Below, one piece after another: positions 1-64,000 of a stretch of DNA of 64,000 nt. The notes below the pieces were generated by a model. The model did no database searches. It saw nothing but the letters and a program-made list of their open reading frames with translations, and was not told where the DNA came from. How positions within the stretch are numbered: the stretch's first letter is position 1; the number at the start of each line of letters is the position of its first letter. The stretch covers positions 20,539,810-20,603,809 of the forward strand of contig NC_044924.1 in NCBI RefSeq assembly GCF_003576645.1. Direction: 5' to 3'. The position numbers and the translations under genes were made by a program. Source of the DNA: Ipomoea triloba (Eukaryota > Streptophyta > Magnoliopsida > Solanales > Convolvulaceae).

Positions 1-3000
1 AGGATGGTTCTATTGGCATTCTCTACTTGACCATTCGCCTGTGGGTATGACACCGCCACCCGGCTGTGCTTGATGCCCCATCCCGTCAAAAAGTCTGAGA
101 ACTCTCTACCTTCGAATTGACGTCCGTTGTCAGTGATTACTTGGATGGGGATGCCGAAGCGGCATAGTATGTTCTTCTCTACAAACTTTTTACACCTGGC
201 TGCCGTGATGCTAGCTAGAGGCTCAGCTTCCACCCATTTGGTGAAGTAGTCAATGGCCAAGATAATGTACTTCCGGCTTCCCGAGCCCGTGGGCAGAGCT
301 CCTACCAAATCTATTCCCCATCTTGAGAATGGAATTGCTGTGCTCACCGGAGTGTAGTTGGTCGCGGGTCGTCCTGGCAATGTCTGGAATTCTTGACACT
401 TAGGGCATCGCTTGGCGTATTCTGCGCAATCCTTCAACATCTTTGGCCAGAAGAAGCCTTGCAGCATGATGCGTCGAGCTATGGTATATGCTCCTTGATG
501 CGCGGAGCACACTCCTTCGTGGACTTCTCTCATCATCAACTCTGCTTCGTCAGGGTATACACACTTCAAAAGTGTGCCATTATAGGATCGTTTATATAAC
601 TTGTCTTCCAATATCACGTAGCTGGGTGCCCGCAACCTTGCTAGTTTTGCATCTTGCTCGTCTGCTGGTAAAGTGCCATCCTTCTTGTACTTTGTGATGT
701 GGTCAATCCAACATGGCTCTNCCGCCTCTAGTTTTGCAAGCAGTGGCGGGGATAGCAAATATTTTTTCAAGTCATCGAAGGCCGACTGACACTCTGGGGT
801 CCATTCAAACCCCTTATTCTTCTTTAGTATCTGGAAGAAGGGAAGGGATCGTTCGGTCGATTTAGATAGAAATTGACCCAAAGCCGCTAAGCGACCATTG
901 AGTCTTTGGACTTCTTTGATGGACCGCGGGGGTTCCATGTCCAGAATGGTTTTTACCTTTTCTGGGTTTGGTTCTATCCCATTTCTAGTAACCATAAATC
1001 CCAGAAACTTGCCCCCATTGACTGCGAACGTGCATTTCTTAGGGTTCAGGCGTAAATTGAAATTTCTTATAATAGAAAATACCTCGTTAAGGTCTTTGAC
1101 ATGAGAGGCACCTCTACGGCTCTTGACAATCATGTCGTCTACGTATGCCTCCATGTTTCGTCCCAGTACTTTCCCAAACAACTTGGCCACCATCCGGGTG
1201 TAAGTTGCGCCTGCGTTCTTGAGGCCGAACGGCATGACCAAGTAGCAAAAAATACCTTCTGGGGTGGTGAACGCGGTCTTCTCAGCATCCTCCTCATGCA
1301 TGAATATCTGATGGTACCCACGGAAGGCATCCATGAAGCTCATCAATTCGCATCCTGCCGTCTCATCCACCAGCTGATCAATGTTTGGCAAGGGGAATTG
1401 ATCCATAGGGCAGGCTCTATTGAGATCTGTATAATCCACGCACATTCTCCACGTGGAACTTTTTGGGGCCAGGACTACGTTGCTCAACCACTCGGGATAA
1501 TAGATCTCCTTGACATGTCCTGCTTGTGTCAACGCGACCACCTCGTTTTTCACAAAGTCCCTTCGTTCAACCGACATGTATCGCTTTCTCTGTTGTATTG
1601 GTTTCTTGGTAGGGTCCACGGCTAACTTATGGGTTATAACGTTTCGATTGATACCTGGCATGTCTTCTGGACCCCACGCAAAAACTTCTTTAAACTGTCG
1701 GATGACTTCGACTATCTGGGCTCTTAGTTCTGGTGCCAATCCAGTGCCAATCTTTACGACCCTATCTGCTCGTGCGGGATCGACCACCACGTCTTCCGTT
1801 TCAGATGCAGGCTCGGCGCGGGGCCAGCCCTCCTCTTCTCTCAGCACTTTTTCTGCGATGGTGTGGACCCGTAGATCTTTCTGTCCAATTTTCTTGCACG
1901 CTTTGACGTAACAGCTACGAGCTGCTCTTTGATCTCCTCTCGCAACTCCTATCTCGTATGGCGTGGGAAATTTCATGCATAGGTGCTCCATCGAAATTAT
2001 GGCCTTCAGGTCTTCCAGAGCTGGCCTCCCCAGTATGATGTTATGGGCACATGTGAGTTTCACAACAATGAACTCCATGTTTATTTTGGAGGTGTTGGGG
2101 CTCACGCCTATCTCTACCGGTAGTACCACGGATCCCTCCGTCTCTATTGAATCTCCCGGTAAACCAGAAAGTGGAGTCCGTACCTCTTTGAGTTGATTTC
2201 TGGGGAGTCCCAGTTTGGTGAAAGCGTCGTAGTACATCACGTTGACTGAGCTTCCGGTGTCTACGAGTATGCGATGCACGATGCTGTCGTTGATCTCCAT
2301 CTTGATCACCAACGCATCTCGGTGAGGCAGTGGACCTTCTGGGAGGTCATCGTCAGAGAAGGTAATGGCTTCCCTCCTCTGCTTTTTTCCCTTTGGAAGG
2401 CTGACCACCTCACCTACATATAACTGGCGACTCCACTTCTTCCTCTCTGCCTGTGTGTCTCCGCCTGCAGGACCTCCGTAGATGAAGTGTATGGTCTGCT
2501 TCTTGTGTTTCCTGGGCTCTTCTGTGTCTTTGTCAGAGAGATCTGTTACTGTAACTTGGTCGTGTTCCCTTTTCTTACCACTCGAGGATGACGGTTCGGA
2601 GCTGTCATCCTTCTTCCAAACATTTTTTGGTAAACTACGCGGAGGTTGTTGTTGGCTCGACTTTTGGCCCGGCTTTTGCTGGCCTGACCGTTTGACGAAC
2701 TGACTGAAGTATCCCCTCTGGATGAGCTCCTCAATCTGGCGCTTTAACACGTTGCATTCATCGGTATCATGGCCCACCTGCCTATGGAATCTGCAATACT
2801 TGGATTGATCCGCATTTGGGGAGACTTTCATGCACTCCTGCGGAAATTGCACGATCCCCATGTCTTCGGCTTGATTTAGGATTACGCTAACTGGGTGAGT
2901 CAGCGGTGTCAGATGTCGCAACGGGATGAGGCGAGGTCGGTCATCTCTTCCCTTCTTTGAGGGTGGTTGGTTTGGTGGTGGTGCCTGGCTGGGCGGACCA

Positions 3001-3338
3001 GCTTTATCAGGTCGCCCACTCTTTCGTCCTTCCTCCTCATCCTTTTTCCTCCTGTCAGCTTCCTCAGCGTCTGCGTACCGATTGGCCGTTCTCATGAGTT
3101 CTTCATAAGAGCGTGGGTGGTGGGCGTTCATTTGTTTGTGAAAATCACCTGACCTTAGTGCTTAGATGAAGATGAGAATCGCTGCCTTTGAATCGAAGTC
3201 ATATACGTTGTTGACTTCTTTTTTCCATTTGCTTAAGAAGTCTCGCAGGCTTTCTCCCTTATCCTGTTTTACCCCACCGAGATGTGAGAATGGTTTCTTA
3301 TGTTGTATACTCCCTGAGAAATAAGACAAGAAACTTTT
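1..3338 (-). mobile_element. Tat-like Ty3/Gypsy gag-pol, 5'-truncated (left copy)
   Basis: Read on the minus strand from 3338 down, this encodes the C-terminal half of gag, a Tat-type zinc knuckle (C-x2-H-x4-H-x4-C), aspartic protease, reverse transcriptase with YVDD, and integrase up to its catalytic Glu at the window edge. Integrase shows the HHCC zinc-binding region and the D and D of D,D35E. It is nearly identical to the plus-strand copy at 4349-8010 but lacks about 880 bp (most of the RNase H domains) at the N at 721. Below a TAA at 3162-3164, where the sister copy has CAA (Gln), gag-pol appears as one open frame to the edge: the frameshift and TAG that split the sister copy are absent here. 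The 5' LTR and first half of gag are missing, and the end is joined directly to the leader of the right copy. Confidence 0.9.
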
Positions 3339-3421
3339 GGTGCTTTCATTGAGAGCCGAGATCATATCTCAGGCTAAAATCACAAAATCAAAAGACCACT
3401 CAGTTCATCTCATCACGATCA

Positions 3422-4735
3422 ATGGCATCTGGATCCAGCAGTTCGCATACCCCTAGTCAGGTGAACAAGGGTCACCCCTCGGGTGATCTTCGTGAGCAGC
3501 TCAACAGTAACCGTGGAGGTGACCTTCGCAGCCAACTCAACAACAATAACCGCAGAGAAGGTGACCTCCGTACCCAACTCAACAACAACCATGGTGGTGG
3601 CCGTACTCCCCTCCCAGCAACTGCTGCTCCCGCCCAAGTGGTGGACCTTCAGGCAGTAGCGCAGGTCATCCAACAGGCGGCGGCGACGATGGCCCAAATA
3701 GTCGCAGGAATGCAAGGCCAGATGTTACCGCCACCGCCCCCTCTGGAAGAAGAAGTGCAATCTCCGAGGCAAAACAGAACTCAACGACAGGAAGGTGGAA
3801 CTCAACCAGTTTCCAGATCTGTTCGAGAACAACCGGCGACTTCTAGATCTATCCGAGATCGGCTGGGGGTGCAAGGCTCCTCCAATAGAGGTCCCTGTGC
3901 CCAAGCAGGAAAGGCAGTAACCAAACGACCATCTGGAGAAAGGATGGGCGAATCTGGTGGATTGGCTCCGCGTCACTCCACTGGACACAAAACACCACAA
4001 GAAGGCCTGGTGGAAAGACTCCAAAGGAAGATAGATGATTTGGAAAGGAAAGTAGAAGCAAGAGAACACTCACCAGAACCGGAGGTAAGAATGGCCGCTC
4101 CATTCTCTCCCGACATAATGGAAGTTCCTCTTCCAAAAGACTTTCGACTACCCACCATCAAGGCCTACACTGGCACTTCAGATCCGCGTACCCACATGAC
4201 AAGATACAAGGCAGCCATGGTCATGATTGGGGTAAGCGATGCCATCATGTGCAGAGCGTTCTTGTCCACTTTGGACGGAACTGCTCAAGATTGGTTTAAC
4301 ACGATTCCGGACGGATCAATTCAAACTTTTGCAGAGCTATCCAAAAGTTTCTTGTCTTATTTCTCAGGGAGTATACAACATAAGAAACCATTCTCACATT
4401 TGTGTGGGGTAAAACAGGATAAAGGAGAAAGCCTGCGAGACTTCTTAAGCAAATGGAAAAAAGAAGTCAACAACGTATATGACTTCGATTCAAAGGCAGC
4501 GATTCTCATCTTCATCCAAGCACTAAGGTCAGGTGATTTCCACAAACAAATGAACGCCCACCACCCACGCTCTTATGAAGAACTCATGAGAACGGCCAAT
4601 CGGTACGCAGACGCTGAGGAGGCTGACAGGAGGAAAAAGGATGAGGAGGAAGGACGAAAGAGTGGGCGACCTGATAAAGCTGGTCCGCCCAGCCAGGCAC
4701 ACGACCAAACCAACCACCCTCAAAGAAGGGAATAG
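3422..4735 (+). pseudogene. Gypsy gag (right copy)
   Basis: This 437-residue frame starts at the first ATG after the leader. The N-terminal 130 residues are rich in Asn/Gln and Pro. A short charged heptad-like stretch near residues 200-220 may be a coiled coil. The retrotransposon gag domain lies at about residues 240-390 and includes the typical AQDWFN and LRDFLSKWKKEV stretches. The frame ends at a TAG shortly after a 1-bp deletion relative to the left copy (near 4700), which separates gag from the zinc-knuckle/protease part. Gag builds the virus-like particle that packages element RNA. Confidence 0.85.
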
Positions 4736-4758
4736 ATGACCGACCTCGCCTCATCCCG

Positions 4759-5787
4759 TTGCGACATCTGACACCGCTGACTCACCCAGTTAGCGTAATC
4801 CTAAATCAAGCCGAAGACATGGGGATCGTGCAATTTCCGCAGGAGTGCATGAAAGTCTCCCCAAATGCGGATCAATCCAAGTATTGCAGATTCCATAGGC
4901 AGGTGGGCCATGATACCGATGAATGCAACGTGTTAAAGCGCCAGATTGAGGAGCTCATCCAGAGGGGATACTTCAAACAGTTCGTCAAACGGTCAGGCCA
5001 GCAAAAGCCGGGCCAAAAGTTGAGCCAACAACAACCTCCGCGTAGTTTACCAAAAAATGTTTGGAAGAAGGATGACAGCTCCGAACCGTCATCCTCGAGT
5101 GGTAAGAAAAGGGAACACGACCAAGTTACAGTAACAGATCTCTCTGACAAAGACACAGAAGAGCCCAGGAAACACAAGAAGCAGACCATACACTTCATCT
5201 ACGGAGGTCCTGCAGGCGGAGACACACAGGTAGAGAGGAAGAAGTGGAGTCGCCAGTTATATGTAGGTGAGGTGGTCAGCCTTCCAAAGGGAAAAAAGCA
5301 GAGGAGGGAAGCCATTACCTTCTCTGACGATGACCTCCCAGAAGGTCCACTGCCTCACCGAGATGCGTTGGTGATCAAGATGGAGATCAACGACAGCATC
5401 GTGCATCGCATACTCGTAGACACCGGAAGCTTAGTCAATGTGATGTACTACGACGCTTTCACCAAACTGGGACTCCCCAGAAATCAACTCAAAGAGGTAC
5501 GGACTCCACTTTCTGATTTTACGGGAGATTCAATAGAGACGGAGGGATCCGTGGTACTACCGGTAGAGATAGGCGTGAGCCCCAACACCTCCAAGATAAA
5601 CATGGAGTTCATTGTTGTGAAACTCACATGTGCCCATAACATCATACTGGGGAGGCCAGCTCTGGAAGACCTGAAGGCCATAATTTCGATGGAGCACCTA
5701 TGCATGAAATTTCCCACGCCATACGGGATAGGAGTTGCGAGAGGAGATCAAAGAGCAGCTCGTAGCTGTTACGTCAAAGCGTGCTAG
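4759..5787 (+). pseudogene. Gypsy zinc knuckle and aspartic protease segment
   Basis: The frame continues the gag-pol reading frame lost at the 1-bp deletion upstream. It has a zinc knuckle (YCRFHRQVGHDTDEC, about residues 42-56), a Lys/Ser/Asp-rich linker, and an aspartic protease core (ILVDTGSLVNVMYYDAF, with catalytic Asp in DTG) about residue 220. The family protease cuts the polyprotein. The frame stops at TAG (5785-5787), where the left copy has AAG (Lys), so this stop is private to this copy. Confidence 0.85.
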
Positions 5788-5832
5788 AAAACTGGACAGA
5801 AAGATCTGCGGGTCCACACCATCGCAGAAAAA

Positions 5833-8049
5833 GTGCTGAGAGAAGAGGAGGGCTGGCCCCGCGCCGAGCCTGCATCTGAAACGGAAGACGTGGTGGTCGA
5901 TCCCGCACGAGCAGATAGGGTCGTAAAGATTGGCACTGGATTGGCACCAGAACTAAGAGCCCAGATATTCGAAGTCATCCGACAGTTTAAAGAAGTTTTT
6001 GCGTGGGGTCCAGAAGACATGCCAGGTATCAATCGAAACGTTATAACCCATAAGTTAGCCGTGGACCCTACCAAGAAACCAATACAACAGAGAAAGCGAT
6101 ACATGTCGGTTGAACGAAGGGACTTTGTGAAAAACGAGGTGGTCGCGTTGACACAAGCAGGACATGTCAAGGAGATCTATTATCCCGAGTGGTTGAGCAA
6201 CGTAGTCCTGGCCCCAAAAAGTTCCACGTGGAGAATGTGCGTGGATTATACAGATCTCAATAGAGCCTGCCCTATGGATCGATTCCCCTTGCCAAACATT
6301 GATCAGCTGGTGGATGAGACGGCAGGATGCGAATTGATGAGCTTCATGGATGCCTTCCGTGGGTACCATCAGATATTCATGCATGAGGAGGATGCTGAGA
6401 AGACCGCGTTCACCACCCCAGAAGGTATTTTTTGCTACTTGGTCATGCCGTTCGGCCTCAAGAACGCAGGCGCAACTTACACCCGGATGGTGGCCAAGTT
6501 GTTTGGGAAAGTACTGGGACGAAACATGGAGGCATACGTAGACGACATGATTGTCAAGAGCCGTAGAGGTGCCTCTCATGTCAAAGACCTTAACGAGGTA
6601 TTTTCTATTATAAGAAATTTCAATTTACGCCTGAACCCTAAGAAATGCACGTTCGCAGTCAATGGGGGCAAGTTTCTGGGATTTATGGTTACTAGAAATG
6701 GGATAGAACCAAACCCAGAAAAGGTAAAAACCATTCTGGACATGGAACCCCCGCGGTCCATCAAAGAAGTCCAAAGACTCAATGGTCGCTTAGCGGCTTT
6801 GGGTCGATTTCTATCTAAATCGACCGAACGATCCCTTCCCTTCTTCCAGATACTAAAGAAGAATAAGGGGTTTGAATGGACCCCAGAGTGTCAGTCGGCC
6901 TTCGATGACTTGAAAAAATATTTGCTATCCCCGCCACTGCTTGCAAAACTAGAGGAGGGTGAAACCTTACTCTTATACCTGGGTATATCACAGGGTGCGA
7001 TCAGCTCCGTGTTGGTCAAAGAGGAAGGAGGGACTCAGCGTCCCATTTACTATGTGAGCAAGGCTTTACATGACGCAGAACTACGGTACACTGCCGTGGA
7101 GAAAACAATGTTTGCTGCGGTCACCGCCTCTAAAAGGTTGGCCCATTACTTCCAAGCTCATCCCATCCATGTACTCTCACATCAACCATTAGGGAGTTTC
7201 TTACGAAACACTAACTCTGCTAGGATGGCCAGATGGGCCATGCACCTCAGCCAGTTCGACATTGAATTCAAACCAAGGCCCGCCATCAAAGGTCAAGCCC
7301 TTGCAGACTTCATAGTGGAATGCACAGCCCGCGAGGTGACGGAGCAGGTGGAAAATGAAGATGGGGGATGGTGGACCTTGTCTACGGATGGCTCATCCAA
7401 CAGTAAAGGTTGCGGTGGTGGAGTAGTGCTCATCACTCCGGAAGGATTCCGCGCTTACTATGCAATCAGGTTCCACTTCAAGTTATCTAACAATGAGGTA
7501 GAGTATGAGGCCCTCCTCAACGGACTGTGGTTAGCAGCAGGACTACGAGCAGAAAAAGTTCGCATCCGGTGTGATTCCAAGTTAGTGGTCGGTCAGGTGA
7601 CTGGGGAATATGAAGCTAATGAAGGGAACATGCAAAGGTACAGGGATGCAGTGCTGCGAACCTTGCGAGAATTCGAGGGGTATGAAATTCACCAAGTACC
7701 TCGAGAACAGAATGCTGACGCTGACATGCTCTCCAAGCTGAGCACTGGGATCCCCGGTCACGTTCGCAAAATTGCTCGGGTTGAGGATTTGGAGACATCC
7801 AGCATCGACATCTCATGGGTCTGCCCCGTGCAATCCAAAGAGCCATGTTGGATTGACCACATCACAAAGTACAAGAAGGATGGCACTTTACCAGCAGACG
7901 AGCAAGATGCAAAACTAGCAAGGTTGCGGGCACCCAGCTACGTGATATTGGAAGACAAGTTATATAAACGATCCTATAATGGCACACTTTTGAAGTGTGT
8001 ATACCCTTTCCAAGGCCGATCCATTCAAACACCGGCTGATACTCCCTAA
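5833..8049 (+). pseudogene. Gypsy reverse transcriptase, RNase H and archaeal-type RNase H
   Basis: This long open frame holds a complete RT: WRMCVDYTDLN, FMDAFRGYHQI, MPFGLKNAGATY and the catalytic YVDD near 6535. RT is followed by an RNase H remnant (YVSKALHDAELRYTAVEK) and a second RNase H starting LSTDGSSNSKGCGGGVVL, typical of the Tat lineage. The beginning is not a true start: the frame continues from the protease segment across the TAG at 5785. The last residues after 8010 are unrelated to the left copy because integrase was deleted and the frame runs into pre-LTR sequence. Confidence 0.88.
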
Positions 8050-8090
8050 CTACCTCAGCCATTCTCGCTAGCTAGGGAGTGGGGGGCTGG

Positions 8091-8487
8091 TGACAGGGTA
8101 ATTGGGTACCCGACCTGGAACCGTTGTCATAACCAAGACAGTTGCCGTTCAAACTACCAAGACACCCCATTCCTCAGCATCAATGCGCAACGGTCCAACT
8201 CCTCAGCATTGATGGCCAACGTTCAGCTCCTCAGCATTGATGACCGACGTTCAGCTCCTCAGCATTCAACACCTCAGGTATTGATTTCCAACGTTCAACT
8301 CCTCATCAATGCTCCGTTACTGAGCTGGAAGGAATAAAAGGACTCACAACCACGTAGTGGGGGGACTTCTGACTACACTTCTGACTAGACAACACATACT
8401 GAACTCTCTTGTACACTGAGCACTACGCTCAATATTGTATTCGAACATTACTCAAATAATATACCGGTAAACACATTATTACCGTCA
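8091..8487 (+). repeat. 3' LTR of the integrase-deleted Gypsy
   Basis: This 397-bp LTR begins TGACAGGGTAAT and ends ATTACCGTCA, so the termini are inverted repeats (TGAC/GTCA). It follows a purine tract (AGGGAGTGGGGGGCTGG). About 8170-8320 holds roughly 30-bp tandem units around CTCCTCAGCATTGATG. A GGAATAAAAGG stretch near 8330 could be the TATA region. Immediately after 8487 the sequence switches to the LTR of another Gypsy family. Confidence 0.8.
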
Positions 8488-8757
8488 CAATTATTACAGG
8501 ATCATGTCTTATTCCAGATGTCACTTACCATACTCAATCATTTACACATTCCTATTCCTTTCTTAGAATACATTCTTTGTAATCTTCTTTCATCAATCAA
8601 GGAAATATTAATTCAATTATATTATCTTTACTATTTACATTCGTTATACTTTATGCGAGTTTATCTGTATAATTGCGTACCCGGGTTAATTTTCTCTATC
8701 ATTGGTGCTTTCATTGAGAGCCGAAATCATACTCAAGCGTGCTAGTTTTCCCTAGCT

Positions 8758-8955
8758 ATGACAATATCAAGATCTAACTCTCGTAACTCGAACGGTTCCC
8801 ATAACACCATTGGCACCCCGGCGGGGTGGATATTAGGAAGATCACGATCCCTTTCGGAGGATCTTCGCATTCCCCGGACTTCAAGGCGAGAGTCATGGCC
8901 ACCGCCACCGAGATGTAGCTCATCTCTGCACCGGCTTAAAGAAAGAAGAATTTGA
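8758..8955 (+). pseudogene. gag N-terminal remnant
   Basis: This short frame begins with an ATG 56 bp after the LTR, the usual place for gag. It encodes a Ser/Arg/Asn-rich stretch of about 60 residues with no recognisable domain. The frame runs into the Copia insertion (target duplication at 8948) and does not resume as a clear gag on the other side. It is called gag only by position. Confidence 0.4.
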
Positions 8956-9269
8956 CGAATTATGTCAGTACATAGCAAACAGAAAGGATGACTGAAGAAT
9001 TGCACTGAAGCATTGAAGGGAAAAATGTCATTGAGCTGATAGAAGTTTGTTGTTGTGTTCTGTTACAGAAGAGAGAGCCACAACTCCTTTATTATATATG
9101 ATGTACTAACCAACTAACCAACTAAAACTAACTAGCAAAGGAAATTACACAATAGTCCTTTTGAAAGCTAGCTGCTGGTTACTTCATCANNNNNNNNNNN
9201 NNNNNNNNNNNNNNNNNNNNNNNNNNNNNNNNNNNNNNNNNNNNNNNNACCCCCCCCCCCCGTAAGCTG

Positions 9270-9900
9270 GCACGTGAAGGTCTTGAAGGCCCAGCTTATC
9301 ATGAAAACTGTCAAACAAAGGTTTGGGCAATGCCTTAGTAAAACCATCTGCTATCTACTTGTGTGATGGAATACTCAGCAGTTTAACCACCCCTTCATGT
9401 ACCTTTTGTCTCACTACATAACAGTCTATCTCTATGTGTTTAGTACGTTCATGAAACACATAGTTTTCCCCTATGGCAACAGCAGATTTGTTATCACAGA
9501 ATAGAGCAACCGGGTTGTTATTGTCTGCATTCAGATCTCTCAGCAAATATAAGAGCCATTGGATTTCACAAACTGTGGAAGCTAGAGCTCTGTACTCAGC
9601 TTCAGAGGAGGACCTTGACACAGTGGCTTGTTTCTTAGTCTTCCAAGATACAAGAGAATCCCCAAGATAAATGCAGTAGCCTGTTATGGACTTCCTTGTT
9701 TCAGTGCAGGTAGCCCAATCTGAATCAGAAAACCCTTGCAACTTAATGGGAGATTTAGAAGCATAAAATAAACCTTTGCCAGGAGAGCCTTTGAGGTATC
9801 TTAACACTCTGTGAGCTGCAATTAAGTGAACATCTCTGGGTTTATCCACAAACTGGCTCAGCTGTTGCACTGCATAAGAGATATCAGGCCTGGTATTGGG
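9270..9900 (-). pseudogene. Copia RNase H domain
   Basis: Read on minus, this is the end of RT and a complete Copia RNase [11 protein letters not shown], then [40 protein letters not shown] and [11 protein letters not shown]. The acidic residues expected for catalysis (Asp in DSDWA, Glu in SEAEY, Asp in CDNKSA) are visible. A TAG at 9355-9357 interrupts the C-terminal tail, where the family normally has Gln followed by an ADxFTK motif, which is read just beyond. The block ends abruptly near 9900, where gag begins on the opposite strand. Confidence 0.85.
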
Positions 9901-10569
9901 GATAGCGTAATGTACTTCGACAAAGCCTCAGACATCTGGAACGCTCTTCATAAGAGGTATTCTCAATCTGATCCTCACCGAATTTCTGAGATTCAAAATG
10001 AGATATTCAGGAACATTCAAGGTAGCTTGACAGTCAATGAATACTTTACCAAATGTAATGCCCTATGGCAGCAGATGAATGCTTTGAGACCTCTGCTCCA
10101 ATGTGAGTGTGTTCCTAAATGTTCCTGCACTCTCATGCGTAGAATGCAGAAGGAGAGAGAGGAGGATCAAATAATTAGGTTTCTAGAGGGCCTAAATGAA
10201 AAATATAAAACCATTAAGTCTGGAGTGCTAGTAATGGACCCTATTCCAGATATGGAGAAGGTCCTAAATATGACATTGAAAGTTGAAAGGAAGATTAGAG
10301 GATCATTGAATCAAAAATGTGGTGACATAATTCAATCCAATGCTGTTCAAAATAACCAACAAACTGGGGAAGAACAATCTGTTGTGGCAGCTGCCACTTC
10401 TAACTACAAGAAGAAGTTCACCAACAGTGGAGGAAGGAATGTGCCAAAGTGCACTTTCTGTGGAATGCTTGGTCACACCATCGAGAAGTGCTACAAGAAG
10501 CATGGATACCCTCCCGGATGGGTGGCTGGCTATAAAACCAAGAACAAGCAGCCCCAGGACATACAGTAG
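9900..10569 (+). pseudogene. Copia gag with zinc knuckle (inverted block)
   Basis: The recognisable part starts at [20 protein letters not shown] and contains the UBN2-type Copia gag domain, followed by a CCHC zinc knuckle (CTFCGMLGHTIEKC) and the KKHGYPPGW motif common in plant Copia gag. The first residues of the open frame upstream are antisense RNase H sequence, so the gag N-terminus is missing. Strand is opposite to the LTRs and RNase H. Confidence 0.85.
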
Positions 10570-11150
10570 GGATTGAATGCATCTGTGAGCCAAGCAAATT
10601 AAATGAGATAGGTTTGTCTGCTGAACAATTTCACAAACTAATGTCTCTTTTGCAGAACCAAAACAAGGGAAACCAGGCATCAAGCAGTGCTGTCATGACT
10701 GTTGCTAACTCAGGACTCAAACCAGACTTCAAAAATACCATGGAAAATCATAATGAAGGTATTTCTGATATCCATGTTAATGCTGTTCTAAATTCAAATT
10801 CTATGTGGATATTAGATTCAGGGGCAACAGATCACATTGCTTGTTCCCTAAACTATTTTGAGATGTATCATAAGACTCAAGGACTATCTGTTAGATTGCC
10901 AAATGGAGAAACAATTAATGTCACTCACATAGGAGAGGTCAGACTTGATAGAAATATGATGCTGCATAATGTTCTGTGTATTCCATCATTTCCCTTCAAC
11001 ATAATATCTGTCAGTAAATTGGTTAAGCAGTCAGGCTGTAAAATTGTCTTAGAGGCTGATTTATGTGCTATTCAGGGCCTCATGGGACAGTGGTTGGTTT
11101 TGCTAAAGAAAAGGATGGTCTATATTTGATAAGTGACCCTCCAAACAGAA
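10570..11150 (+). pseudogene. Copia protease and gag-pre-integrase start
   Basis: The frame from 10614 carries the Copia aspartic protease core WILDSGATDHIAC and the following domain (LPNGETINVTHIGEV, FPFNIISVSKL). Toward 11080 a small frameshift moves the coding into another frame, with AKEKDGLYLISDPP readable up to about 11145. It then abuts the truncated LTR directly. It continues the inverted gag block. Confidence 0.82.
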
Positions 11151-11360
11151 AGGATGACTGAAGAATTGCACTAAAGCATTGAAGGGAAAAATGTCATTGA
11201 GTTGATAGAAGTTTGTTGTTGTGTTCTGTTACAGAAGAGAGAGCCACAGCTCCTTTATTATATATGTTGTACTAACCAACTAACCAACTAAAACTAACTA
11301 GCAAAGGAAATTACACAATAGTCCTTTTGAAAGCTAGCTGCTGGTTACTTCATCAGAATT

Positions 11361-12960
11361 GCCTCCCGAATCTGTCGGCGAACGCCATAGAGAGGCGGTC
11401 ACCGTAGGCGCACGACTGGTGACGGTGGAGGAAAAGATTAAAGCTACGAAAATGGGGAGTGGCGAGGCCAGAGGGAGGCTCTCGTTTCATAGGTTGTTGT
11501 TTCTTCGGACAATATCCACCGGGTTCTTAAGTCTAATTATCTCCCGGAAACCAGCATAGTGTGTTGTGTGACACTTGCAAAGTTACAGAGAGACCAAGTA
11601 TGCAAAAGTAAATACAATGTGTTCACTCAGCTACATCAGTTTAAGGGTCTGTAAGACCATACCAGAAAATCACAATGCTACAAAAACCTCTTATTGGTAA
11701 TCCTCTTTTCTACACATTCATTTATTCATGCAACTAATGAGTGTCACAATCATAATGGTTGGTGGTGGTTAGTTTTCTTTTGGGATATGATCAAAAATCC
11801 CAAAGGCACTTGAGATGTTCCTAAAAACATAGACTTGTTCGGCATATTTCTCGGTGAAAACCACTTCTGAGAGAGATAGAGAGGAAGAAAGTTGCCAAAA
11901 ATGGCTAACAGCGATTGCATGCCTTAATTTGTCAAGGCTGCAATTGACATCCCCTTCAACCAGCGCAACACTGACCCGAACCAAACGTCTTCAAAAGATG
12001 GCATATATCCTGGTAAAAATACCAGAATCTCAATCCCTGCAACCATAAAATTGGTGCTGGTGACGATGGCATGGATTCCCAACATGTAAGTTTTCTGATC
12101 TTCGCGGAAGGATCGTCGCGGATGTGTTTGACTACTGCGACGGCATCGCAGATCCCAACCGCACAGATGATCCTGGTCTGGGTCTGCGGCATGAGTGCAA
12201 AAGGCTTCAGATTTGGCCGCGGGTTCTTCGACCGGTCGTCCACTTAGGCCTTGCACGTGACCAAATTAAAGAACGCCCATAGATGATGAGTCGAGATCAT
12301 CTCACTGTACCGTAAAGCCTGTGACTTTGAGGCAAAATACATAGCGATGTTGGTCTTGCGTCCGCAGGCGGTTAGATCATCCACCGAAAACATCAACGAC
12401 TGAGGAGCTTCCTCGTATCAACGCGAGCCGCAGCCGAGACCAGGTGATTAGCCTGGCACAGCGGCTACATAGGCGCGCACCTCATGCTATGGACTAAGGT
12501 GATTTCAGCCATGCATTGATTTTCGCCCTACGAGTGATGTTATCCACCTCTTGAACCAAAGGTTTATGGGTTTTCTTGTAATTACGCACCTTAGTCCATA
12601 GCATGCAGGCTCCGCATGCAACTTTATGCGTCACTGAACAATGTTGGGCTCAGATCGAACCGCCGTGTGTGTGGGTAATAAATTCTTTTGTATTCTTCAA
12701 ACCTATAAGCCCTGCTAATGGTGCCCTCAGGACTCAGGAGAACCATGACAGGTGGCATGAACCTCTACTGACATGGCGACATATGTGGATAAAGCTAAGC
12801 TGAAACTACTTTTGAAAAGAATCTAAAGAAATCTGCTTAGGCAGTAAAGGAAAACAGCATGGTTGTATTGTTATTTTCCATTATTAATATTAATATTAAT
12901 ATTAATATTAATATTATATAATAATAATAATAATAATTATTATTATTATTATTATTATTG
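11361..12960. other. Interior of the LARD-like Gypsy, no recognisable gene
   Basis: This stretch holds only short frames. The part at about 11850-12440 is more GC-rich and evenly composed than its surroundings and could be captured host sequence, but I recognise no domain in it. A perfect 19-bp inverted repeat lies at 12483-12501 and 12587-12605. It ends in an ATT/AAT microsatellite at about 12880-12959. Confidence 0.5.
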
Positions 12961-13300
12961 GTTGTTCTCCCTAGTGGCGTTGTGAGGTCCGACCTCACCA
13001 CCTGACGCTAGGCGAAGTAGTCAATCTATGGTCACGGTCGTGCGCGCCGACCCTGACCATGGTATTCTCTAGTGGCGGTGCGGGGCCCGCGCCTGCTCAC
13101 TACTTTACGAAGAGCTCATTTTTTACTTATTACATATACGTTGGTCCGACCAAGAATTTGTTTTTATTATACTGAAGTATTTTTCAATTACAAAATTAGT
13201 CTGAGTTCGACAAATTTTACCCTTCCGAGAGGGGAGAAGCGTTGGGCTAGGCCGACCTCTCAATCAAAGATTTAGCCAACCTCATTTAAATGGCTAGTAC

Positions 13301-13647
13301 TCTAGGGGCAGCACGAGGTCCGACCTTGCTTATCGCCGAACGGACGAGTCTTTAAGTCCAAAGGCCAAATTGCATTGACTTAAAACGACAAAAACACCCT
13401 AGGGGCGATACGAGGTCTGACCTCGACTATTGCCGAACGGAAGAGTCCCTAGACGCAAGGCCAAATGGCCTTGACTTAGGACGACTAAAAGCCCTAGGGG
13501 CGGTATTAGGTCCGACCTTGCCTATCGTCGAACGGAAGAGTCTCTAGGTGTAAGACCAAATGGTCTTGACTTAGAACGACTGACACCTTAAGGAGGGTAC
13601 AAGGTTGGACCTTGCCTACCATCGAACGGGTGTGCTAAGGGCTGAGG
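13301..13647 (+). repeat. 95-bp tandem repeats in the Gypsy 3' region
   Basis: Three full units and a partial one follow each other, starting near 13301, 13398, 13492 and 13587. Each opens with a CCTAGGGGCG-like block, then GAGGTCCGACCTTGC, CGAACGGAAGAGTC, and ends near CTTGACTTAGGACGAC. A more diverged unit may precede them at 12970-13110. The array lies between the body and the 3' LTR. Tat-lineage elements are known to carry such arrays there. Confidence 0.75.
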
Positions 13648-13973
13648 GTTGAGGTACCTTGGTCTAACGCCAACGCGAAAAAGCAAACGATAAGAAAAAA
13701 GCCAAAGAAAGAAAATACAAATACAAAACAAAAAAAAAGATATATACAACATTATGCGAGCAAAAATATAAGCAACCCCCCGTTGCCTAGACGGAGAAGA
13801 CTTGGATCACAAGGCTAGTGGTGCAGGCTTAAAACATGTTTGAGGAAACAAAGTACTTCCATTTAGGTTGACCGAAAGCATTCATCCAAGCAGTGAGCCC
13901 GGAGTGGATTCGATTAGGCCAGACGTTTACTCTCTTTCACTGACGACTTCTCGCAGCTCAGAGAGTGGGGGAC

Positions 13974-14421
13974 TGATGATGGAGATATTAGAAGCGGCCC
14001 AATATAATAGAGACCCGGGGCTCGGAAGTGCATAACTCAAGCAACCCAAGAAGAGTCTCGAACCCAAAGCCCGTCTCTCGGTCCAGAATGATGGGCCTTG
14101 ACTTAGTCTTATGGCCCACCGTATGGGCATTGACTTCGTCTCGTGACCCACCATGAGTTTAGCTTGAGAGGTTGAGATTTTATCTGTATAAAATAGCCTG
14201 GTACAATTATTACAGGATCATGTCTTATTCCAGATGTCACTTACCATACTCAATCATTTACACATTCTTATTCCTTTCTTAGAATACATTCTTTGTAATC
14301 TTCTTTCATCAATCAAGGAAATATTAATTCAATTATATTATCCTTACTATTTACATTCGTTATACTTTATGCGAGTTTATTGATCCGTATAATTGCATAC
14401 CCGGGTTAATTTTCTCCATCA
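13974..14421 (+). repeat. 3' LTR of the LARD-like Gypsy
   Basis: It begins TGATGATGGAG right after a purine tract (GAGAGTGGGGGAC) and ends CTCCATCA, giving inverted termini. The last 218 bp match 8488-8701 closely. A TATAAAATAG box lies near 14186, suggesting the promoter. The exact first base could be 13974 or 13977, because TGATGGAG at 13977 pairs perfectly with the end. Confidence 0.8.
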
Positions 14422-15090
14422 TTTATATTTTTTATTTTTTTGTTGGTTTGTTTTTGTTTTTCTTTGAATAGTAAAAACAATAACTTAAATGCTAAGTCAT
14501 TTCTCCACCATTTCATCAAAGTCCGAGTAACTGATTCAATGCTAGATCATCACGTATATACAAAAATAAATCACATAAAAATGACTTAAAAACAAAAAAA
14601 GGACATATCTTTAAGCATATGCATACATGTTCCTGCACACGGAAGACGTGCTAATAAACATATGCATACATGTTGAAAACTTAGAAATTATGAAGAAAAC
14701 CGAGAGAGAATACAGACCAATGGAAATGTTAATGGCAACGATGATCAAGACCGGGAATGACGACAACCACCATTCTTGGAAAAACCTTAGAGAGAGGATC
14801 CAATTCTTGAATCTCTTGAGTAGTGCACAGGGGGAAGGCAAACCCAAGGTTGATCCTATCATTTTATAGGCATGGCGTAGGGATCTTTTTTTTTTTTTTA
14901 TTTGCAGGCAATTAGTAATTCTCATTCCCTTTTTCAATTTTCATTTTCTAGTACTAATGATTAATTTCTGTTTTCTTTTTCATTTTCAATCAATTAGGGA
15001 TCTTTTTTATTTATAGTCAATTTTTGTTTCCTTTTTTCATTTTCTATCAATTAGGTGCCAATTAAGGCACAAATATACATAGGAGTTATA

Positions 15091-15139
<49 letters not shown>

Positions 15140-15397
15140 CATTATTTTAATTATTATTATTATTGTATATAATATGATTGACATTCATAATATATTAGCA
15201 TATATATAATATAATATGATTGAAAATATTTGTTACGATTTAATGAACAAATTAATTTATAATTAATAGATATTATTTTGTAATTTTCAATTCCAATAAT
15301 ATGTTATATTCTTGATTTAATTTTCAATTCCAATAATATATCATATTCCTGATTTAATTTTCTACTAATAAATGATGACATTCTGGACGTGATCTTC

Positions 15398-15474
<77 letters not shown>

Positions 15475-15828
15475 AAGAAAATTTTCGTGTATATATAAAT
15501 ATTACCAATTTTATTGCACGTACATTACCGTGTATAAGTGACATTAATATGCTAGTATTTGTTACGATTTAATGAAAAAATTAATTTAATAAAATAATAT
15601 TATGTAAGCAAACAATTCGTGTTAGTAGGTTATTACCATTTGAGAATTGGTTGGAAATGATTTGAAAATAAAATATAATAAATATTTGATTTAATTTTAC
15701 ATAGGGCTTGCCAATTACAATTATTAGATATTATTAGCATATATAATATAATAAATATGATTAACATTCATAATTTTTGTATCTCGGCCAGAATATGAGT
15801 ACATTTAGATAAATGTTAAAAAAAAAAA
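14422..15828. repeat. AT-rich spacer with microsatellites
   Basis: No gene is seen here. It includes a TTA tract at about 15088-15140, a long TA tract at about 15402-15470, and several near-duplicated AT-rich phrases (for example CAATTCCAATAATAT twice near 15290-15340). Frames here are short and unrelated to known proteins. Confidence 0.6.
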
Positions 15829-17277
15829 GGCTAAAGTGTAATCGGGCACCATGAACCATAAGTTATTCTTCATACGGCACCCTGTTCTTTCATAAGGGAC
15901 AATTCAGTGCACAAACCATTAATTTTTTTCGCCTAAACTTTTCATATGTTACTTACGGGTAACTGGTAATAATATGCTTACATGTAATTATTTATTTATT
16001 TATTTTTTTTTTTGTAAATAGTTGCTCGTATTTGTTGCCTTGCTGGATGAGGGGGAGATACCAACTTCCATTGTCGCAGCCTGCCGGTTACCGTCACTGG
16101 AAAAGAGTTGTTCGTCCACCGGAGTTCACCACCTATTCGCCGCCGGTAACCGCCGTTTCCTCAACTCGTCCGCTGCTTTGATGTGTCCGAAAAGTTGGTG
16201 GCCTGCTGATTGTGAGAGACAGAGAGATGGGAGATGAGGGGAAACCACGTCTGTTTCTTCCATCTACAGTTCTACACCATCAAGATTTCTCCATTTTTCT
16301 TCGTATCACATTTCAATCTTCTCTTTTTTTTTTTTTTGGGTTGCTTTTTAATGCAAACAGATTCCATTGGAAACTCCGGGGCCATCTTTTTAATGCAAAC
16401 AGATTCCATTGGAAACTCCGGGGCCATTAAAACGGATTAAACAGATTCCATTGGAAACTCCGGGGCCATTAAAACGGATTCCGACCAACACATTCCTCCT
16501 TTTCTCTTCTGCGCCTGAATCATCATCCTTACCCCCATCTCAACTCTACTCATTCGAGACTCTTCAATTCTTCCAGAAACAGATACTGAGCTATGGAAGC
16601 ATGTGTTCAACATCGTCGGAGCCTCCTGTTTAAAGGACAACATATGGCGCAGTGCTCCGCCGTACACTGACNATAATCAACCAAAAACCAATACAATAAT
16701 TAATGTGACTGCCCACGCATGCATTAACATTAACAATTCATCCAAATACAAAAATCCAAATCTTTAATTTGATTGCTCATAAGGAATCAATCAATTAAGA
16801 AAAAAGAACCAAAAGAAAAAGAAGAAGATTGACTCGTCGCTTCACTGGTACGCCGGAGAAGTAGAGTCGCCAAGTTCACCGCCTACTTCCAGAACTTGCT
16901 GTCAACGCCGGCGAGAAAAGTGGTGCGGTGCTTGGTGGAGGCTGCTTCTGTTCTTGGTGCGGTGCTGCCATCGACAAGAGTGGAAGGGAGAGATAGGAAG
17001 AGAGAGAAAGAGATGAAACTTGTAATTTTGGGAATTGACTTAAAAAATGTCCACATCAACACATTACCTATGCCATGTCAACACATAACCGAATAACCTG
17101 CAAAAACTTCTAAGCTCAACACATTACCTATGCCATGTCAACACATAACCGGATAACCTGCAAAAACTTCTAAGCGAAAAAGTTTTAGTAGTTCGTGCAT
17201 TGAATAGTCACTTATAAAGAACAGAGTGCCACTTGAAGAATCAGTTGTGGTTCATGGTGTGGGATGACACTTTAGCC
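15829..17277. mobile_element. TIR DNA transposon, 1.45 kb, non-autonomous
   Basis: The ends are inverted repeats about 95 bp long: GGCTAAAGTGTAATCGGGCA at the left and its diverged complement ending ACACTTTAGCC at the right, with matching stretches for ACCATGAACCA and the GGCACYCTGTTCTTT region further in. Runs of 10-11 A flank both ends, compatible with an A-rich target duplication. No transposase is present. Two GC-richer blocks (about 16020-16230 and 16830-17000) could be captured gene pieces. Internal repeats are 30-bp units at 16351-16480 and two 60-bp units at 17056-17175. The one N at 16672 is an assembly gap. MULE-like is likely but unproven. Confidence 0.65.
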
Positions 17278-17462
17278 TAAAAAAAAATTGTAACAATCAA
17301 AACAACATTCTTATCTCATTAATATTATTCTATCATAATAATTACCATAATTACTAATAACCTATTATAACCAATTATAATTAATATTATTCTATCATTA
17401 ATATTATTCTATAATAATAATTAATATTATTAATATTTAATATTATTATTATTATTATTATT

Positions 17463-17632
17463 ATTACCATATTACTAAAATACCCCTACATTTAGGCGGG
17501 AAAATTCTAGAGGAGGATAATGCTTTTATATATAGTATAGATAGATAGATTACCATATTACTAAAATACCCCTACATTTGGGCGGGAAAAGTCTAGAGGA
17601 AGATAATGCTTTTATATATAGTATAGATATAG
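17463..17632 (-). mobile_element. Two tandem Helitron-like 5' ends
   Basis: Two nearly identical copies of about 84 bp follow each other. On the minus strand each starts TCTATACTATATATAAAAGC (17541 and 17627 are the first bases), close to the common plant Helitron 5' consensus beginning TCTATACTA. Each continues through CTAGA and CCCGCC to AATGTAGGGGTATTTTAG. No 3' hairpin plus CTRR end was confirmed, so this is a suggestion only. Confidence 0.35.
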
Positions 17633-17699
17633 ATTGATGGCCTCCTTCGTTTTAATAATATATAAATTCCAAAGATGTAAAACGCTTGTGTCATTAATA

Positions 17700-17933
17700 A
17701 AAATATGTTATATAACCAACATGGTTAGTGTAGTGGTTCAGCACCTCGTCCCTTAAGCATGAAGTTGAGCAAACCATTTAGCTAGTCCCTTACCACTTAG
17801 TGTGTTGACCGTTGGGACTAGCTAGTCGGCAACTCTAAATTGTTTAAACTCTAAATATTTTTTAGGTTAATATTTAATATTTTAGTATTAACTATTAAAG
17901 TATTAAATAGTTTATAATTATCAAGTCTTAAAA

Positions 17934-17998
<65 letters not shown>

Positions 17999-18370
17999 AA
18001 TTTTAAAAAAAATAAAAAATACACGGCGATTAATCCCCGCCTAGGCACTCCCCGAGCGCCTAGCAATTTTTTCAATAAATACAAAATATTAAAATTTAGA
18101 ATTTAAATTAAAATCACGTGTAGTATTATTCTTTTACAAAATAATTTGTTAGAAATAAATCTATGTTAGTGCAATTCATGTCTACACCTAACCCAAGCAT
18201 TGATTGATGTAGCCATTAATATTCAGGTACAATTTTTGTGTTGAATTATTGTGATAGTGTCGACAAAGTTGTCTTTCTCGTTGTTTCCTCTGATTAAGAT
18301 CTCTATTCTCGTTTTTAGAAAATATAAAAAATAAAATCCAACTAATATTTTAATGAGAAATTCCAATAGT
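17700..18370. other. AT-rich spacer, possible old SINE fragment
   Basis: No gene is seen. TGGTTAGTGTAGTGGTT at about 17730 resembles an RNA polymerase III A box, but no clear B box or target duplication follows. A TA tract covers about 17940-17987, followed by ACACACAC. The phrase GCCTAGGCACTCCCCGAGCGCCTAG near 18040 resembles a degenerate repeat also seen around 20880-21090. Confidence 0.35.
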
Positions 18371-18374
18371 TATT

Positions 18375-18975
18375 GCATAGACCATAATCCACACAACTTT
18401 GTGGTGTCGTGTGGACCACGACCCAAAAACGAACGTCAGTTTGTGTAATTTTTTTAACGCAACCAACTATAACATACTACCTCCATCATTTTGGTTGTTT
18501 GATTCGTTTAACGAAATTTAACTGAAGTTATTTTTAATTCAAATTTTCATAATATTAAATTTAGCATTAATATATAAAATTTATATATTTATAAACTACA
18601 TTAAAAGTACTATTAAATACAAAAAATTAAGTTTAAAAAAAATTACTAAAAAAATAAACAATGAAAAAAGAGTTGGTTTAACAAATGAATAGTAAATAGG
18701 ACAAGTAAAATGAGATAGAGGGATTACATTTTTATAACTCACAATCTCACATAATGTACATTATTCTAAAATATAATATACATTATTCTAAAGCATAATG
18801 TACATTATTCTAACTCATAAAGTACATTATCTTACCCCAAAAGTTTCAGCATTCTAAAACATAATGTACATTATTGTAACACATAATATACATTATTCTA
18901 ACACATAAAATACATTATTCTAACTCATAAAATTAAACAACATCCTTTTGAATCACAGTCCACACAATAATATCT
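18375..18975. mobile_element. Putative MULE-type miniature element with 20-bp motif array
   Basis: The left end has a hairpin-forming sequence (TCCACAC 18388-18394 pairs with GTGTGGA 18409-18415) followed by a CGAACGTCAGTTTG phrase, resembling the ends of the clear MULE elements in this window. The interior (about 18735-18935) has around eight imperfect copies of a unit like CATAATGTACATTATTCTAA. The right end (CAGTCCACACAATA, 18955) is degenerate, so boundaries are approximate. Confidence 0.4.
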
Positions 18976-19512
18976 GCTAGAATTAAGTTGGAACAAAATC
19001 TTGACCATTTCAACCATTTTTTGAACTGGAACCAACAATTCTAATCCAATGAAAATACACCTACTATTAATACTCAAATAATATACCTTCAGTTAAAAGA
19101 TTATATATTTATAAATAAACAAAACATACATGTTAACTGTAAGTATATAGTATGCTATGGTAGCATGTAAATAATTTGTTAAATTATCTACAGGAACATA
19201 ATGTCAACAATATAACAATTGATAGCTATCCAGAAGTTGGAATTATAGAAAATAAATAAAGGCTAAATGGCAACTCAAAGCTGTACTATCTCAGGAGCTG
19301 GGTGCAGGGGCAAGTAGCTCAAAACTTCCAACCTTTAATTAACTATAAAAAATATATATAGATTTTCAAGGGGAAGAAGGCTCAAAAAGTTCACAAAACA
19401 CAGCATATGGTGCCTTGCTATAATATAGATTTCCAATATACATTACAATTTACAAAGTACTGAGTAAATGTTAATGATAAACTTGAGAACAAACTAATTA
19501 TATTCTAAACTT

Positions 19513-19660
19513 TTTTTTGAATACTACCTACTCTATTACAATAGAGTATCTGTTCATAACTACTTTCTCAACAAATTGAAACACAAAGAGTCAATATCGC
19601 CACGCACAACCTCCCATATGAGGGAAAAACTTGGTGCCACTAGACCACAACGTCCTTGGC
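19513..19660 (-). mobile_element. tRNA-derived SINE with perfect 17-bp target duplication
   Basis: Read on minus it begins GCCAAGGACGTTGTGGTCTA and includes an RNA polymerase III A box (TGGTCTAGTGGCA), a B-box-like region near ATATGGGAGGTTGTG, and ends in an A-rich tail (poly-T on plus, 19513-19519). The same 17 bases, AATTATATTCTAAACTT, stand at 19496-19512 and 19661-19677. That marks a target-primed insertion young enough to keep both copies. It lies downstream of SmB. Confidence 0.85.
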
Positions 19661-19677
19661 AATTATATTCTAAACTT

Positions 19678-21280
19678 AATCCCTCATATAGTCATATCAA
19701 ACAAGAAAAACCTCATCCCTACATGGATTTCAACTAAAAACATCCCCAAATTGTATTAGTTAATTTATGTACCAAAAAGGGGGCAGCAGGAAAAAGGAAA
19801 TCAACATGAGAAGATAAATTATGTCACTACTTGCTACCAGTTTCTTAATCCTCTCACCCCTTTTTACCTTAATTTTGAGTACAAACTGCAATAGCTCCCT
19901 AATTCAGGGTGACAAAAACACTTGCTACACAAGTTCTGTAGTGCACCTGCACCCGCCAAAAGAAAAAAAATTTATAACAGACATTACAAATACATTAGGA
20001 GATCATACATGACAAAGGTTATCACAAAAAATCTCATAGTCCAGACCTAGTATGAATGTCAGCAAGTTCTGAATAATCTAACACTGGATTATATTCCTAT
20101 ACAAGTCTTTAAACCTAAGATTTAGCATCATTTTATTCCTCTGTAAATTAAAATTTCTCCTCTTTTTTAGCAAAACAACAGAGTTACCTCAACAATTATC
20201 GGGCACCAGAATATTAATGTAGAATGACTATCTTCACCATGTTCTATCATCATGCACATAATAAATTGATCAAAAGCCTCATTTAATTATCAAGAAGAAC
20301 ATCTGTCGTCTAAATATAACACTAGTTTCGAGCAACACTGATTAAACAATCCTACTCTAAATATAGGTTTGCATGCTAATCCACCTCCATTACCTTTTCA
20401 GGCATTCTAATGGAGTATTCCTCCATAGTGGCAAAAATCTCAATTCACAAATTTAAGTCAAGTTTCTAATTAAGAAAGGTAAGATGTACTCTATTTTATA
20501 CATGAAAAACATGAAAACATAAATAATCATGATATCCCTTTCTTACAAAATATAATAATAGAGATAGTTAGAGGACCAAGCATGCAAAAGGTCAGTAGAT
20601 TGAAGTTTCATTGCAAAGTAAGATCATGTCATAAAACATATACAGCATTCCAAGTGATGTGAAAGCTGATTAACCATCAATTTTGGCAACTAATCACATT
20701 CGTTAACCATGTACTTGGGCATCATTTCTTGTTCTTCATGTTTGTTCCATACATCATATGAGACCTCACACTTAAATCTATTACTCCTTTTTTAGCACAA
20801 AGATAATACAAATAGAAGCACTTCAGAGTTGTGATTCTATTTAAGACTACTAATATTCAATGTTGCAGAAAGCATTAGGCACTAAGCGGCGCTAGTCGGG
20901 CACTATATATATATATATATATATATATAATAAGACAGAGAAAGTTAGACGGTTATAATCCCTAAACTAGTCAAATATATACTTGCCAAGTCCGCTGAAT
21001 TGGACTCATACTTCCGAGCTAGACGCTTAGTTGGCCAGCCAACTAAAAGCTGACTAGGGCTGAAATCCCTCCGGCCTAGGGAGGCTAGGGCATTTTTAAA
21101 GCACTGCTGACATTTTTGGGCATATTTCAAAAACCACAACTCTGTATAAAATCCATTAGTCATTTTGCTGAACTCAAAAGGTTTAATTATCACCAATAAA
21201 ACAAACACAACAGAAACAGCAACACGAGAATTGGAAGCAATAAAGATAGAAGATTCGGTTGTACATACTGAATCCCACAA
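19678..21280. other. Region downstream of SmB, no second gene seen
   Basis: This lies 3' of SmB, which is read on minus, and must contain its 3' UTR and polyadenylation region. No long frame is convincing. About 20870-21120 holds a degenerate repeat with CTAGTCGG and CCTAGGGAGGCTAGG phrases and a TA tract (20905-20930), probably an old mobile-element remnant in or near the 3' UTR. Confidence 0.5.
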
Positions 21281-22048
21281 CTACTGATTCTGTGGGGGCG
21301 GCATTCCAGGACGGGGAGGTCCAAAGACATGAACTTGACCACCAGGAGGTGGAGGCGGCATCCCAGGGCGAGGAGGCTGTCCAGGCATATTGGGCCTAGG
21401 CGGAGCTCCGGGAGGTGGTGGACCCCTCATCATAGGAGGAGGCGGCACCATAGGCCGTTGCCCAAACTGCGGCGGGAATTGCCCTGGCGGAAGAGGTCGG
21501 AACTGCTGCGGCGCTCCCATTGGAGGCACGCCTGATCTAGCCATCAAGGGCTGCGGTGGAGGAGCCATTCCCGGAGGCGGTTGCTGAGGGTAGTTGATCG
21601 GAGGACGAGAGATCTGAGGTTGCATCATTCCCGGAGCGGGCCCACCAACACCACGAACCGGACCAGCAAGTCCGGGCTGGGCCTGAACCAACGGCCCAGT
21701 AGGAACCCCTCTCCCAGCGCCACGACCAATACCGGGCCCGGGAACGCCATTTGCAGCTCCAGTTGCCTTGACGCGGGATTCATCGGGAGGAGGCGGACCC
21801 TCAACAGTCATGGAGATAACTTCTTCGCCACGGAGGAGGAGAAGGCCGAGAGTGCGGCGATCCTCGCGCTCTTCTTTCGAGCCCTTAGTCGGTGGAAGCT
21901 TCCGGAACTCCTCGCAATCTCCGAGAACGAGATTCATGTGGCGATCGAAAGCCATGAATTTTCCGACCAACTGACGGCCGTCCTGGACCGTGACACGTAT
22001 CCGATAATTGATGTATTGAAGCATCTTGGAAGTTTTCGACATCGACAT
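21281..22048 (-). CDS. SmB: Small nuclear ribonucleoprotein-associated protein B (SmB)
   Basis: This 255-residue protein is intact from ATG (22048) to TAG. It is the SmB/B' subunit of the heptameric Sm ring that binds the Sm site of U1, U2, U4 and U5 snRNAs in the spliceosome. Residues 1-90 form the Sm fold: the Sm1 part ([40 protein letters not shown]) and the Sm2 part ([20 protein letters not shown]). The rest is a Gly/Pro/Met-rich tail with repeated PPPPG/RPGMPP motifs, as in plant and animal SmB. Length matches plant SmB proteins. The frame is continuous with no intron in the coding part. Composition is GC-richer than the neighbours and there are no disabling changes, so it is most likely a functional host gene. 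The MULE upstream begins about 200 bp from its start codon. Confidence 0.96.
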
Positions 22049-22131
22049 CTTGGCTGGATCCGAAAGAGAAAACCGGCCAAGGTTCCGCCTGGAAAGTGGG
22101 GCTTTAAGAGACGGCCGAAGGGGTTTAGGTA

Positions 22132-22140
22132 TTAGGGTTT
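22132..22140 (-). promoter_or_regulatory. Telo-box in the SmB promoter/5' UTR
   Basis: On the minus strand the sequence reads AAACCCTAA about 85 bp upstream of the SmB ATG, with a second CCTAAACCCC just downstream. This telo-box motif is known from promoters of plant genes for translation and RNA-processing factors expressed in dividing cells. Function here is inferred from motif and place only. Confidence 0.55.
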
Positions 22141-22276
22141 CTTTATGGCATTACGGTGGAAGATTATTAGGCGCGCGCAGAGCTATCTAATGTATAAAAG
22201 TGGAATTTTTTGAAAATGTGTAATATGAATTAACTAACGTACCCAATGCCCAAGTGGCCAATCGTTATACCCTACA

Positions 22277-22306
22277 CCACGGTGCACATAGCAATGTGCA
22301 CCGTGG
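22277..22306. repeat. Hairpin within the left MULE-1 terminal repeat
   Basis: CCACGGTGCACAT (22277-22289) is followed by a 4-base loop and its exact complement (22294-22306). The 13-bp stem could form a cruciform. Comparable perfect palindromes occur in the ends of the miniature element at 53755-54296. Confidence 0.8.
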
Positions 22307-22605
22307 GACTAAACGGCACCGTTCCACTAAGTGATGGGACGGACGCCGTTTAGTCCATCCAATCACCGTTATTTTTTTTTTTAATTAAAGTATATAAGTG
22401 ACGGAGAGTCTTCTTTAACAAGACTCCCGACTCTCTCGCTCCACTCACTGCACTCCCACTGCACTTCGACCAAGCAAGCAACACTCTCAAGCAAAGCAAA
22501 ACACAAACGATTCACACCAGAACTCAAGAACATCAGGACAAATACGCATTGATCAACAACAAATACACATCTTCATCGACTATCAAGAACACACGGAACT
22601 AAAAG

Positions 22606-23422
22606 GTAAATATTTAACAAACATTGTTGATCAACGACATTGTGCAAAAAAAACATAATGTTTGTATATATATCACATGCATTTGCATTCGCATTCTAGC
22701 ATGAACATTTACTGATTCTCAATATTATATCATTTTATCATACACATTGTTGATTTTCAGTATTAAACCTCATCAAACATCTGTGTTAGGTTATTGATAC
22801 TAGGGCTTAGATTCTGTGTATTATTGTTAAAGACTCTCTATATTATATCATGTCATTGTCTGCATTTTAGGATGTTACCATTCCCACATTGTTGATTCCA
22901 AGTTTCCAACATTCTTGGTGATTGATAATAATGAGAAGTATATTCTGTGTATTATTGTTATTGAGTTTGTGTATTCGCGTTAATCTGTTTGTGTATTCTT
23001 CTTACTGACTCTGTGTGTTCTAGCATTTTATCCACATTGTTGAATTTGGGTTATTGAAACTAGGGTTTATATTCTGTGTATTATTGTTAACAACTTTGTG
23101 TATTTTAGCATATCATTCTGTGTATACAAGAATGTTACCATCCCACATTGTTGATTCCAAGTTTCTAACATTCTTGGTGATTGATAATAATAAGAAGTAT
23201 ATTTTGTGTATTGTTGTTAATGCGTTTGTGTATTTGTGTTAATGTGTTTGTGTATTCTTCTTACTGACTCTGTTTATTCTAGCATTTTATCCACATTGTT
23301 GTGTTGAGGTTATTGATACTAGGGCATAGATTCTGTGTATTAGTGTTAAAGACTTTGTGTATTGTAGCATGCCATTCTGTGTATTCTAGCATGTTAATTC
23401 TGTCTTTTCTATTATGTGACAG
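22606..23422 (+). other. Intron in the 5' UTR of the Ulp1-like gene, rich in TGTGTATT
   Basis: A donor (AAAAG|GTAAAT at 22606) and an acceptor (GTGACAG at 23422, three bases before the ATG) delimit a likely intron. It holds about 15 copies of a CTGTGTATT-like motif, mostly in the form ATTCTGTGTATT, spaced 15-70 bp. No coding potential is visible. The exon before it (about 22440-22605) would be untranslated. Confidence 0.5.
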
Positions 23423-23424
23423 CA

Positions 23425-26400
23425 ATGTCAAGTTCTGATAAAAGTGATCAAGTCCTGACAACTGCCTTACAAAGAAGAAAGAGAAAGAGAGATAGTGCAG
23501 CTACGTCAAAACCACAAACAGAAGACAGGCAAAAAAAACAGAGAAAGAAGCCTGCAACAAAACGAATAAAGAAAGGGAAGGAAGTAGAGGAAGACAAACC
23601 AAAAACAAAGAAATACTTTACTGTTCGAACAACCCCTAAGCAGTTGTTCACCCTTGTCAGTAGTTTAACCGAAGATCAGCATCAAGCCGTAAAGGATATA
23701 GGATTTGGACCACTACTGGACATCAAGCTGACTCATTGTGATGGTGTGCTAATCAAGCACATATTAAAGAAGATGGACATAGAACGATGCTCCATTGAAA
23801 TTGGAGATGGTGATGATGAGCTGTGTTTGTCGGAGGATGATGTACAGTCTACACTTGGACTCCCGCAGGGCAAACTCCCTGTCATAGAGGGCACTTCTAG
23901 TAATGAGACTGAAGGATTCAATGCTTTGGTCAGGGATTGGAGACTGAGATGGGGGGTAGAGAAGGGAACCCCAACAACCACTGAAATGCTAAACAAGATT
24001 GTCGAGAGACAAGACAGTGGTGACATGTTCAAGCGTGACTTTGTCATCTTCGTGGTTACAACACTGATAAGGGGTTACAAGAACACTTTCTGCAATTACA
24101 GGATTCTATACTCACTGCAAGATGTGAGTAAAATCAAAGAAATGAATTGGTGTGCTTACACCATAAAGAGCATGCTAGACACTGTAGAGACCTGGAAATC
24201 AAACAAGGATTCCTCATACAGTGGCCCTGCAACTTTCCTAATGGTATGCAATACTAACTTATTCTTATAATTCTATAAATTATTGAATAAAATGCCTTAC
24301 TTGAGTCTGTGTATTCTATGTGTAATCTGTTGAAAGTTTCTGTGTATTCATGTTCACATTCTGTGTATTACTGAGTAATATTCTGTGTATTATAGTTATT
24401 CATTATGTGTATTCACTTATATATCTCTGTGCATAGTCCTAAATACTAAACTATAAGTCCTAGATCATAACCACTAAATGTTTGTTCTAATCTTTGTTTT
24501 TTTTTTTTTATTCTTTGAAGCTTTCTTACCTTGATCGAGTCCAGATCAGAGGGCTTGTTCTCACACAGAACCCTCCAACCATTAGAGAATGGACAAGAAA
24601 AGACATTAAAGCAACGCTTACAATGCATAGGAAGCCAGGGAAGTATGGCAGAGGAAAGGTGATTGATAGAAGGCCAATGCTTGAGGAGGAAGTGACTCGT
24701 AAACCAATTGAGTCTGAAACTGTGCAACGAGTTACTGACTCCCTGAAGAAAATGAGTTCTAGTATTGCAGAGTTTGGGGAAGTCATGGCTGGAATTGGAA
24801 CCAACAATTCAGCAGCTGAAATCATAAAGAACACTTTTGTCAACTTCTCCCACACTGTCAATCCAACACCAAGTCCAAATCCAACCCCACCGATCCCACC
24901 CGAGAGCCTGCTAAAAGATGATGATGTCTTCAACGAGCCAAGCTTCTTAGAGACAGTCGCTGAACTTGAAGCTGCATTCTATGCAACCATGAGGAACATC
25001 TCTCCTGAAATCCATGCACCTTCTTTCCAGCTGTTAACTCCGACACCATCACCACCACATTCTGAAGATCAACAAGCAGCAACAACATCACCAGCAGACA
25101 CAACAGCACCAGCGGCAGCACCAGCAGCAACAACAGCACCACCACATGCAGCAGCAACAGGAACAAAATCACCAACAGCAACATCGCATGCACCAACAAC
25201 AGCAACCCCATCCCCAATAAGGCGATCGCCGAGAGGAAAAACAGCCCAGCCTTCACTAGAGAAGACCCCACCACCACAAACACAGAGAGAACAACAAAAA
25301 GAAGCAACAGCGTCTCCAAAATCTCCTGAGATAGCAACCATGTTGGAATCATTGGTTGAAAATATTTCAAAGAGTGGCTACAGAGCAACAACAAGTAGCC
25401 CCATCTGCTTCAACACCATCTGCTACAACACCAAAAACACCAGCTGAAATTGAATTTGAAAGGTATACACCTATGCTTATAACACTTTATAATTTACTAA
25501 TACTTGTGCTTATATTCTGTGTATCTTATTGAGTGAGTCTGTGTATTCTAACATTTCATTCTGTGTATTCTGTATATTAAAATTTTTATTCTGTAATTCA
25601 CTTAGACTATATATTCTGTGTATTACATGGTAGTATTTTGTGTATTACATGCTATCATTCTGTGTATTGACTATTATATTTCTGTGTATACACAGCATCC
25701 TTGCAGAGTCTGAAGAGGATATTGAAGATGTCCACACAAAGAAAAGACCACAAAGAAAGTTGAAACAACTTCCTCTGGCCTTACGCTCACCATATTGGGC
25801 ACAAAACAGAACAAAGCTGACAAACATTTCAGCTAAACAAAAAATCTTTTCAGACTACGCATTCTTGTCTTGTGGTGGTCAATATTCAATGAAGTAAGTT
25901 CCATTTTGATAACTTTTACTAGACATATATCATATTACTTAACATGTTATTTTCCTTATGATTAATCTATATTTTACTTTGTGTAGTGATATGCTTTATA
26001 TAGGAAACAATTTGGTCGCTAATCGAGACGATTTCATGTCATTGGCATCCGGTTATGTATCTACCAACATTGTGCAAATTTGGTGCCAACTGATGAGTTT
26101 ACTGGACATGAGAAGATCAGTTGACAAGCCAAAAAGGGTTTTCTTCTCAGAAATTGTTTTTGTAAGTAACCATTTTACTCTAAACTTTTTTTTTTCTTTC
26201 CTTTATTCATACCAATGCATTGTATAACAAAAAAAAAACAAATTTTTGCAGATGACGTTGGAAAGTGCAACAAATTTGCAGAATAGTAAGAGTGCTGCCT
26301 CAAAGGCCATTTTGAAAGAATTCTGCGGAGCAATTGATCACCAACTAGAATCAATTTCTCTTGATATAAGTGATGCCAGCCTTGTAAGTACAAAATAACT

Positions 26401-29400
26401 ATACCTTAATTATTTAAATTCTGTATATTATTCATTTGAATTGTCCATATAACACAAACTGATTTGTTTTTTCTGACTACTCTTAACAGGTATTCTTCAG
26501 TATCCTCCGGCACCAACATTTCTACTTGTTGTGCTTTAATTTCTTGACATCAAGACTTCAAATAATTGACAACAGGCCTATTCCCGAAGGAATTAAAGCA
26601 CAAGACAAGTATGAAGGTTGTCCAGAGAAACTAGTAAGAAATTTTATCTCTATTAAATTCTGTGTATCTTACTGACTGAGTCTGTGTATTCTAACATTTC
26701 ATTCTGTGTATTCTGTATATTACAAAGTATATTATGTATAGGACTTAGACTACATATTCTGTGTATTACATGCTGTGATTCTGTGTATTCTGGCATACTA
26801 ATTACACACAACTATATCAATATTCTACAGTTGATTGCCTTCACTAAGTATCTCGCAACAAAGAAGATTGCACTTGCAAAGAATATGAAATCAATGAGAG
26901 TGCAATACATGCAGCTGCCTTGGCAAAATGAAGAAAATGCTGTAGACTGTGCCATATACTCGATGAGGCATATGCAGACTGTAACACCCCAATTTTCAAC
27001 TCTTACATTTATTACAAAATCCGTAATAAAACGCTGCGGAAGCTTACATCATATCAACAGAAAACCGGGTGCTACCGCCACACCTAGAGTGAATTCTATC
27101 ACCTCTTTGACAAACTCCACTCTAAGTGCACAGGCTAAACTTACAACATTAATAACAATCCCTGTCTACATCAAAGAGTAGACCTCAACCTGTACTTCCC
27201 TTCTATTCCGAGCTCATCGGCTACAGGGGCCCACACTAATCTGCAACTGATAAGAAACACATTGAAGTGCAGTTAGCACGACGGCTAAGTAAGGATATCC
27301 ATGGGTTATCCAAAACTAAATAAAGGTTTTGTAAAACTTGATTACATCAAAACCCTATCCTTACTCATCGGCCGAGGTTCTACCTGCAACCTTTACGAAT
27401 AGCAATTTATACACATAATAGGCAACAATTTCAATATCATCTTAATCATTTTCCCTCTAGACGAGGTCATATAATAGTCATTTGCCTACTCAGATCATAT
27501 AATGCTAAACATTTAAGCATATAAGCAGAAAAAGGGAAAACACAAATCCCATATTTGTTCTCAAACATATTCTTTGAAAAATCTTTCCTCAAAGGACATT
27601 CTCCTCACTTTTCACCATCTCCTTTCCGTAGCTACAGCGTAACTACATTTTCATACAAAATTTCCACTTAGTTTCTTTATAGAAAGCGTGAGGCCTTTGG
27701 AGTATTCACTTAACTCCTTCCCTGACCACTTGGATCATCGAACTCGGGTTCAGTGGTCATCACCCGGTCTAACACTGATCCCCTGGACGTAAGGTTCGTT
27801 AAAATGATCCCTAGTTGGCCCTACTAGGTCCATAAAAACGACACCTACCCGGACTTCTCAGAGTAACTATACTTTAAGTGTGCACACCCCCGCAGGAATA
27901 CCTCATCCAAACGAGTTATATAGTACCCGGCGAATAGACTTCGCACCTTTAGTATGAATGATCATACTACATACAACAACCTTGGGCAAGGGCACTTTAA
28001 GCCACCCGAAGGCTAATCAAGGTCCTCCTCAACTTTACTAGAAACCAAGGGTTTGAAAACCATTTTCCTTCCTTTCTCATCCTCCTTGAGTCAAAATCAC
28101 TTTTTTTGGACATGTTCCACGAAATCAAGTCCCCCTTTTTAAATCGATCACCATTCTCAAAATAGTTCAAAGTCTTGTTTCTCAAAACATTTTCCATCAT
28201 CACCACACATATGTATATATGCATTCAATCATAACATTTCCCACATATGCATATTCACATAAAGTACACATACTATATGTATATATATACACGTTAAGTA
28301 TATATACACTGCACATACATGCTTTATAATATACATAATACAACATTTTGTACATACATTACACACACATTATAATATACATAGCATGCTTAACTTAAAT
28401 ATTTAGGCACATTAACAACCACCTCATACCATATATAATATGTATATATTACTTATATATATACATATATATGTTACACTACACATACTATATATATAGA
28501 GATACAACCTTCATTTAATTATACATATATACTCATATATGTACATATATATATATATAGTTTAAACACACACACATCACACGTGTATATATATATATAA
28601 TATACATAATACACACATAATATATATACTACACGTATATACATAGGTTTCATATACATAATACCACTTCCTTATAAGAAAATTTCAGCTAGCGCAGTCT
28701 GAAAGATTGAGCCGGTAAAGATAGTTCCCGAACTCTTTTTCACTTGAAATTTTTATGGTAGAACCCTAACTCATAGTACTTGATGTTCATAAAAAGTTTT
28801 GGTCACCTAGGTTCACGAATTAACACAGAAAATTACATTTTTACCCTTGGCAGTGTGCTGTCCGGATTTTCTGCTCTCTGGACCAGTTTTGGAAAAATTT
28901 TGAAAACCATACTTACTACTCCAAAATTATGAAATTTTTATGGTAGTTCTAGACTTATAGAACTACATGTCTAAAAAAAATTGGATCAAAATACTTTACC
29001 GATTTTTCCCAGAAAATCACGGAAGTTACTGCCAGAATCTACCCTGATTTTTCCTTTCACTATTTTCACAACTATAAGCATATATGGGCATAAATATGAT
29101 ATGTACATGCATTTTCAGCCATTATCATGTATAGAAACATATTCATAAAACCCCTAATCTCATCATTCACTATCAATTATCTAGTTTCAAATAACCTCAA
29201 CCAAATAAAGGGATTCCTTACCTTCCGTAGGAAGCAAATCTTGGATCTTTCCCCAAATTCACCTTAAAACCCTAACATAAAACACGGTAATACGAATATG
29301 GTTCAACAAAATTCTACCCAAAACTATGAACTAGGAGTAAAACATAATTTAACCGATTAAAAATTGAAATTTACCGAACCAATCGCGATCCAAGCTCGAA

Positions 29401-30347
29401 AATTGCTTCTCTCTCTCTCTCTCTCTCTCTCTCTTACGGAAATGAGGGTGAAGACGAAATGAAGAAATGGAAATGAAGAAATGTGACTTGCTCAATCTTA
29501 TCCCTTACATATATACATATACGTAATAATATATTTAATAATAATAATAATAATAATAACAATAATAATAATAATAATAATAATTATAATAATAAAATAT
29601 AATATGTGGGATGCTTATCCAATTATATATAATAATAATATTAATAAAATATCTCCACAACATATTAGTTGTGGTCCAAACAGATAAAGTTTCGGTGGAA
29701 AATAATCCAGAAAGAATAATTTCCGACACCAAAATTTTATTCCAGTCAAAAGCTCCCAAAATGGGCTAGGTTCAGTACACTGCGAAATTTCGCGAAGTAC
29801 GATCAGAAATAAATTTCGACCCTTATAGCTCATCCAATTTCAACTTAACTAAGCAGGAAGTTCATACTTAGTCATATATGCCTAATCATCCATTTCCAAA
29901 GAAATCCGAGCTGAAAATTCGTCCCCCAAAAATTTTACGGTTCGTGACCGGCACATACGATCGCAGCTTAATAACAACTATACTTACTTATAAAAATTCT
30001 TTCGAAATATCTGAAGATCATAACTTAGGAATGTCAACGCCTTAGGATAATGTTAATAAAATACGGGGTATTACACAGACTTACACAGGCACATCAATAG
30101 AAGACTAGAATACAGGACTCACTGGAGGCCCTGAAGATGTAAGTATAAAAATATTCTTTCAACTTTCTTCCATATTAAAATATTTAACAATTCATTTCTA
30201 ATTAATTTTGCATTCTATTTTTTGCAGAATACATTCCTCACATCACTGAGAGCTAAATATGCCGCAACCATACTCATGTCAGAATGGAATACCCTTCTAC
30301 CAGAGGTGACAAATGCAGCCAAAGAAATCTACAAACAATCAAAGTGA
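23425..30347 (+). pseudogene. Ulp1-like cysteine protease gene of MULE-1 (C48 family)
   Basis: Exons by GT..AG and frame: 23425-24243, 24521-25462, 25696-25893, 25987-26161, 26252-26383, 26490-26633, 26831-26979 joined to 30081-30138, and 30228-30347. The N-terminus is Lys/Arg-rich (likely nuclear). The middle is Pro/Thr/Ala-rich. The C-terminus has the Ulp1 triad: His in LRHQHFYLL, Asp in LQIIDNRP, then Gln and Cys in LPWQNEENAVDCAIYSMRHM. Ulp1 proteases remove or mature SUMO-like modifiers; the target here is unknown. Damage: an apparent frameshift near 25380, a solo LTR inside the penultimate exon, and a TAG at 30106-30108 where relatives have Trp. Such genes are known in Kaonashi-type MULEs. 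Confidence 0.85.
26980..30075 (-). mobile_element. Solo LTR, chromovirus-like Gypsy, 3.1 kb
   Basis: It begins TGTAACACCCC and ends GGGGTATTACA, inverted termini, with CAGAC duplicated at 26975-26979 and 30076-30080. There is no internal coding region, so it is a solo LTR left by recombination. It is related, in opposite orientation, to the LTR of the Gypsy at 35357-39767: the GTCCGGGTAGGTGTC and GTGGCGG phrases match. It contains a CT tract (29402-29433), AAT tracts (29530-29640) and TA-rich sequence (28260-28650). It disrupts the protease exon just after the catalytic Cys. Confidence 0.92.
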
Positions 30348-31051
30348 CCGTGTTTGTAAAGATGATGATTTTTGTAAACTGAAATTGAAACAAGTATCTG
30401 AGATGTGTTCTTTATTTTGGAAACTACTCTAACTCTAAAATGAAAAAAAGCTTTTTGTCACATCTTATATTATAGGGTGCCATATCTATTAAGTTTATTC
30501 TGTTGATTACAAAATTTATTCTAATAATGACTTCAATTATATATTCTGTGTATTACGCAGTAACATTATGTGTATTACATGCTGTCCTTCTGTGTATTCA
30601 GTTAATGGTAACCCATAACTCTAAGACTAAACCTTAACCCCTGAAACCATAACACATAATAATATTCTGTGTATTATTGACTTCAACTCTGTGTATTCAA
30701 AAATATATCTGTATACATAGTACTGGGTGCTAAACCCTAAAACCTAATGCTAAACCCTGGCTTCCACCTCTGTCTGCTAACTCTAAAAACATATTACAGA
30801 GTGCAATTCATATTCTGTGTATTCGGCAGTACTGTTCTGTGTATTACATAGTATCACTCTGTGTATTACAGAGTGCAATATAAAGAAATAACACCAAATG
30901 GTTTCTGTTGTTGTGGTAAATAATTCTGTGTATCTTGTGGAAACAGTCTGTGTATTACTTGTAATAGTTTTGTATATAAAAAGTACAACTGCATGTCTTG
31001 AAAAAACAAAACTAACAAGCAAAAACCTACTCAGAAATCAACCTACAAACA
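30348..31051. other. Convergence zone between the two MULE-1 genes
   Basis: This 700-bp stretch contains the 3' ends of both genes. On the plus strand it holds about ten copies of TCTGTGTATT-like motifs and none of the complementary form. No additional coding region is seen. Phrases such as CTAAACCCTAA near 30720 are telomere-like but isolated. Confidence 0.5.
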
Positions 31052-33994
31052 TTAAGACACACTCTGATTGTCCTCTTGGTTTGCATTTGACCTAAAATGA
31101 CAAAATGTTGAACCTCCAGACATTGGATGCACCAGATATCCATTACCAGCTATATTAGAAATAGCATCTTCAACTTGAGACTGCCCCACCGATTTTGTTT
31201 TAGATGCAGCTATATGAGCAAGCTGCTTTCGACCCCTTGCTTTCTTGTATTTCTTTTCAATCACACTAGTCACCCTCCTATTGCGTAACCCTTTCAACCG
31301 CCTGTTTGATGGATCCTTTATAACACCGCTCGACGATTCCACATCACAATCTTCGCCTTCGAAGAAAATAGGGCCATACTCATCTTCAACTTTTCTCTTG
31401 GCATCTAACACTGCTTGCTCAAAAATTTTGCGTGCTTCGCTGTTTTCTTGGCAATAAACAACCAACTTCTGAAATTTCCTAGTGATCTCTAAAGTCCAAA
31501 CAGAAGAGGGAACATTAAAGCACTGAGATGGGGGGATAATACCAGCATTCTCGTCTTCCAAAACTCTTTTAGTCCATCTCTTCAAAATATATTTATTTGG
31601 AACTTCAGACACACAATGCACGTTTAAAATGCGTAAATAGTGACAGCATAAGATCCCGGTTTCAGTGAACAGCTTGCAACTGCACCAAATATCTAACTCT
31701 CTAACGTTAAAAATCACTTCATGCCTAATAATATCAACCTCCGGCCTCTAGACGTGATACTTATACACACCACCTTCAAATTGAACACACTCTTGATAGC
31801 ATGATGCCCCTTTCAAAAACTACTCTTCGAACAAGTAATATATCTCAATCGTATAAATATCCCTAGCGTGTGAAAGAATCATAATGTGATCCATAGCCAT
31901 TGTAGGTACACCTTGGGAACACCGGACATCTTCCCCGTTCTCTCTACTCCTCCACTCCGAAACAACACCAACAAAGGAGCTATAGAAATCACATAGCCCA
32001 GCAGTCTTGGATAACCTTCTAGAAATAGAGTGATTTGTGGTTTCACTCCTTTGTGAAGATAAAATACCACCAGAAAAATAATCTTTGTTAAATGCAGGGC
32101 ACCATTTTTCTCTACATTGATACAACTTTTCAATCCAAGAATTATTATGGCATTTGTATGTTGTGACCATCCTGGAATACCATAACATATATATTAACTA
32201 CACCTATTCATATAATATAATTCATACACAGACTCTCATATACAAATACACATGATCATTCAATTGAATACACAGAATATAAGAGGGGTATTATCAGATA
32301 TGAAGGCATGGGAATGAAAGCACAGAATCAATAGAATAAACATACTCTAACACTACAATACTCAGAATATATCAATAGAATACACATAATCTGGGTGAGA
32401 ATTGCCAACTCTGTATACTACTGCAAGCAATTGGGAAAAATATAATACATAGAATACTATAACTAAATAAACATAAATACCATCACCAATACACAGAATG
32501 TTTAATGAAAGCATACCTTGTCCAATAAAGCTCAAACTCTGCCTCTGTATCGGTATGTTTCAACAAACAATTGAATATGTCTAGAAAATCATTTTGATTT
32601 CTTAGTCCCTTGATGTGCTTCTTTGAATTCTCACTGATATGCCATATACATAGGCGATGTCTTGAGGTTGGAAAAACTTGGGAAATAGCAGCAGCCATGG
32701 CAGCGCATTGATCGGTCATTATACTCTGGGGGCTTTTCCCATTCATTGATCTTAAAAATGACCTAAACAACCATACGAACGACTCAATCCTCTCGTTCAA
32801 CAAAAAACCACATCCAAACATGACATTCATACAGTGATGGTTCATACCAACGAATGGACCACAAATCATATCATATTTGTTAGTACGATATGTCGTATTG
32901 TGAACTAACAAATCTCCAAACAATTCATAGTCTCGCATCATTTTCCCATCTCTCCAAAAAAGCTGCACAACCTTGACTCATCATCCACTTCGAAATCAAA
33001 GAAAAAATCCTTTTCACTTGACTGCCTTTGTCTAAATATTTCAATTAATGTGTTTGAGTCGGTTCCATCCAAATTGTTCAATACATCAGTGCACAGCGAG
33101 TTATATGCATCCCTGCTTGTAAAACCAACGAATGGTGACCCCCCTGATTGTGTTTTAAGAAACCGTAAACCATCAGCCACACAAACACCGCTCTTCTTCA
33201 AATCCTTTAGGTAGGAAAGATGATTTCTAGACACTGATCTATGTGACTGTAGAAGATAACTCTTGGTCGTTGGAACAAACTCATGATTATGAAGCTTCTG
33301 GTGCTTTGTCACAGTCCACATCCCATTTTCATCTAAATCAAATTGAACAGATGCACGACAACCTGTCCGTACATCAACTTTTAAATAACTTCCCTTTCTT
33401 AAAACCCTTTTAAACCCAGACTTTGAACAATTAAACTCCTTCATCTTCAATTGTTTTGTACCAGCACTATATCTTTGCTTACCCCTCCTCACACTAAAAC
33501 CTAGCCTGAAAGCATAATCATTATAAACCTCATTTGCTTCATCAATAGAACTCACTGACACCCCTAACAAGTCCTGATTCAAAGAATACACAAAATATTC
33601 ACAAAAACACACAAAATCCACCAGACTGACATTCGATAAACAAAACACAATACACCCTCTGTTTTACATATAACTACAATGAATACACAGAAACATTGCC
33701 TGAAATACTCACAGTTCATTAAAGGAATACACATAATATCCACACAAATACACAAAACTCATTTTCTACCCTTCCAATCGCATAGTTGTATCATAAAACA
33801 ATCCTAAAACCAGTATCATATAATCAAAACACACGAATCAAAGCATACGAATTCAATGATTTTCATAAACACAAAAGAAATAACAAAATCAAACATAAAA
33901 AACCTAGATTACGATCGCCTGAAATAGCCAATCCAACCGGATCATCGAGTTCTTCAGTCGTAACCACCTCCTGCTGCGAATTGACGCCTTGCAT
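31052..33994 (-). pseudogene. FAR1-type MULE transposase of MULE-1
   Basis: Likely exons on minus: 33994-33913 (start ATG), 33573-32517 and 32171-31052. Domains in order: FAR1 zinc-binding domain (EVYNDYAFRLGFSVRRGK, CRASVQFDLDENGMW, LHNHEF), MULE transposase core (FGDLLVHNTTYRTNKY, SIMTDQCAAMAAAI, HRLCIWHI), and SWIM zinc finger (WCSCKLFTETGILCCHYL). It would cut and join at the element ends. Damage: the first catalytic Asp (family D-T-T-Y) is Asn here, a frameshift lies near 32960, and TAG stops stand at 31820 and 31748 where relatives have Gln. Plant FHY3/FAR1 regulators derive from this family, but the terminal repeats mark this as a transposon gene. Confidence 0.88.
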
Positions 33995-34268
33995 ATCCTA
34001 ATGCCTGAGAATCCAAGAGCTACGACTGTATATTTGTTATTCGTGAGTTCACAAATCGGAGAAGAAGATCGCCATAACCGCCACAACACAAACAATTCAA
34101 ATTCACTGTTTCTTTTTTTTTTTTGTTTATATATATTAGGAAGTTAACGGAGGAAACGGACGTGATTCCCAAAATAACGTCCACTTAACAATATGACGCC
34201 GTTTTAATTCCTGGCGCACAATGCTACGTCCACCACGGTGCATGGTATAATTTGCCCCAAGTGGCCAA

Positions 34269-34600
34269 GTCCCAAGAAATTATGATTGGATAAATTTAAA
34301 TAGTAAAATTAAATAATAAATTATTTTTGATGGAAAATATAATACTTTTATATTAAAATGTAAAAGGATTACATTTTTTAAAAAAAGTATTACAATTTCT
34401 ATTATAAGTAACAAATATTTTATGTTTGATTTGTATTACATTTGAGCATATAAGTATGACATTTGCGCATATAAGTATGACAATTACATGTTGATCCGAC
34501 CCAACACGACTCGTCCTACGAATAAGGATCCATGAGACGGTCTCATACAAATGTAACCCGTTAAAGAATTATAATTATTTTAAAAATAATAATAAATTAT
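34269..34600. other. AT-rich spacer between the two MULEs
   Basis: No gene is seen. It contains a short duplication (GCATATAAGTATGACA twice, 34446-34482) and a small palindrome-like phrase ATGAGACGGTCTCAT at 34530-34544 that is common in plant repeats. Confidence 0.5.
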
Positions 34601-35189
34601 TTGGTTGGGGAACATAATTACACCAACCAATGCTGAACTAGTGAGCACCCCAACAAAGGTATTGAATTCCACTGTACAAGAATAAAAACTATTTGTGCGC
34701 ACCACTTTGGTGGATGTTGGTTAGGAATTGCAGACACCATAGTTAAATGGTGAGGTTAAGTGCACACGGACCAATGATATGATGCACACAGCAAACCACA
34801 AGTACATCAACCTATTCTAATGTGTATTTTTCACCTAGCAAATAATTGGGAACCAAGATAGCGGGAAGAAAAACATGTGCGGCCCCCCGTTTGGCGCCCC
34901 GACCAAGATGGTGACGTTTCCAAAAGACCGAGACTGAGTGTGAAGATGGGGAAAGCGCAATGCTATGCAAGTACATAAGCTAGATTATGGGCATCAAATA
35001 TGAAGAAATACCACAGTCATTTGTTGTCCACCAATGGATTGCCCAAAGTGTGAACAACGACATGTAATGGATTCAGCTTACTCTACTCTTAATTCTCTTT
35101 TCGTAATTGATTTGCATTTTTGTTTTCTGTACAAACTAACAGACGTCCATTATATTATAATAGTTTAACACCAAACATGACGCAGGTAT

Positions 35190-35356
35190 GAGGTGTTGTT
35201 CACCTACAAAAACAAAGTTGCAAGGTTACTGGACTTCACGTCACTACTAATGGAGCAGGAAGTATCTGTTGGGATCATTAATGCGTGGGCATGCATCCTG
35301 AATCACCGAGAGCACAAGAATACAAACGGCGCCCCAAAGAGAGTATTCGCATCACC
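35190..35356 (+). pseudogene. Ulp1-like exon of MULE-2, upstream of the Gypsy insertion
   Basis: After a likely acceptor (GACGCAG, 35185) the frame reads VLFTYKNKVARLLDFTS and then IINAWACILNHRE. It resembles in layout the MULE-1 exon with NRDDFMSLASGY and IVQIWCQLMSLL. It is cut by the Gypsy at TCACC (35352-35356). The N-terminal exons that MULE-1 has are not recognisable upstream. Confidence 0.5.
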
Positions 35357-35816
35357 TGTGACACCCCGGGTTGGTCAACCCTACAACCGGGGGTGTCACA
35401 AGGTGGTATCAGAGCCTAGGATCGAGTCAACCTAGGTTTGTTAAGATAAGCTTAAGTTACTGTGTCACCCTAACCCAAGTGTAAACCTTTCGGAACGGAA
35501 TCGGAGCTGGTGGCTGGATAGCAGTAAAGGGGATCACCTATCATTGCTGCACATAATCTTGAAAATTGTTCATTGTGTGATATAATCTCTGTTAATGATC
35601 GTATGTGTTTGTTGTTAGTAATTGTGATTGTTTGATGATTCGGAAAGTAGGATACACTACTGACTATAGTGCCCTACTGTAGCACTTTGTTGATAAATGT
35701 GGTAAAGTGAGTAGTGACGTTGTAGTATAGTAATTGAGTAGATACGATGCTGCGTTCGGGGTGGTTAGGTTGCGAAATTCTAACCCTTTTGGAAGCTGAT
35801 TGCTTGTTCAGTATAT

Positions 35817-37195
35817 ATGCCTCCTAGACCGGAAACACGTAGTAGTGCGGGCAACGAAGAAACCTCTACCATGGATCGCATGGTGCAGATGATGGAAAGA
35901 ATGGCTGAGTTCATGATGGCTCAGCAGGCTCCAGACCAAAATCAAGTTCAACCCCGAGTAGATTATGCTAAAGCAATAGCCAGCAGACACCCTCCGACCT
36001 ATGCCGGAGAAGAAGATCCCGTGGTTCTGGAAGAGTGGATCAGGACATTTGACAAGTTGTTGGACGCAGTAAACTGCCCTGCGGATCAGAGAATATCCTC
36101 GGCTGTGTACTACCTCACAAAGGCTGCGGACAATTGGTGGACTACAACTGGGCCTGATCTTTTGCAAGAACCAGACTTCGATTGGGAAGACTTCAAAACA
36201 GCATTGAGGGCTCAGTTTTACACTGAAAGAATTCGAGGAATTAAATGCGAAGAATTTCTAAGGCTGAGACAGAAAGGGGCAAGTATTCAGGAGTACTATG
36301 CAAAGTACATAGAACTGCTAAGATTCGCCCAGGATATCGTGCCGGATGACGTGAGTAAGGCCAGAAGATTCGTGCGCGGCATGGACTGGGATAACCGAAG
36401 AGCCCTTGCACCGTTTATGTGTTCGACCTTGAAAGAGGCATATGAACGGGCGTCGGACCATTATCAAGTGCACCTGGATCAGCAGGAGGTGTACGACCGA
36501 AACAAGAGAAAGGCCGAGGCGCAGCAGGGGAAATCGAAACTTGAAGGCAAGAAACCAAACTTTGGAGAAGCCAGTAGCAGGCAAGGAGAAAGAAAGGGGG
36601 AAGTAATCCAAGTAAGGGGTTACCCATGTCCACGGTGCGGGAGGATCCACCCTGGTGAAAACTATCGAGGGGAGAAACTTACATGCTTCCAGTGCGGCCG
36701 AGTGGGGCACAGGCAAAGGAACTGCCCTATTCAACTACGGCGCTATCTGAATCCACCCCTGAATCTGAATCAAGGGGGAGGGTTTACTGGAGAACCGAGG
36801 CAGGGACAATTTAGCGGTGGAAATGGCAGAGGGAATAATGTCCCACAAGTAAGCCAGGGGAGACCGTCGAGTGTTGCTTCCAATATTACCAACAATAGAG
36901 GAAAACAGCCAGTTGGGGCCAGCAATTCAGGAAGCCAGGAGAGAATTTTCGTTGTCAATAGCGCCCAGGCTCAAGCAAGCGACACCGTTGCTGGTACCTT
37001 CCTAATAAACTCTGTGCCTGGTTTAGTTCTATTTGATACAGGAGACACGAATTCTTTCATCTCTTGTATGTTTGCTGATAAATTGGGGTTAAGATCTGCT
37101 ACTAGGTTAAACCTTAACGTAATGACTGCCTCAGGACTAGTAGTAGCTTGTAAGAACATATATGAGAATGTTTCTATAGAGATAGAGGGGGGTTA
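35817..37195 (+). pseudogene. Gypsy gag with zinc knuckle and protease start
   Basis: The 459-residue frame contains a retrotransposon gag domain (about residues 60-210, with WWTTTGPDLL and GIKCEEFLRLRQKG), a CCHC knuckle (CFQCGRVGHRQRNC, about residue 290) and the aspartic protease start (GLVLFDTGDTNSFIS, about residue 405). It encodes particle protein and the processing enzyme. The frame stops at TAA in protease and resumes in another frame at 37225, so the polyprotein is broken. The listed start is approximate: a plausible ATG lies at 35818 in frame with the Pro-Arg-Pro opening. Confidence 0.85.
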
Positions 37196-37224
37196 ACTGT
37201 CCCGGGAATCTTATTCGGTTTGAG

Positions 37225-37576
37225 TTGGAAGGTATAGATGTGGTATTGGGAATGGACTGGTTAGAGAAATATAAAGCTAGGATAGCTTGTAATGGAAAGA
37301 AAATTATGTTAAGAGGACCGAAAGGGAAAAGGGTTTCATATCGAGGAATCGAGAAGGAGCCCGAACCAAAACTGATGACAATACGTAGGCTGAGAAAATA
37401 CGCACAAAAGGGGTATGGAGTGTACCTCTGTCTGGTGCAGGATATGGAAGTAGAAAAACTGGAGATCAGTCGGATCCCAGTTGTGTGTGAATTTCCGGAC
37501 GTGTTTCCCGATGATCTTGCGGGAATGCCCCCTGAAAGAGAAGTGGAATTCACCATTTACCTGATGCCAGGAACAT
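37225..37576 (+). pseudogene. Gypsy protease end and RT beginning
   Basis: The frame continues protease (IDVVLGMDWLEKYKARI) and the linker toward RT (FPDVFPDDLAGMPPEREVEF). It ends at the N at 37577, where AT-rich LTR-like sequence begins. The catalytic RT core is absent. The deletion either is real or reflects an assembly join at the N. Confidence 0.85.
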
Positions 37577-37577
37577 N

Positions 37578-39767
37578 GTATATGTGTGTGATATATATAT
37601 ATCTATATAATATATATTATGTACGGATTATATATATTATGTGTGTGTGGGTTATGTATATATATTACATGTGTGTGTGATATACATATATATATGTTAC
37701 GTGGGTGTGTAATATATATATACATTACGTGTGTGTGTGGTATAATATATATATATATATGTGTATAGAATACATATTATATATATGATATATATATATA
37801 CCGTAACACATATATATATTATGTTGTAAAATATATGTATTATCCATATACATTATATCATGTACCATATACCTTTTGTATACCTATATTATATGTTATA
37901 TTACCAATTACATGCTATCGATATATATTATATTATATACCGTATATATATGATATATATGAGTATAGGTATGTTAATGTTATATATGTATAGGTATAGG
38001 TAGTGTATGTGAACTATGTGTTGTGAACGTGAATGAGTTAATAAAGTGCGTGGTAGCATAGGAAAGAATTTGATAGTGTAATCATGCCATGTTGGTTGTT
38101 GTCGTGATATGTGAACTTATGTACTACATGTTGAAGAGTGTATGAGTAGGAAAGGTGAGCGTATTGTCGGAACAAGAGTAGTTAATGTTTAAAATGAATA
38201 AAACCTTAGTTTCAAGAAGTTACGAGGACCTTGTTGTCTTTTTACCTCGGGCTATAATTACCGAAGGTCGTCATTGATATATGTACGGTTGTATTCGTAC
38301 TTTGGCGAAGTCTATTCGCCGAGTCTCTACGTCACTCATGTATGGCTAGATTGTGGGGGTGTGCACACTTAAGCGTATTGACTCTGTCGTCTCCGGGTTG
38401 GTGTCATTTTAATGGACCTAGGCGGGGCCACACTAGGGGCCATTCTAATGAACCTTCGTCCAAGGGACCGAGAAGAGAATTTGGGTAATGACCGCAAGAC
38501 CAAGTTCCAGGTTCATTCGGTCAACCGACAAGGAATATTCAACATTTCCTATAAGGCCTCATACTTTGAAATGAAACTAAGTCGAGTTTTCATAAATAAT
38601 GGTTGAATCAATGTCTATGATGAGATGTGTGATGTCTATGATGAGATGTGTGATGTCTATGATGAGATGTGTTATGCTATGATGAGATGTGCGATACTAG
38701 TTCCAAGAAACTAGACGTTTGACGTTGAGAAATGGTATATCGTGAAGTTGTCAGTTATGGTTGTGGGAATTCGCGTGTGTAATGTGAATATGATGAACTT
38801 TATGCTTATTTGTTTACATTTTAGTAATTTACAAAAATGAAAGCATGTCATTTAATAGGACATTCTATGCTATAGTCCATTGGTAAGTTAAAACATCTTT
38901 ACCTATGAATGAGAAGCTTATGGGTTCTTACTTAGCCGTCGTGCTAACGGGTGCTTCATTGTTACCCTTTAACAGATGTCATCCAGCAATGAGTCGTATA
39001 GTTCGGTAACTTCACCGAACTATAATGGCTCAGTTTTTGGATATGGAGTCTATGTACAGCATATGATAGGGGAGGACCCCTACGTACCCGGCCACACTCT
39101 GCTAGCTCCTGACGATTCCTTCTCACCATCCAGCTCTCTTGTGTCTCTGGTAGATGCTCATCTGGCTCGGTGGGGCTACTACCCAATAGAAGTTTTACCG
39201 GGTAGCGACCCCCTAGAGTTCATTGTACATTACCCATATCTCTGGGATCCCACTCCTCCCGAGGGAGAATGGTCTATGGTCATTGTCACCGATCGCTCCT
39301 TGGATCACCTTAAGTGGTTTGAGGGCGAATGGCATCTAGTTTGGGGAGAGTTTGAGATCCCAGTGTATCGTATGATCTGATAGGTGGTGGAGGTCAAGTC
39401 GGGATAGTCTAAAACTCTCTTTTTGTGTACATATTCTACAGCAGTCTTAGTAGATCAATTGCCAAACTTGGGCATTGTGGTTGTATATATATGTATCTAA
39501 AGTATGTTTTGGGGTTCTAAGGATGTCGTTATCACTCCTATGAACCTATATATATATATATATATATGTATATGTTTGGAATGTTTAACTTATACCTCTG
39601 TTGTCGAGTCAGATAGTTATGAGTTGTTACAGGTGTATGGGAAGCATGTGTAAGTCAGGAAAATTAGCCTGTGCACCTAGGGAGGAACCGCTAAAGGTTA
39701 GCCGGGTTCGACCTAGGTGTGGCGGTGATGCTCCCGGTTGTAGGGTTGACCAACCCGGGGTGTCACA
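37578..39767 (+). repeat. 3' LTR of the chromovirus-like Gypsy (5' part uncertain)
   Basis: The stretch matches the solo LTR at 26980-30075 (reverse orientation) in several blocks, including GTGTGCACACTTA, GGACCTAG and TTACTTAGCCGTCGTGCTAAC. It includes TA/TG-rich sequence at 37580-37960, four 21-bp units of GATGTCTATGATGAGATGTG (about 38608-38690), and a 134-codon frame at 38976-39380. The end CAACCCGGGGTGTCACA is the complement of the 5' remnant start. Confidence 0.75.
38976..39380 (+). CDS. 134-residue open frame inside a Gypsy LTR
   Basis: This complete ATG-to-stop frame has a Ser/Tyr-rich start and a Trp/Pro/Asp-rich body (LARWGYYPIEVLPGSDPLEF, WDPTPPEGEWSMVIV, WFEGEWHLVWGEFEIP). No known domain is recognised. 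The related solo LTR at 26980-30075 does not appear to contain it at the corresponding place, so it may have been acquired by this LTR lineage. It could also be chance, although the composition looks protein-like. It follows an ACAG acceptor-like site. Confidence 0.4.
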   Translation: MSSSNESYSSVTSPNYNGSVFGYGVYVQHMIGEDPYVPGHTLLAPDDSFSPSSSLVSLVDAHLARWGYYPIEVLPGSDPLEFIVHYPYLWDPTPPEGEWSMVIVTDRSLDHLKWFEGEWHLVWGEFEIPVYRMI

Positions 39768-39772
39768 TCACC

Positions 39773-40191
39773 CACCACAATGGTACAACTCTGCCCCTAA
39801 ACTTATTACCAATAGTACTACCAAATACCATGTAGGCTAATAATGAGTCATTAAATCCAGCTCCATACTGTTGTGGCACACAAGAAATTGGAGCCCTCCC
39901 CTTACAAAGGTTAGCTTGGTTCAGTTCAAGGCTAAAGAAGGATTTGGAGCCCTCTCCTTACAAGGAGTGGTTAGACGTAGACATGGTAAATGAGCGAGAT
40001 GATACATTGATAAAATTATGTTACAGTATTTGCTTCTCACCGTTAATAAAGGCACACACAGTTTATGGTATATGCACACAACAGACTAAACCCGTAAGTA
40101 ACGTGAACATGAGAATGAAAGTAGGTGCACACAGGCTGCTCGTAAATTGCACACAGGCACACACCTCATGGTTAACATTCCTACCCTTGTG
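39773..40191. other. MULE-2 remnant between Gypsy and Ulp1 core exon
   Basis: This presumably contains Ulp1 intron and exon remnants. Short frames exist but no clear exon can be defined. An approximate duplication of GGAGCCCTCYCCTTACAA occurs at 39892 and 39945. Motifs of the TGCACACA type appear at 40050-40170. Confidence 0.4.
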
Positions 40192-40773
40192 CAGGTCATA
40201 TTCCCAATACTCCAAGAACAACACTTCTACATAATAACGTTCGACATGCTCAAGATGAAAATTGAAATCATCGATAACTCATCCAAAAAGATCTCCAACG
40301 ACAAAAAGTATCTTAAGGTCCCGGAGGATCTGGTGAGCATTATCCCCCAAATTTTTCAAACAATACGTAGAATATTAAACTACCAAACTAAGATGCCACA
40401 ATGTTTGATAAAAACGATGTGTACAGATCGACCTTTTTCCACACACTTGTATGACGAAGGGGAAGTGATTAGAAGTGGTGACATTGCTAGGGTAACACCA
40501 ACAGGGATGCAAATGCCCTGGAGAGACAACCAAAATGTGACAGATTATGGAATCTACATCATGTGTCACATAGAAACCTTCGTCGGGCATACATTATCCT
40601 CATGGAAGTGCGGACTAGTGAAGGGTGACCTCGCATATCTACGCAACCTACAAATGATATACATGAGGGAAATCCTAATGGCCGACATCAATGAGCAGCG
40701 AGTTTTCAACATTAAGAGGGCAACCCAATTCCAACATGAGTTTTTCCTTAGTTATGCCACGCAAGGCAACTGA
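40192..40773 (+). pseudogene. Ulp1-like catalytic exon of MULE-2, catalytic Cys lost
   Basis: After an acceptor (TTGTGCAG, ending 40194) the exon encodes VIFPILQEQHFYIITFDMLK (catalytic His), IEIIDNS (Asp), then QMPWRDNQNVTDYGIYIMCH. At the Cys position of the C48 family there is Tyr (DYG instead of DCG), a single G-to-A type change. The frame otherwise runs 190 codons to TGA. It is downstream of the Gypsy insertion and faces the minus-strand transposase. Confidence 0.8.
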
Positions 40774-41848
40774 CCAAGATGCAATGATGAAAACTGTTTG
40801 ATTTAGACTGTTTGGTTTTTGGTGAACACGTACACCATAACATTATCATCAACTTAACCTAGCAGCAGACTGTGGATTACTAGTAAATTTTTTGTTAGTT
40901 GAAAATGGTTAGGGTACACACCGACACACCGTGACTTGTAGCATTGTTCGTAGTTGCTTTATTTTTGTTTGTGCACCTATATTACCATGCGTGTGCATTC
41001 CCGGGTGTAATCCTGTTTGTGTAATGGTAGTGAGATCCATGATGTGTTAAAAACACACTAATTTAGACACCCTGTGCAACAGTGAATGAAAGTATATGCA
41101 TGTTTGATTTTATGAGTTGCATTTCCGGGATTTTAAAAGTAATAACCAGCACATGCAAATTGTATTGCAGATACCCTGTGCACTAGTGTACAGAAGTGTG
41201 TGCATGCTAGATACACAACACAAAATCTAATTTGGCAGTGTGTGTTTGTGATTTGGGAAACATGCAACATCAGTACTTAATGCAAAATTGAATTCATAAC
41301 TAAGTTGCTTTATTTTTTATTGTGCATTATTTTTTATTGTACGAACCAGGATACAGTGAACCATCAAAAGTATCCGCTAGTGTACATTGTGTCTATCAGA
41401 TGTGCATATTGTGGTGTAATTAAGTTTTCTATTTCCCCCTACTAAACGAAAGCACCCAGCCGGGCAGCACGTGAGTGCACAACCCCTACTAACTGAAAGC
41501 ACCAAAACTCCATACAGACATGCACACAGCACCATAATAAACTGCAAATGGATGAAAAACTTTACGGAAGCGAACATATCTGAGTGATCAAACCAACTAA
41601 CACAAAGCAAGATCAATCCTTCCCAGATGTGCACACACCACATAAGTAAAGTGCACATGGGCAAAACCATAACGGGTGCCAACACAGTTGAATAACAAAC
41701 AAAATGGAAACAAGAAATAACATTTAATAGTAACAAAGGACTAGACAAGAGTGAAGAAATAAATGTTTAATAGTAAACAATAACAATACCCAATGTCTAA
41801 CACAACCCACTAAAATAACACCTCCCGCCTACATGCAAGCAATGAAAA
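40774..41848. other. MULE-2 convergence zone with TGCACA motifs
   Basis: No gene is seen. It lies between the 3' ends of the protease and transposase genes. GTGCA/TGCAC-containing words are frequent (for example near 40960, 41060, 41180, 41520, 41640), on both strands, unlike the strand-biased motif of MULE-1. Confidence 0.45.
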
Positions 41849-44800
41849 CTACTCCTTGGCCTTTGACTTTGCCTTTGCCTTCGGATTTAATGGGCAGTTG
41901 CGGCTGTCATGACCATCACATTTGTGGCACATCTTGCACTCACGAGTTGACTGCGCAACTTTCTCTGATGCAAGCTCTTTTGAGGATTTGAACCGCTTAC
42001 CATAACCCTTATTCTTAGCAACAGTAGGGGGTGGACAAAAATCTCTGGAGATGTGAGCTCGCCCCCAAATGACCGAATAACGCAAGACTTACCCATAGAT
42101 GAAGCTAAAGTACTATCCGGATCAACAAATGACTGTCTCAACTCCTTCAAAACACGAGACAACTCCAACACACGATCCGAATTATCATCAGCAAGTGCAA
42201 CACAACTATAAAAATCATTCCAAACCTCCTTCATGGGACCCTTGGTAGAGCCCACCCGTAAAATAGAAACATCATGCACACCATCTATATCATAAATTTG
42301 ACGCTTGTAGGCATCACGTGTCCACCGAGAAACAATGTTGCACAGCGAAATAGAGTCCAAACGAGCATCCTTGAAAACAAGAAAGATATGCCTACAGAGC
42401 AACCCAACCCGCTCAAACATCTTACACGAACAAGAAGCAGTTGTCTCAGCCATATTAAATACAACCACATTTACAACACCATTTGCACCCTCTACTCCAA
42501 CACGTTTCACAACACCATCCACCGCAGAAGACAAAACATGATAGTCAAAGCAACTAGCAACAATCTCTACCTGCACGTCGTAGAAAATAGTAATGATATA
42601 AACAATAATAGCATAACGCTCAATAGCCAATGACGTCTTAACCACGGGCAAATATCCCTCACATGTAGCATCGAGCTTAGCCTACTTATGGCTTTGACTA
42701 TCAATCGCACCTTCAAAGTGAATAAAGAACTCCACTAAGCTTGCATGACAATTAGTGCAAGCCCCAAATGAACTATTCTGTGATTCAGACCTAGATGTAG
42801 TCCGAACCAAACCACCCATAGGCAAGTCCGGAAAAAAGCAGGAACCAAAAATGCACGCTGTTGACACTGAAAATTTACAAATTTTGATTATTTATCAATA
42901 TTAGTATATTTATTTAAATGTATTTGGATAATATTGATATTATCTAATTTGTTAATTAGATAATATCAAAAGAGTTTGAATTTATCAAAACTCTTTATCC
43001 TACATCTATAAATAGGACCTTTCATTTCTATGTATTCATCCTAGGAAAAATCATAGAAATAGATTTGAAGCTTATTATTTAGAGAATTAGAGATCATGAT
43101 CATGAAAATAAAAGCCCCATGATCCTAAATGTAAAAGTTCCTCCTTGAAAATCATGCATATCATGCTGATCCAAACCTCCTGAAGATCAAGCCATTTGAA
43201 ATCCGGAGGCCCTTCAGAAGAACAAGCATATAAATTCTTCTCTGAAGATCAAGCCACTTGAAATCCGGAGGCCCTTCAATGGAGCTTCAAGACATCAACT
43301 GAAGAATCAGAAGACCACATATCCAGAGCTTGTACCCACACCCCACATTGATATTCCGTGTAACTTAGAATTTTGAATTTTGAATTAATATATATATTCA
43401 AATTTCTTTGTTCACAAATTGGTACGCCCAGTGGGACATCTCTGCCTCTCATCTCTTCATAGGCACCGATATGGGCGCAAACCCCATATGAAATTTGAAA
43501 TGGAGGAATCTAAATGATATTCCTCGGCACGAGTTAAAACGACCTAATGTTCAAGGCTCCTTGGCACGAGTTAAAACGTCCTCATATCCATATCTCCTTG
43601 GCACGAGTTAAAACGGCCTCATATTCATATCTCCTTGGCACGAGTTAAAACGGCCTTATATCTTAACTGTAGTGTCGAGACTTTCTTGCACTACATACTT
43701 TCGCGTTCGCGTGGTATATGCTCTCAAGTGGTGTACAAGCAAGTCTCGAGGGGGCATTTGTTGACACTGAAAATTTACAAATTTTGATTATTTATCAATA
43801 TTAGTATATTTATTTAAATGTATTTGGATAATATTGATATTATCTAATTTGTTAATTAGATAATATCAAAAGAGTTTGAATTTATCAAAACTCTTTATCC
43901 TACAGCTATAAATAGGACCTTTCATTTCTATGTATTCATCCTAGGAACTATAAATAGGACCTTTCATTTCTATGTATTCATCCTAGGAAAAATCATAGAA
44001 ATAGATTTGAAGCTTATTATTTAGAGAATTAGAGATCATGATCAAGATTTGAAGCTTATTATTTAGAGAATTAGAGATCATGATCATGAAAATAAAAGCC
44101 CCATGATCCTAAATGTAAAAGTTCCTCCTTGAAAATCATGCCTATCATGTTGATCAAACCTCATGAAGATCAAGCCATTTGAAATCCGGAGGCCCTTCAG
44201 AAGAACAAGCATATAAGTTCTTCTCTGAAGATCAAGCCACTTGAAATCCGGAGGCCCTTCAATGGAGCGTCAAGACATCAATTGAAGAATCAGAGGACCA
44301 CATATCCAGAGCTTGTACCCACACCCCATATTGATATACTACGCGTAACCAGAATTTTGAATCCCATATTATTATTCAAAATTTATTTGTTCACACACGC
44401 AACTCAAACATCTACTGAAGCCATCTATGCTCGCCAAGACCATGCACCTCCATAACCTCAAGCCATTTAGATTCAAACTGCTCTATCGTCATACACTCAT
44501 CCCACACAACATCATTAAGAGCCCAACGAAATGATTGATCATTGGCAAGCACCGCACCAACCTTTGTCATGATATGCCACATATAAAATCGATGGCATGA
44601 AGAAGTGAAAACCCTCGGCACAGCAACCCGCAAAGGTGGTCTTGATCTGTGATAACGTATGTTGGCTCGTGACCCATAGCTCGTTTGAAATTATCAAGCA
44701 ACCACACATAGGAGTCAATATCTTCCTTTGCAATCAACCCCGCAGCAAATGTCATAGGTTTCTTGTGACTATCCATGCTAGTAAATGGTACGAACACCAG

Positions 44801-45345
44801 ATTATACCTACACACACCCCAGCACCGTATAGTTAAAAAAAAACACAATATAAACAGAGTGAAAAGAGCCAATGAGATAGTGCGTTCAAATAACAAGTGC
44901 ACACGCTGTATTCTATAAATGCACACACCAGATGCTGTTAAATGGGCTCACAATTCAAATCCACAAAAAACAAATAAAAATGCAAACACCACCCCATAGG
45001 AGTCCCAAAAAAAAAAACAAATTCCATTATGAACAAAGAACATACTCATGCAACTTTCAAAAAATACTCAACCGCAAAAACGCGCAACATGAACCATCGT
45101 TACCCTGCAAACAGCAAACACGTGCACACGCCTATCTCCAAATATGCACACACCAGAACATGTTAACCCGAGACACTGGTCAGATATAATAGAAAACACC
45201 AAAAACCCCATAATGCAAACACAAGTAAAGGGAAGCCCAAAAAAAATCCATCACAATAGAGATGCACACGACGTGAAGAAGATATGCACAAACCTGTTAG
45301 TCTGATATATCGCATCGAAGGAGACAACATCACCAAAGCACGCAA
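41849..45345 (-). pseudogene. MULE transposase of MULE-2, interrupted
   Basis: On minus, from 45345: GDVVSFDAIYQTNR with the first catalytic Asp, an intron, then FVPFTSMDSHKKPMTFAAGL, YVITDQDHL with the second Asp, and FYMWHI. Then a 1.5-kb LTR element (42859-44395), RTTSRSESQNSSFG, the SWIM finger (SCSCKMFERVGLLCRHIFL) and a C-terminal CCHC knuckle (CHKCDGHDSRNC) with a Lys/Ala-rich tail ending at 41849. Frames change several times and a TAG stands near 44411. The N-terminal FAR1 part is not seen because the CACTA element begins at 45350. Confidence 0.82.
42859..44395 (+). mobile_element. Short non-autonomous LTR element
   Basis: CACGC flanks it at 42854-42858 and 44396-44400. The LTRs (42859-43416, 558 bp; 43759-44395, 637 bp) begin TGTTGACACTG and end TTCACA/TTCACA. 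The 3' LTR is longer because of two private tandem duplications, 42 bp near 43908-43990 and 38 bp near 44005-44090. The 342-bp interior has the leader TTGGTACGCCCAGTGGGAC, four units of CTTGGCACGAGTTAAAACG (43529-43660) and a purine tract (GAGGGGGC). It has no coding capacity. The leader resembles that of the Tat-like Gypsy starting at 56482, a likely source of proteins. Confidence 0.9.
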
Positions 45346-45619
45346 AATTCACTACAAGAAATTTGACATTTAGTGACGAAAGAATTAACGACCTTATAAA
45401 AAACGTCGCTAAACACAACATTTTGCGACGTTATATTGCATATCATCACTATTTATACTTTTTTGAGTAATTAAAATTTTATTACTTCTTACTGACAAAA
45501 TTTTATGTTTTTTCATCGGCAAAGGTATAGAAAAGACGACGTTACATAAAAAATGTCACTAAAGCTTTTTTTTTTTTTTTCCAAATGAGTTGTGAAATAA
45601 ATCGTCGCTAAAAGTAAAA

Positions 45620-47457
45620 TGTAATTTTACCAGGAAATAAAATTTTGTTCGCGCCCTTTACTTATAATAAAAAAATGCAATAATAATCTGTAAAAGTTAT
45701 TTTCATCTTTGTTTTTACAAAGTCACATCAATTTCTCAAATCTCAAGCACACTTAGAGTACCTTCAAAGAATCCATGGATGCTCTCATGTCTTCACCAAA
45801 TTGAACTCAAAATCAACTTCGACTGTCCTCCCTTCTATAACCATAGCCGCCATCGATCAACAGAAGGAAACCAACTGCCCTCAGCTCATCCACTGCCACT
45901 GCACGCCGGAGGAGCTCTCGCTACCGATTGTCGATGCTGACCAAACTCACCGGGGAGATCCAGCCGCCAGAATTAGTCAGGTCCCTGCTTCGCTGTGATC
46001 CCAAGATCTTCATTTCAGATCTGACCTTCGAAATACAGTCAAAAGCTAACAGGTTAGAAGAGAGGGGTTCGTAGTAGGTGTATTAAGTAGTTGGAGAAGG
46101 TGGAAATTAAGAAGAACATAAGAGAAGTAGTGCTGCAATACATCAATAGAAATTGTACACAGTGATGAAGAAGAAGATGTTCTATACCTAGGTGAGTCTA
46201 AACCCTAAGTAACAAATCTTCACTAACCATGTGTAAATCCAAATTGGTTGACAGGTGAGACATTAGAGCATGAAGTAGAGAAAACTATGGTTGACTTTGA
46301 TCTTGTTTCTTATTATAATTTCTCCTGGAGCTGTTGATTTTTTATTTTTATTTAAAATTTTCCTGTAGTTTTTTTTTTGGTAAAATTTTTTTACTGTTGT
46401 GTGTATCTTTTTCCCATGTTCAGTATCCTTCCATTCAAACTCTATATGTAAATTTGAACATATTGATAATAGTATAACATTGTATAAATGATTATACTTA
46501 TCTTCTCTGTAAAGTACTGTGTATCAAATAAATTAAAATATAACAAAAAAAAAACTAATCTTGACCTTTTCTTTCTTCTATTCTGAGTGTTTGTTTTTGT
46601 AAAATCTATATGTTCAATTTTTTTTTTTTTAGTTTTTAAATGCAAACATGATATATGACCTTCATATGTATGTTTAGTGATTCTCTAGCTAGTTGCCTTT
46701 ACCATTAGTATTCACTCTCTATGTAAGTTTCAACAAATAAATTTTAAAGATCCAAATCAATGACTCATTTTTGAAACAGTAGGCCGATATTGTGAGAATT
46801 ACATCAATAATGAAAAAAAATAAAATTCATTGAAAACTAAGCAGCACATCTTCTTCATCTCATACTTTTTAACTTTGCTCTTCCATCACTCTTTGATTTG
46901 ATAAGCTTTCTGGAACATAAAAAAAAGTCTATTTAGTCCACAAAAGACCTGCACTCATGAGCACAGAGTATTGTTTTGTTTCTCTCTGTAAAAATGTATG
47001 TATGTATGTATCTGCCTTATTAATTTATATTTTGGTAGTATTAATGTCAGTTAGATGATACGATCATATATTGAGATATTTTAGGTTATGTGTTTTTAAT
47101 GAAGAAGGGAATTGGGAAAAAGATGAAGAAGTAAACCATATATATTCTGAAATTTGTAAATTATAATTTTATTCATATTTAAAATTTTCTATTATATATG
47201 TTTGCATTAAAGATATTTATGAAATTGAACTAATCATATTTTCAATTCTATAAGTGATTTATTCTCTTTTGTTGTTTTGCAGTTAGTAATTTTGAAAAGT
47301 GCATTGACCGTGCAATTGCAATACAGAGGTATTTTTTATTTTATTTTACTATTGTGCCTTTGGTTAAAAATGCTAGTTTGCATTTATATTTCCTTTGTTT
47401 AAGAATGCGGCTATTGTATTCATTTGGTTGATTCCTTTTCCATTCATATATATTTTG
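45620..47457. other. CACTA 5' region upstream of the transposase gene
   Basis: No coding region is recognised. A slightly GC-richer part at 45760-46010 may be a 5' UTR exon, and the region up to 47340 is AT-rich and intron-like. A small ATGT tract lies at 46996-47013. Confidence 0.4.
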
Positions 47458-47997
47458 GAGTCATTTCCACTTTTAGTCTTACTGTTATTGTGACATTGCC
47501 AATTTTAGTCAACTTCATTAATTTTTGCCACATTATGACAAGTTTTATTTAGTCCTTGCCACTTTTAGTTCACTGTTAAAAATTTTCGTCAAATGACCAT
47601 CCAAAACAAGGGTATTTTGGCCTTTTCATGCTTTGATAATCTCCTTTACCCTTAGCAGTGGTTTTCCTTACACATTTTCATCCAATGAAGAAGTCCGGCA
47701 AAAGCCATGGCTTTGTAATGTGGCTCATATGGCTTTCGTCGGACCTCTTCATTGGATGAAAACGTGTAAGGATGTCTGGATGTGTAAGGAAAACCACTAC
47801 AATGGGTCAAGGAGATGACCAAAGCATGAATAGACCAAAAACACCCCTGTTTTGGACAGTCGTTTGACGAAAATTTTAACGGTGGACTAAAAGTGGCAAT
47901 GACTAAATAAGACTGGCCGCAATGTGGCAAAAATTAATGAAGTGGACTAAAATTAGCAATGCCCCAATAATAGTAGGACCAAAAATGAAAATGACTC
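47458..47997. mobile_element. Foldback miniature element, 540 bp, with 9-bp target duplication
   Basis: It begins GAGTCATTTCCACTTTTAG and ends with the complement CTAAAAAT..GAAAATGACTC-like sequence; the two arms pair over about 250 bp with a small centre near 47725. TATATTTTG stands on both sides (47449-47457 and 47998-48006), the 9-bp duplication typical of Mutator-like elements. It has no coding capacity and lies in the CACTA 5' region. Confidence 0.88.
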
Positions 47998-48063
47998 TAT
48001 ATTTTGTTTATGAAATATAAAGTGTTTTGCTATTATTGCATATTATTCATATTCTTTGCTCAT

Positions 48064-48066
<3 letters not shown>

Positions 48067-48102
<36 letters not shown>

Positions 48103-48103
48103 G

Positions 48104-48134
<31 letters not shown>
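48067..48134. repeat. TATATG microsatellite
   Basis: A TA-rich tract is interrupted by periodic ATGT steps. It directly abuts the foldback element at 48139. Confidence 0.85.
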
Positions 48135-48135
<1 letters not shown>

Positions 48136-48138
48136 AAA

Positions 48139-48390
48139 GGGTCATGTTCAGGTGTGGCCCTGCTCTCCCGTGCGGCCGTGCGGTTCACACCACTCAATGT
48201 TACGAAATACACCACTCAATGTTAAGAAACACACCACACAAATATGCACTGTGGTGTGTTTCTTAACATTATGGTGTATTTCATTGTGTTTCATTGTGGT
48301 GTGTTTCTTAACATTGAGTGGTGTATTTCGTAACATTGAATGGTGTGTGACCGCACGGCCGCACGGGAGAGCACGGCCGCATTTGAACCA
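48139..48390. mobile_element. GC-rich foldback miniature element
   Basis: The arms are inverted repeats with the shared words GCTCTCCCGTGCGGCCGTGC, then CAATGTTACGAAATACACC and ATGTTAAGAAACACACC. The same word (CACTCAATGTTA) recurs within each arm. It ends in GGGTCATGTTCAGG / CCTGAA-like termini within TA-rich sequence, so the target duplication cannot be read. It is much GC-richer than the surroundings. No coding capacity. Confidence 0.75.
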
Positions 48391-49877
48391 AAATCTATAT
48401 ATGTATATATAAAATTCATGTACTTTATTCATTATCTAACTTGCTTTTGACTGGTATATATGTCTATGTCTTTACTTTTCTATTAAAGAAAATTAATTTC
48501 AATAGAAAGCAAAAAAGAATAAAGATTGAGATAAAATACAAAATAATGCGAGAAGAAGTAAATTCATCATGTCAGTTTGTCTTCTACATTATAATGCAAT
48601 GTTATGTTAGTCAAACATTTTCACACAAGAGAGTCTGTATATGTATATAAAATATTTTTCAATGTATGCCTCATATCTTTCATTTAATGTATGCGATAAT
48701 ATAATTGTAAATAGGAGCTTGGAATAATTTATATTGTTAGTAATTATTTGTATTTTATAATATGTACAATATTTCACTATGGATAAGGCATGGATGACAC
48801 AAAATAAAAGGTCCAATGAATATATAGAAGGGCTTAGGGAATTTATGATATTTGTGGTAAAGAACAAGGGACATGACTATGTTATAAGGTGCCTATGTAA
48901 AAAGTGCTTAAACATGTGTTTCTTGAATCAAAGTTTAGCGTACATGCATTTGCGCCAAAATGGTATAGACACATGTTATACACGTTGGATATTTCATGGA
49001 GAGCCACCAATTTTTCAAGAATTAGCTACAAATGATTTACATATTGAGGATGATGATTTTAGTGAGGAATACCGAATACATTGATGGCGTCCAAGGGTTC
49101 TTAAATGACTATGAAAATTTTGTGGACTTCAACTCTCATTTAAATCCCAATATGGAAAGTGGTGAAGTTGATGATTTTGAGAACATGTTGAGGGAAGCAA
49201 AACAAGAATTATATCCAGGGTGCACTAAATTCTCAAAATTGTCTTTAACTGCGAAGTTGCTTCATTTGAAAGTGTATAATAAATGGAGTAATAAATCATT
49301 CGACATGTTGCGTGAATTGCTAAGTGAATGCTTACCTAATGGAAATACACTTCCACGTTCTCACTATGAGTCTAAAGCTATGCTTCGTAGTTTAGGATTA
49401 GGATATATAAATATTCATGCATGCAAATATGATTGTGTGTTAGTTTGGAAGGAATTAGAGAAACATGAGTTTTTCCCTATTTGTGGTATTTCTAGATGGA
49501 AAATTAAGGATAGTAAAGGAAAGAATATTCCTCATAAAATATTAAGATACTTTTCTCTAAAACCTAGGCTTCAAAGGCTTTTTATATAAAAAAAAAACTG
49601 CAAAAGATATGAGATGGCATAAAGAAAGAAGAATTGATGATGGTGAATATTTGCGTCATCCGACCGATTCTAAGGCTTGGAAAGATTTTGATTAAGAGTT
49701 TCCATGGTTTGCTAATGAAGCACAGAATGTTAGGCTTGGGTTAGCTTCCGATGGATTTAACCCATTTGGTAATATGGATAATTCTTATAGCACATAGCCT
49801 GTTATATTAATCCCTTACAATTTACTGCCATGGATGTGCATGAAGGATCCATTCTTTATGTTAACATTACTTATTCA

Positions 49878-51240
49878 TGTTACAAAGTTGATCTCGAAAT
49901 ACAAGGAAAAATGGAAATTACAACTGAAAAATATCCACGAAGGAAAAAAAGTACAGGAAATAAAACCTACGTAAGGTTACACAATCCTGAACTACAACTG
50001 AGGATGAAACCTGGACGAACTCGGGTGGTTGGAAGCACGAGTCGTGTTACCACTTTCCTTAAAACCTTATTTACCGCCTCCCGGGGTGCTGGAGCGTTGC
50101 GGTCTAGGTTTCCCAGGATAAAACGTACTACGATCCAATCGTTCGAGCACACGAACTTGGATCCGGCGAACTAGGAACGTGGGTTCAACGCAGGTGGCTA
50201 GAAGGAAATGTGAGCAGAGTTTTGAGGAGAAAACAGTGTATTGCTGTGTGTTCTTGGTGTGTTCCAAACCTGCTGCTCACAACGAATATGTAGTGGAGGA
50301 AATGGATCATAGCATTAATAATGGCATTGATAATCCATTTGTAACCTCCTCCCACTAGCAGAAATTTAATTCTGCCATTAACCAACACTTACACCCACTA
50401 CCAAGTCCATCATTCACGAAATAACTCTGAAAAATAATGATTGGAATTAATCAAATTAATTCCATAATGTCAAGAGTCATTTCTGAACGGACACAGTAGG
50501 TGAAATGTCGCGTTCGAGAACGGACACAGTAGGTGAAATGTCGCGTTCGAGAGGTTACTGGAGTCGTCGTGCGAGACATGGTCAAGTCTGTGAACCATCG
50601 AGACATGCCCATGCCGCGAGACGTCGAGAAGATCAAGCTTCGAGACATCGTGCCGGCATCGCATTGGTCCGCGAGACATCGGACGCGCGCGACCTTCGAG
50701 AGATCGACTCTGCTAAACTTCGAGACATTGAACTACCTCTCGCGAGAGGTCAGTTCGTCTTGTTGTCTCGAACTTACGGAATTTTTTTTGGCATAACTTA
50801 TGCCCGCAAGGCCAGCCACTTTTCCGAACGACATTCGTGCCCGCAGGTGCCGGCGCACACGAGTTCAAGCCTTTTCGAACTCATTTTGGGATTTGATTTG
50901 CACCCCCCTGCGCGCGAGAGAGAGCCTCTATGCCATACAAGTCAATTAGCCTTAAAAAGGCTCTTGTATTTATAGTGGGGCAAATCTTCATTCCCAAACA
51001 ATGTGGGACAAAGCTAATATGCTTTAACTCACTTAAAATTCCATCTCCAATGGGTCTACTTTGAGAACCAATTTCTCATTCACCCATTATCCATTTTGAG
51101 CGTACAATATATGGATCTCTTCGTCTCACTACGAAGAACCCGAATCCACTTTGACCCGACCCAAATCGGGAGTGGACCCCACTCTAAATTGTACCACAAA
51201 ATGACCACTTAAATGCCATTCTAAAGCTATTTTTCCAACA
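49878..51240 (-). mobile_element. Solo LTR, 1.36 kb, in the CACTA transposase
   Basis: On minus it begins TGTTGGAAAAATAGC and ends CTTTGTAACA, giving TGTT/AACA termini. Flanks ATTCA (49873-49877) and ATTCC (51241-51245) differ by one base, and CACTA coding is continuous if it is removed. A TATAAATACAAGAGCC box (minus, near 50970) suggests the promoter. A 33-bp unit containing GGACACAGTAGGTGAAATG is duplicated at about 50486-50551, and CGAGACAT words recur at 50570-50730. No internal retroelement genes are seen. The family is not determined; Copia is likely. Confidence 0.75.
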
Positions 51241-51628
51241 ATTCCTAGTCCTAAAGCACCTAGTAGAGACATTGATGTTTATTTGCAACCTTTAATTGAA
51301 GATCTCATAGAACTATGGGAAAGATGTGTGACAACATATGATGCTTGTTCTCTAACAAATTTTCAATTGCATGCTTCTATTTTGTGGACTATAAATGATT
51401 TTCCTGCTTATGCCAACTTGTCTGGATGGTCTACTAAAGGATACATGGCTTGCCCAGTTTGCAATGATGACCCATGTTCTGTTAGATTAAGGAGTAAGTT
51501 GGGATATATAGGTCATCGATGTTTCTTGCCCACTAATCACACATGGAGGCGAAGCAAGAAGTTTAATGGGAAAGTTGAGAGTTGAAATCCCCATTTGGAG
51601 TTATCTGGTGAGGAAGTGTTAAGCCAAC

Positions 51629-52798
51629 TGATTACTTCATTTCTAAACACCTTTTTGCCCCCTTTTTCATCCATTTTTGTAGTTAAGTGTTAATACTTGA
51701 GTGGAATTTATTACTCGTTGGTGTGTTTTTTTGATTATAGGTGAAATTCTCCACAATGAGTGGTAAAGGAAGTATTTTGGATTGCTTTCGATCAATTTTG
51801 GTAGCTTAGGATCCCACTGAAGGAGGGAGAGGAGCAACAGAGCGCAAGATGGAGCAGGAGCAAACCTGGAAAAAATGAAATGGGTACCCACACGGGCCGT
51901 GTAGGCACCCGTTTGGGTCCTGCCTAGAAACTGAACCCGCGTCACCAAAATGGCCCCCTACATGAGCCGTGTAGGGGGCTGTTTCGGTTTGAATTGATAT
52001 GTTTTAAGCGTTTTTCTGCTGCAATTTTGGAGATTCCGAACTCTAGCTAGTGTAGAACTTCTCTCTCTTATTTCCATAGCAAATATTAGCTTAGAATAAT
52101 TTAGATCTACATTAGAGAACACATTGCAAGCTTTATTTTGAGGATTTGGAAGGGGATGAACACCCATTTAGGTCAGATTAGGTGTTTCTTGCTTCTATTG
52201 ATGCTATTTATGTGATTATTTCATAAAGGGGATGAACACCCATTTAGGGTTCTTGAGTTTGAGTTGGGTTATAATTCTATCTTTCAATAATTATTGCGCA
52301 GTGATTGTTGTTTGTCTTTGGAAAGTCTTTCATCACAATGAGAATTGGATGGAAGACTTGAGCCTTCTCAATCTCAAACCAAATTTCCCTTCTATGGAAA
52401 TAGGGGTAGATTGGGGCTTACAAAGCTTTTATTCTTAAAGAATTTGGGTTGATACACAATGGAAATGGGGCAACCCTTGTTCTAATCCCTGTGGAAATTT
52501 GGATTCTTTTGTGCTTGCCTCAAGAACCTAGGGTTAATGTTTTTCCCCCAATCTAAGTGTCAAATACATCAATACAGTAATACATCTAATTTAACCCATC
52601 TTTCCCAATTGAATTTTATCCTAGTTTTAATCTTGTTTTCCCTTTAATCCAAAATACCAAAAATACTCTAGTTGTTAATTGCTAACCAAATATGATTTAC
52701 TTGGATCCTTATGGATTCCAAGACCTTAGTGTCATAAACCCCAATCCTCGTTGTTCGACACTTACACCCGTTTTCACCATCACCCCTACACCACATCA
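51629..52798 (+). mobile_element. Solo LTR, 1.17 kb, in the CACTA transposase
   Basis: The duplication CCAAC is at 51624-51628 and 52799-52803. It begins TGATTACTTC and ends CACCACATCA, so TGAT/ATCA termini. Removing it rejoins the transposase frame. It contains a CGGGCCGTGTAGGCACCCG phrase and a second related one (51895 and 51965), a pattern I associate with Athila-like LTRs. It has no internal genes. Strand is assumed from the TG..CA ends only, since these fit both orientations. Confidence 0.75.
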
Positions 52799-53754
52799 CC
52801 AACTACATGAAGTAAGTGACAATCCATTTGGAAAACATCCAAACAAAAGAAAAAGGAAACGAAATCATGAAGACCTTAACTGGTGCAAAAAGAGTATCTT
52901 CTTTAAGCTTCCTTATTGGAAAAAGTTGAAATTGAGGCACAATCTTGATGTTATGCATATTGAGAAAAACATATGTGATAATATCATTGGAACTTTGTTA
53001 AATATTGATTGAAAAAATAAGGACACTTTGAAAGCAAGACAAGATTTAGATGATATGAATATTAGGAAGGAATTACATTTGGTTAAGAAATTAGATGGAT
53101 CATATGAAGTTCCACATCCATGTTACATGTTAACAAGGAAAGAGAGATTGAAATTTGCAGAATTTTCGAAGTCTGTTAAGTTTCCCGATGGTTATGCTTT
53201 TAATATCTCTAGATGTGTAAATGCTTATGGTAAACTTACAGGTTTAAAAAGCCATGATTGTCATGTTTTATTACAAAGAGTATTACCTGTTGGAGTGTGT
53301 GGAGCTTAGAAAAAGAAGTTACCACTATGTTACTGAGTTAGGTGATTTCTTTAGGAAGTTGTGTTGTAAGACCTTAAAGCTAACAAATTTAGAGGCGCTA
53401 TGCAATGATATTGTTATCATACTTTGTAAGTTAGAGATGATTTATCCACCAGCTTTCTTTGATGTCATGGTACATCTAGCAATTCACCTCTCACAATAAG
53501 CTGCCTTATGTGGACCAGTATAACTTAGATGGATGTTTATGATTGGAAAGTGATACTTCATATAATAATTTAATTAACTCTCGATTTAATTTACCAGCAC
53601 TTATACTATTGTAATATAATCTAAAAACTTTATTCTTGTTGTAGGTTCTTAGGCTCACTTAAACGTTATGTAAGAAATAAAGCTCATCCCGAATGAAAGA
53701 CATAAATGAAAGACATAAGAAGGAGTTCCCAATGTGGTTTAGGGGGAAGGTAAG

Positions 53755-54296
53755 CAGTAGTTATACCGTGGACCCAGGTCCACCTTGCAAGGTGGACCTG
53801 GGTCCAATACAACGTCGTTTCACAATTTTTTTTTTAAAAAAAAGAAAATTAACGACGTTAACCGCTCCTCAACGCAATAGAACACAAACTCTACATTCAC
53901 AGACCTTATAATCCACATTCACAATTTGAAAACTCTACATTCACACATTACAGGGCTATATGTTTAGTAACTATATTACCACTGTTATGCATTCACACGT
54001 TCAAAACTCTATATTCACATGTCCTATACTCCATACTCACAACTTGGGAACTCCACATTCACACATTATAGGGCTACAAGTTGCTAGAACTCTGTTAACT
54101 CTACTACATATTCACACATTCATAACTCTACATTCACAAATTCTATACTCCATATTCACAATTTGAAACCTCCACATTCACACATTTCAGGGCTATATGT
54201 TTAGTAAATTTTTTTTAAAAAGAATATAGTGAAACGGTGTCGTATTGGACCCAGGTCCACCTTGCAAGGTGGACCTGGGTCCACGGCATAATTTGC
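53755..54296. mobile_element. MULE-type miniature element with palindromic ends
   Basis: GGAAGGTAAG (53745-53754) and GGAAGGTTAG (54297-54306) form a 10-bp target duplication with one difference. The terminal repeats are about 55 bp and each contains a perfect 36-bp palindrome (53770-53805 and 54247-54282, centre CTTGCAAG). The outermost bases (inward GCAAATTATGCC on the right) match the right end of MULE-1 (GCAAATTATACC). The interior holds about eleven ATTCACA words. No coding capacity. It sits at an exon-intron border of the CACTA transposase. Confidence 0.9.
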
Positions 54297-55299
54297 GGAA
54301 GGTTAGTGTTAGTTGTACATTAACTTTATTTTAAAAAATACCTAAAATATGCTTTATTCTTGTTATTGATATTTTTAAATTAAATTGTTAGGTATTCTAA
54401 TTACATAACACACATACAACTAAAGCTATGGATGACTTATACTCATTAGCTTGTGAACCTAAAGTGTGTGTTCGAAAATATACATCTTGCATAGTTAATG
54501 GAGTTAGATTTCATACAAAAGATCGTGATAGTCGTCATAAAACTCAAAATTGTGAAATTTCTGTGCAAGGAAATTATGGAGATGAGTTGATTGATTTTTA
54601 TGGTGTGCTAAATGATGTAATTAAGTTGGAATACATTAAAGGATATCACATTGTTCTTTTTAAATGTGATTAGTTTGATACTGGAAAAAGGTCATGCATT
54701 CAACATGATGGGATCTTTACTAGCATTAAAGTTTCAAGCTTTTGGTATAAAAATGATACATATGTTTTAGCCTCTCAAGCAAAGCAAGTCTTCTACATAA
54801 ATGATCCAAAGTTGGGATTAAATTGACGAGTTGTCCATCAATTTCAACATAGACATATTTATGATGAAAATGAGGTTGATAGTATACCACACGATAATGA
54901 TGACACACTTGATAATAATGATGTTTATCAAGACAATGAGATGGTATCTAGTAATGGCATAGCTGTGGAAATATCTGATGGCATTTCTACATCCTTGCAT
55001 AGAGTAGGTGTTGAATCACACATTGTGGAAGCTATTGTTGTGCAATCCAAAAGAATTGAAGCAGAAAGAAATTTTGTAATATCAGATGATGAAGATGAAT
55101 CTCCTATTGAGTATGATAGTAATGAGGAAGAAATGAATGATGATTATGATGAAACTGAAGATTCATAAGTGAATTGCTTAATTGTTTTCTCAAAGTATGT
55201 TAATTAAGTAGTATGAATTGACATAATAAAAAATAACAAACCATTACTTTAGCTAATTACTTTATTCTCTCACTTTTGTAGGTTATGAAATAGCACCAG

Positions 55300-55990
55300 G
55301 TTAATAAAAAAAATGCAGTAAGTTTTCATCATCAAGTGTTGAAGTCACTAATAGGATTTCACTCACTACTAATACCGAAGTTATTAGTTCTACAACTTCT
55401 CTTCCAAGGTCTAATCCTGAAGTGAACCATACCCAATCTATAGATCAACTAAATCAAAGCATGTCATCCTTCTTTATCACCAAATGCAACACCAAACACA
55501 AGTTAGAATTTGAAAATAAGAAATGCAATGATATCATTAAAAAACATATTATATTTTCTAACACTAATGTTGCAAACATTTTTTTATATTTCTCATTTAA
55601 TTTTTAGATGATAGGTTATCCAAAACAAAGCCATGTAGAGGACCGACAAGAGGGATTGGATTGGTTAAGAGGAATGAGATTGCCGAAAAGAAACTACAAG
55701 TTGTTATTGATGTAGAGCATGGATGTCCTTTAAATCGAATTAAATCGGCTAAGTTATCCAATGAACTTGGCCAAATAGTTAGAGATTACATGCCATGTCC
55801 AATAAAGTATTCTAACTACACCGAGGAAGAAAAGAATTGTGCTTGGGAACGACTTCTTGTAACTACCTAACAAGATTGAGAATTTACAAATTTTAATAGC
55901 ATTGTTTTTGTTAATATGGAAACTATTTGCAGTATTTATCTAGGTACCTAACTTTTTTCATTGTTATTGGTAGATGAGACTAGATATTGT
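55300..55990 (+). pseudogene. Second CACTA gene (TNPA-like), partial
   Basis: The main recognisable piece is 55661-55869, reading KRNEIAEKKLQVVIDVEHG and IGQIVRDY-like wording, then CAWERLLVTT; this resembles the region of plant En/Spm proteins often labelled transposase 24/TNPA. A Ser/Thr-rich stretch precedes it at 55310-55470, and a possible short next exon starts after TTATTGGTAG at 55973. The rest of the gene is missing with the CACTA 3' end. Confidence 0.55.
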
Positions 55991-56481
55991 AAGGAGATAA
56001 AAAACACACGTCTGAACTAGAAATCCAACAAACCCATACGTAAAAGCGAAAAATATACAATAATAATACAAAACCTATGCCACCTGTGCATACGGAAATA
56101 ATAGGAACATGCACACGCCTGAACCCACAGATGCACACAGTCATGAATTACAGAAAAAAGACACCAAACTTACGCAACGAACAAGAAATAACAAAAAAAA
56201 AGGAAAAAAAAACACACTAACAACATACCTCCATCAATAAACTCCATGGACGGAACACTGTAGCAATAGCATAAGAACAACCCTGGATGGGTACCACAGA
56301 ACCGTGATAATGAGTGGCAACAAAGAAGAAAAATCTAATCCTACCAAAATTAAAACACGTAAAATAAAGCATAATATATGCATTAGAATCTCACTCTAAA
56401 AATAACACACACTTACAAGTTACAATTACAATACAACCCTTAATAATTAAAATTTAGTACATAAGAAAGGAAAAAAGGAAT
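55991..56481. other. MULE-2 remnant to the right of the CACTA
   Basis: The sequence carries ATGCACACGCCT and ATGCACACAG words like the MULE-2 introns at 44880-45300. On minus, a spliced exon is possible at about 56220-56330 (acceptor TTGGTAG, donor GAG|GTATG). No protein domain is recognised. The stretch ends at the LTR beginning at 56482. Confidence 0.4.
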
Positions 56482-57311
56482 TGTAGACATAGAAAATTCG
56501 AGCCCGAAAAATAGACCGATTAAATTATTATTGGGCTCAGTATGAGATGGATTAATGGACCAATTTAATTAATTGGGCCCATAGTAATTAAATTAAGTTG
56601 ATTAGCCCAATTAAATTGATGTTGGGTAATTGAATTAATGGGCCAAGCCCGATTCATATTTGAATTTAATAATAATTATAATTATAATTTAAATATAATT
56701 TTATTATACTTGAATTTAATAATAATTATAATTATAATTTAAATATAATTTTATTATACTTGAATTTAATAATTATAATTAATTTGAATTTGAATTAGAT
56801 GATAGAGTTTTGAACCTGGACTTAATTGTGGCAATGTTCATTCCCTTAATTAATTAATTAATTAATTATTTAATTAATTATTTAAGGAGTTTGTTGAGGG
56901 AAGTTGGTTACACACTCCACTATAAATAGAGCCCCTCATTTCCCATTAGAAACACACCTTGAAGATTGAAGATTTGAGAGCTCTGAAGGCATTGAAGGCA
57001 TCGTTGAAGCAGTTAGAGACTTGAATCGTTTAAAGATCTTGAAGCTTGACAGTTCCTGTTGAAGTTCACGTCACTTGAACCCCGGAAGGCCAGGCCATTT
57101 GAATCTCGGAAACTACGTTAGTTGAATCCCGGAGGCTACGCTATTTGAATCCTAGAGGCTACGCCACTTGAAACCCGGAGGCACTTCAGTAGAACACTTA
57201 AGTGGAGAATCAGAGGACTATACAGAAGAATTTGTACCCGCACCTTCAATTACACACACACTGTAACTTGATATTGTGAATATATACAATTTCGAATTTT
57301 TCGTGTTTACA
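56482..57311 (+). repeat. 5' LTR of the Tat-like Gypsy
   Basis: It is 830 bp long, starting TGTAGACATAG and ending GTGTTTACA (TGTA/TACA). It contains a 66-bp AT-rich direct duplication at about 56660-56770, a TTAA tract at 56846-56885, TATAAATAGAGCCCC at 56922 as probable TATA box, and about five 27-30 bp units at 57060-57190 built on CACTTGAAYCCCGGAGGC. The unit also occurs in the LTRs of the short element at 42859-44395. Confidence 0.85.
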
Positions 57312-57381
57312 GATTTTGGCACGCCTAGTGGGACAACTCTACCTCTCATCTCTTCACTTCCAAGGTCTACAAAGGATCTAA

Positions 57382-59385
57382 ATGGCGTCAAGAAATCACT
57401 CCTCCAAAAAGACTTACGCTCAAGCTACCGGCTCTAAGGCATCTTCTGTGGTCGGCTCGGACAGTCACGAGGCACAAGGTGCACTGACTCGAAGTCGAGC
57501 GAGGGACCTAGGGGTAGAATTGGACGAGACCCAATGCATCGCCCGAAACATTGTCCAAAGGCTTAGAGGCGGCTCCATCAGTTCACGGAACGCTGCATAT
57601 GACAAGGGTTCGTCTGCTACAACGGAAACCGCCAGCAGCAAGGGGCCTGCGAGTCCTACTCCCTCAAGTACAACTACTGGCAGCAAGCATCCTACTCCAT
57701 CAAGCGAGTCCCTTAGCAGCGGAAGCTCATCTCCTATATCTCAGCCATCGCCGATGTGGAAACCAGCCTCGGAATGGACTCACGTCTACACGGTCATGCC
57801 CGCTATGGCAACAAATGCAGCTTCGGTGGAGGAACAACTATCAAACATCACCAAAGCTCTAGAGGGAATAAGCGGGCTTCTTCACTGTCAAGAAAGGAGG
57901 CTCAATGATCTGAGTGAAAAGGTTGAAAGCAAAAAAAACGGCGAAACAAGTCGAGCTTCCGAGAAACGACCTCAAACCCAAGAAGAGGCTATTGACGTCG
58001 AGTCACCACATCATCAAAGTAGGCACATGACAGGGATGGAAGAGACTACCTCTCGCCCACATCCCGCTGAAAGGAGTGTTCAAATTTCTAGGGGCATGAT
58101 ACCCGTCGACCAGCTAAATGACTACATCATGGGAGAAATCAAAGGGAGACTCGAGGGAGGACAACCTTCATACACTTACTCCAAGCCTTACACCCAAAGG
58201 ATTGAAGAAATGAAGATGCCGTTGGGCTACCAACCTCCCAAGTTTCAACAGTTCGATGGAAAAGGCAACCCGAGACAGCACATCGCCTACTTTGTGGAAA
58301 CTTGCAACAATGCTGGAACATACGGAGATTTCCTTGTCAAGTAGTTTGTCCACTCTTTGAAGGGCACCACCTTTGACTGGTACACTGACTTGGTGCATGG
58401 CTGCATCGACAGTTGGAGTGACATGGAGCGTGAGTTCTTGACTCACTTCTATAGCACAAGAAGAACTGTTAGCTTCTTAGAGCTCACCACCGCTCGCCAA
58501 TGGAAGGGTAAACGTGCAGGCGCTTACATTGAGAGATGGAGGGAATTGTGCCTCAACTACAAAGAAAGGATATCACAAAGTTCAGCAATTGAAATGTGTA
58601 TTCAAGGCATGCATTTCGAGCTCTCATACATCCTACAAGGTATCAAGCCCAGGACATTTGAAGAACTACCCAGTCGTGCTCACGACATGGAGTTGAGCAT
58701 TGAGAACAACGGAGGGCTTAATATGTCGAGTATGCCTAGCTTCCCCAAAGCACCTGCAAGGCAAGAAGTCAAGAAAGAGGGCAAACCCTTCCCAAAACAA
58801 GAAAAGAAGGAGGCTATGAACGTGAAAACAGCACCAGTGTGGGTTTTCACCAAAGTGACCGAGAAGCATAGGACTAGGTCCTTCTTTGGGCCATCAAGGG
58901 GAACTAGAATCATCGAAGAGATGCAGAAGAGACAGTATCCGTTCTTAGGCTCTGACGTTTCGCCCATGTTTGATGAGTTGTTGAAACTCAAGTTGATTGA
59001 ATTACCAGAGATGAAGTGCCCCAAAGAAGCTTCTAGAGTGAATGACCCCAAATATTGCAAATATCATCGTCTCCTCGGACACCCAATTGAAAAATGCTTT
59101 GTTTTTAAAGACAAGGTGATGGCACTTGCTCGCGATGGAAATATTGAACTTACTGATGCGACTGCAAGCTCCAACCAAATCTCATGTGGAATGTTTGCAC
59201 CATTACTCGTGGAGGATGATGAGAAAGATGAGGGCAAACAATGCAAATGCCCGCTTCTCTTTATTGTGAAACATACTGGGGGGCAACACTCAAAGCCGCC
59301 ACAGGTTAATTCGGTTTACGAGAGGGATTGGGTACTCGTTACCCGCAGAAAGCAAAGGAATGATGTTGGCCTGTTAGGCCATTGA
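57382..59385 (+). pseudogene. Gypsy gag (two parts split by a stop)
   Basis: From ATG 57382 the first 200 residues are Ser/Thr-rich without domain, followed by the gag domain (YQPPKFQQFDGKGNPRQHIA). A TAG at 58342-58344 interrupts a position where relatives have Gln. The frame continues unchanged at 58345: LKGTTFDWYTDLVHG, EREFLTHFYSTRRTV, AYIERWRELCLNYKER. A zinc-binding motif, YCKYHRLLGHPIEKC, is at about 59050. It makes the particle shell. Confidence 0.88.
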
Positions 59386-60628
59386 AGAGAATGACGAAGC
59401 GATGGATTGAGAAAAAGTCAGCAAGAGACCCCGTCTTTGACGCGAAGAAAAAGGGGCATCCCAACAAGCCACAAACACGAGTTACCCTAGCTCAATACAT
59501 GCCAAAGGTGCTTCATCAACATGAGACAGATATTTTTGGGGATGGTTTGAATACTAAGAAAAAACATGATGAAGTTGGAAAATGTTCATTTCCTGTGGTC
59601 GAAGAAAGCGACGAGATTCAAGTCCACAAGGCTACATCTTTCACCACCGAGATAACATTCAAAGATGAAGATCTATTACTGGGTGGAACACCTCACAATC
59701 GCCCACTGTTTGTTGAAGGTTATGCTCGCAAGCAAAAGATTAAAAGAATCTTGATTGATCAAGGATCGTCCGTGAATATTCTATCACTCCGAGCTGTGAA
59801 AGAACTTGGTATTTCAACTGATGAGCTCTCGCAAAGCCGCTTGATGATTCAAGGATTTAATCAAGGCGGGCAAAGAGCCCTGGGTATTATTAGACTCGAT
59901 CTCAGGATCAAATCTTTGAGTTCAAGTACTTTGTGTTATGTGATAGATGCAAGGACATCCTACAATCTGTTGTTGGTCGACCTTAGATACATGAGAATGG
60001 AGTAGTTCCTTCATCATGGCACCAATGCTTAATGTTTGAGAAAGGCGGTGTGATAGAGAATGTCGTCACTGATGAAATCCCATTCACCGAGGCAGAGTCA
60101 TACTTTGCAAATGCGAAATTTTACTTAAAGAAACAAGTCGTTGAAGACGACGTTGATAAGAGCAGTACACCTCCCAATCTGAAATGGAAGGGTAAACAAG
60201 TCGTAGACCAAAGTCAGTGTGACAAGGAACTTGTTTTCCCACTAACAAGAATTGAACCATTAAAAGCTACCCCGGTCAACCCGTTGGAAGATCAGGCGCG
60301 GGTAGGAACAAGTCAGACATTGCCTGAGAAACGGACAGATGGTTTTGACCCCAATGCCTATAAACTCCTGTTTAAAGCAGGCTTCGACCCCAAGGAACCA
60401 CATAAATTGGGTAGGCTCATTCCAGAAGTCGGTGGTAGAGGCAAGTCAAACCAGAAAGAGCCACATGCACGCAAAGGATTAGGCTATGTCCCCTTAAAAC
60501 CAGTGCGAATCTTTATTAACAGAGCTACAAGTAATTGCATCACCTTTGCTGATGAGGAAGAAGGTGATAAAAGGCAAATCTGTTTTCGATGGAATCGACA
60601 AGGCATAATCACGACACTTAGTCTTTAA
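59382..60628 (+). pseudogene. Gypsy protease and linker
   Basis: The protease core is RILIDQGSSVNILSLRAVKE (about 59748-59800). The usual Asp-Thr/Ser-Gly triad reads Asp-Gln-Gly, so the serine or threonine is replaced, although some Tat elements have a variant there. A frameshift lies near 59990 before WHQC-like wording, and 60032-60628 continues with a Lys/Pro-rich linker ending LGYVPLKPVRIFINRATSN. The polyprotein frame is broken at both ends of this block. Confidence 0.8.
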
Positions 60629-60770
60629 TAGACTTGGGTCAGGGCCCAGACCCGCTAAGAGAAAGTCAGTACATGACAGAATTGGACCTACTCAGGTTCC
60701 AAAGGGATCCACCAGCTCGCCTACTGAAATAGAGCCATAAAAAAGGCTTAGGAGCACAGTTCCATCTCGT

Positions 60771-62555
60771 ATGAGACGAGAAGAGGATATTCAGGTTTCG
60801 TGTGGTGAAATTTTGAAGGTTCAGCCAAAGACCATTGTACATACTCGAGTACAAAATGCAAAAGAAGGTAACATTGATTTAAGTTGCGAGGTGACACCAA
60901 GTCAAGACGAGGTGGCATCATCATTTCATATCACATTATGTGATGAGACCCCGATTGAGGGGGAGGACGCAGAAGAGGCACCCCATGAGTTAGAGGAAGG
61001 GGTACGGGCCGCAATAGATGAATTAAAGGAGGTTGATCTGGGAACTCCTAAGAATCCTCGGCCTATCTTCATCAGCACAATCCTTTCTAATGAAGATGAA
61101 AAAATCTATGTCGAACTGTTGAAAGAGTACATTGATGTCTTTGCATGGACGTACAAAGAGATGCCGGGGTTAGACCCAAAGGTGGCTTTGCACCGCTTGG
61201 TAGTGAAAAAGGCATGCCGTCCAGTCAAACAAGCTCAACGACGCTTTCGCCCTAAACTTATTCCCTCAATTGAAGGAGAAGTCAACAAACTCATAGAGGC
61301 TGGATTTATTCGCAAAGTGAAGTATCCAACTTGGATATCCAGCATTGTGCCTGTGAGCAAGAAGAACGGCCAAATCCGTGTATGCGTTGACTTCGGGGAT
61401 CTTAATGTGGCATGCCCGAAAGATGACTTCCCACTTCCGATCACAGAGTTAATGATAGATGCCGTGACTGGGCACGAGATCATGTCATTCATGGATGGCT
61501 CCTCTGGTTACAATCAGATTCGCATGGCGCCCGAAGATGAGGAGTTGACAGCGTTCCGAACGCCTAAAGGCATCTACTGCTACAAAGTGATGCCCTTTGG
61601 TTTGAAAAATGCAGGTGCTACATACCAAAGGGCTATGCAGAGAATTTTTGATGACATACTTCACAAAATGGTGGAATGCTACGTCGATGATTTGGTTGTG
61701 AATTCAAAACTTCGCACAGATCACTTGGGACATTTAAGAAAAGTCTTTGACCGCTTGCGAAAGTTTCAACTTAAGATGAATCCCTTGAAATGTGCTTTTG
61801 GGGTTGCTGCTGGGAAGTTTATGGGGTTCACTGTTCGACATAAGGGCATCGAGATTGAACAAGCTAAGATCGACGCTATAATGAAGATGCCTGAACTAAG
61901 AAACCTTCATGAACTTAAAAGCTTACAAGGGAAGTTGGCATACATCCGAAGGTTTATATCAAACCTAGCGGGAAGATGTCAACCCTTTAGCCGGTTAATG
62001 AAGAAAGGCATCTCGTTCATATGGGATGATGCGTGCAAGAACGCATTTGAGAGTATCAAGTCATACTTGATGAAGCCGCCCGTGTTAACTGCTCATATAC
62101 ACGGTCGCCCACTGATCCTTTATATCTCTGCCCAAGAAAAATCTGTAGGTGCTTTGCTTGCTCAGGAGAATGACAAGGGGAAAGAAAATGCCCTCTACTA
62201 TCTCAGTAGAATGATGACACAAAATGAGTTAAAGTACTCCCCAATTGAGAAGCTATGTTTGGCACTGGTGTTCGCCATTAAAAAGCACAAGCACTACATT
62301 GAAGCTCATACCATTCAACTTGTGTCAAAAGCAAACCCAGTAAAGTATGTTATGGCGAAGGTCGTTCTCTCTGACCGCCTGGCAAGGTGGTATTTATTGT
62401 TTCAACAGTTTGAAATCGTCTATGTGCCTCAAAAGTCTGTCAAGGGGCAAGCTTTAACCGATTTCTTAGCAGATCACCCAATACCTGCTGAATGGGAGTT
62501 ATCTGATGATCTGCTTGATGAGGATGTGCTTATCATTGAAGTCCTACCCCCATGA
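60771..62555 (+). pseudogene. Gypsy reverse transcriptase and RNase H
   Basis: The 594-residue open frame contains the complete RT: IRVCVDFGDLNVACP, SFMDGSSGYNQIRMAPED, MPFGLKNAGATYQRAM and the catalytic YVDD (VECYVDDLVV, about 61675). The first RNase H follows (ILYISAQEKSVGALLAQEND, YYLSRMMTQNELKYSPIEKL), ending KGQALTDFLADHPIP. RT copies element RNA to DNA and RNase H degrades the template. This is the least damaged frame of the element. Confidence 0.92.
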
Positions 62556-63236
62556 AAGATGTATTTTGATGGAGCGGCACATAGAGGAGGGGCAGGAGCT
62601 GGAGTTGTCTTCATCACTCCAGAAGGTGAAGTGTTGCCATATTCATTCACCTTGACAAAGCCATGTTCAAACAATGTTGCTGAGTATCAAGCATTGATAC
62701 TTGGGCTAGAGATAGCAGTTGATATGAAACAGCTGAGAATTAACATTTATGGAGATTCAAAGTTGGTCGTCAACTAAGTTATGGGTCTGTACGAAGTGAA
62801 GAAAGCAGAGTTAGTCCCGTACAACAACTACGCGAAGATACTCATACAATGGCTGGGTGGCGTCACGATTGAACATGTACCGAGGAAAGAAAACAAGCAA
62901 GCTGACGCCTTAGCCGCATTGGCTTCAACTATTGCTCATCCTACAGCTCGAGTACAAGTATGTCAAAAGTGGGTAGTTCCACCTATTTTCAATGAAGATG
63001 GCTCAGTTGATGAAACTATCAAACTCCCTACTGCTTCCGTTTATGACATTAGCAAAGATGACTGGAGGCAGCCGTTGATTGACTACTTCACTAATGGGAA
63101 GTTACCAGAAGATCCTCGCAAGAGGGTGGATATAAAGCGCCGAGCTCCTCGCTTCATCTACTATAATGAGACGTTGTATTGTCGTTCATTTGATGGAGTT
63201 TGGCTCCGATGTCTAGGAGAAGAGGAGGCATTATAA
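62556..63236 (+). pseudogene. Archaeal-type RNase H of the Tat-like Gypsy
   Basis: It starts MYFDGAAHRGGAGAGVVFIT, with AEYQALILGLEIA and YGDSKLVVN, the catalytic acidic positions of the second RNase H typical of Tat elements. A TAA at 62775-62777 splits it, where the family has Gln before VMGLYEV. The second half ends with EHVPRKENKQADALAALAST. A further TAA at 63234 is the last codon before the integrase zinc region. Confidence 0.87.
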
Positions 63237-63983
63237 GCCATGCAAGAAGCTCATTCTGGGGTTTGTGGTGCGCATTAGTCCGGCCCTAAGTTGCACTTCC
63301 ACATTAAACGAATGGGCTATTATTGGCCTACAATGGTAAAGGATTGCATAGACTATGCTCGAAGGTACCAGGCTTGTCAATTTCATGCAAACTTTATCCA
63401 TTAGCCACCAGAGCCTCTACACCCAACAATCGCATCTTGGCCGTTTGATGCTTGGGGACTTGATGTGGTTGGCCCAATTACGCCTAAGTCATCTGCAGGG
63501 CATGCATACATATTGGCCGCCACTGACTACTTTTCAAAGTGGGCAGAAGCCGTGGCATTAAAAGAAGTGAAAAAGGAAAATGTGGCCGACTTCCTCCGGG
63601 TACATATCATCTATCGATTCGGCATCCCGCGGTATATCTTAACTGATAATGGGAAACCCTTTGACAATAAATTGATGGACAAAATCTGCAAGCTTTTTGA
63701 CTTTCAGCAGCGAAACTCCTTAGCGTATTACGCAACTACAAATGAGCTTGTGGAAGCTTTTAACAAGACCCTATGCAATCTATTGAAAAAAGTGGTCTCA
63801 AAATCGAAACGTGATTGGCATAACAAAATGGAAGAAGCGTTATGGGCATATAGAACCACATACTGCACACCTACTCAAAGCACTCCATATTCTTTGGTGT
63901 ATGGCGTGGAAGCAGTCTTGCCTCTAGAGCTACAAATACCTTCTTTAAGGTTGGCCATACAAGAGGATCTCACTGATGAGTAA
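63237..63983 (+). pseudogene. Gypsy integrase, interrupted
   Basis: The zinc region ([30 protein letters not shown]) carries TAG at 63276-63278 and 63402-63404. The catalytic core follows: WGLDVVGPITPKSS (Asp), RYILTDNGKPFDNKLM (Asp), ATTNELVEAFNKTLCN (Glu), then WAYRTTYCTPTQSTPYSLVYG. Integrase inserts the DNA copy. A stop at 63981-63983 precedes the window end, so the C-terminal region cannot be judged. Confidence 0.88.
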
Positions 63984-64000
63984 AATGCTAAGTTATGCTT

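Follow-up and report, generated by a model that had tools for sequence, protein, structure and literature searches.

The FAR1-type MULE described here, a 12-kb element of Ipomoea triloba in the window (the whole stretch of 64,000 nucleotides that was analysed), carries in its non-coding parts arrays of a short motif, TCTGTGTATT, whose copies are mostly 22 bp apart and separated by poorly conserved spacers. Sister subfamilies carry other motifs, TGTGAATNTA, GGTACATTWT and CTRYAGTTTC, likewise 22 bp apart and mainly in non-coding DNA. The second gene of these elements is more divergent than the transposase core, and short copies that have no genes still carry the arrays. From our analysis, the arrays are probably DNA sites for an anti-silencing protein that the element encodes, most likely its Ulp1-like protein, much like the arrays of VANDAL elements that are bound by VANC proteins. 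The original prediction, made from the letters of the window, had described the motif but missed its spacing.

The array is real. With at most one mismatch allowed, the motif has 57 matches within 22780-33770, 45 on the plus and 12 on the minus strand, far more than expected from dinucleotide shuffles (200 per segment), and 55 of them (45 plus, 10 minus) lie in introns, the 5′ region or the intergenic zone. About 40 plus-strand copies had been predicted in the non-coding parts of the protease-like (Ulp1-like) gene; indeed, all 45 are there. Fifteen (0.39 expected) occupy the 5′ non-coding region (22813..23385), which holds a 259-bp higher-order duplication, five (0.23) are in intron 1 (24306..24413), eight (0.22) in intron 2 (25516..25690), a single one with one mismatch (0.00) in intron 5 (26420..26429), six (0.11) in intron 6 (26659..26789), which has a stretch in common with the intron 2 array, and ten (0.15) in the intergenic zone of the two convergent genes (30545..30956). 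The complement, predicted for two stretches of the transposase gene, was recovered as ten minus copies, all non-coding: six (0.20) in an intron (32223..32497) and four (0.10) in the 5′ non-coding part or first intron (33585..33756). No motif was found in three short introns, each about 90 bp long, or in the two flanks in the window. The two remaining minus matches, with one mismatch each, concern the inserted LTR: one, at 28608, is inside it and the other, at 30070, straddles its edge, since a 5-bp duplication sets the end of the insertion at 30075. Because of these two, the predicted absence from the solo LTR is true of arrays but not of every near match.

The whole element, a copy of subfamily A, spans 22259..34255 (about 12.0 kb) and includes a nested LTR-type insertion of 3.1 kb (26980..30075), which has the 5-bp duplication CAGAC, is a gap relative to the copies L032 and L033 and contains no motif array. 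The ends were placed where similarity to L032 and L033 stops and by the target-site duplications of all three A copies. In the window, the duplication CCCAAGTGGC (9-10 bp; here 10 bp) at 22249..22258 is repeated exactly at 34256..34265. Local alignment of the two ends gave degenerate, gapped terminal inverted repeats of about 95-110 bp, at 22259..22356 (plus) and 34148..34255 (minus). The terminal repeats of the window element are without any motif; the first motif is 554 bp and the last 499 bp away from the element ends. The assignment as a MULE is based on the MULE transposase domain, the terminal repeats and the 9-10-bp target duplication, the last found in three of three subfamily A copies examined.

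On the minus strand, the element encodes a transposase (31052..33576; open reading frames 31052-31747, 31820-32173, 32507-32976 and 32938-33576) with Pfam matches to FAR1 (9.3e-20), MULE (2.5e-28) and, just below the cutoff, SWIM (8.3e-4). This is the domain set given for the Jittery group in PMC6446971 and, judged by domain content, the transposase is probably of the Jittery type. The convergent Ulp1-like gene (23425..30347, plus strand) was delineated by splice contexts, exon-by-exon matches in L032 and L033 and the match of a relative, P0002, to the peptidase profile C48. Its approximate exons are 23425-24243, 24521-25462, 25697-25893, 25988-26161, 26252-26383, 26490-26633, 26831-26979 and, as the last, 30229-30347. 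In the window copy, a late frame change in exon 2 and the LTR-type insertion disrupt the gene. The C48 profile matched P0002 above the cutoff (2.8e-5) and a subfamily B sequence below it (0.0039), and had no match in the fused exons of A, C and D; by eye, the His, Asp and Cys of C48 are in place in five fused sequences. The N-terminal region has no Pfam match to DUF1985 or DUF287, the domains of the VANC partner. Genome-wide, DUF1985 gave one sub-cutoff match, in an open reading frame elsewhere, with which the Ulp1-like protein shows weak collinearity (E 0.018 and 0.051, probability 1-3%). A search of the sequences of solved structures with the A protease part gave no match (best E 2), and a mediocre model of the N-terminal domain (pLDDT 64, pTM 0.63) did not match any PDB entry at E 0.001; the predicted model of P0002 (pLDDT 30) was unusable. 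Compared with A, the copies L034 (B) and L035 (C) are 77-84% identical in the transposase core exons and 26-54% identical in the Ulp1-like exons.

The spacing of the arrays is regular. At exactly 22 bp, the three A copies have 27, 34 and 34 same-strand pairs, the four B copies 69, 35, 74 and 29, the single C copy 37 and the three D copies 22, 15 and 9, against 0-2 pairs at 21 or 23 bp in any of these loci. Genome-wide, motif A is paired at 22 bp in 5906 places and motif B in 1179, compared with 67 and 0, respectively, for reversed-pattern controls. Neighbours at 22 bp in A, B and C are 0.87-0.92 identical in the motif, whereas their spacers are 0.39-0.47 identical (0.27-0.29 expected from base composition); the spacers of D are more alike (0.53-0.63, with 0.35-0.36 expected). 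Runs of 2, 3 and 4 sites occur 12, 36 and 14 times in A, 12, 31 and 45 times in B (plus one of 5), 5, 9 and 3 times in C (plus two of 5) and 5, 11 and 7 times in D (plus two of 5 and one of 9). A fixed cluster of 3-4 sites is not claimed, because gene-less copies have runs of up to 6.

Four motifs characterise four subfamilies, A to D, of which C is represented by one copy. A count of all four, covering the window element together with ten fetched regions, gave 37-111 sites of its own motif and 0-9 of each of the three others for each of these 11 elements or regions. Among the 11 full-length regions, pairs of a foreign motif at 22 bp were found solely in L032, where motif C has 4 sites and 2 pairs. 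Within A, motif columns have a diversity of 0.066, modestly below the 0.085 of other columns in the introns (permutation p 0.014); at C positions, motif columns are more diverse (0.189 versus 0.143).

The predicted strand switch at the convergence point was confirmed in 30 subfamily A loci, the window's own included, with 423 motifs in sense and 1 in antisense. None lies wholly within transposase exons of these loci, in accordance with the predicted absence from exons. Enrichment and strand bias in other family members, whose lack, according to the original prediction, would have pointed to a drifting microsatellite, were both seen in subfamily A. The rule that the motif is always on the sense strand holds almost strictly in A but fails in its sisters. 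In B, an intron array of the Ulp1 gene is antisense in two of four copies (7 sites in L034, 17 in L037), L036 has no sites there and in L038 the gene is incomplete; in the one copy of C, the array in the transposase intron is antisense (5/5); and in D, antisense orientation prevails among the arrays of the Ulp1-like gene.

Five gene-less elements, about 700 bp long, carry terminal sequence and 14-17 motifs, with one orientation within each. The left end of A is present in all five and its right end in four; the first 41-44 bp of the left end were found in five of the six motif-bearing short loci fetched. A scan for target-site duplications gave candidates in two of the five gene-less copies, none of them convincing, and none in the other three.

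That no known feature explains the motif, as originally stated, does not hold, since arrays of this kind have been published for VANC-bound VANDAL MULEs. VANC21 binds short motifs that are arrayed in a single orientation within introns and in intergenic and terminal non-coding DNA, and the motifs of VANC6 differ from those of VANC21. Targets are described as evolving by tandem repetition, and VANA is far more conserved than VANC; sequence-specific anti-silencing by Arabidopsis VANDALs is experimentally established (PMC5735166). Like the Ipomoea elements, VANDAL21 and VANDAL6 (Hosaka et al. 2017, PMC5735166) are MULEs with extra genes whose non-coding parts hold dense, short motifs, in a single orientation within each array. 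In both cases, the motif differs among related families (here four subfamilies), and the partner protein diverges faster than the transposase and has tandem peptide repeats. The Ipomoea elements differ in having a FAR1-type transposase, a partner without detectable DUF1985 or DUF287 and a spacing that, for all four motifs, is mostly exactly 22 bp; the terms "spacing" and "22 bp" are absent from the main text of PMC5735166. Moreover, activity was demonstrated for the VANDALs, whereas the present elements are known from sequence. Ulp1-bearing VANC genes (KIU, Kaonashi), according to a review strongly conserved in eudicots, likewise join an anti-silencing-type protein to a transduplicated Ulp1 domain in a MULE, but were described in non-TIR VANDALs (PMC13317346). 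Melon has Jittery-like MULEs with a ULP domain (van Leeuwen 2007, cited in PMC2528002), for which the passages concerned in PMC2528002 do not mention motif arrays. A literature survey, with the 2022 EMBO Journal study on eudicots outside its range, found motif arrays of 22-bp spacing described for no FAR1-type MULE.

The FAR1-domain transposase itself could be the binder, its sites serving transposition or transposase-driven activation. It has a FAR1 DNA-binding domain, and when A is compared with the other subfamilies, the exon encoding this domain shows 60-66% identity (76% in one partial match) and the core exon 75-84%. Gene-less copies, too, retain arrays together with terminal sequence. 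Two further points count against the Ulp1-like protein as binder: the C-terminal transposase exon (47-54% identical) is as divergent as some Ulp1-like exons, and maize MURA, which along with Spm TnpA is a transposon protein associated with hypomethylation, is a transposase able to cause it by itself (PMC10398659). Nevertheless, sites for the transposase are an unlikely explanation, with no motif in the terminal repeats or within about 500 bp of either element end and with arrays spread over introns and the middle of the element. A host DNA-binding factor, be it a transcriptional activator or an anti-silencing factor recruited by the element, would equally lead one to expect motifs enriched in non-coding DNA and gene-less copies, but one such factor accounts poorly for four motifs at a common spacing in sister subfamilies of one genome, and we regard it as very improbable.

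Two other explanations dispense with DNA binding. A functionless minisatellite, grown by slippage of a 22-bp unit and local duplication, would fit the 259-bp duplication in the 5′ region, the stretches common to introns 2 and 6, spacers whose identity exceeds chance slightly in all subfamilies and clearly in D, and the merely modest constraint within A. Neutral decay would, however, hit motif and spacer alike, whereas in A, B and C motifs are about 0.9 and spacers about 0.4 identical; slips to 21 or 23 bp are almost absent, one spacing is found in four subfamilies, exons are without arrays and gene-less copies keep them. A minisatellite is therefore quite improbable, and the drifting microsatellite of the original prediction fits poorly with fixed spacing and poorly conserved spacers. 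The near-strict sense orientation across subfamily A speaks for an RNA signal in splicing, export, packaging or RNA-level silencing escape, but B, C and D have arrays antisense to their gene and gene-less copies keep theirs, which makes an RNA signal highly improbable. Of the interpretations first offered, silencing escape and protein-binding sites come close to our preferred reading; their RNA-level versions are unlikely.

In this preferred reading, the arrays would be double-stranded DNA sites in direct repeat, bound by the element's own, most likely Ulp1-like, protein. Since 22 bp is about two helical turns, the sites would lie on the same face of the DNA, and a spacing that is kept while the word changes among related elements suggests docking sites for a protein made by the element, which perhaps shields it from plant silencing. 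By analogy to VANC, the Ulp1-like protein would occupy the arrays in the non-coding DNA of its own family, leading to loss of DNA methylation and keeping the element genes on. Each subfamily may have changed its motif and the fast-evolving protein in parallel at constant spacing, and the gene-less copies, with their terminal sequence and arrays, could exploit the protein in trans. We infer from these patterns the binding of a protein, its identity, its cooperativity and an anti-silencing or demethylating effect. More tentatively, it is conceivable that VANC-like anti-silencing exists outside the VANDAL lineage and is run by a FAR1-type MULE, with a fixed 22-bp register of protein subunits, freely swapped motifs, four or more mutually exclusive specificities within a single genome and gene-less copies, little beyond terminal sequence and docking sites, that multiplied using the protein in trans.

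The protein regions that set the target specificity of VANC were left to future study (PMC5735166, discussion). Here, one genome offers several natural pairs of protein and array that differ in motif and have the spacing in common, together with minimal gene-less targets of about 700 bp, so that specificity switching, the role of the spacing and exploitation in trans are directly testable. If the activity is real, such pairs would point to modular tools with which plant DNA could be demethylated in a locus-specific manner.

The motif arrays all lie within one FAR1-type Mutator-like element (MULE) with ends at 22259 and 34255, near which similarity to two other copies of its subfamily (A) ends as well. 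Each of the three A copies compared has a target-site duplication of 9-10 bp, different for each; the terminal repeats of the window element are degenerate. Within 22780-33770 there are 57 near matches to TCTGTGTATT, 45 on the plus and 12 on the minus strand. Non-coding element sequence holds all 45 plus and 10 of the 12 minus matches, the remaining two being located in an LTR insertion or at its edge. Seven array-bearing segments have 4-15 matches each, compared to 0.1-0.4 expected from shuffles, and no matches were found in three short introns or in either flank. Exact copies number 28 in the element and one elsewhere in the window. By eye, a near-identical array segment is present in intron 2 (25516-25600) and intron 6 (26659-26740), which suggests that arrays may have been copied between these introns.

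The start-to-start distance within arrays is usually 22 bp. Among all same-strand motif pairs in the window element, 27 are 22 bp apart, two are 21 bp apart and none is 23 bp apart; gaps between clusters are 9, 33, 46, 63 and more. The information is held in about 12 bases (ATTYTGTGTATT), with 0-0.6 bit in the spacer columns, and adjacent units have a motif identity of 0.92 and a spacer identity of 0.40 (0.28 expected). This arrangement is consistent with direct-repeat DNA sites for a protein that the element itself encodes. Since 22 bp spans about two turns of B-DNA, adjacent sites would face the same way.

Searching the genome (462 Mb, 17 contigs; the window is on contig 9) with the MULE-domain exon gave at least 153 matches, a lower bound since 150 of 588 candidates were scored. 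Their identities cluster near 94-97, 82-87 and 75-78 percent, and some fall in between. At 30 loci of the first of these groups, A (about 3.4 kb each, partly overlapping, including the window's own) 423 motifs are sense, one is antisense and none lies wholly inside transposase exons. Ten regions of about 10 kb, chosen from the three identity groups, were compared. Two belong to A and have 62 and 66 motifs; the other eight have other motifs, that is TGTGAATNTA (four copies, subfamily B), GGTACATTWT (one, C) and CTRYAGTTTC (three, D). A TGTGWAT core is, by eye, common to the A and B motifs. The cross-count of the four motifs over the window element and the ten regions is almost diagonal, with 37-111 sites of the own motif and 0-9 of each other. 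The own motif forms 9-74 pairs at 22 bp, and the only foreign pairs are two of motif C in one A copy (L032). Regularity is lowest in the D arrays, where 22 of 64, 15 of 37 and 9 of 39 sites begin a 22-bp pair. Exon matches are scarce, with one in one A copy, one in one B copy and two in each of the three D copies, the latter coming from the near-palindromic D search.

The case for constraint is based on the spacing being kept while spacers are lost in the long term, and not on the diversity test in the transposase intron, where the effect is modest: among 30 aligned A copies, mean diversity is 0.066 in motif columns and 0.085 in other intron columns (permutation p 0.014), reversed at C positions. 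The neighboring transposase exon has a mean diversity of 0.021 in the same copies. In this exon (32507-32976, the same 30 copies), diversity is 0.054 at C and 0.038 at G, compared to 0.004 at A and 0.008 at T, the signature that silenced copies would be expected to acquire through cytosine-methylation decay.

The original observation, that the motif always follows the sense strand of the local MULE gene, holds for the A arrays but not beyond them. One intron array of the Ulp1-like gene is antisense in the B copies L034 (7 sites) and L037 (17 sites), with one further stray site each; this gene has zero antisense sites in a third B copy (L036) and is incomplete in the fourth (L038). The B intergenic array is on the strand opposite to that of A, and three of the four B copies have antisense blocks upstream of the transposase. 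All 5 sites of the transposase intron array are antisense in the single C copy (L035), and the asymmetric D motif is mostly on one strand throughout and thus antisense to the Ulp1-like gene. Orientation is thus uniform per array but independent of transcription. One orientation per array was likewise reported for the targets of VANC21, an anti-silencing protein of Arabidopsis VANDAL MULEs (PMC5735166).

Genome-wide, exact motif-N12-motif pairs were found at 5906 places for A (67 for the reversed control) and at 1179 for B (0 for the control), as totals irrespective of the element in which they lie. Six A-pair places, all on the first contig, were examined. Five of them (L042, L043, L044, L046, L047) are gene-less elements, about 690-750 bp long and related to one another, with the A left end in 5/5 and the right end in 4/5 (17-40 bp; not found in L047). 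They carry 14-17 motifs each, in a single orientation per element, and have no stop-free stretch above 118 codons; a scan for target duplications yielded no convincing one. The sixth (L045, C1:2427800-2430300) has 19 motifs in one orientation and a single motif in the other, is without matching A terminal sequence and has little similarity to the others.

Of the two convergent genes, the minus-strand one encodes a transposase with FAR1, MULE and SWIM domains (Pfam; SWIM just below cutoff). The sole relative of the plus-strand protein in a first search was P0001 from I. triloba; another relative, P0002 from I. nil, has a C48/Ulp1 match above the curated cutoff. Since Pfam gave no match for the window's own plus-strand gene or for fused A exons, the name Ulp1-like relies on homology with P0002 and on the presence, by eye, of H, D and C residues. 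The window's copy is disrupted late in exon 2 and carries an LTR-type insertion of 3.1 kb. Compared to the window proteins, the transposase exons are 66, 84, 79 and 54 percent identical in L034 and 66, 77, 80 and 47 percent in L035; the Ulp1-like exons are 26-48 percent (omitting one misplaced match of 24 percent) and 30-54 percent identical, respectively, exon 5 being matchless in both. Thus, the transposase core, although not the last exon, is far better conserved than the Ulp1-like protein. Tandem peptide repeats are present in some Ulp1-like proteins and absent in others, and they vary between copies (P0001; exons of L034, L035 and L037); such repeats have been described for VANC (PMC5735166).

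VANC proteins bind short non-coding motif arrays, which leads to loss of DNA methylation, and related families have different motifs (PMC5735166; PMC10398659). By this precedent, an element protein would bind the arrays described here and promote their demethylation. We consider the Ulp1-like protein the likeliest binder, given that it changes faster than its partner and that VANC genes bearing Ulp1 have been reviewed (PMC13317346). The transposase is a real rival for this role. A ULP domain is also cited for melon Jittery-like MULEs (PMC2528002). Transposon anti-silencing via motif arrays is already known (PMC5735166; PMC10398659). In the literature searched, which did not include the most relevant eudicot paper, we found no such arrays with a FAR1-type transposase, no fixed 22-bp register across different motifs and no gene-less elements of terminal sequence plus arrays; the novelty of these three features is uncertain.

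The window element is inserted close upstream of an ORF at 21281-22150 (minus strand) that resembles an SmB-type ribonucleoprotein. Elsewhere in the genome (C1:9126256-9130124, C5:6169046-6171463, C5:6320951-6325310 and others) two to three transposase-exon matches lie about 1.5-2 kb apart, as if the transposase gene were partly duplicated in tandem inside those copies.
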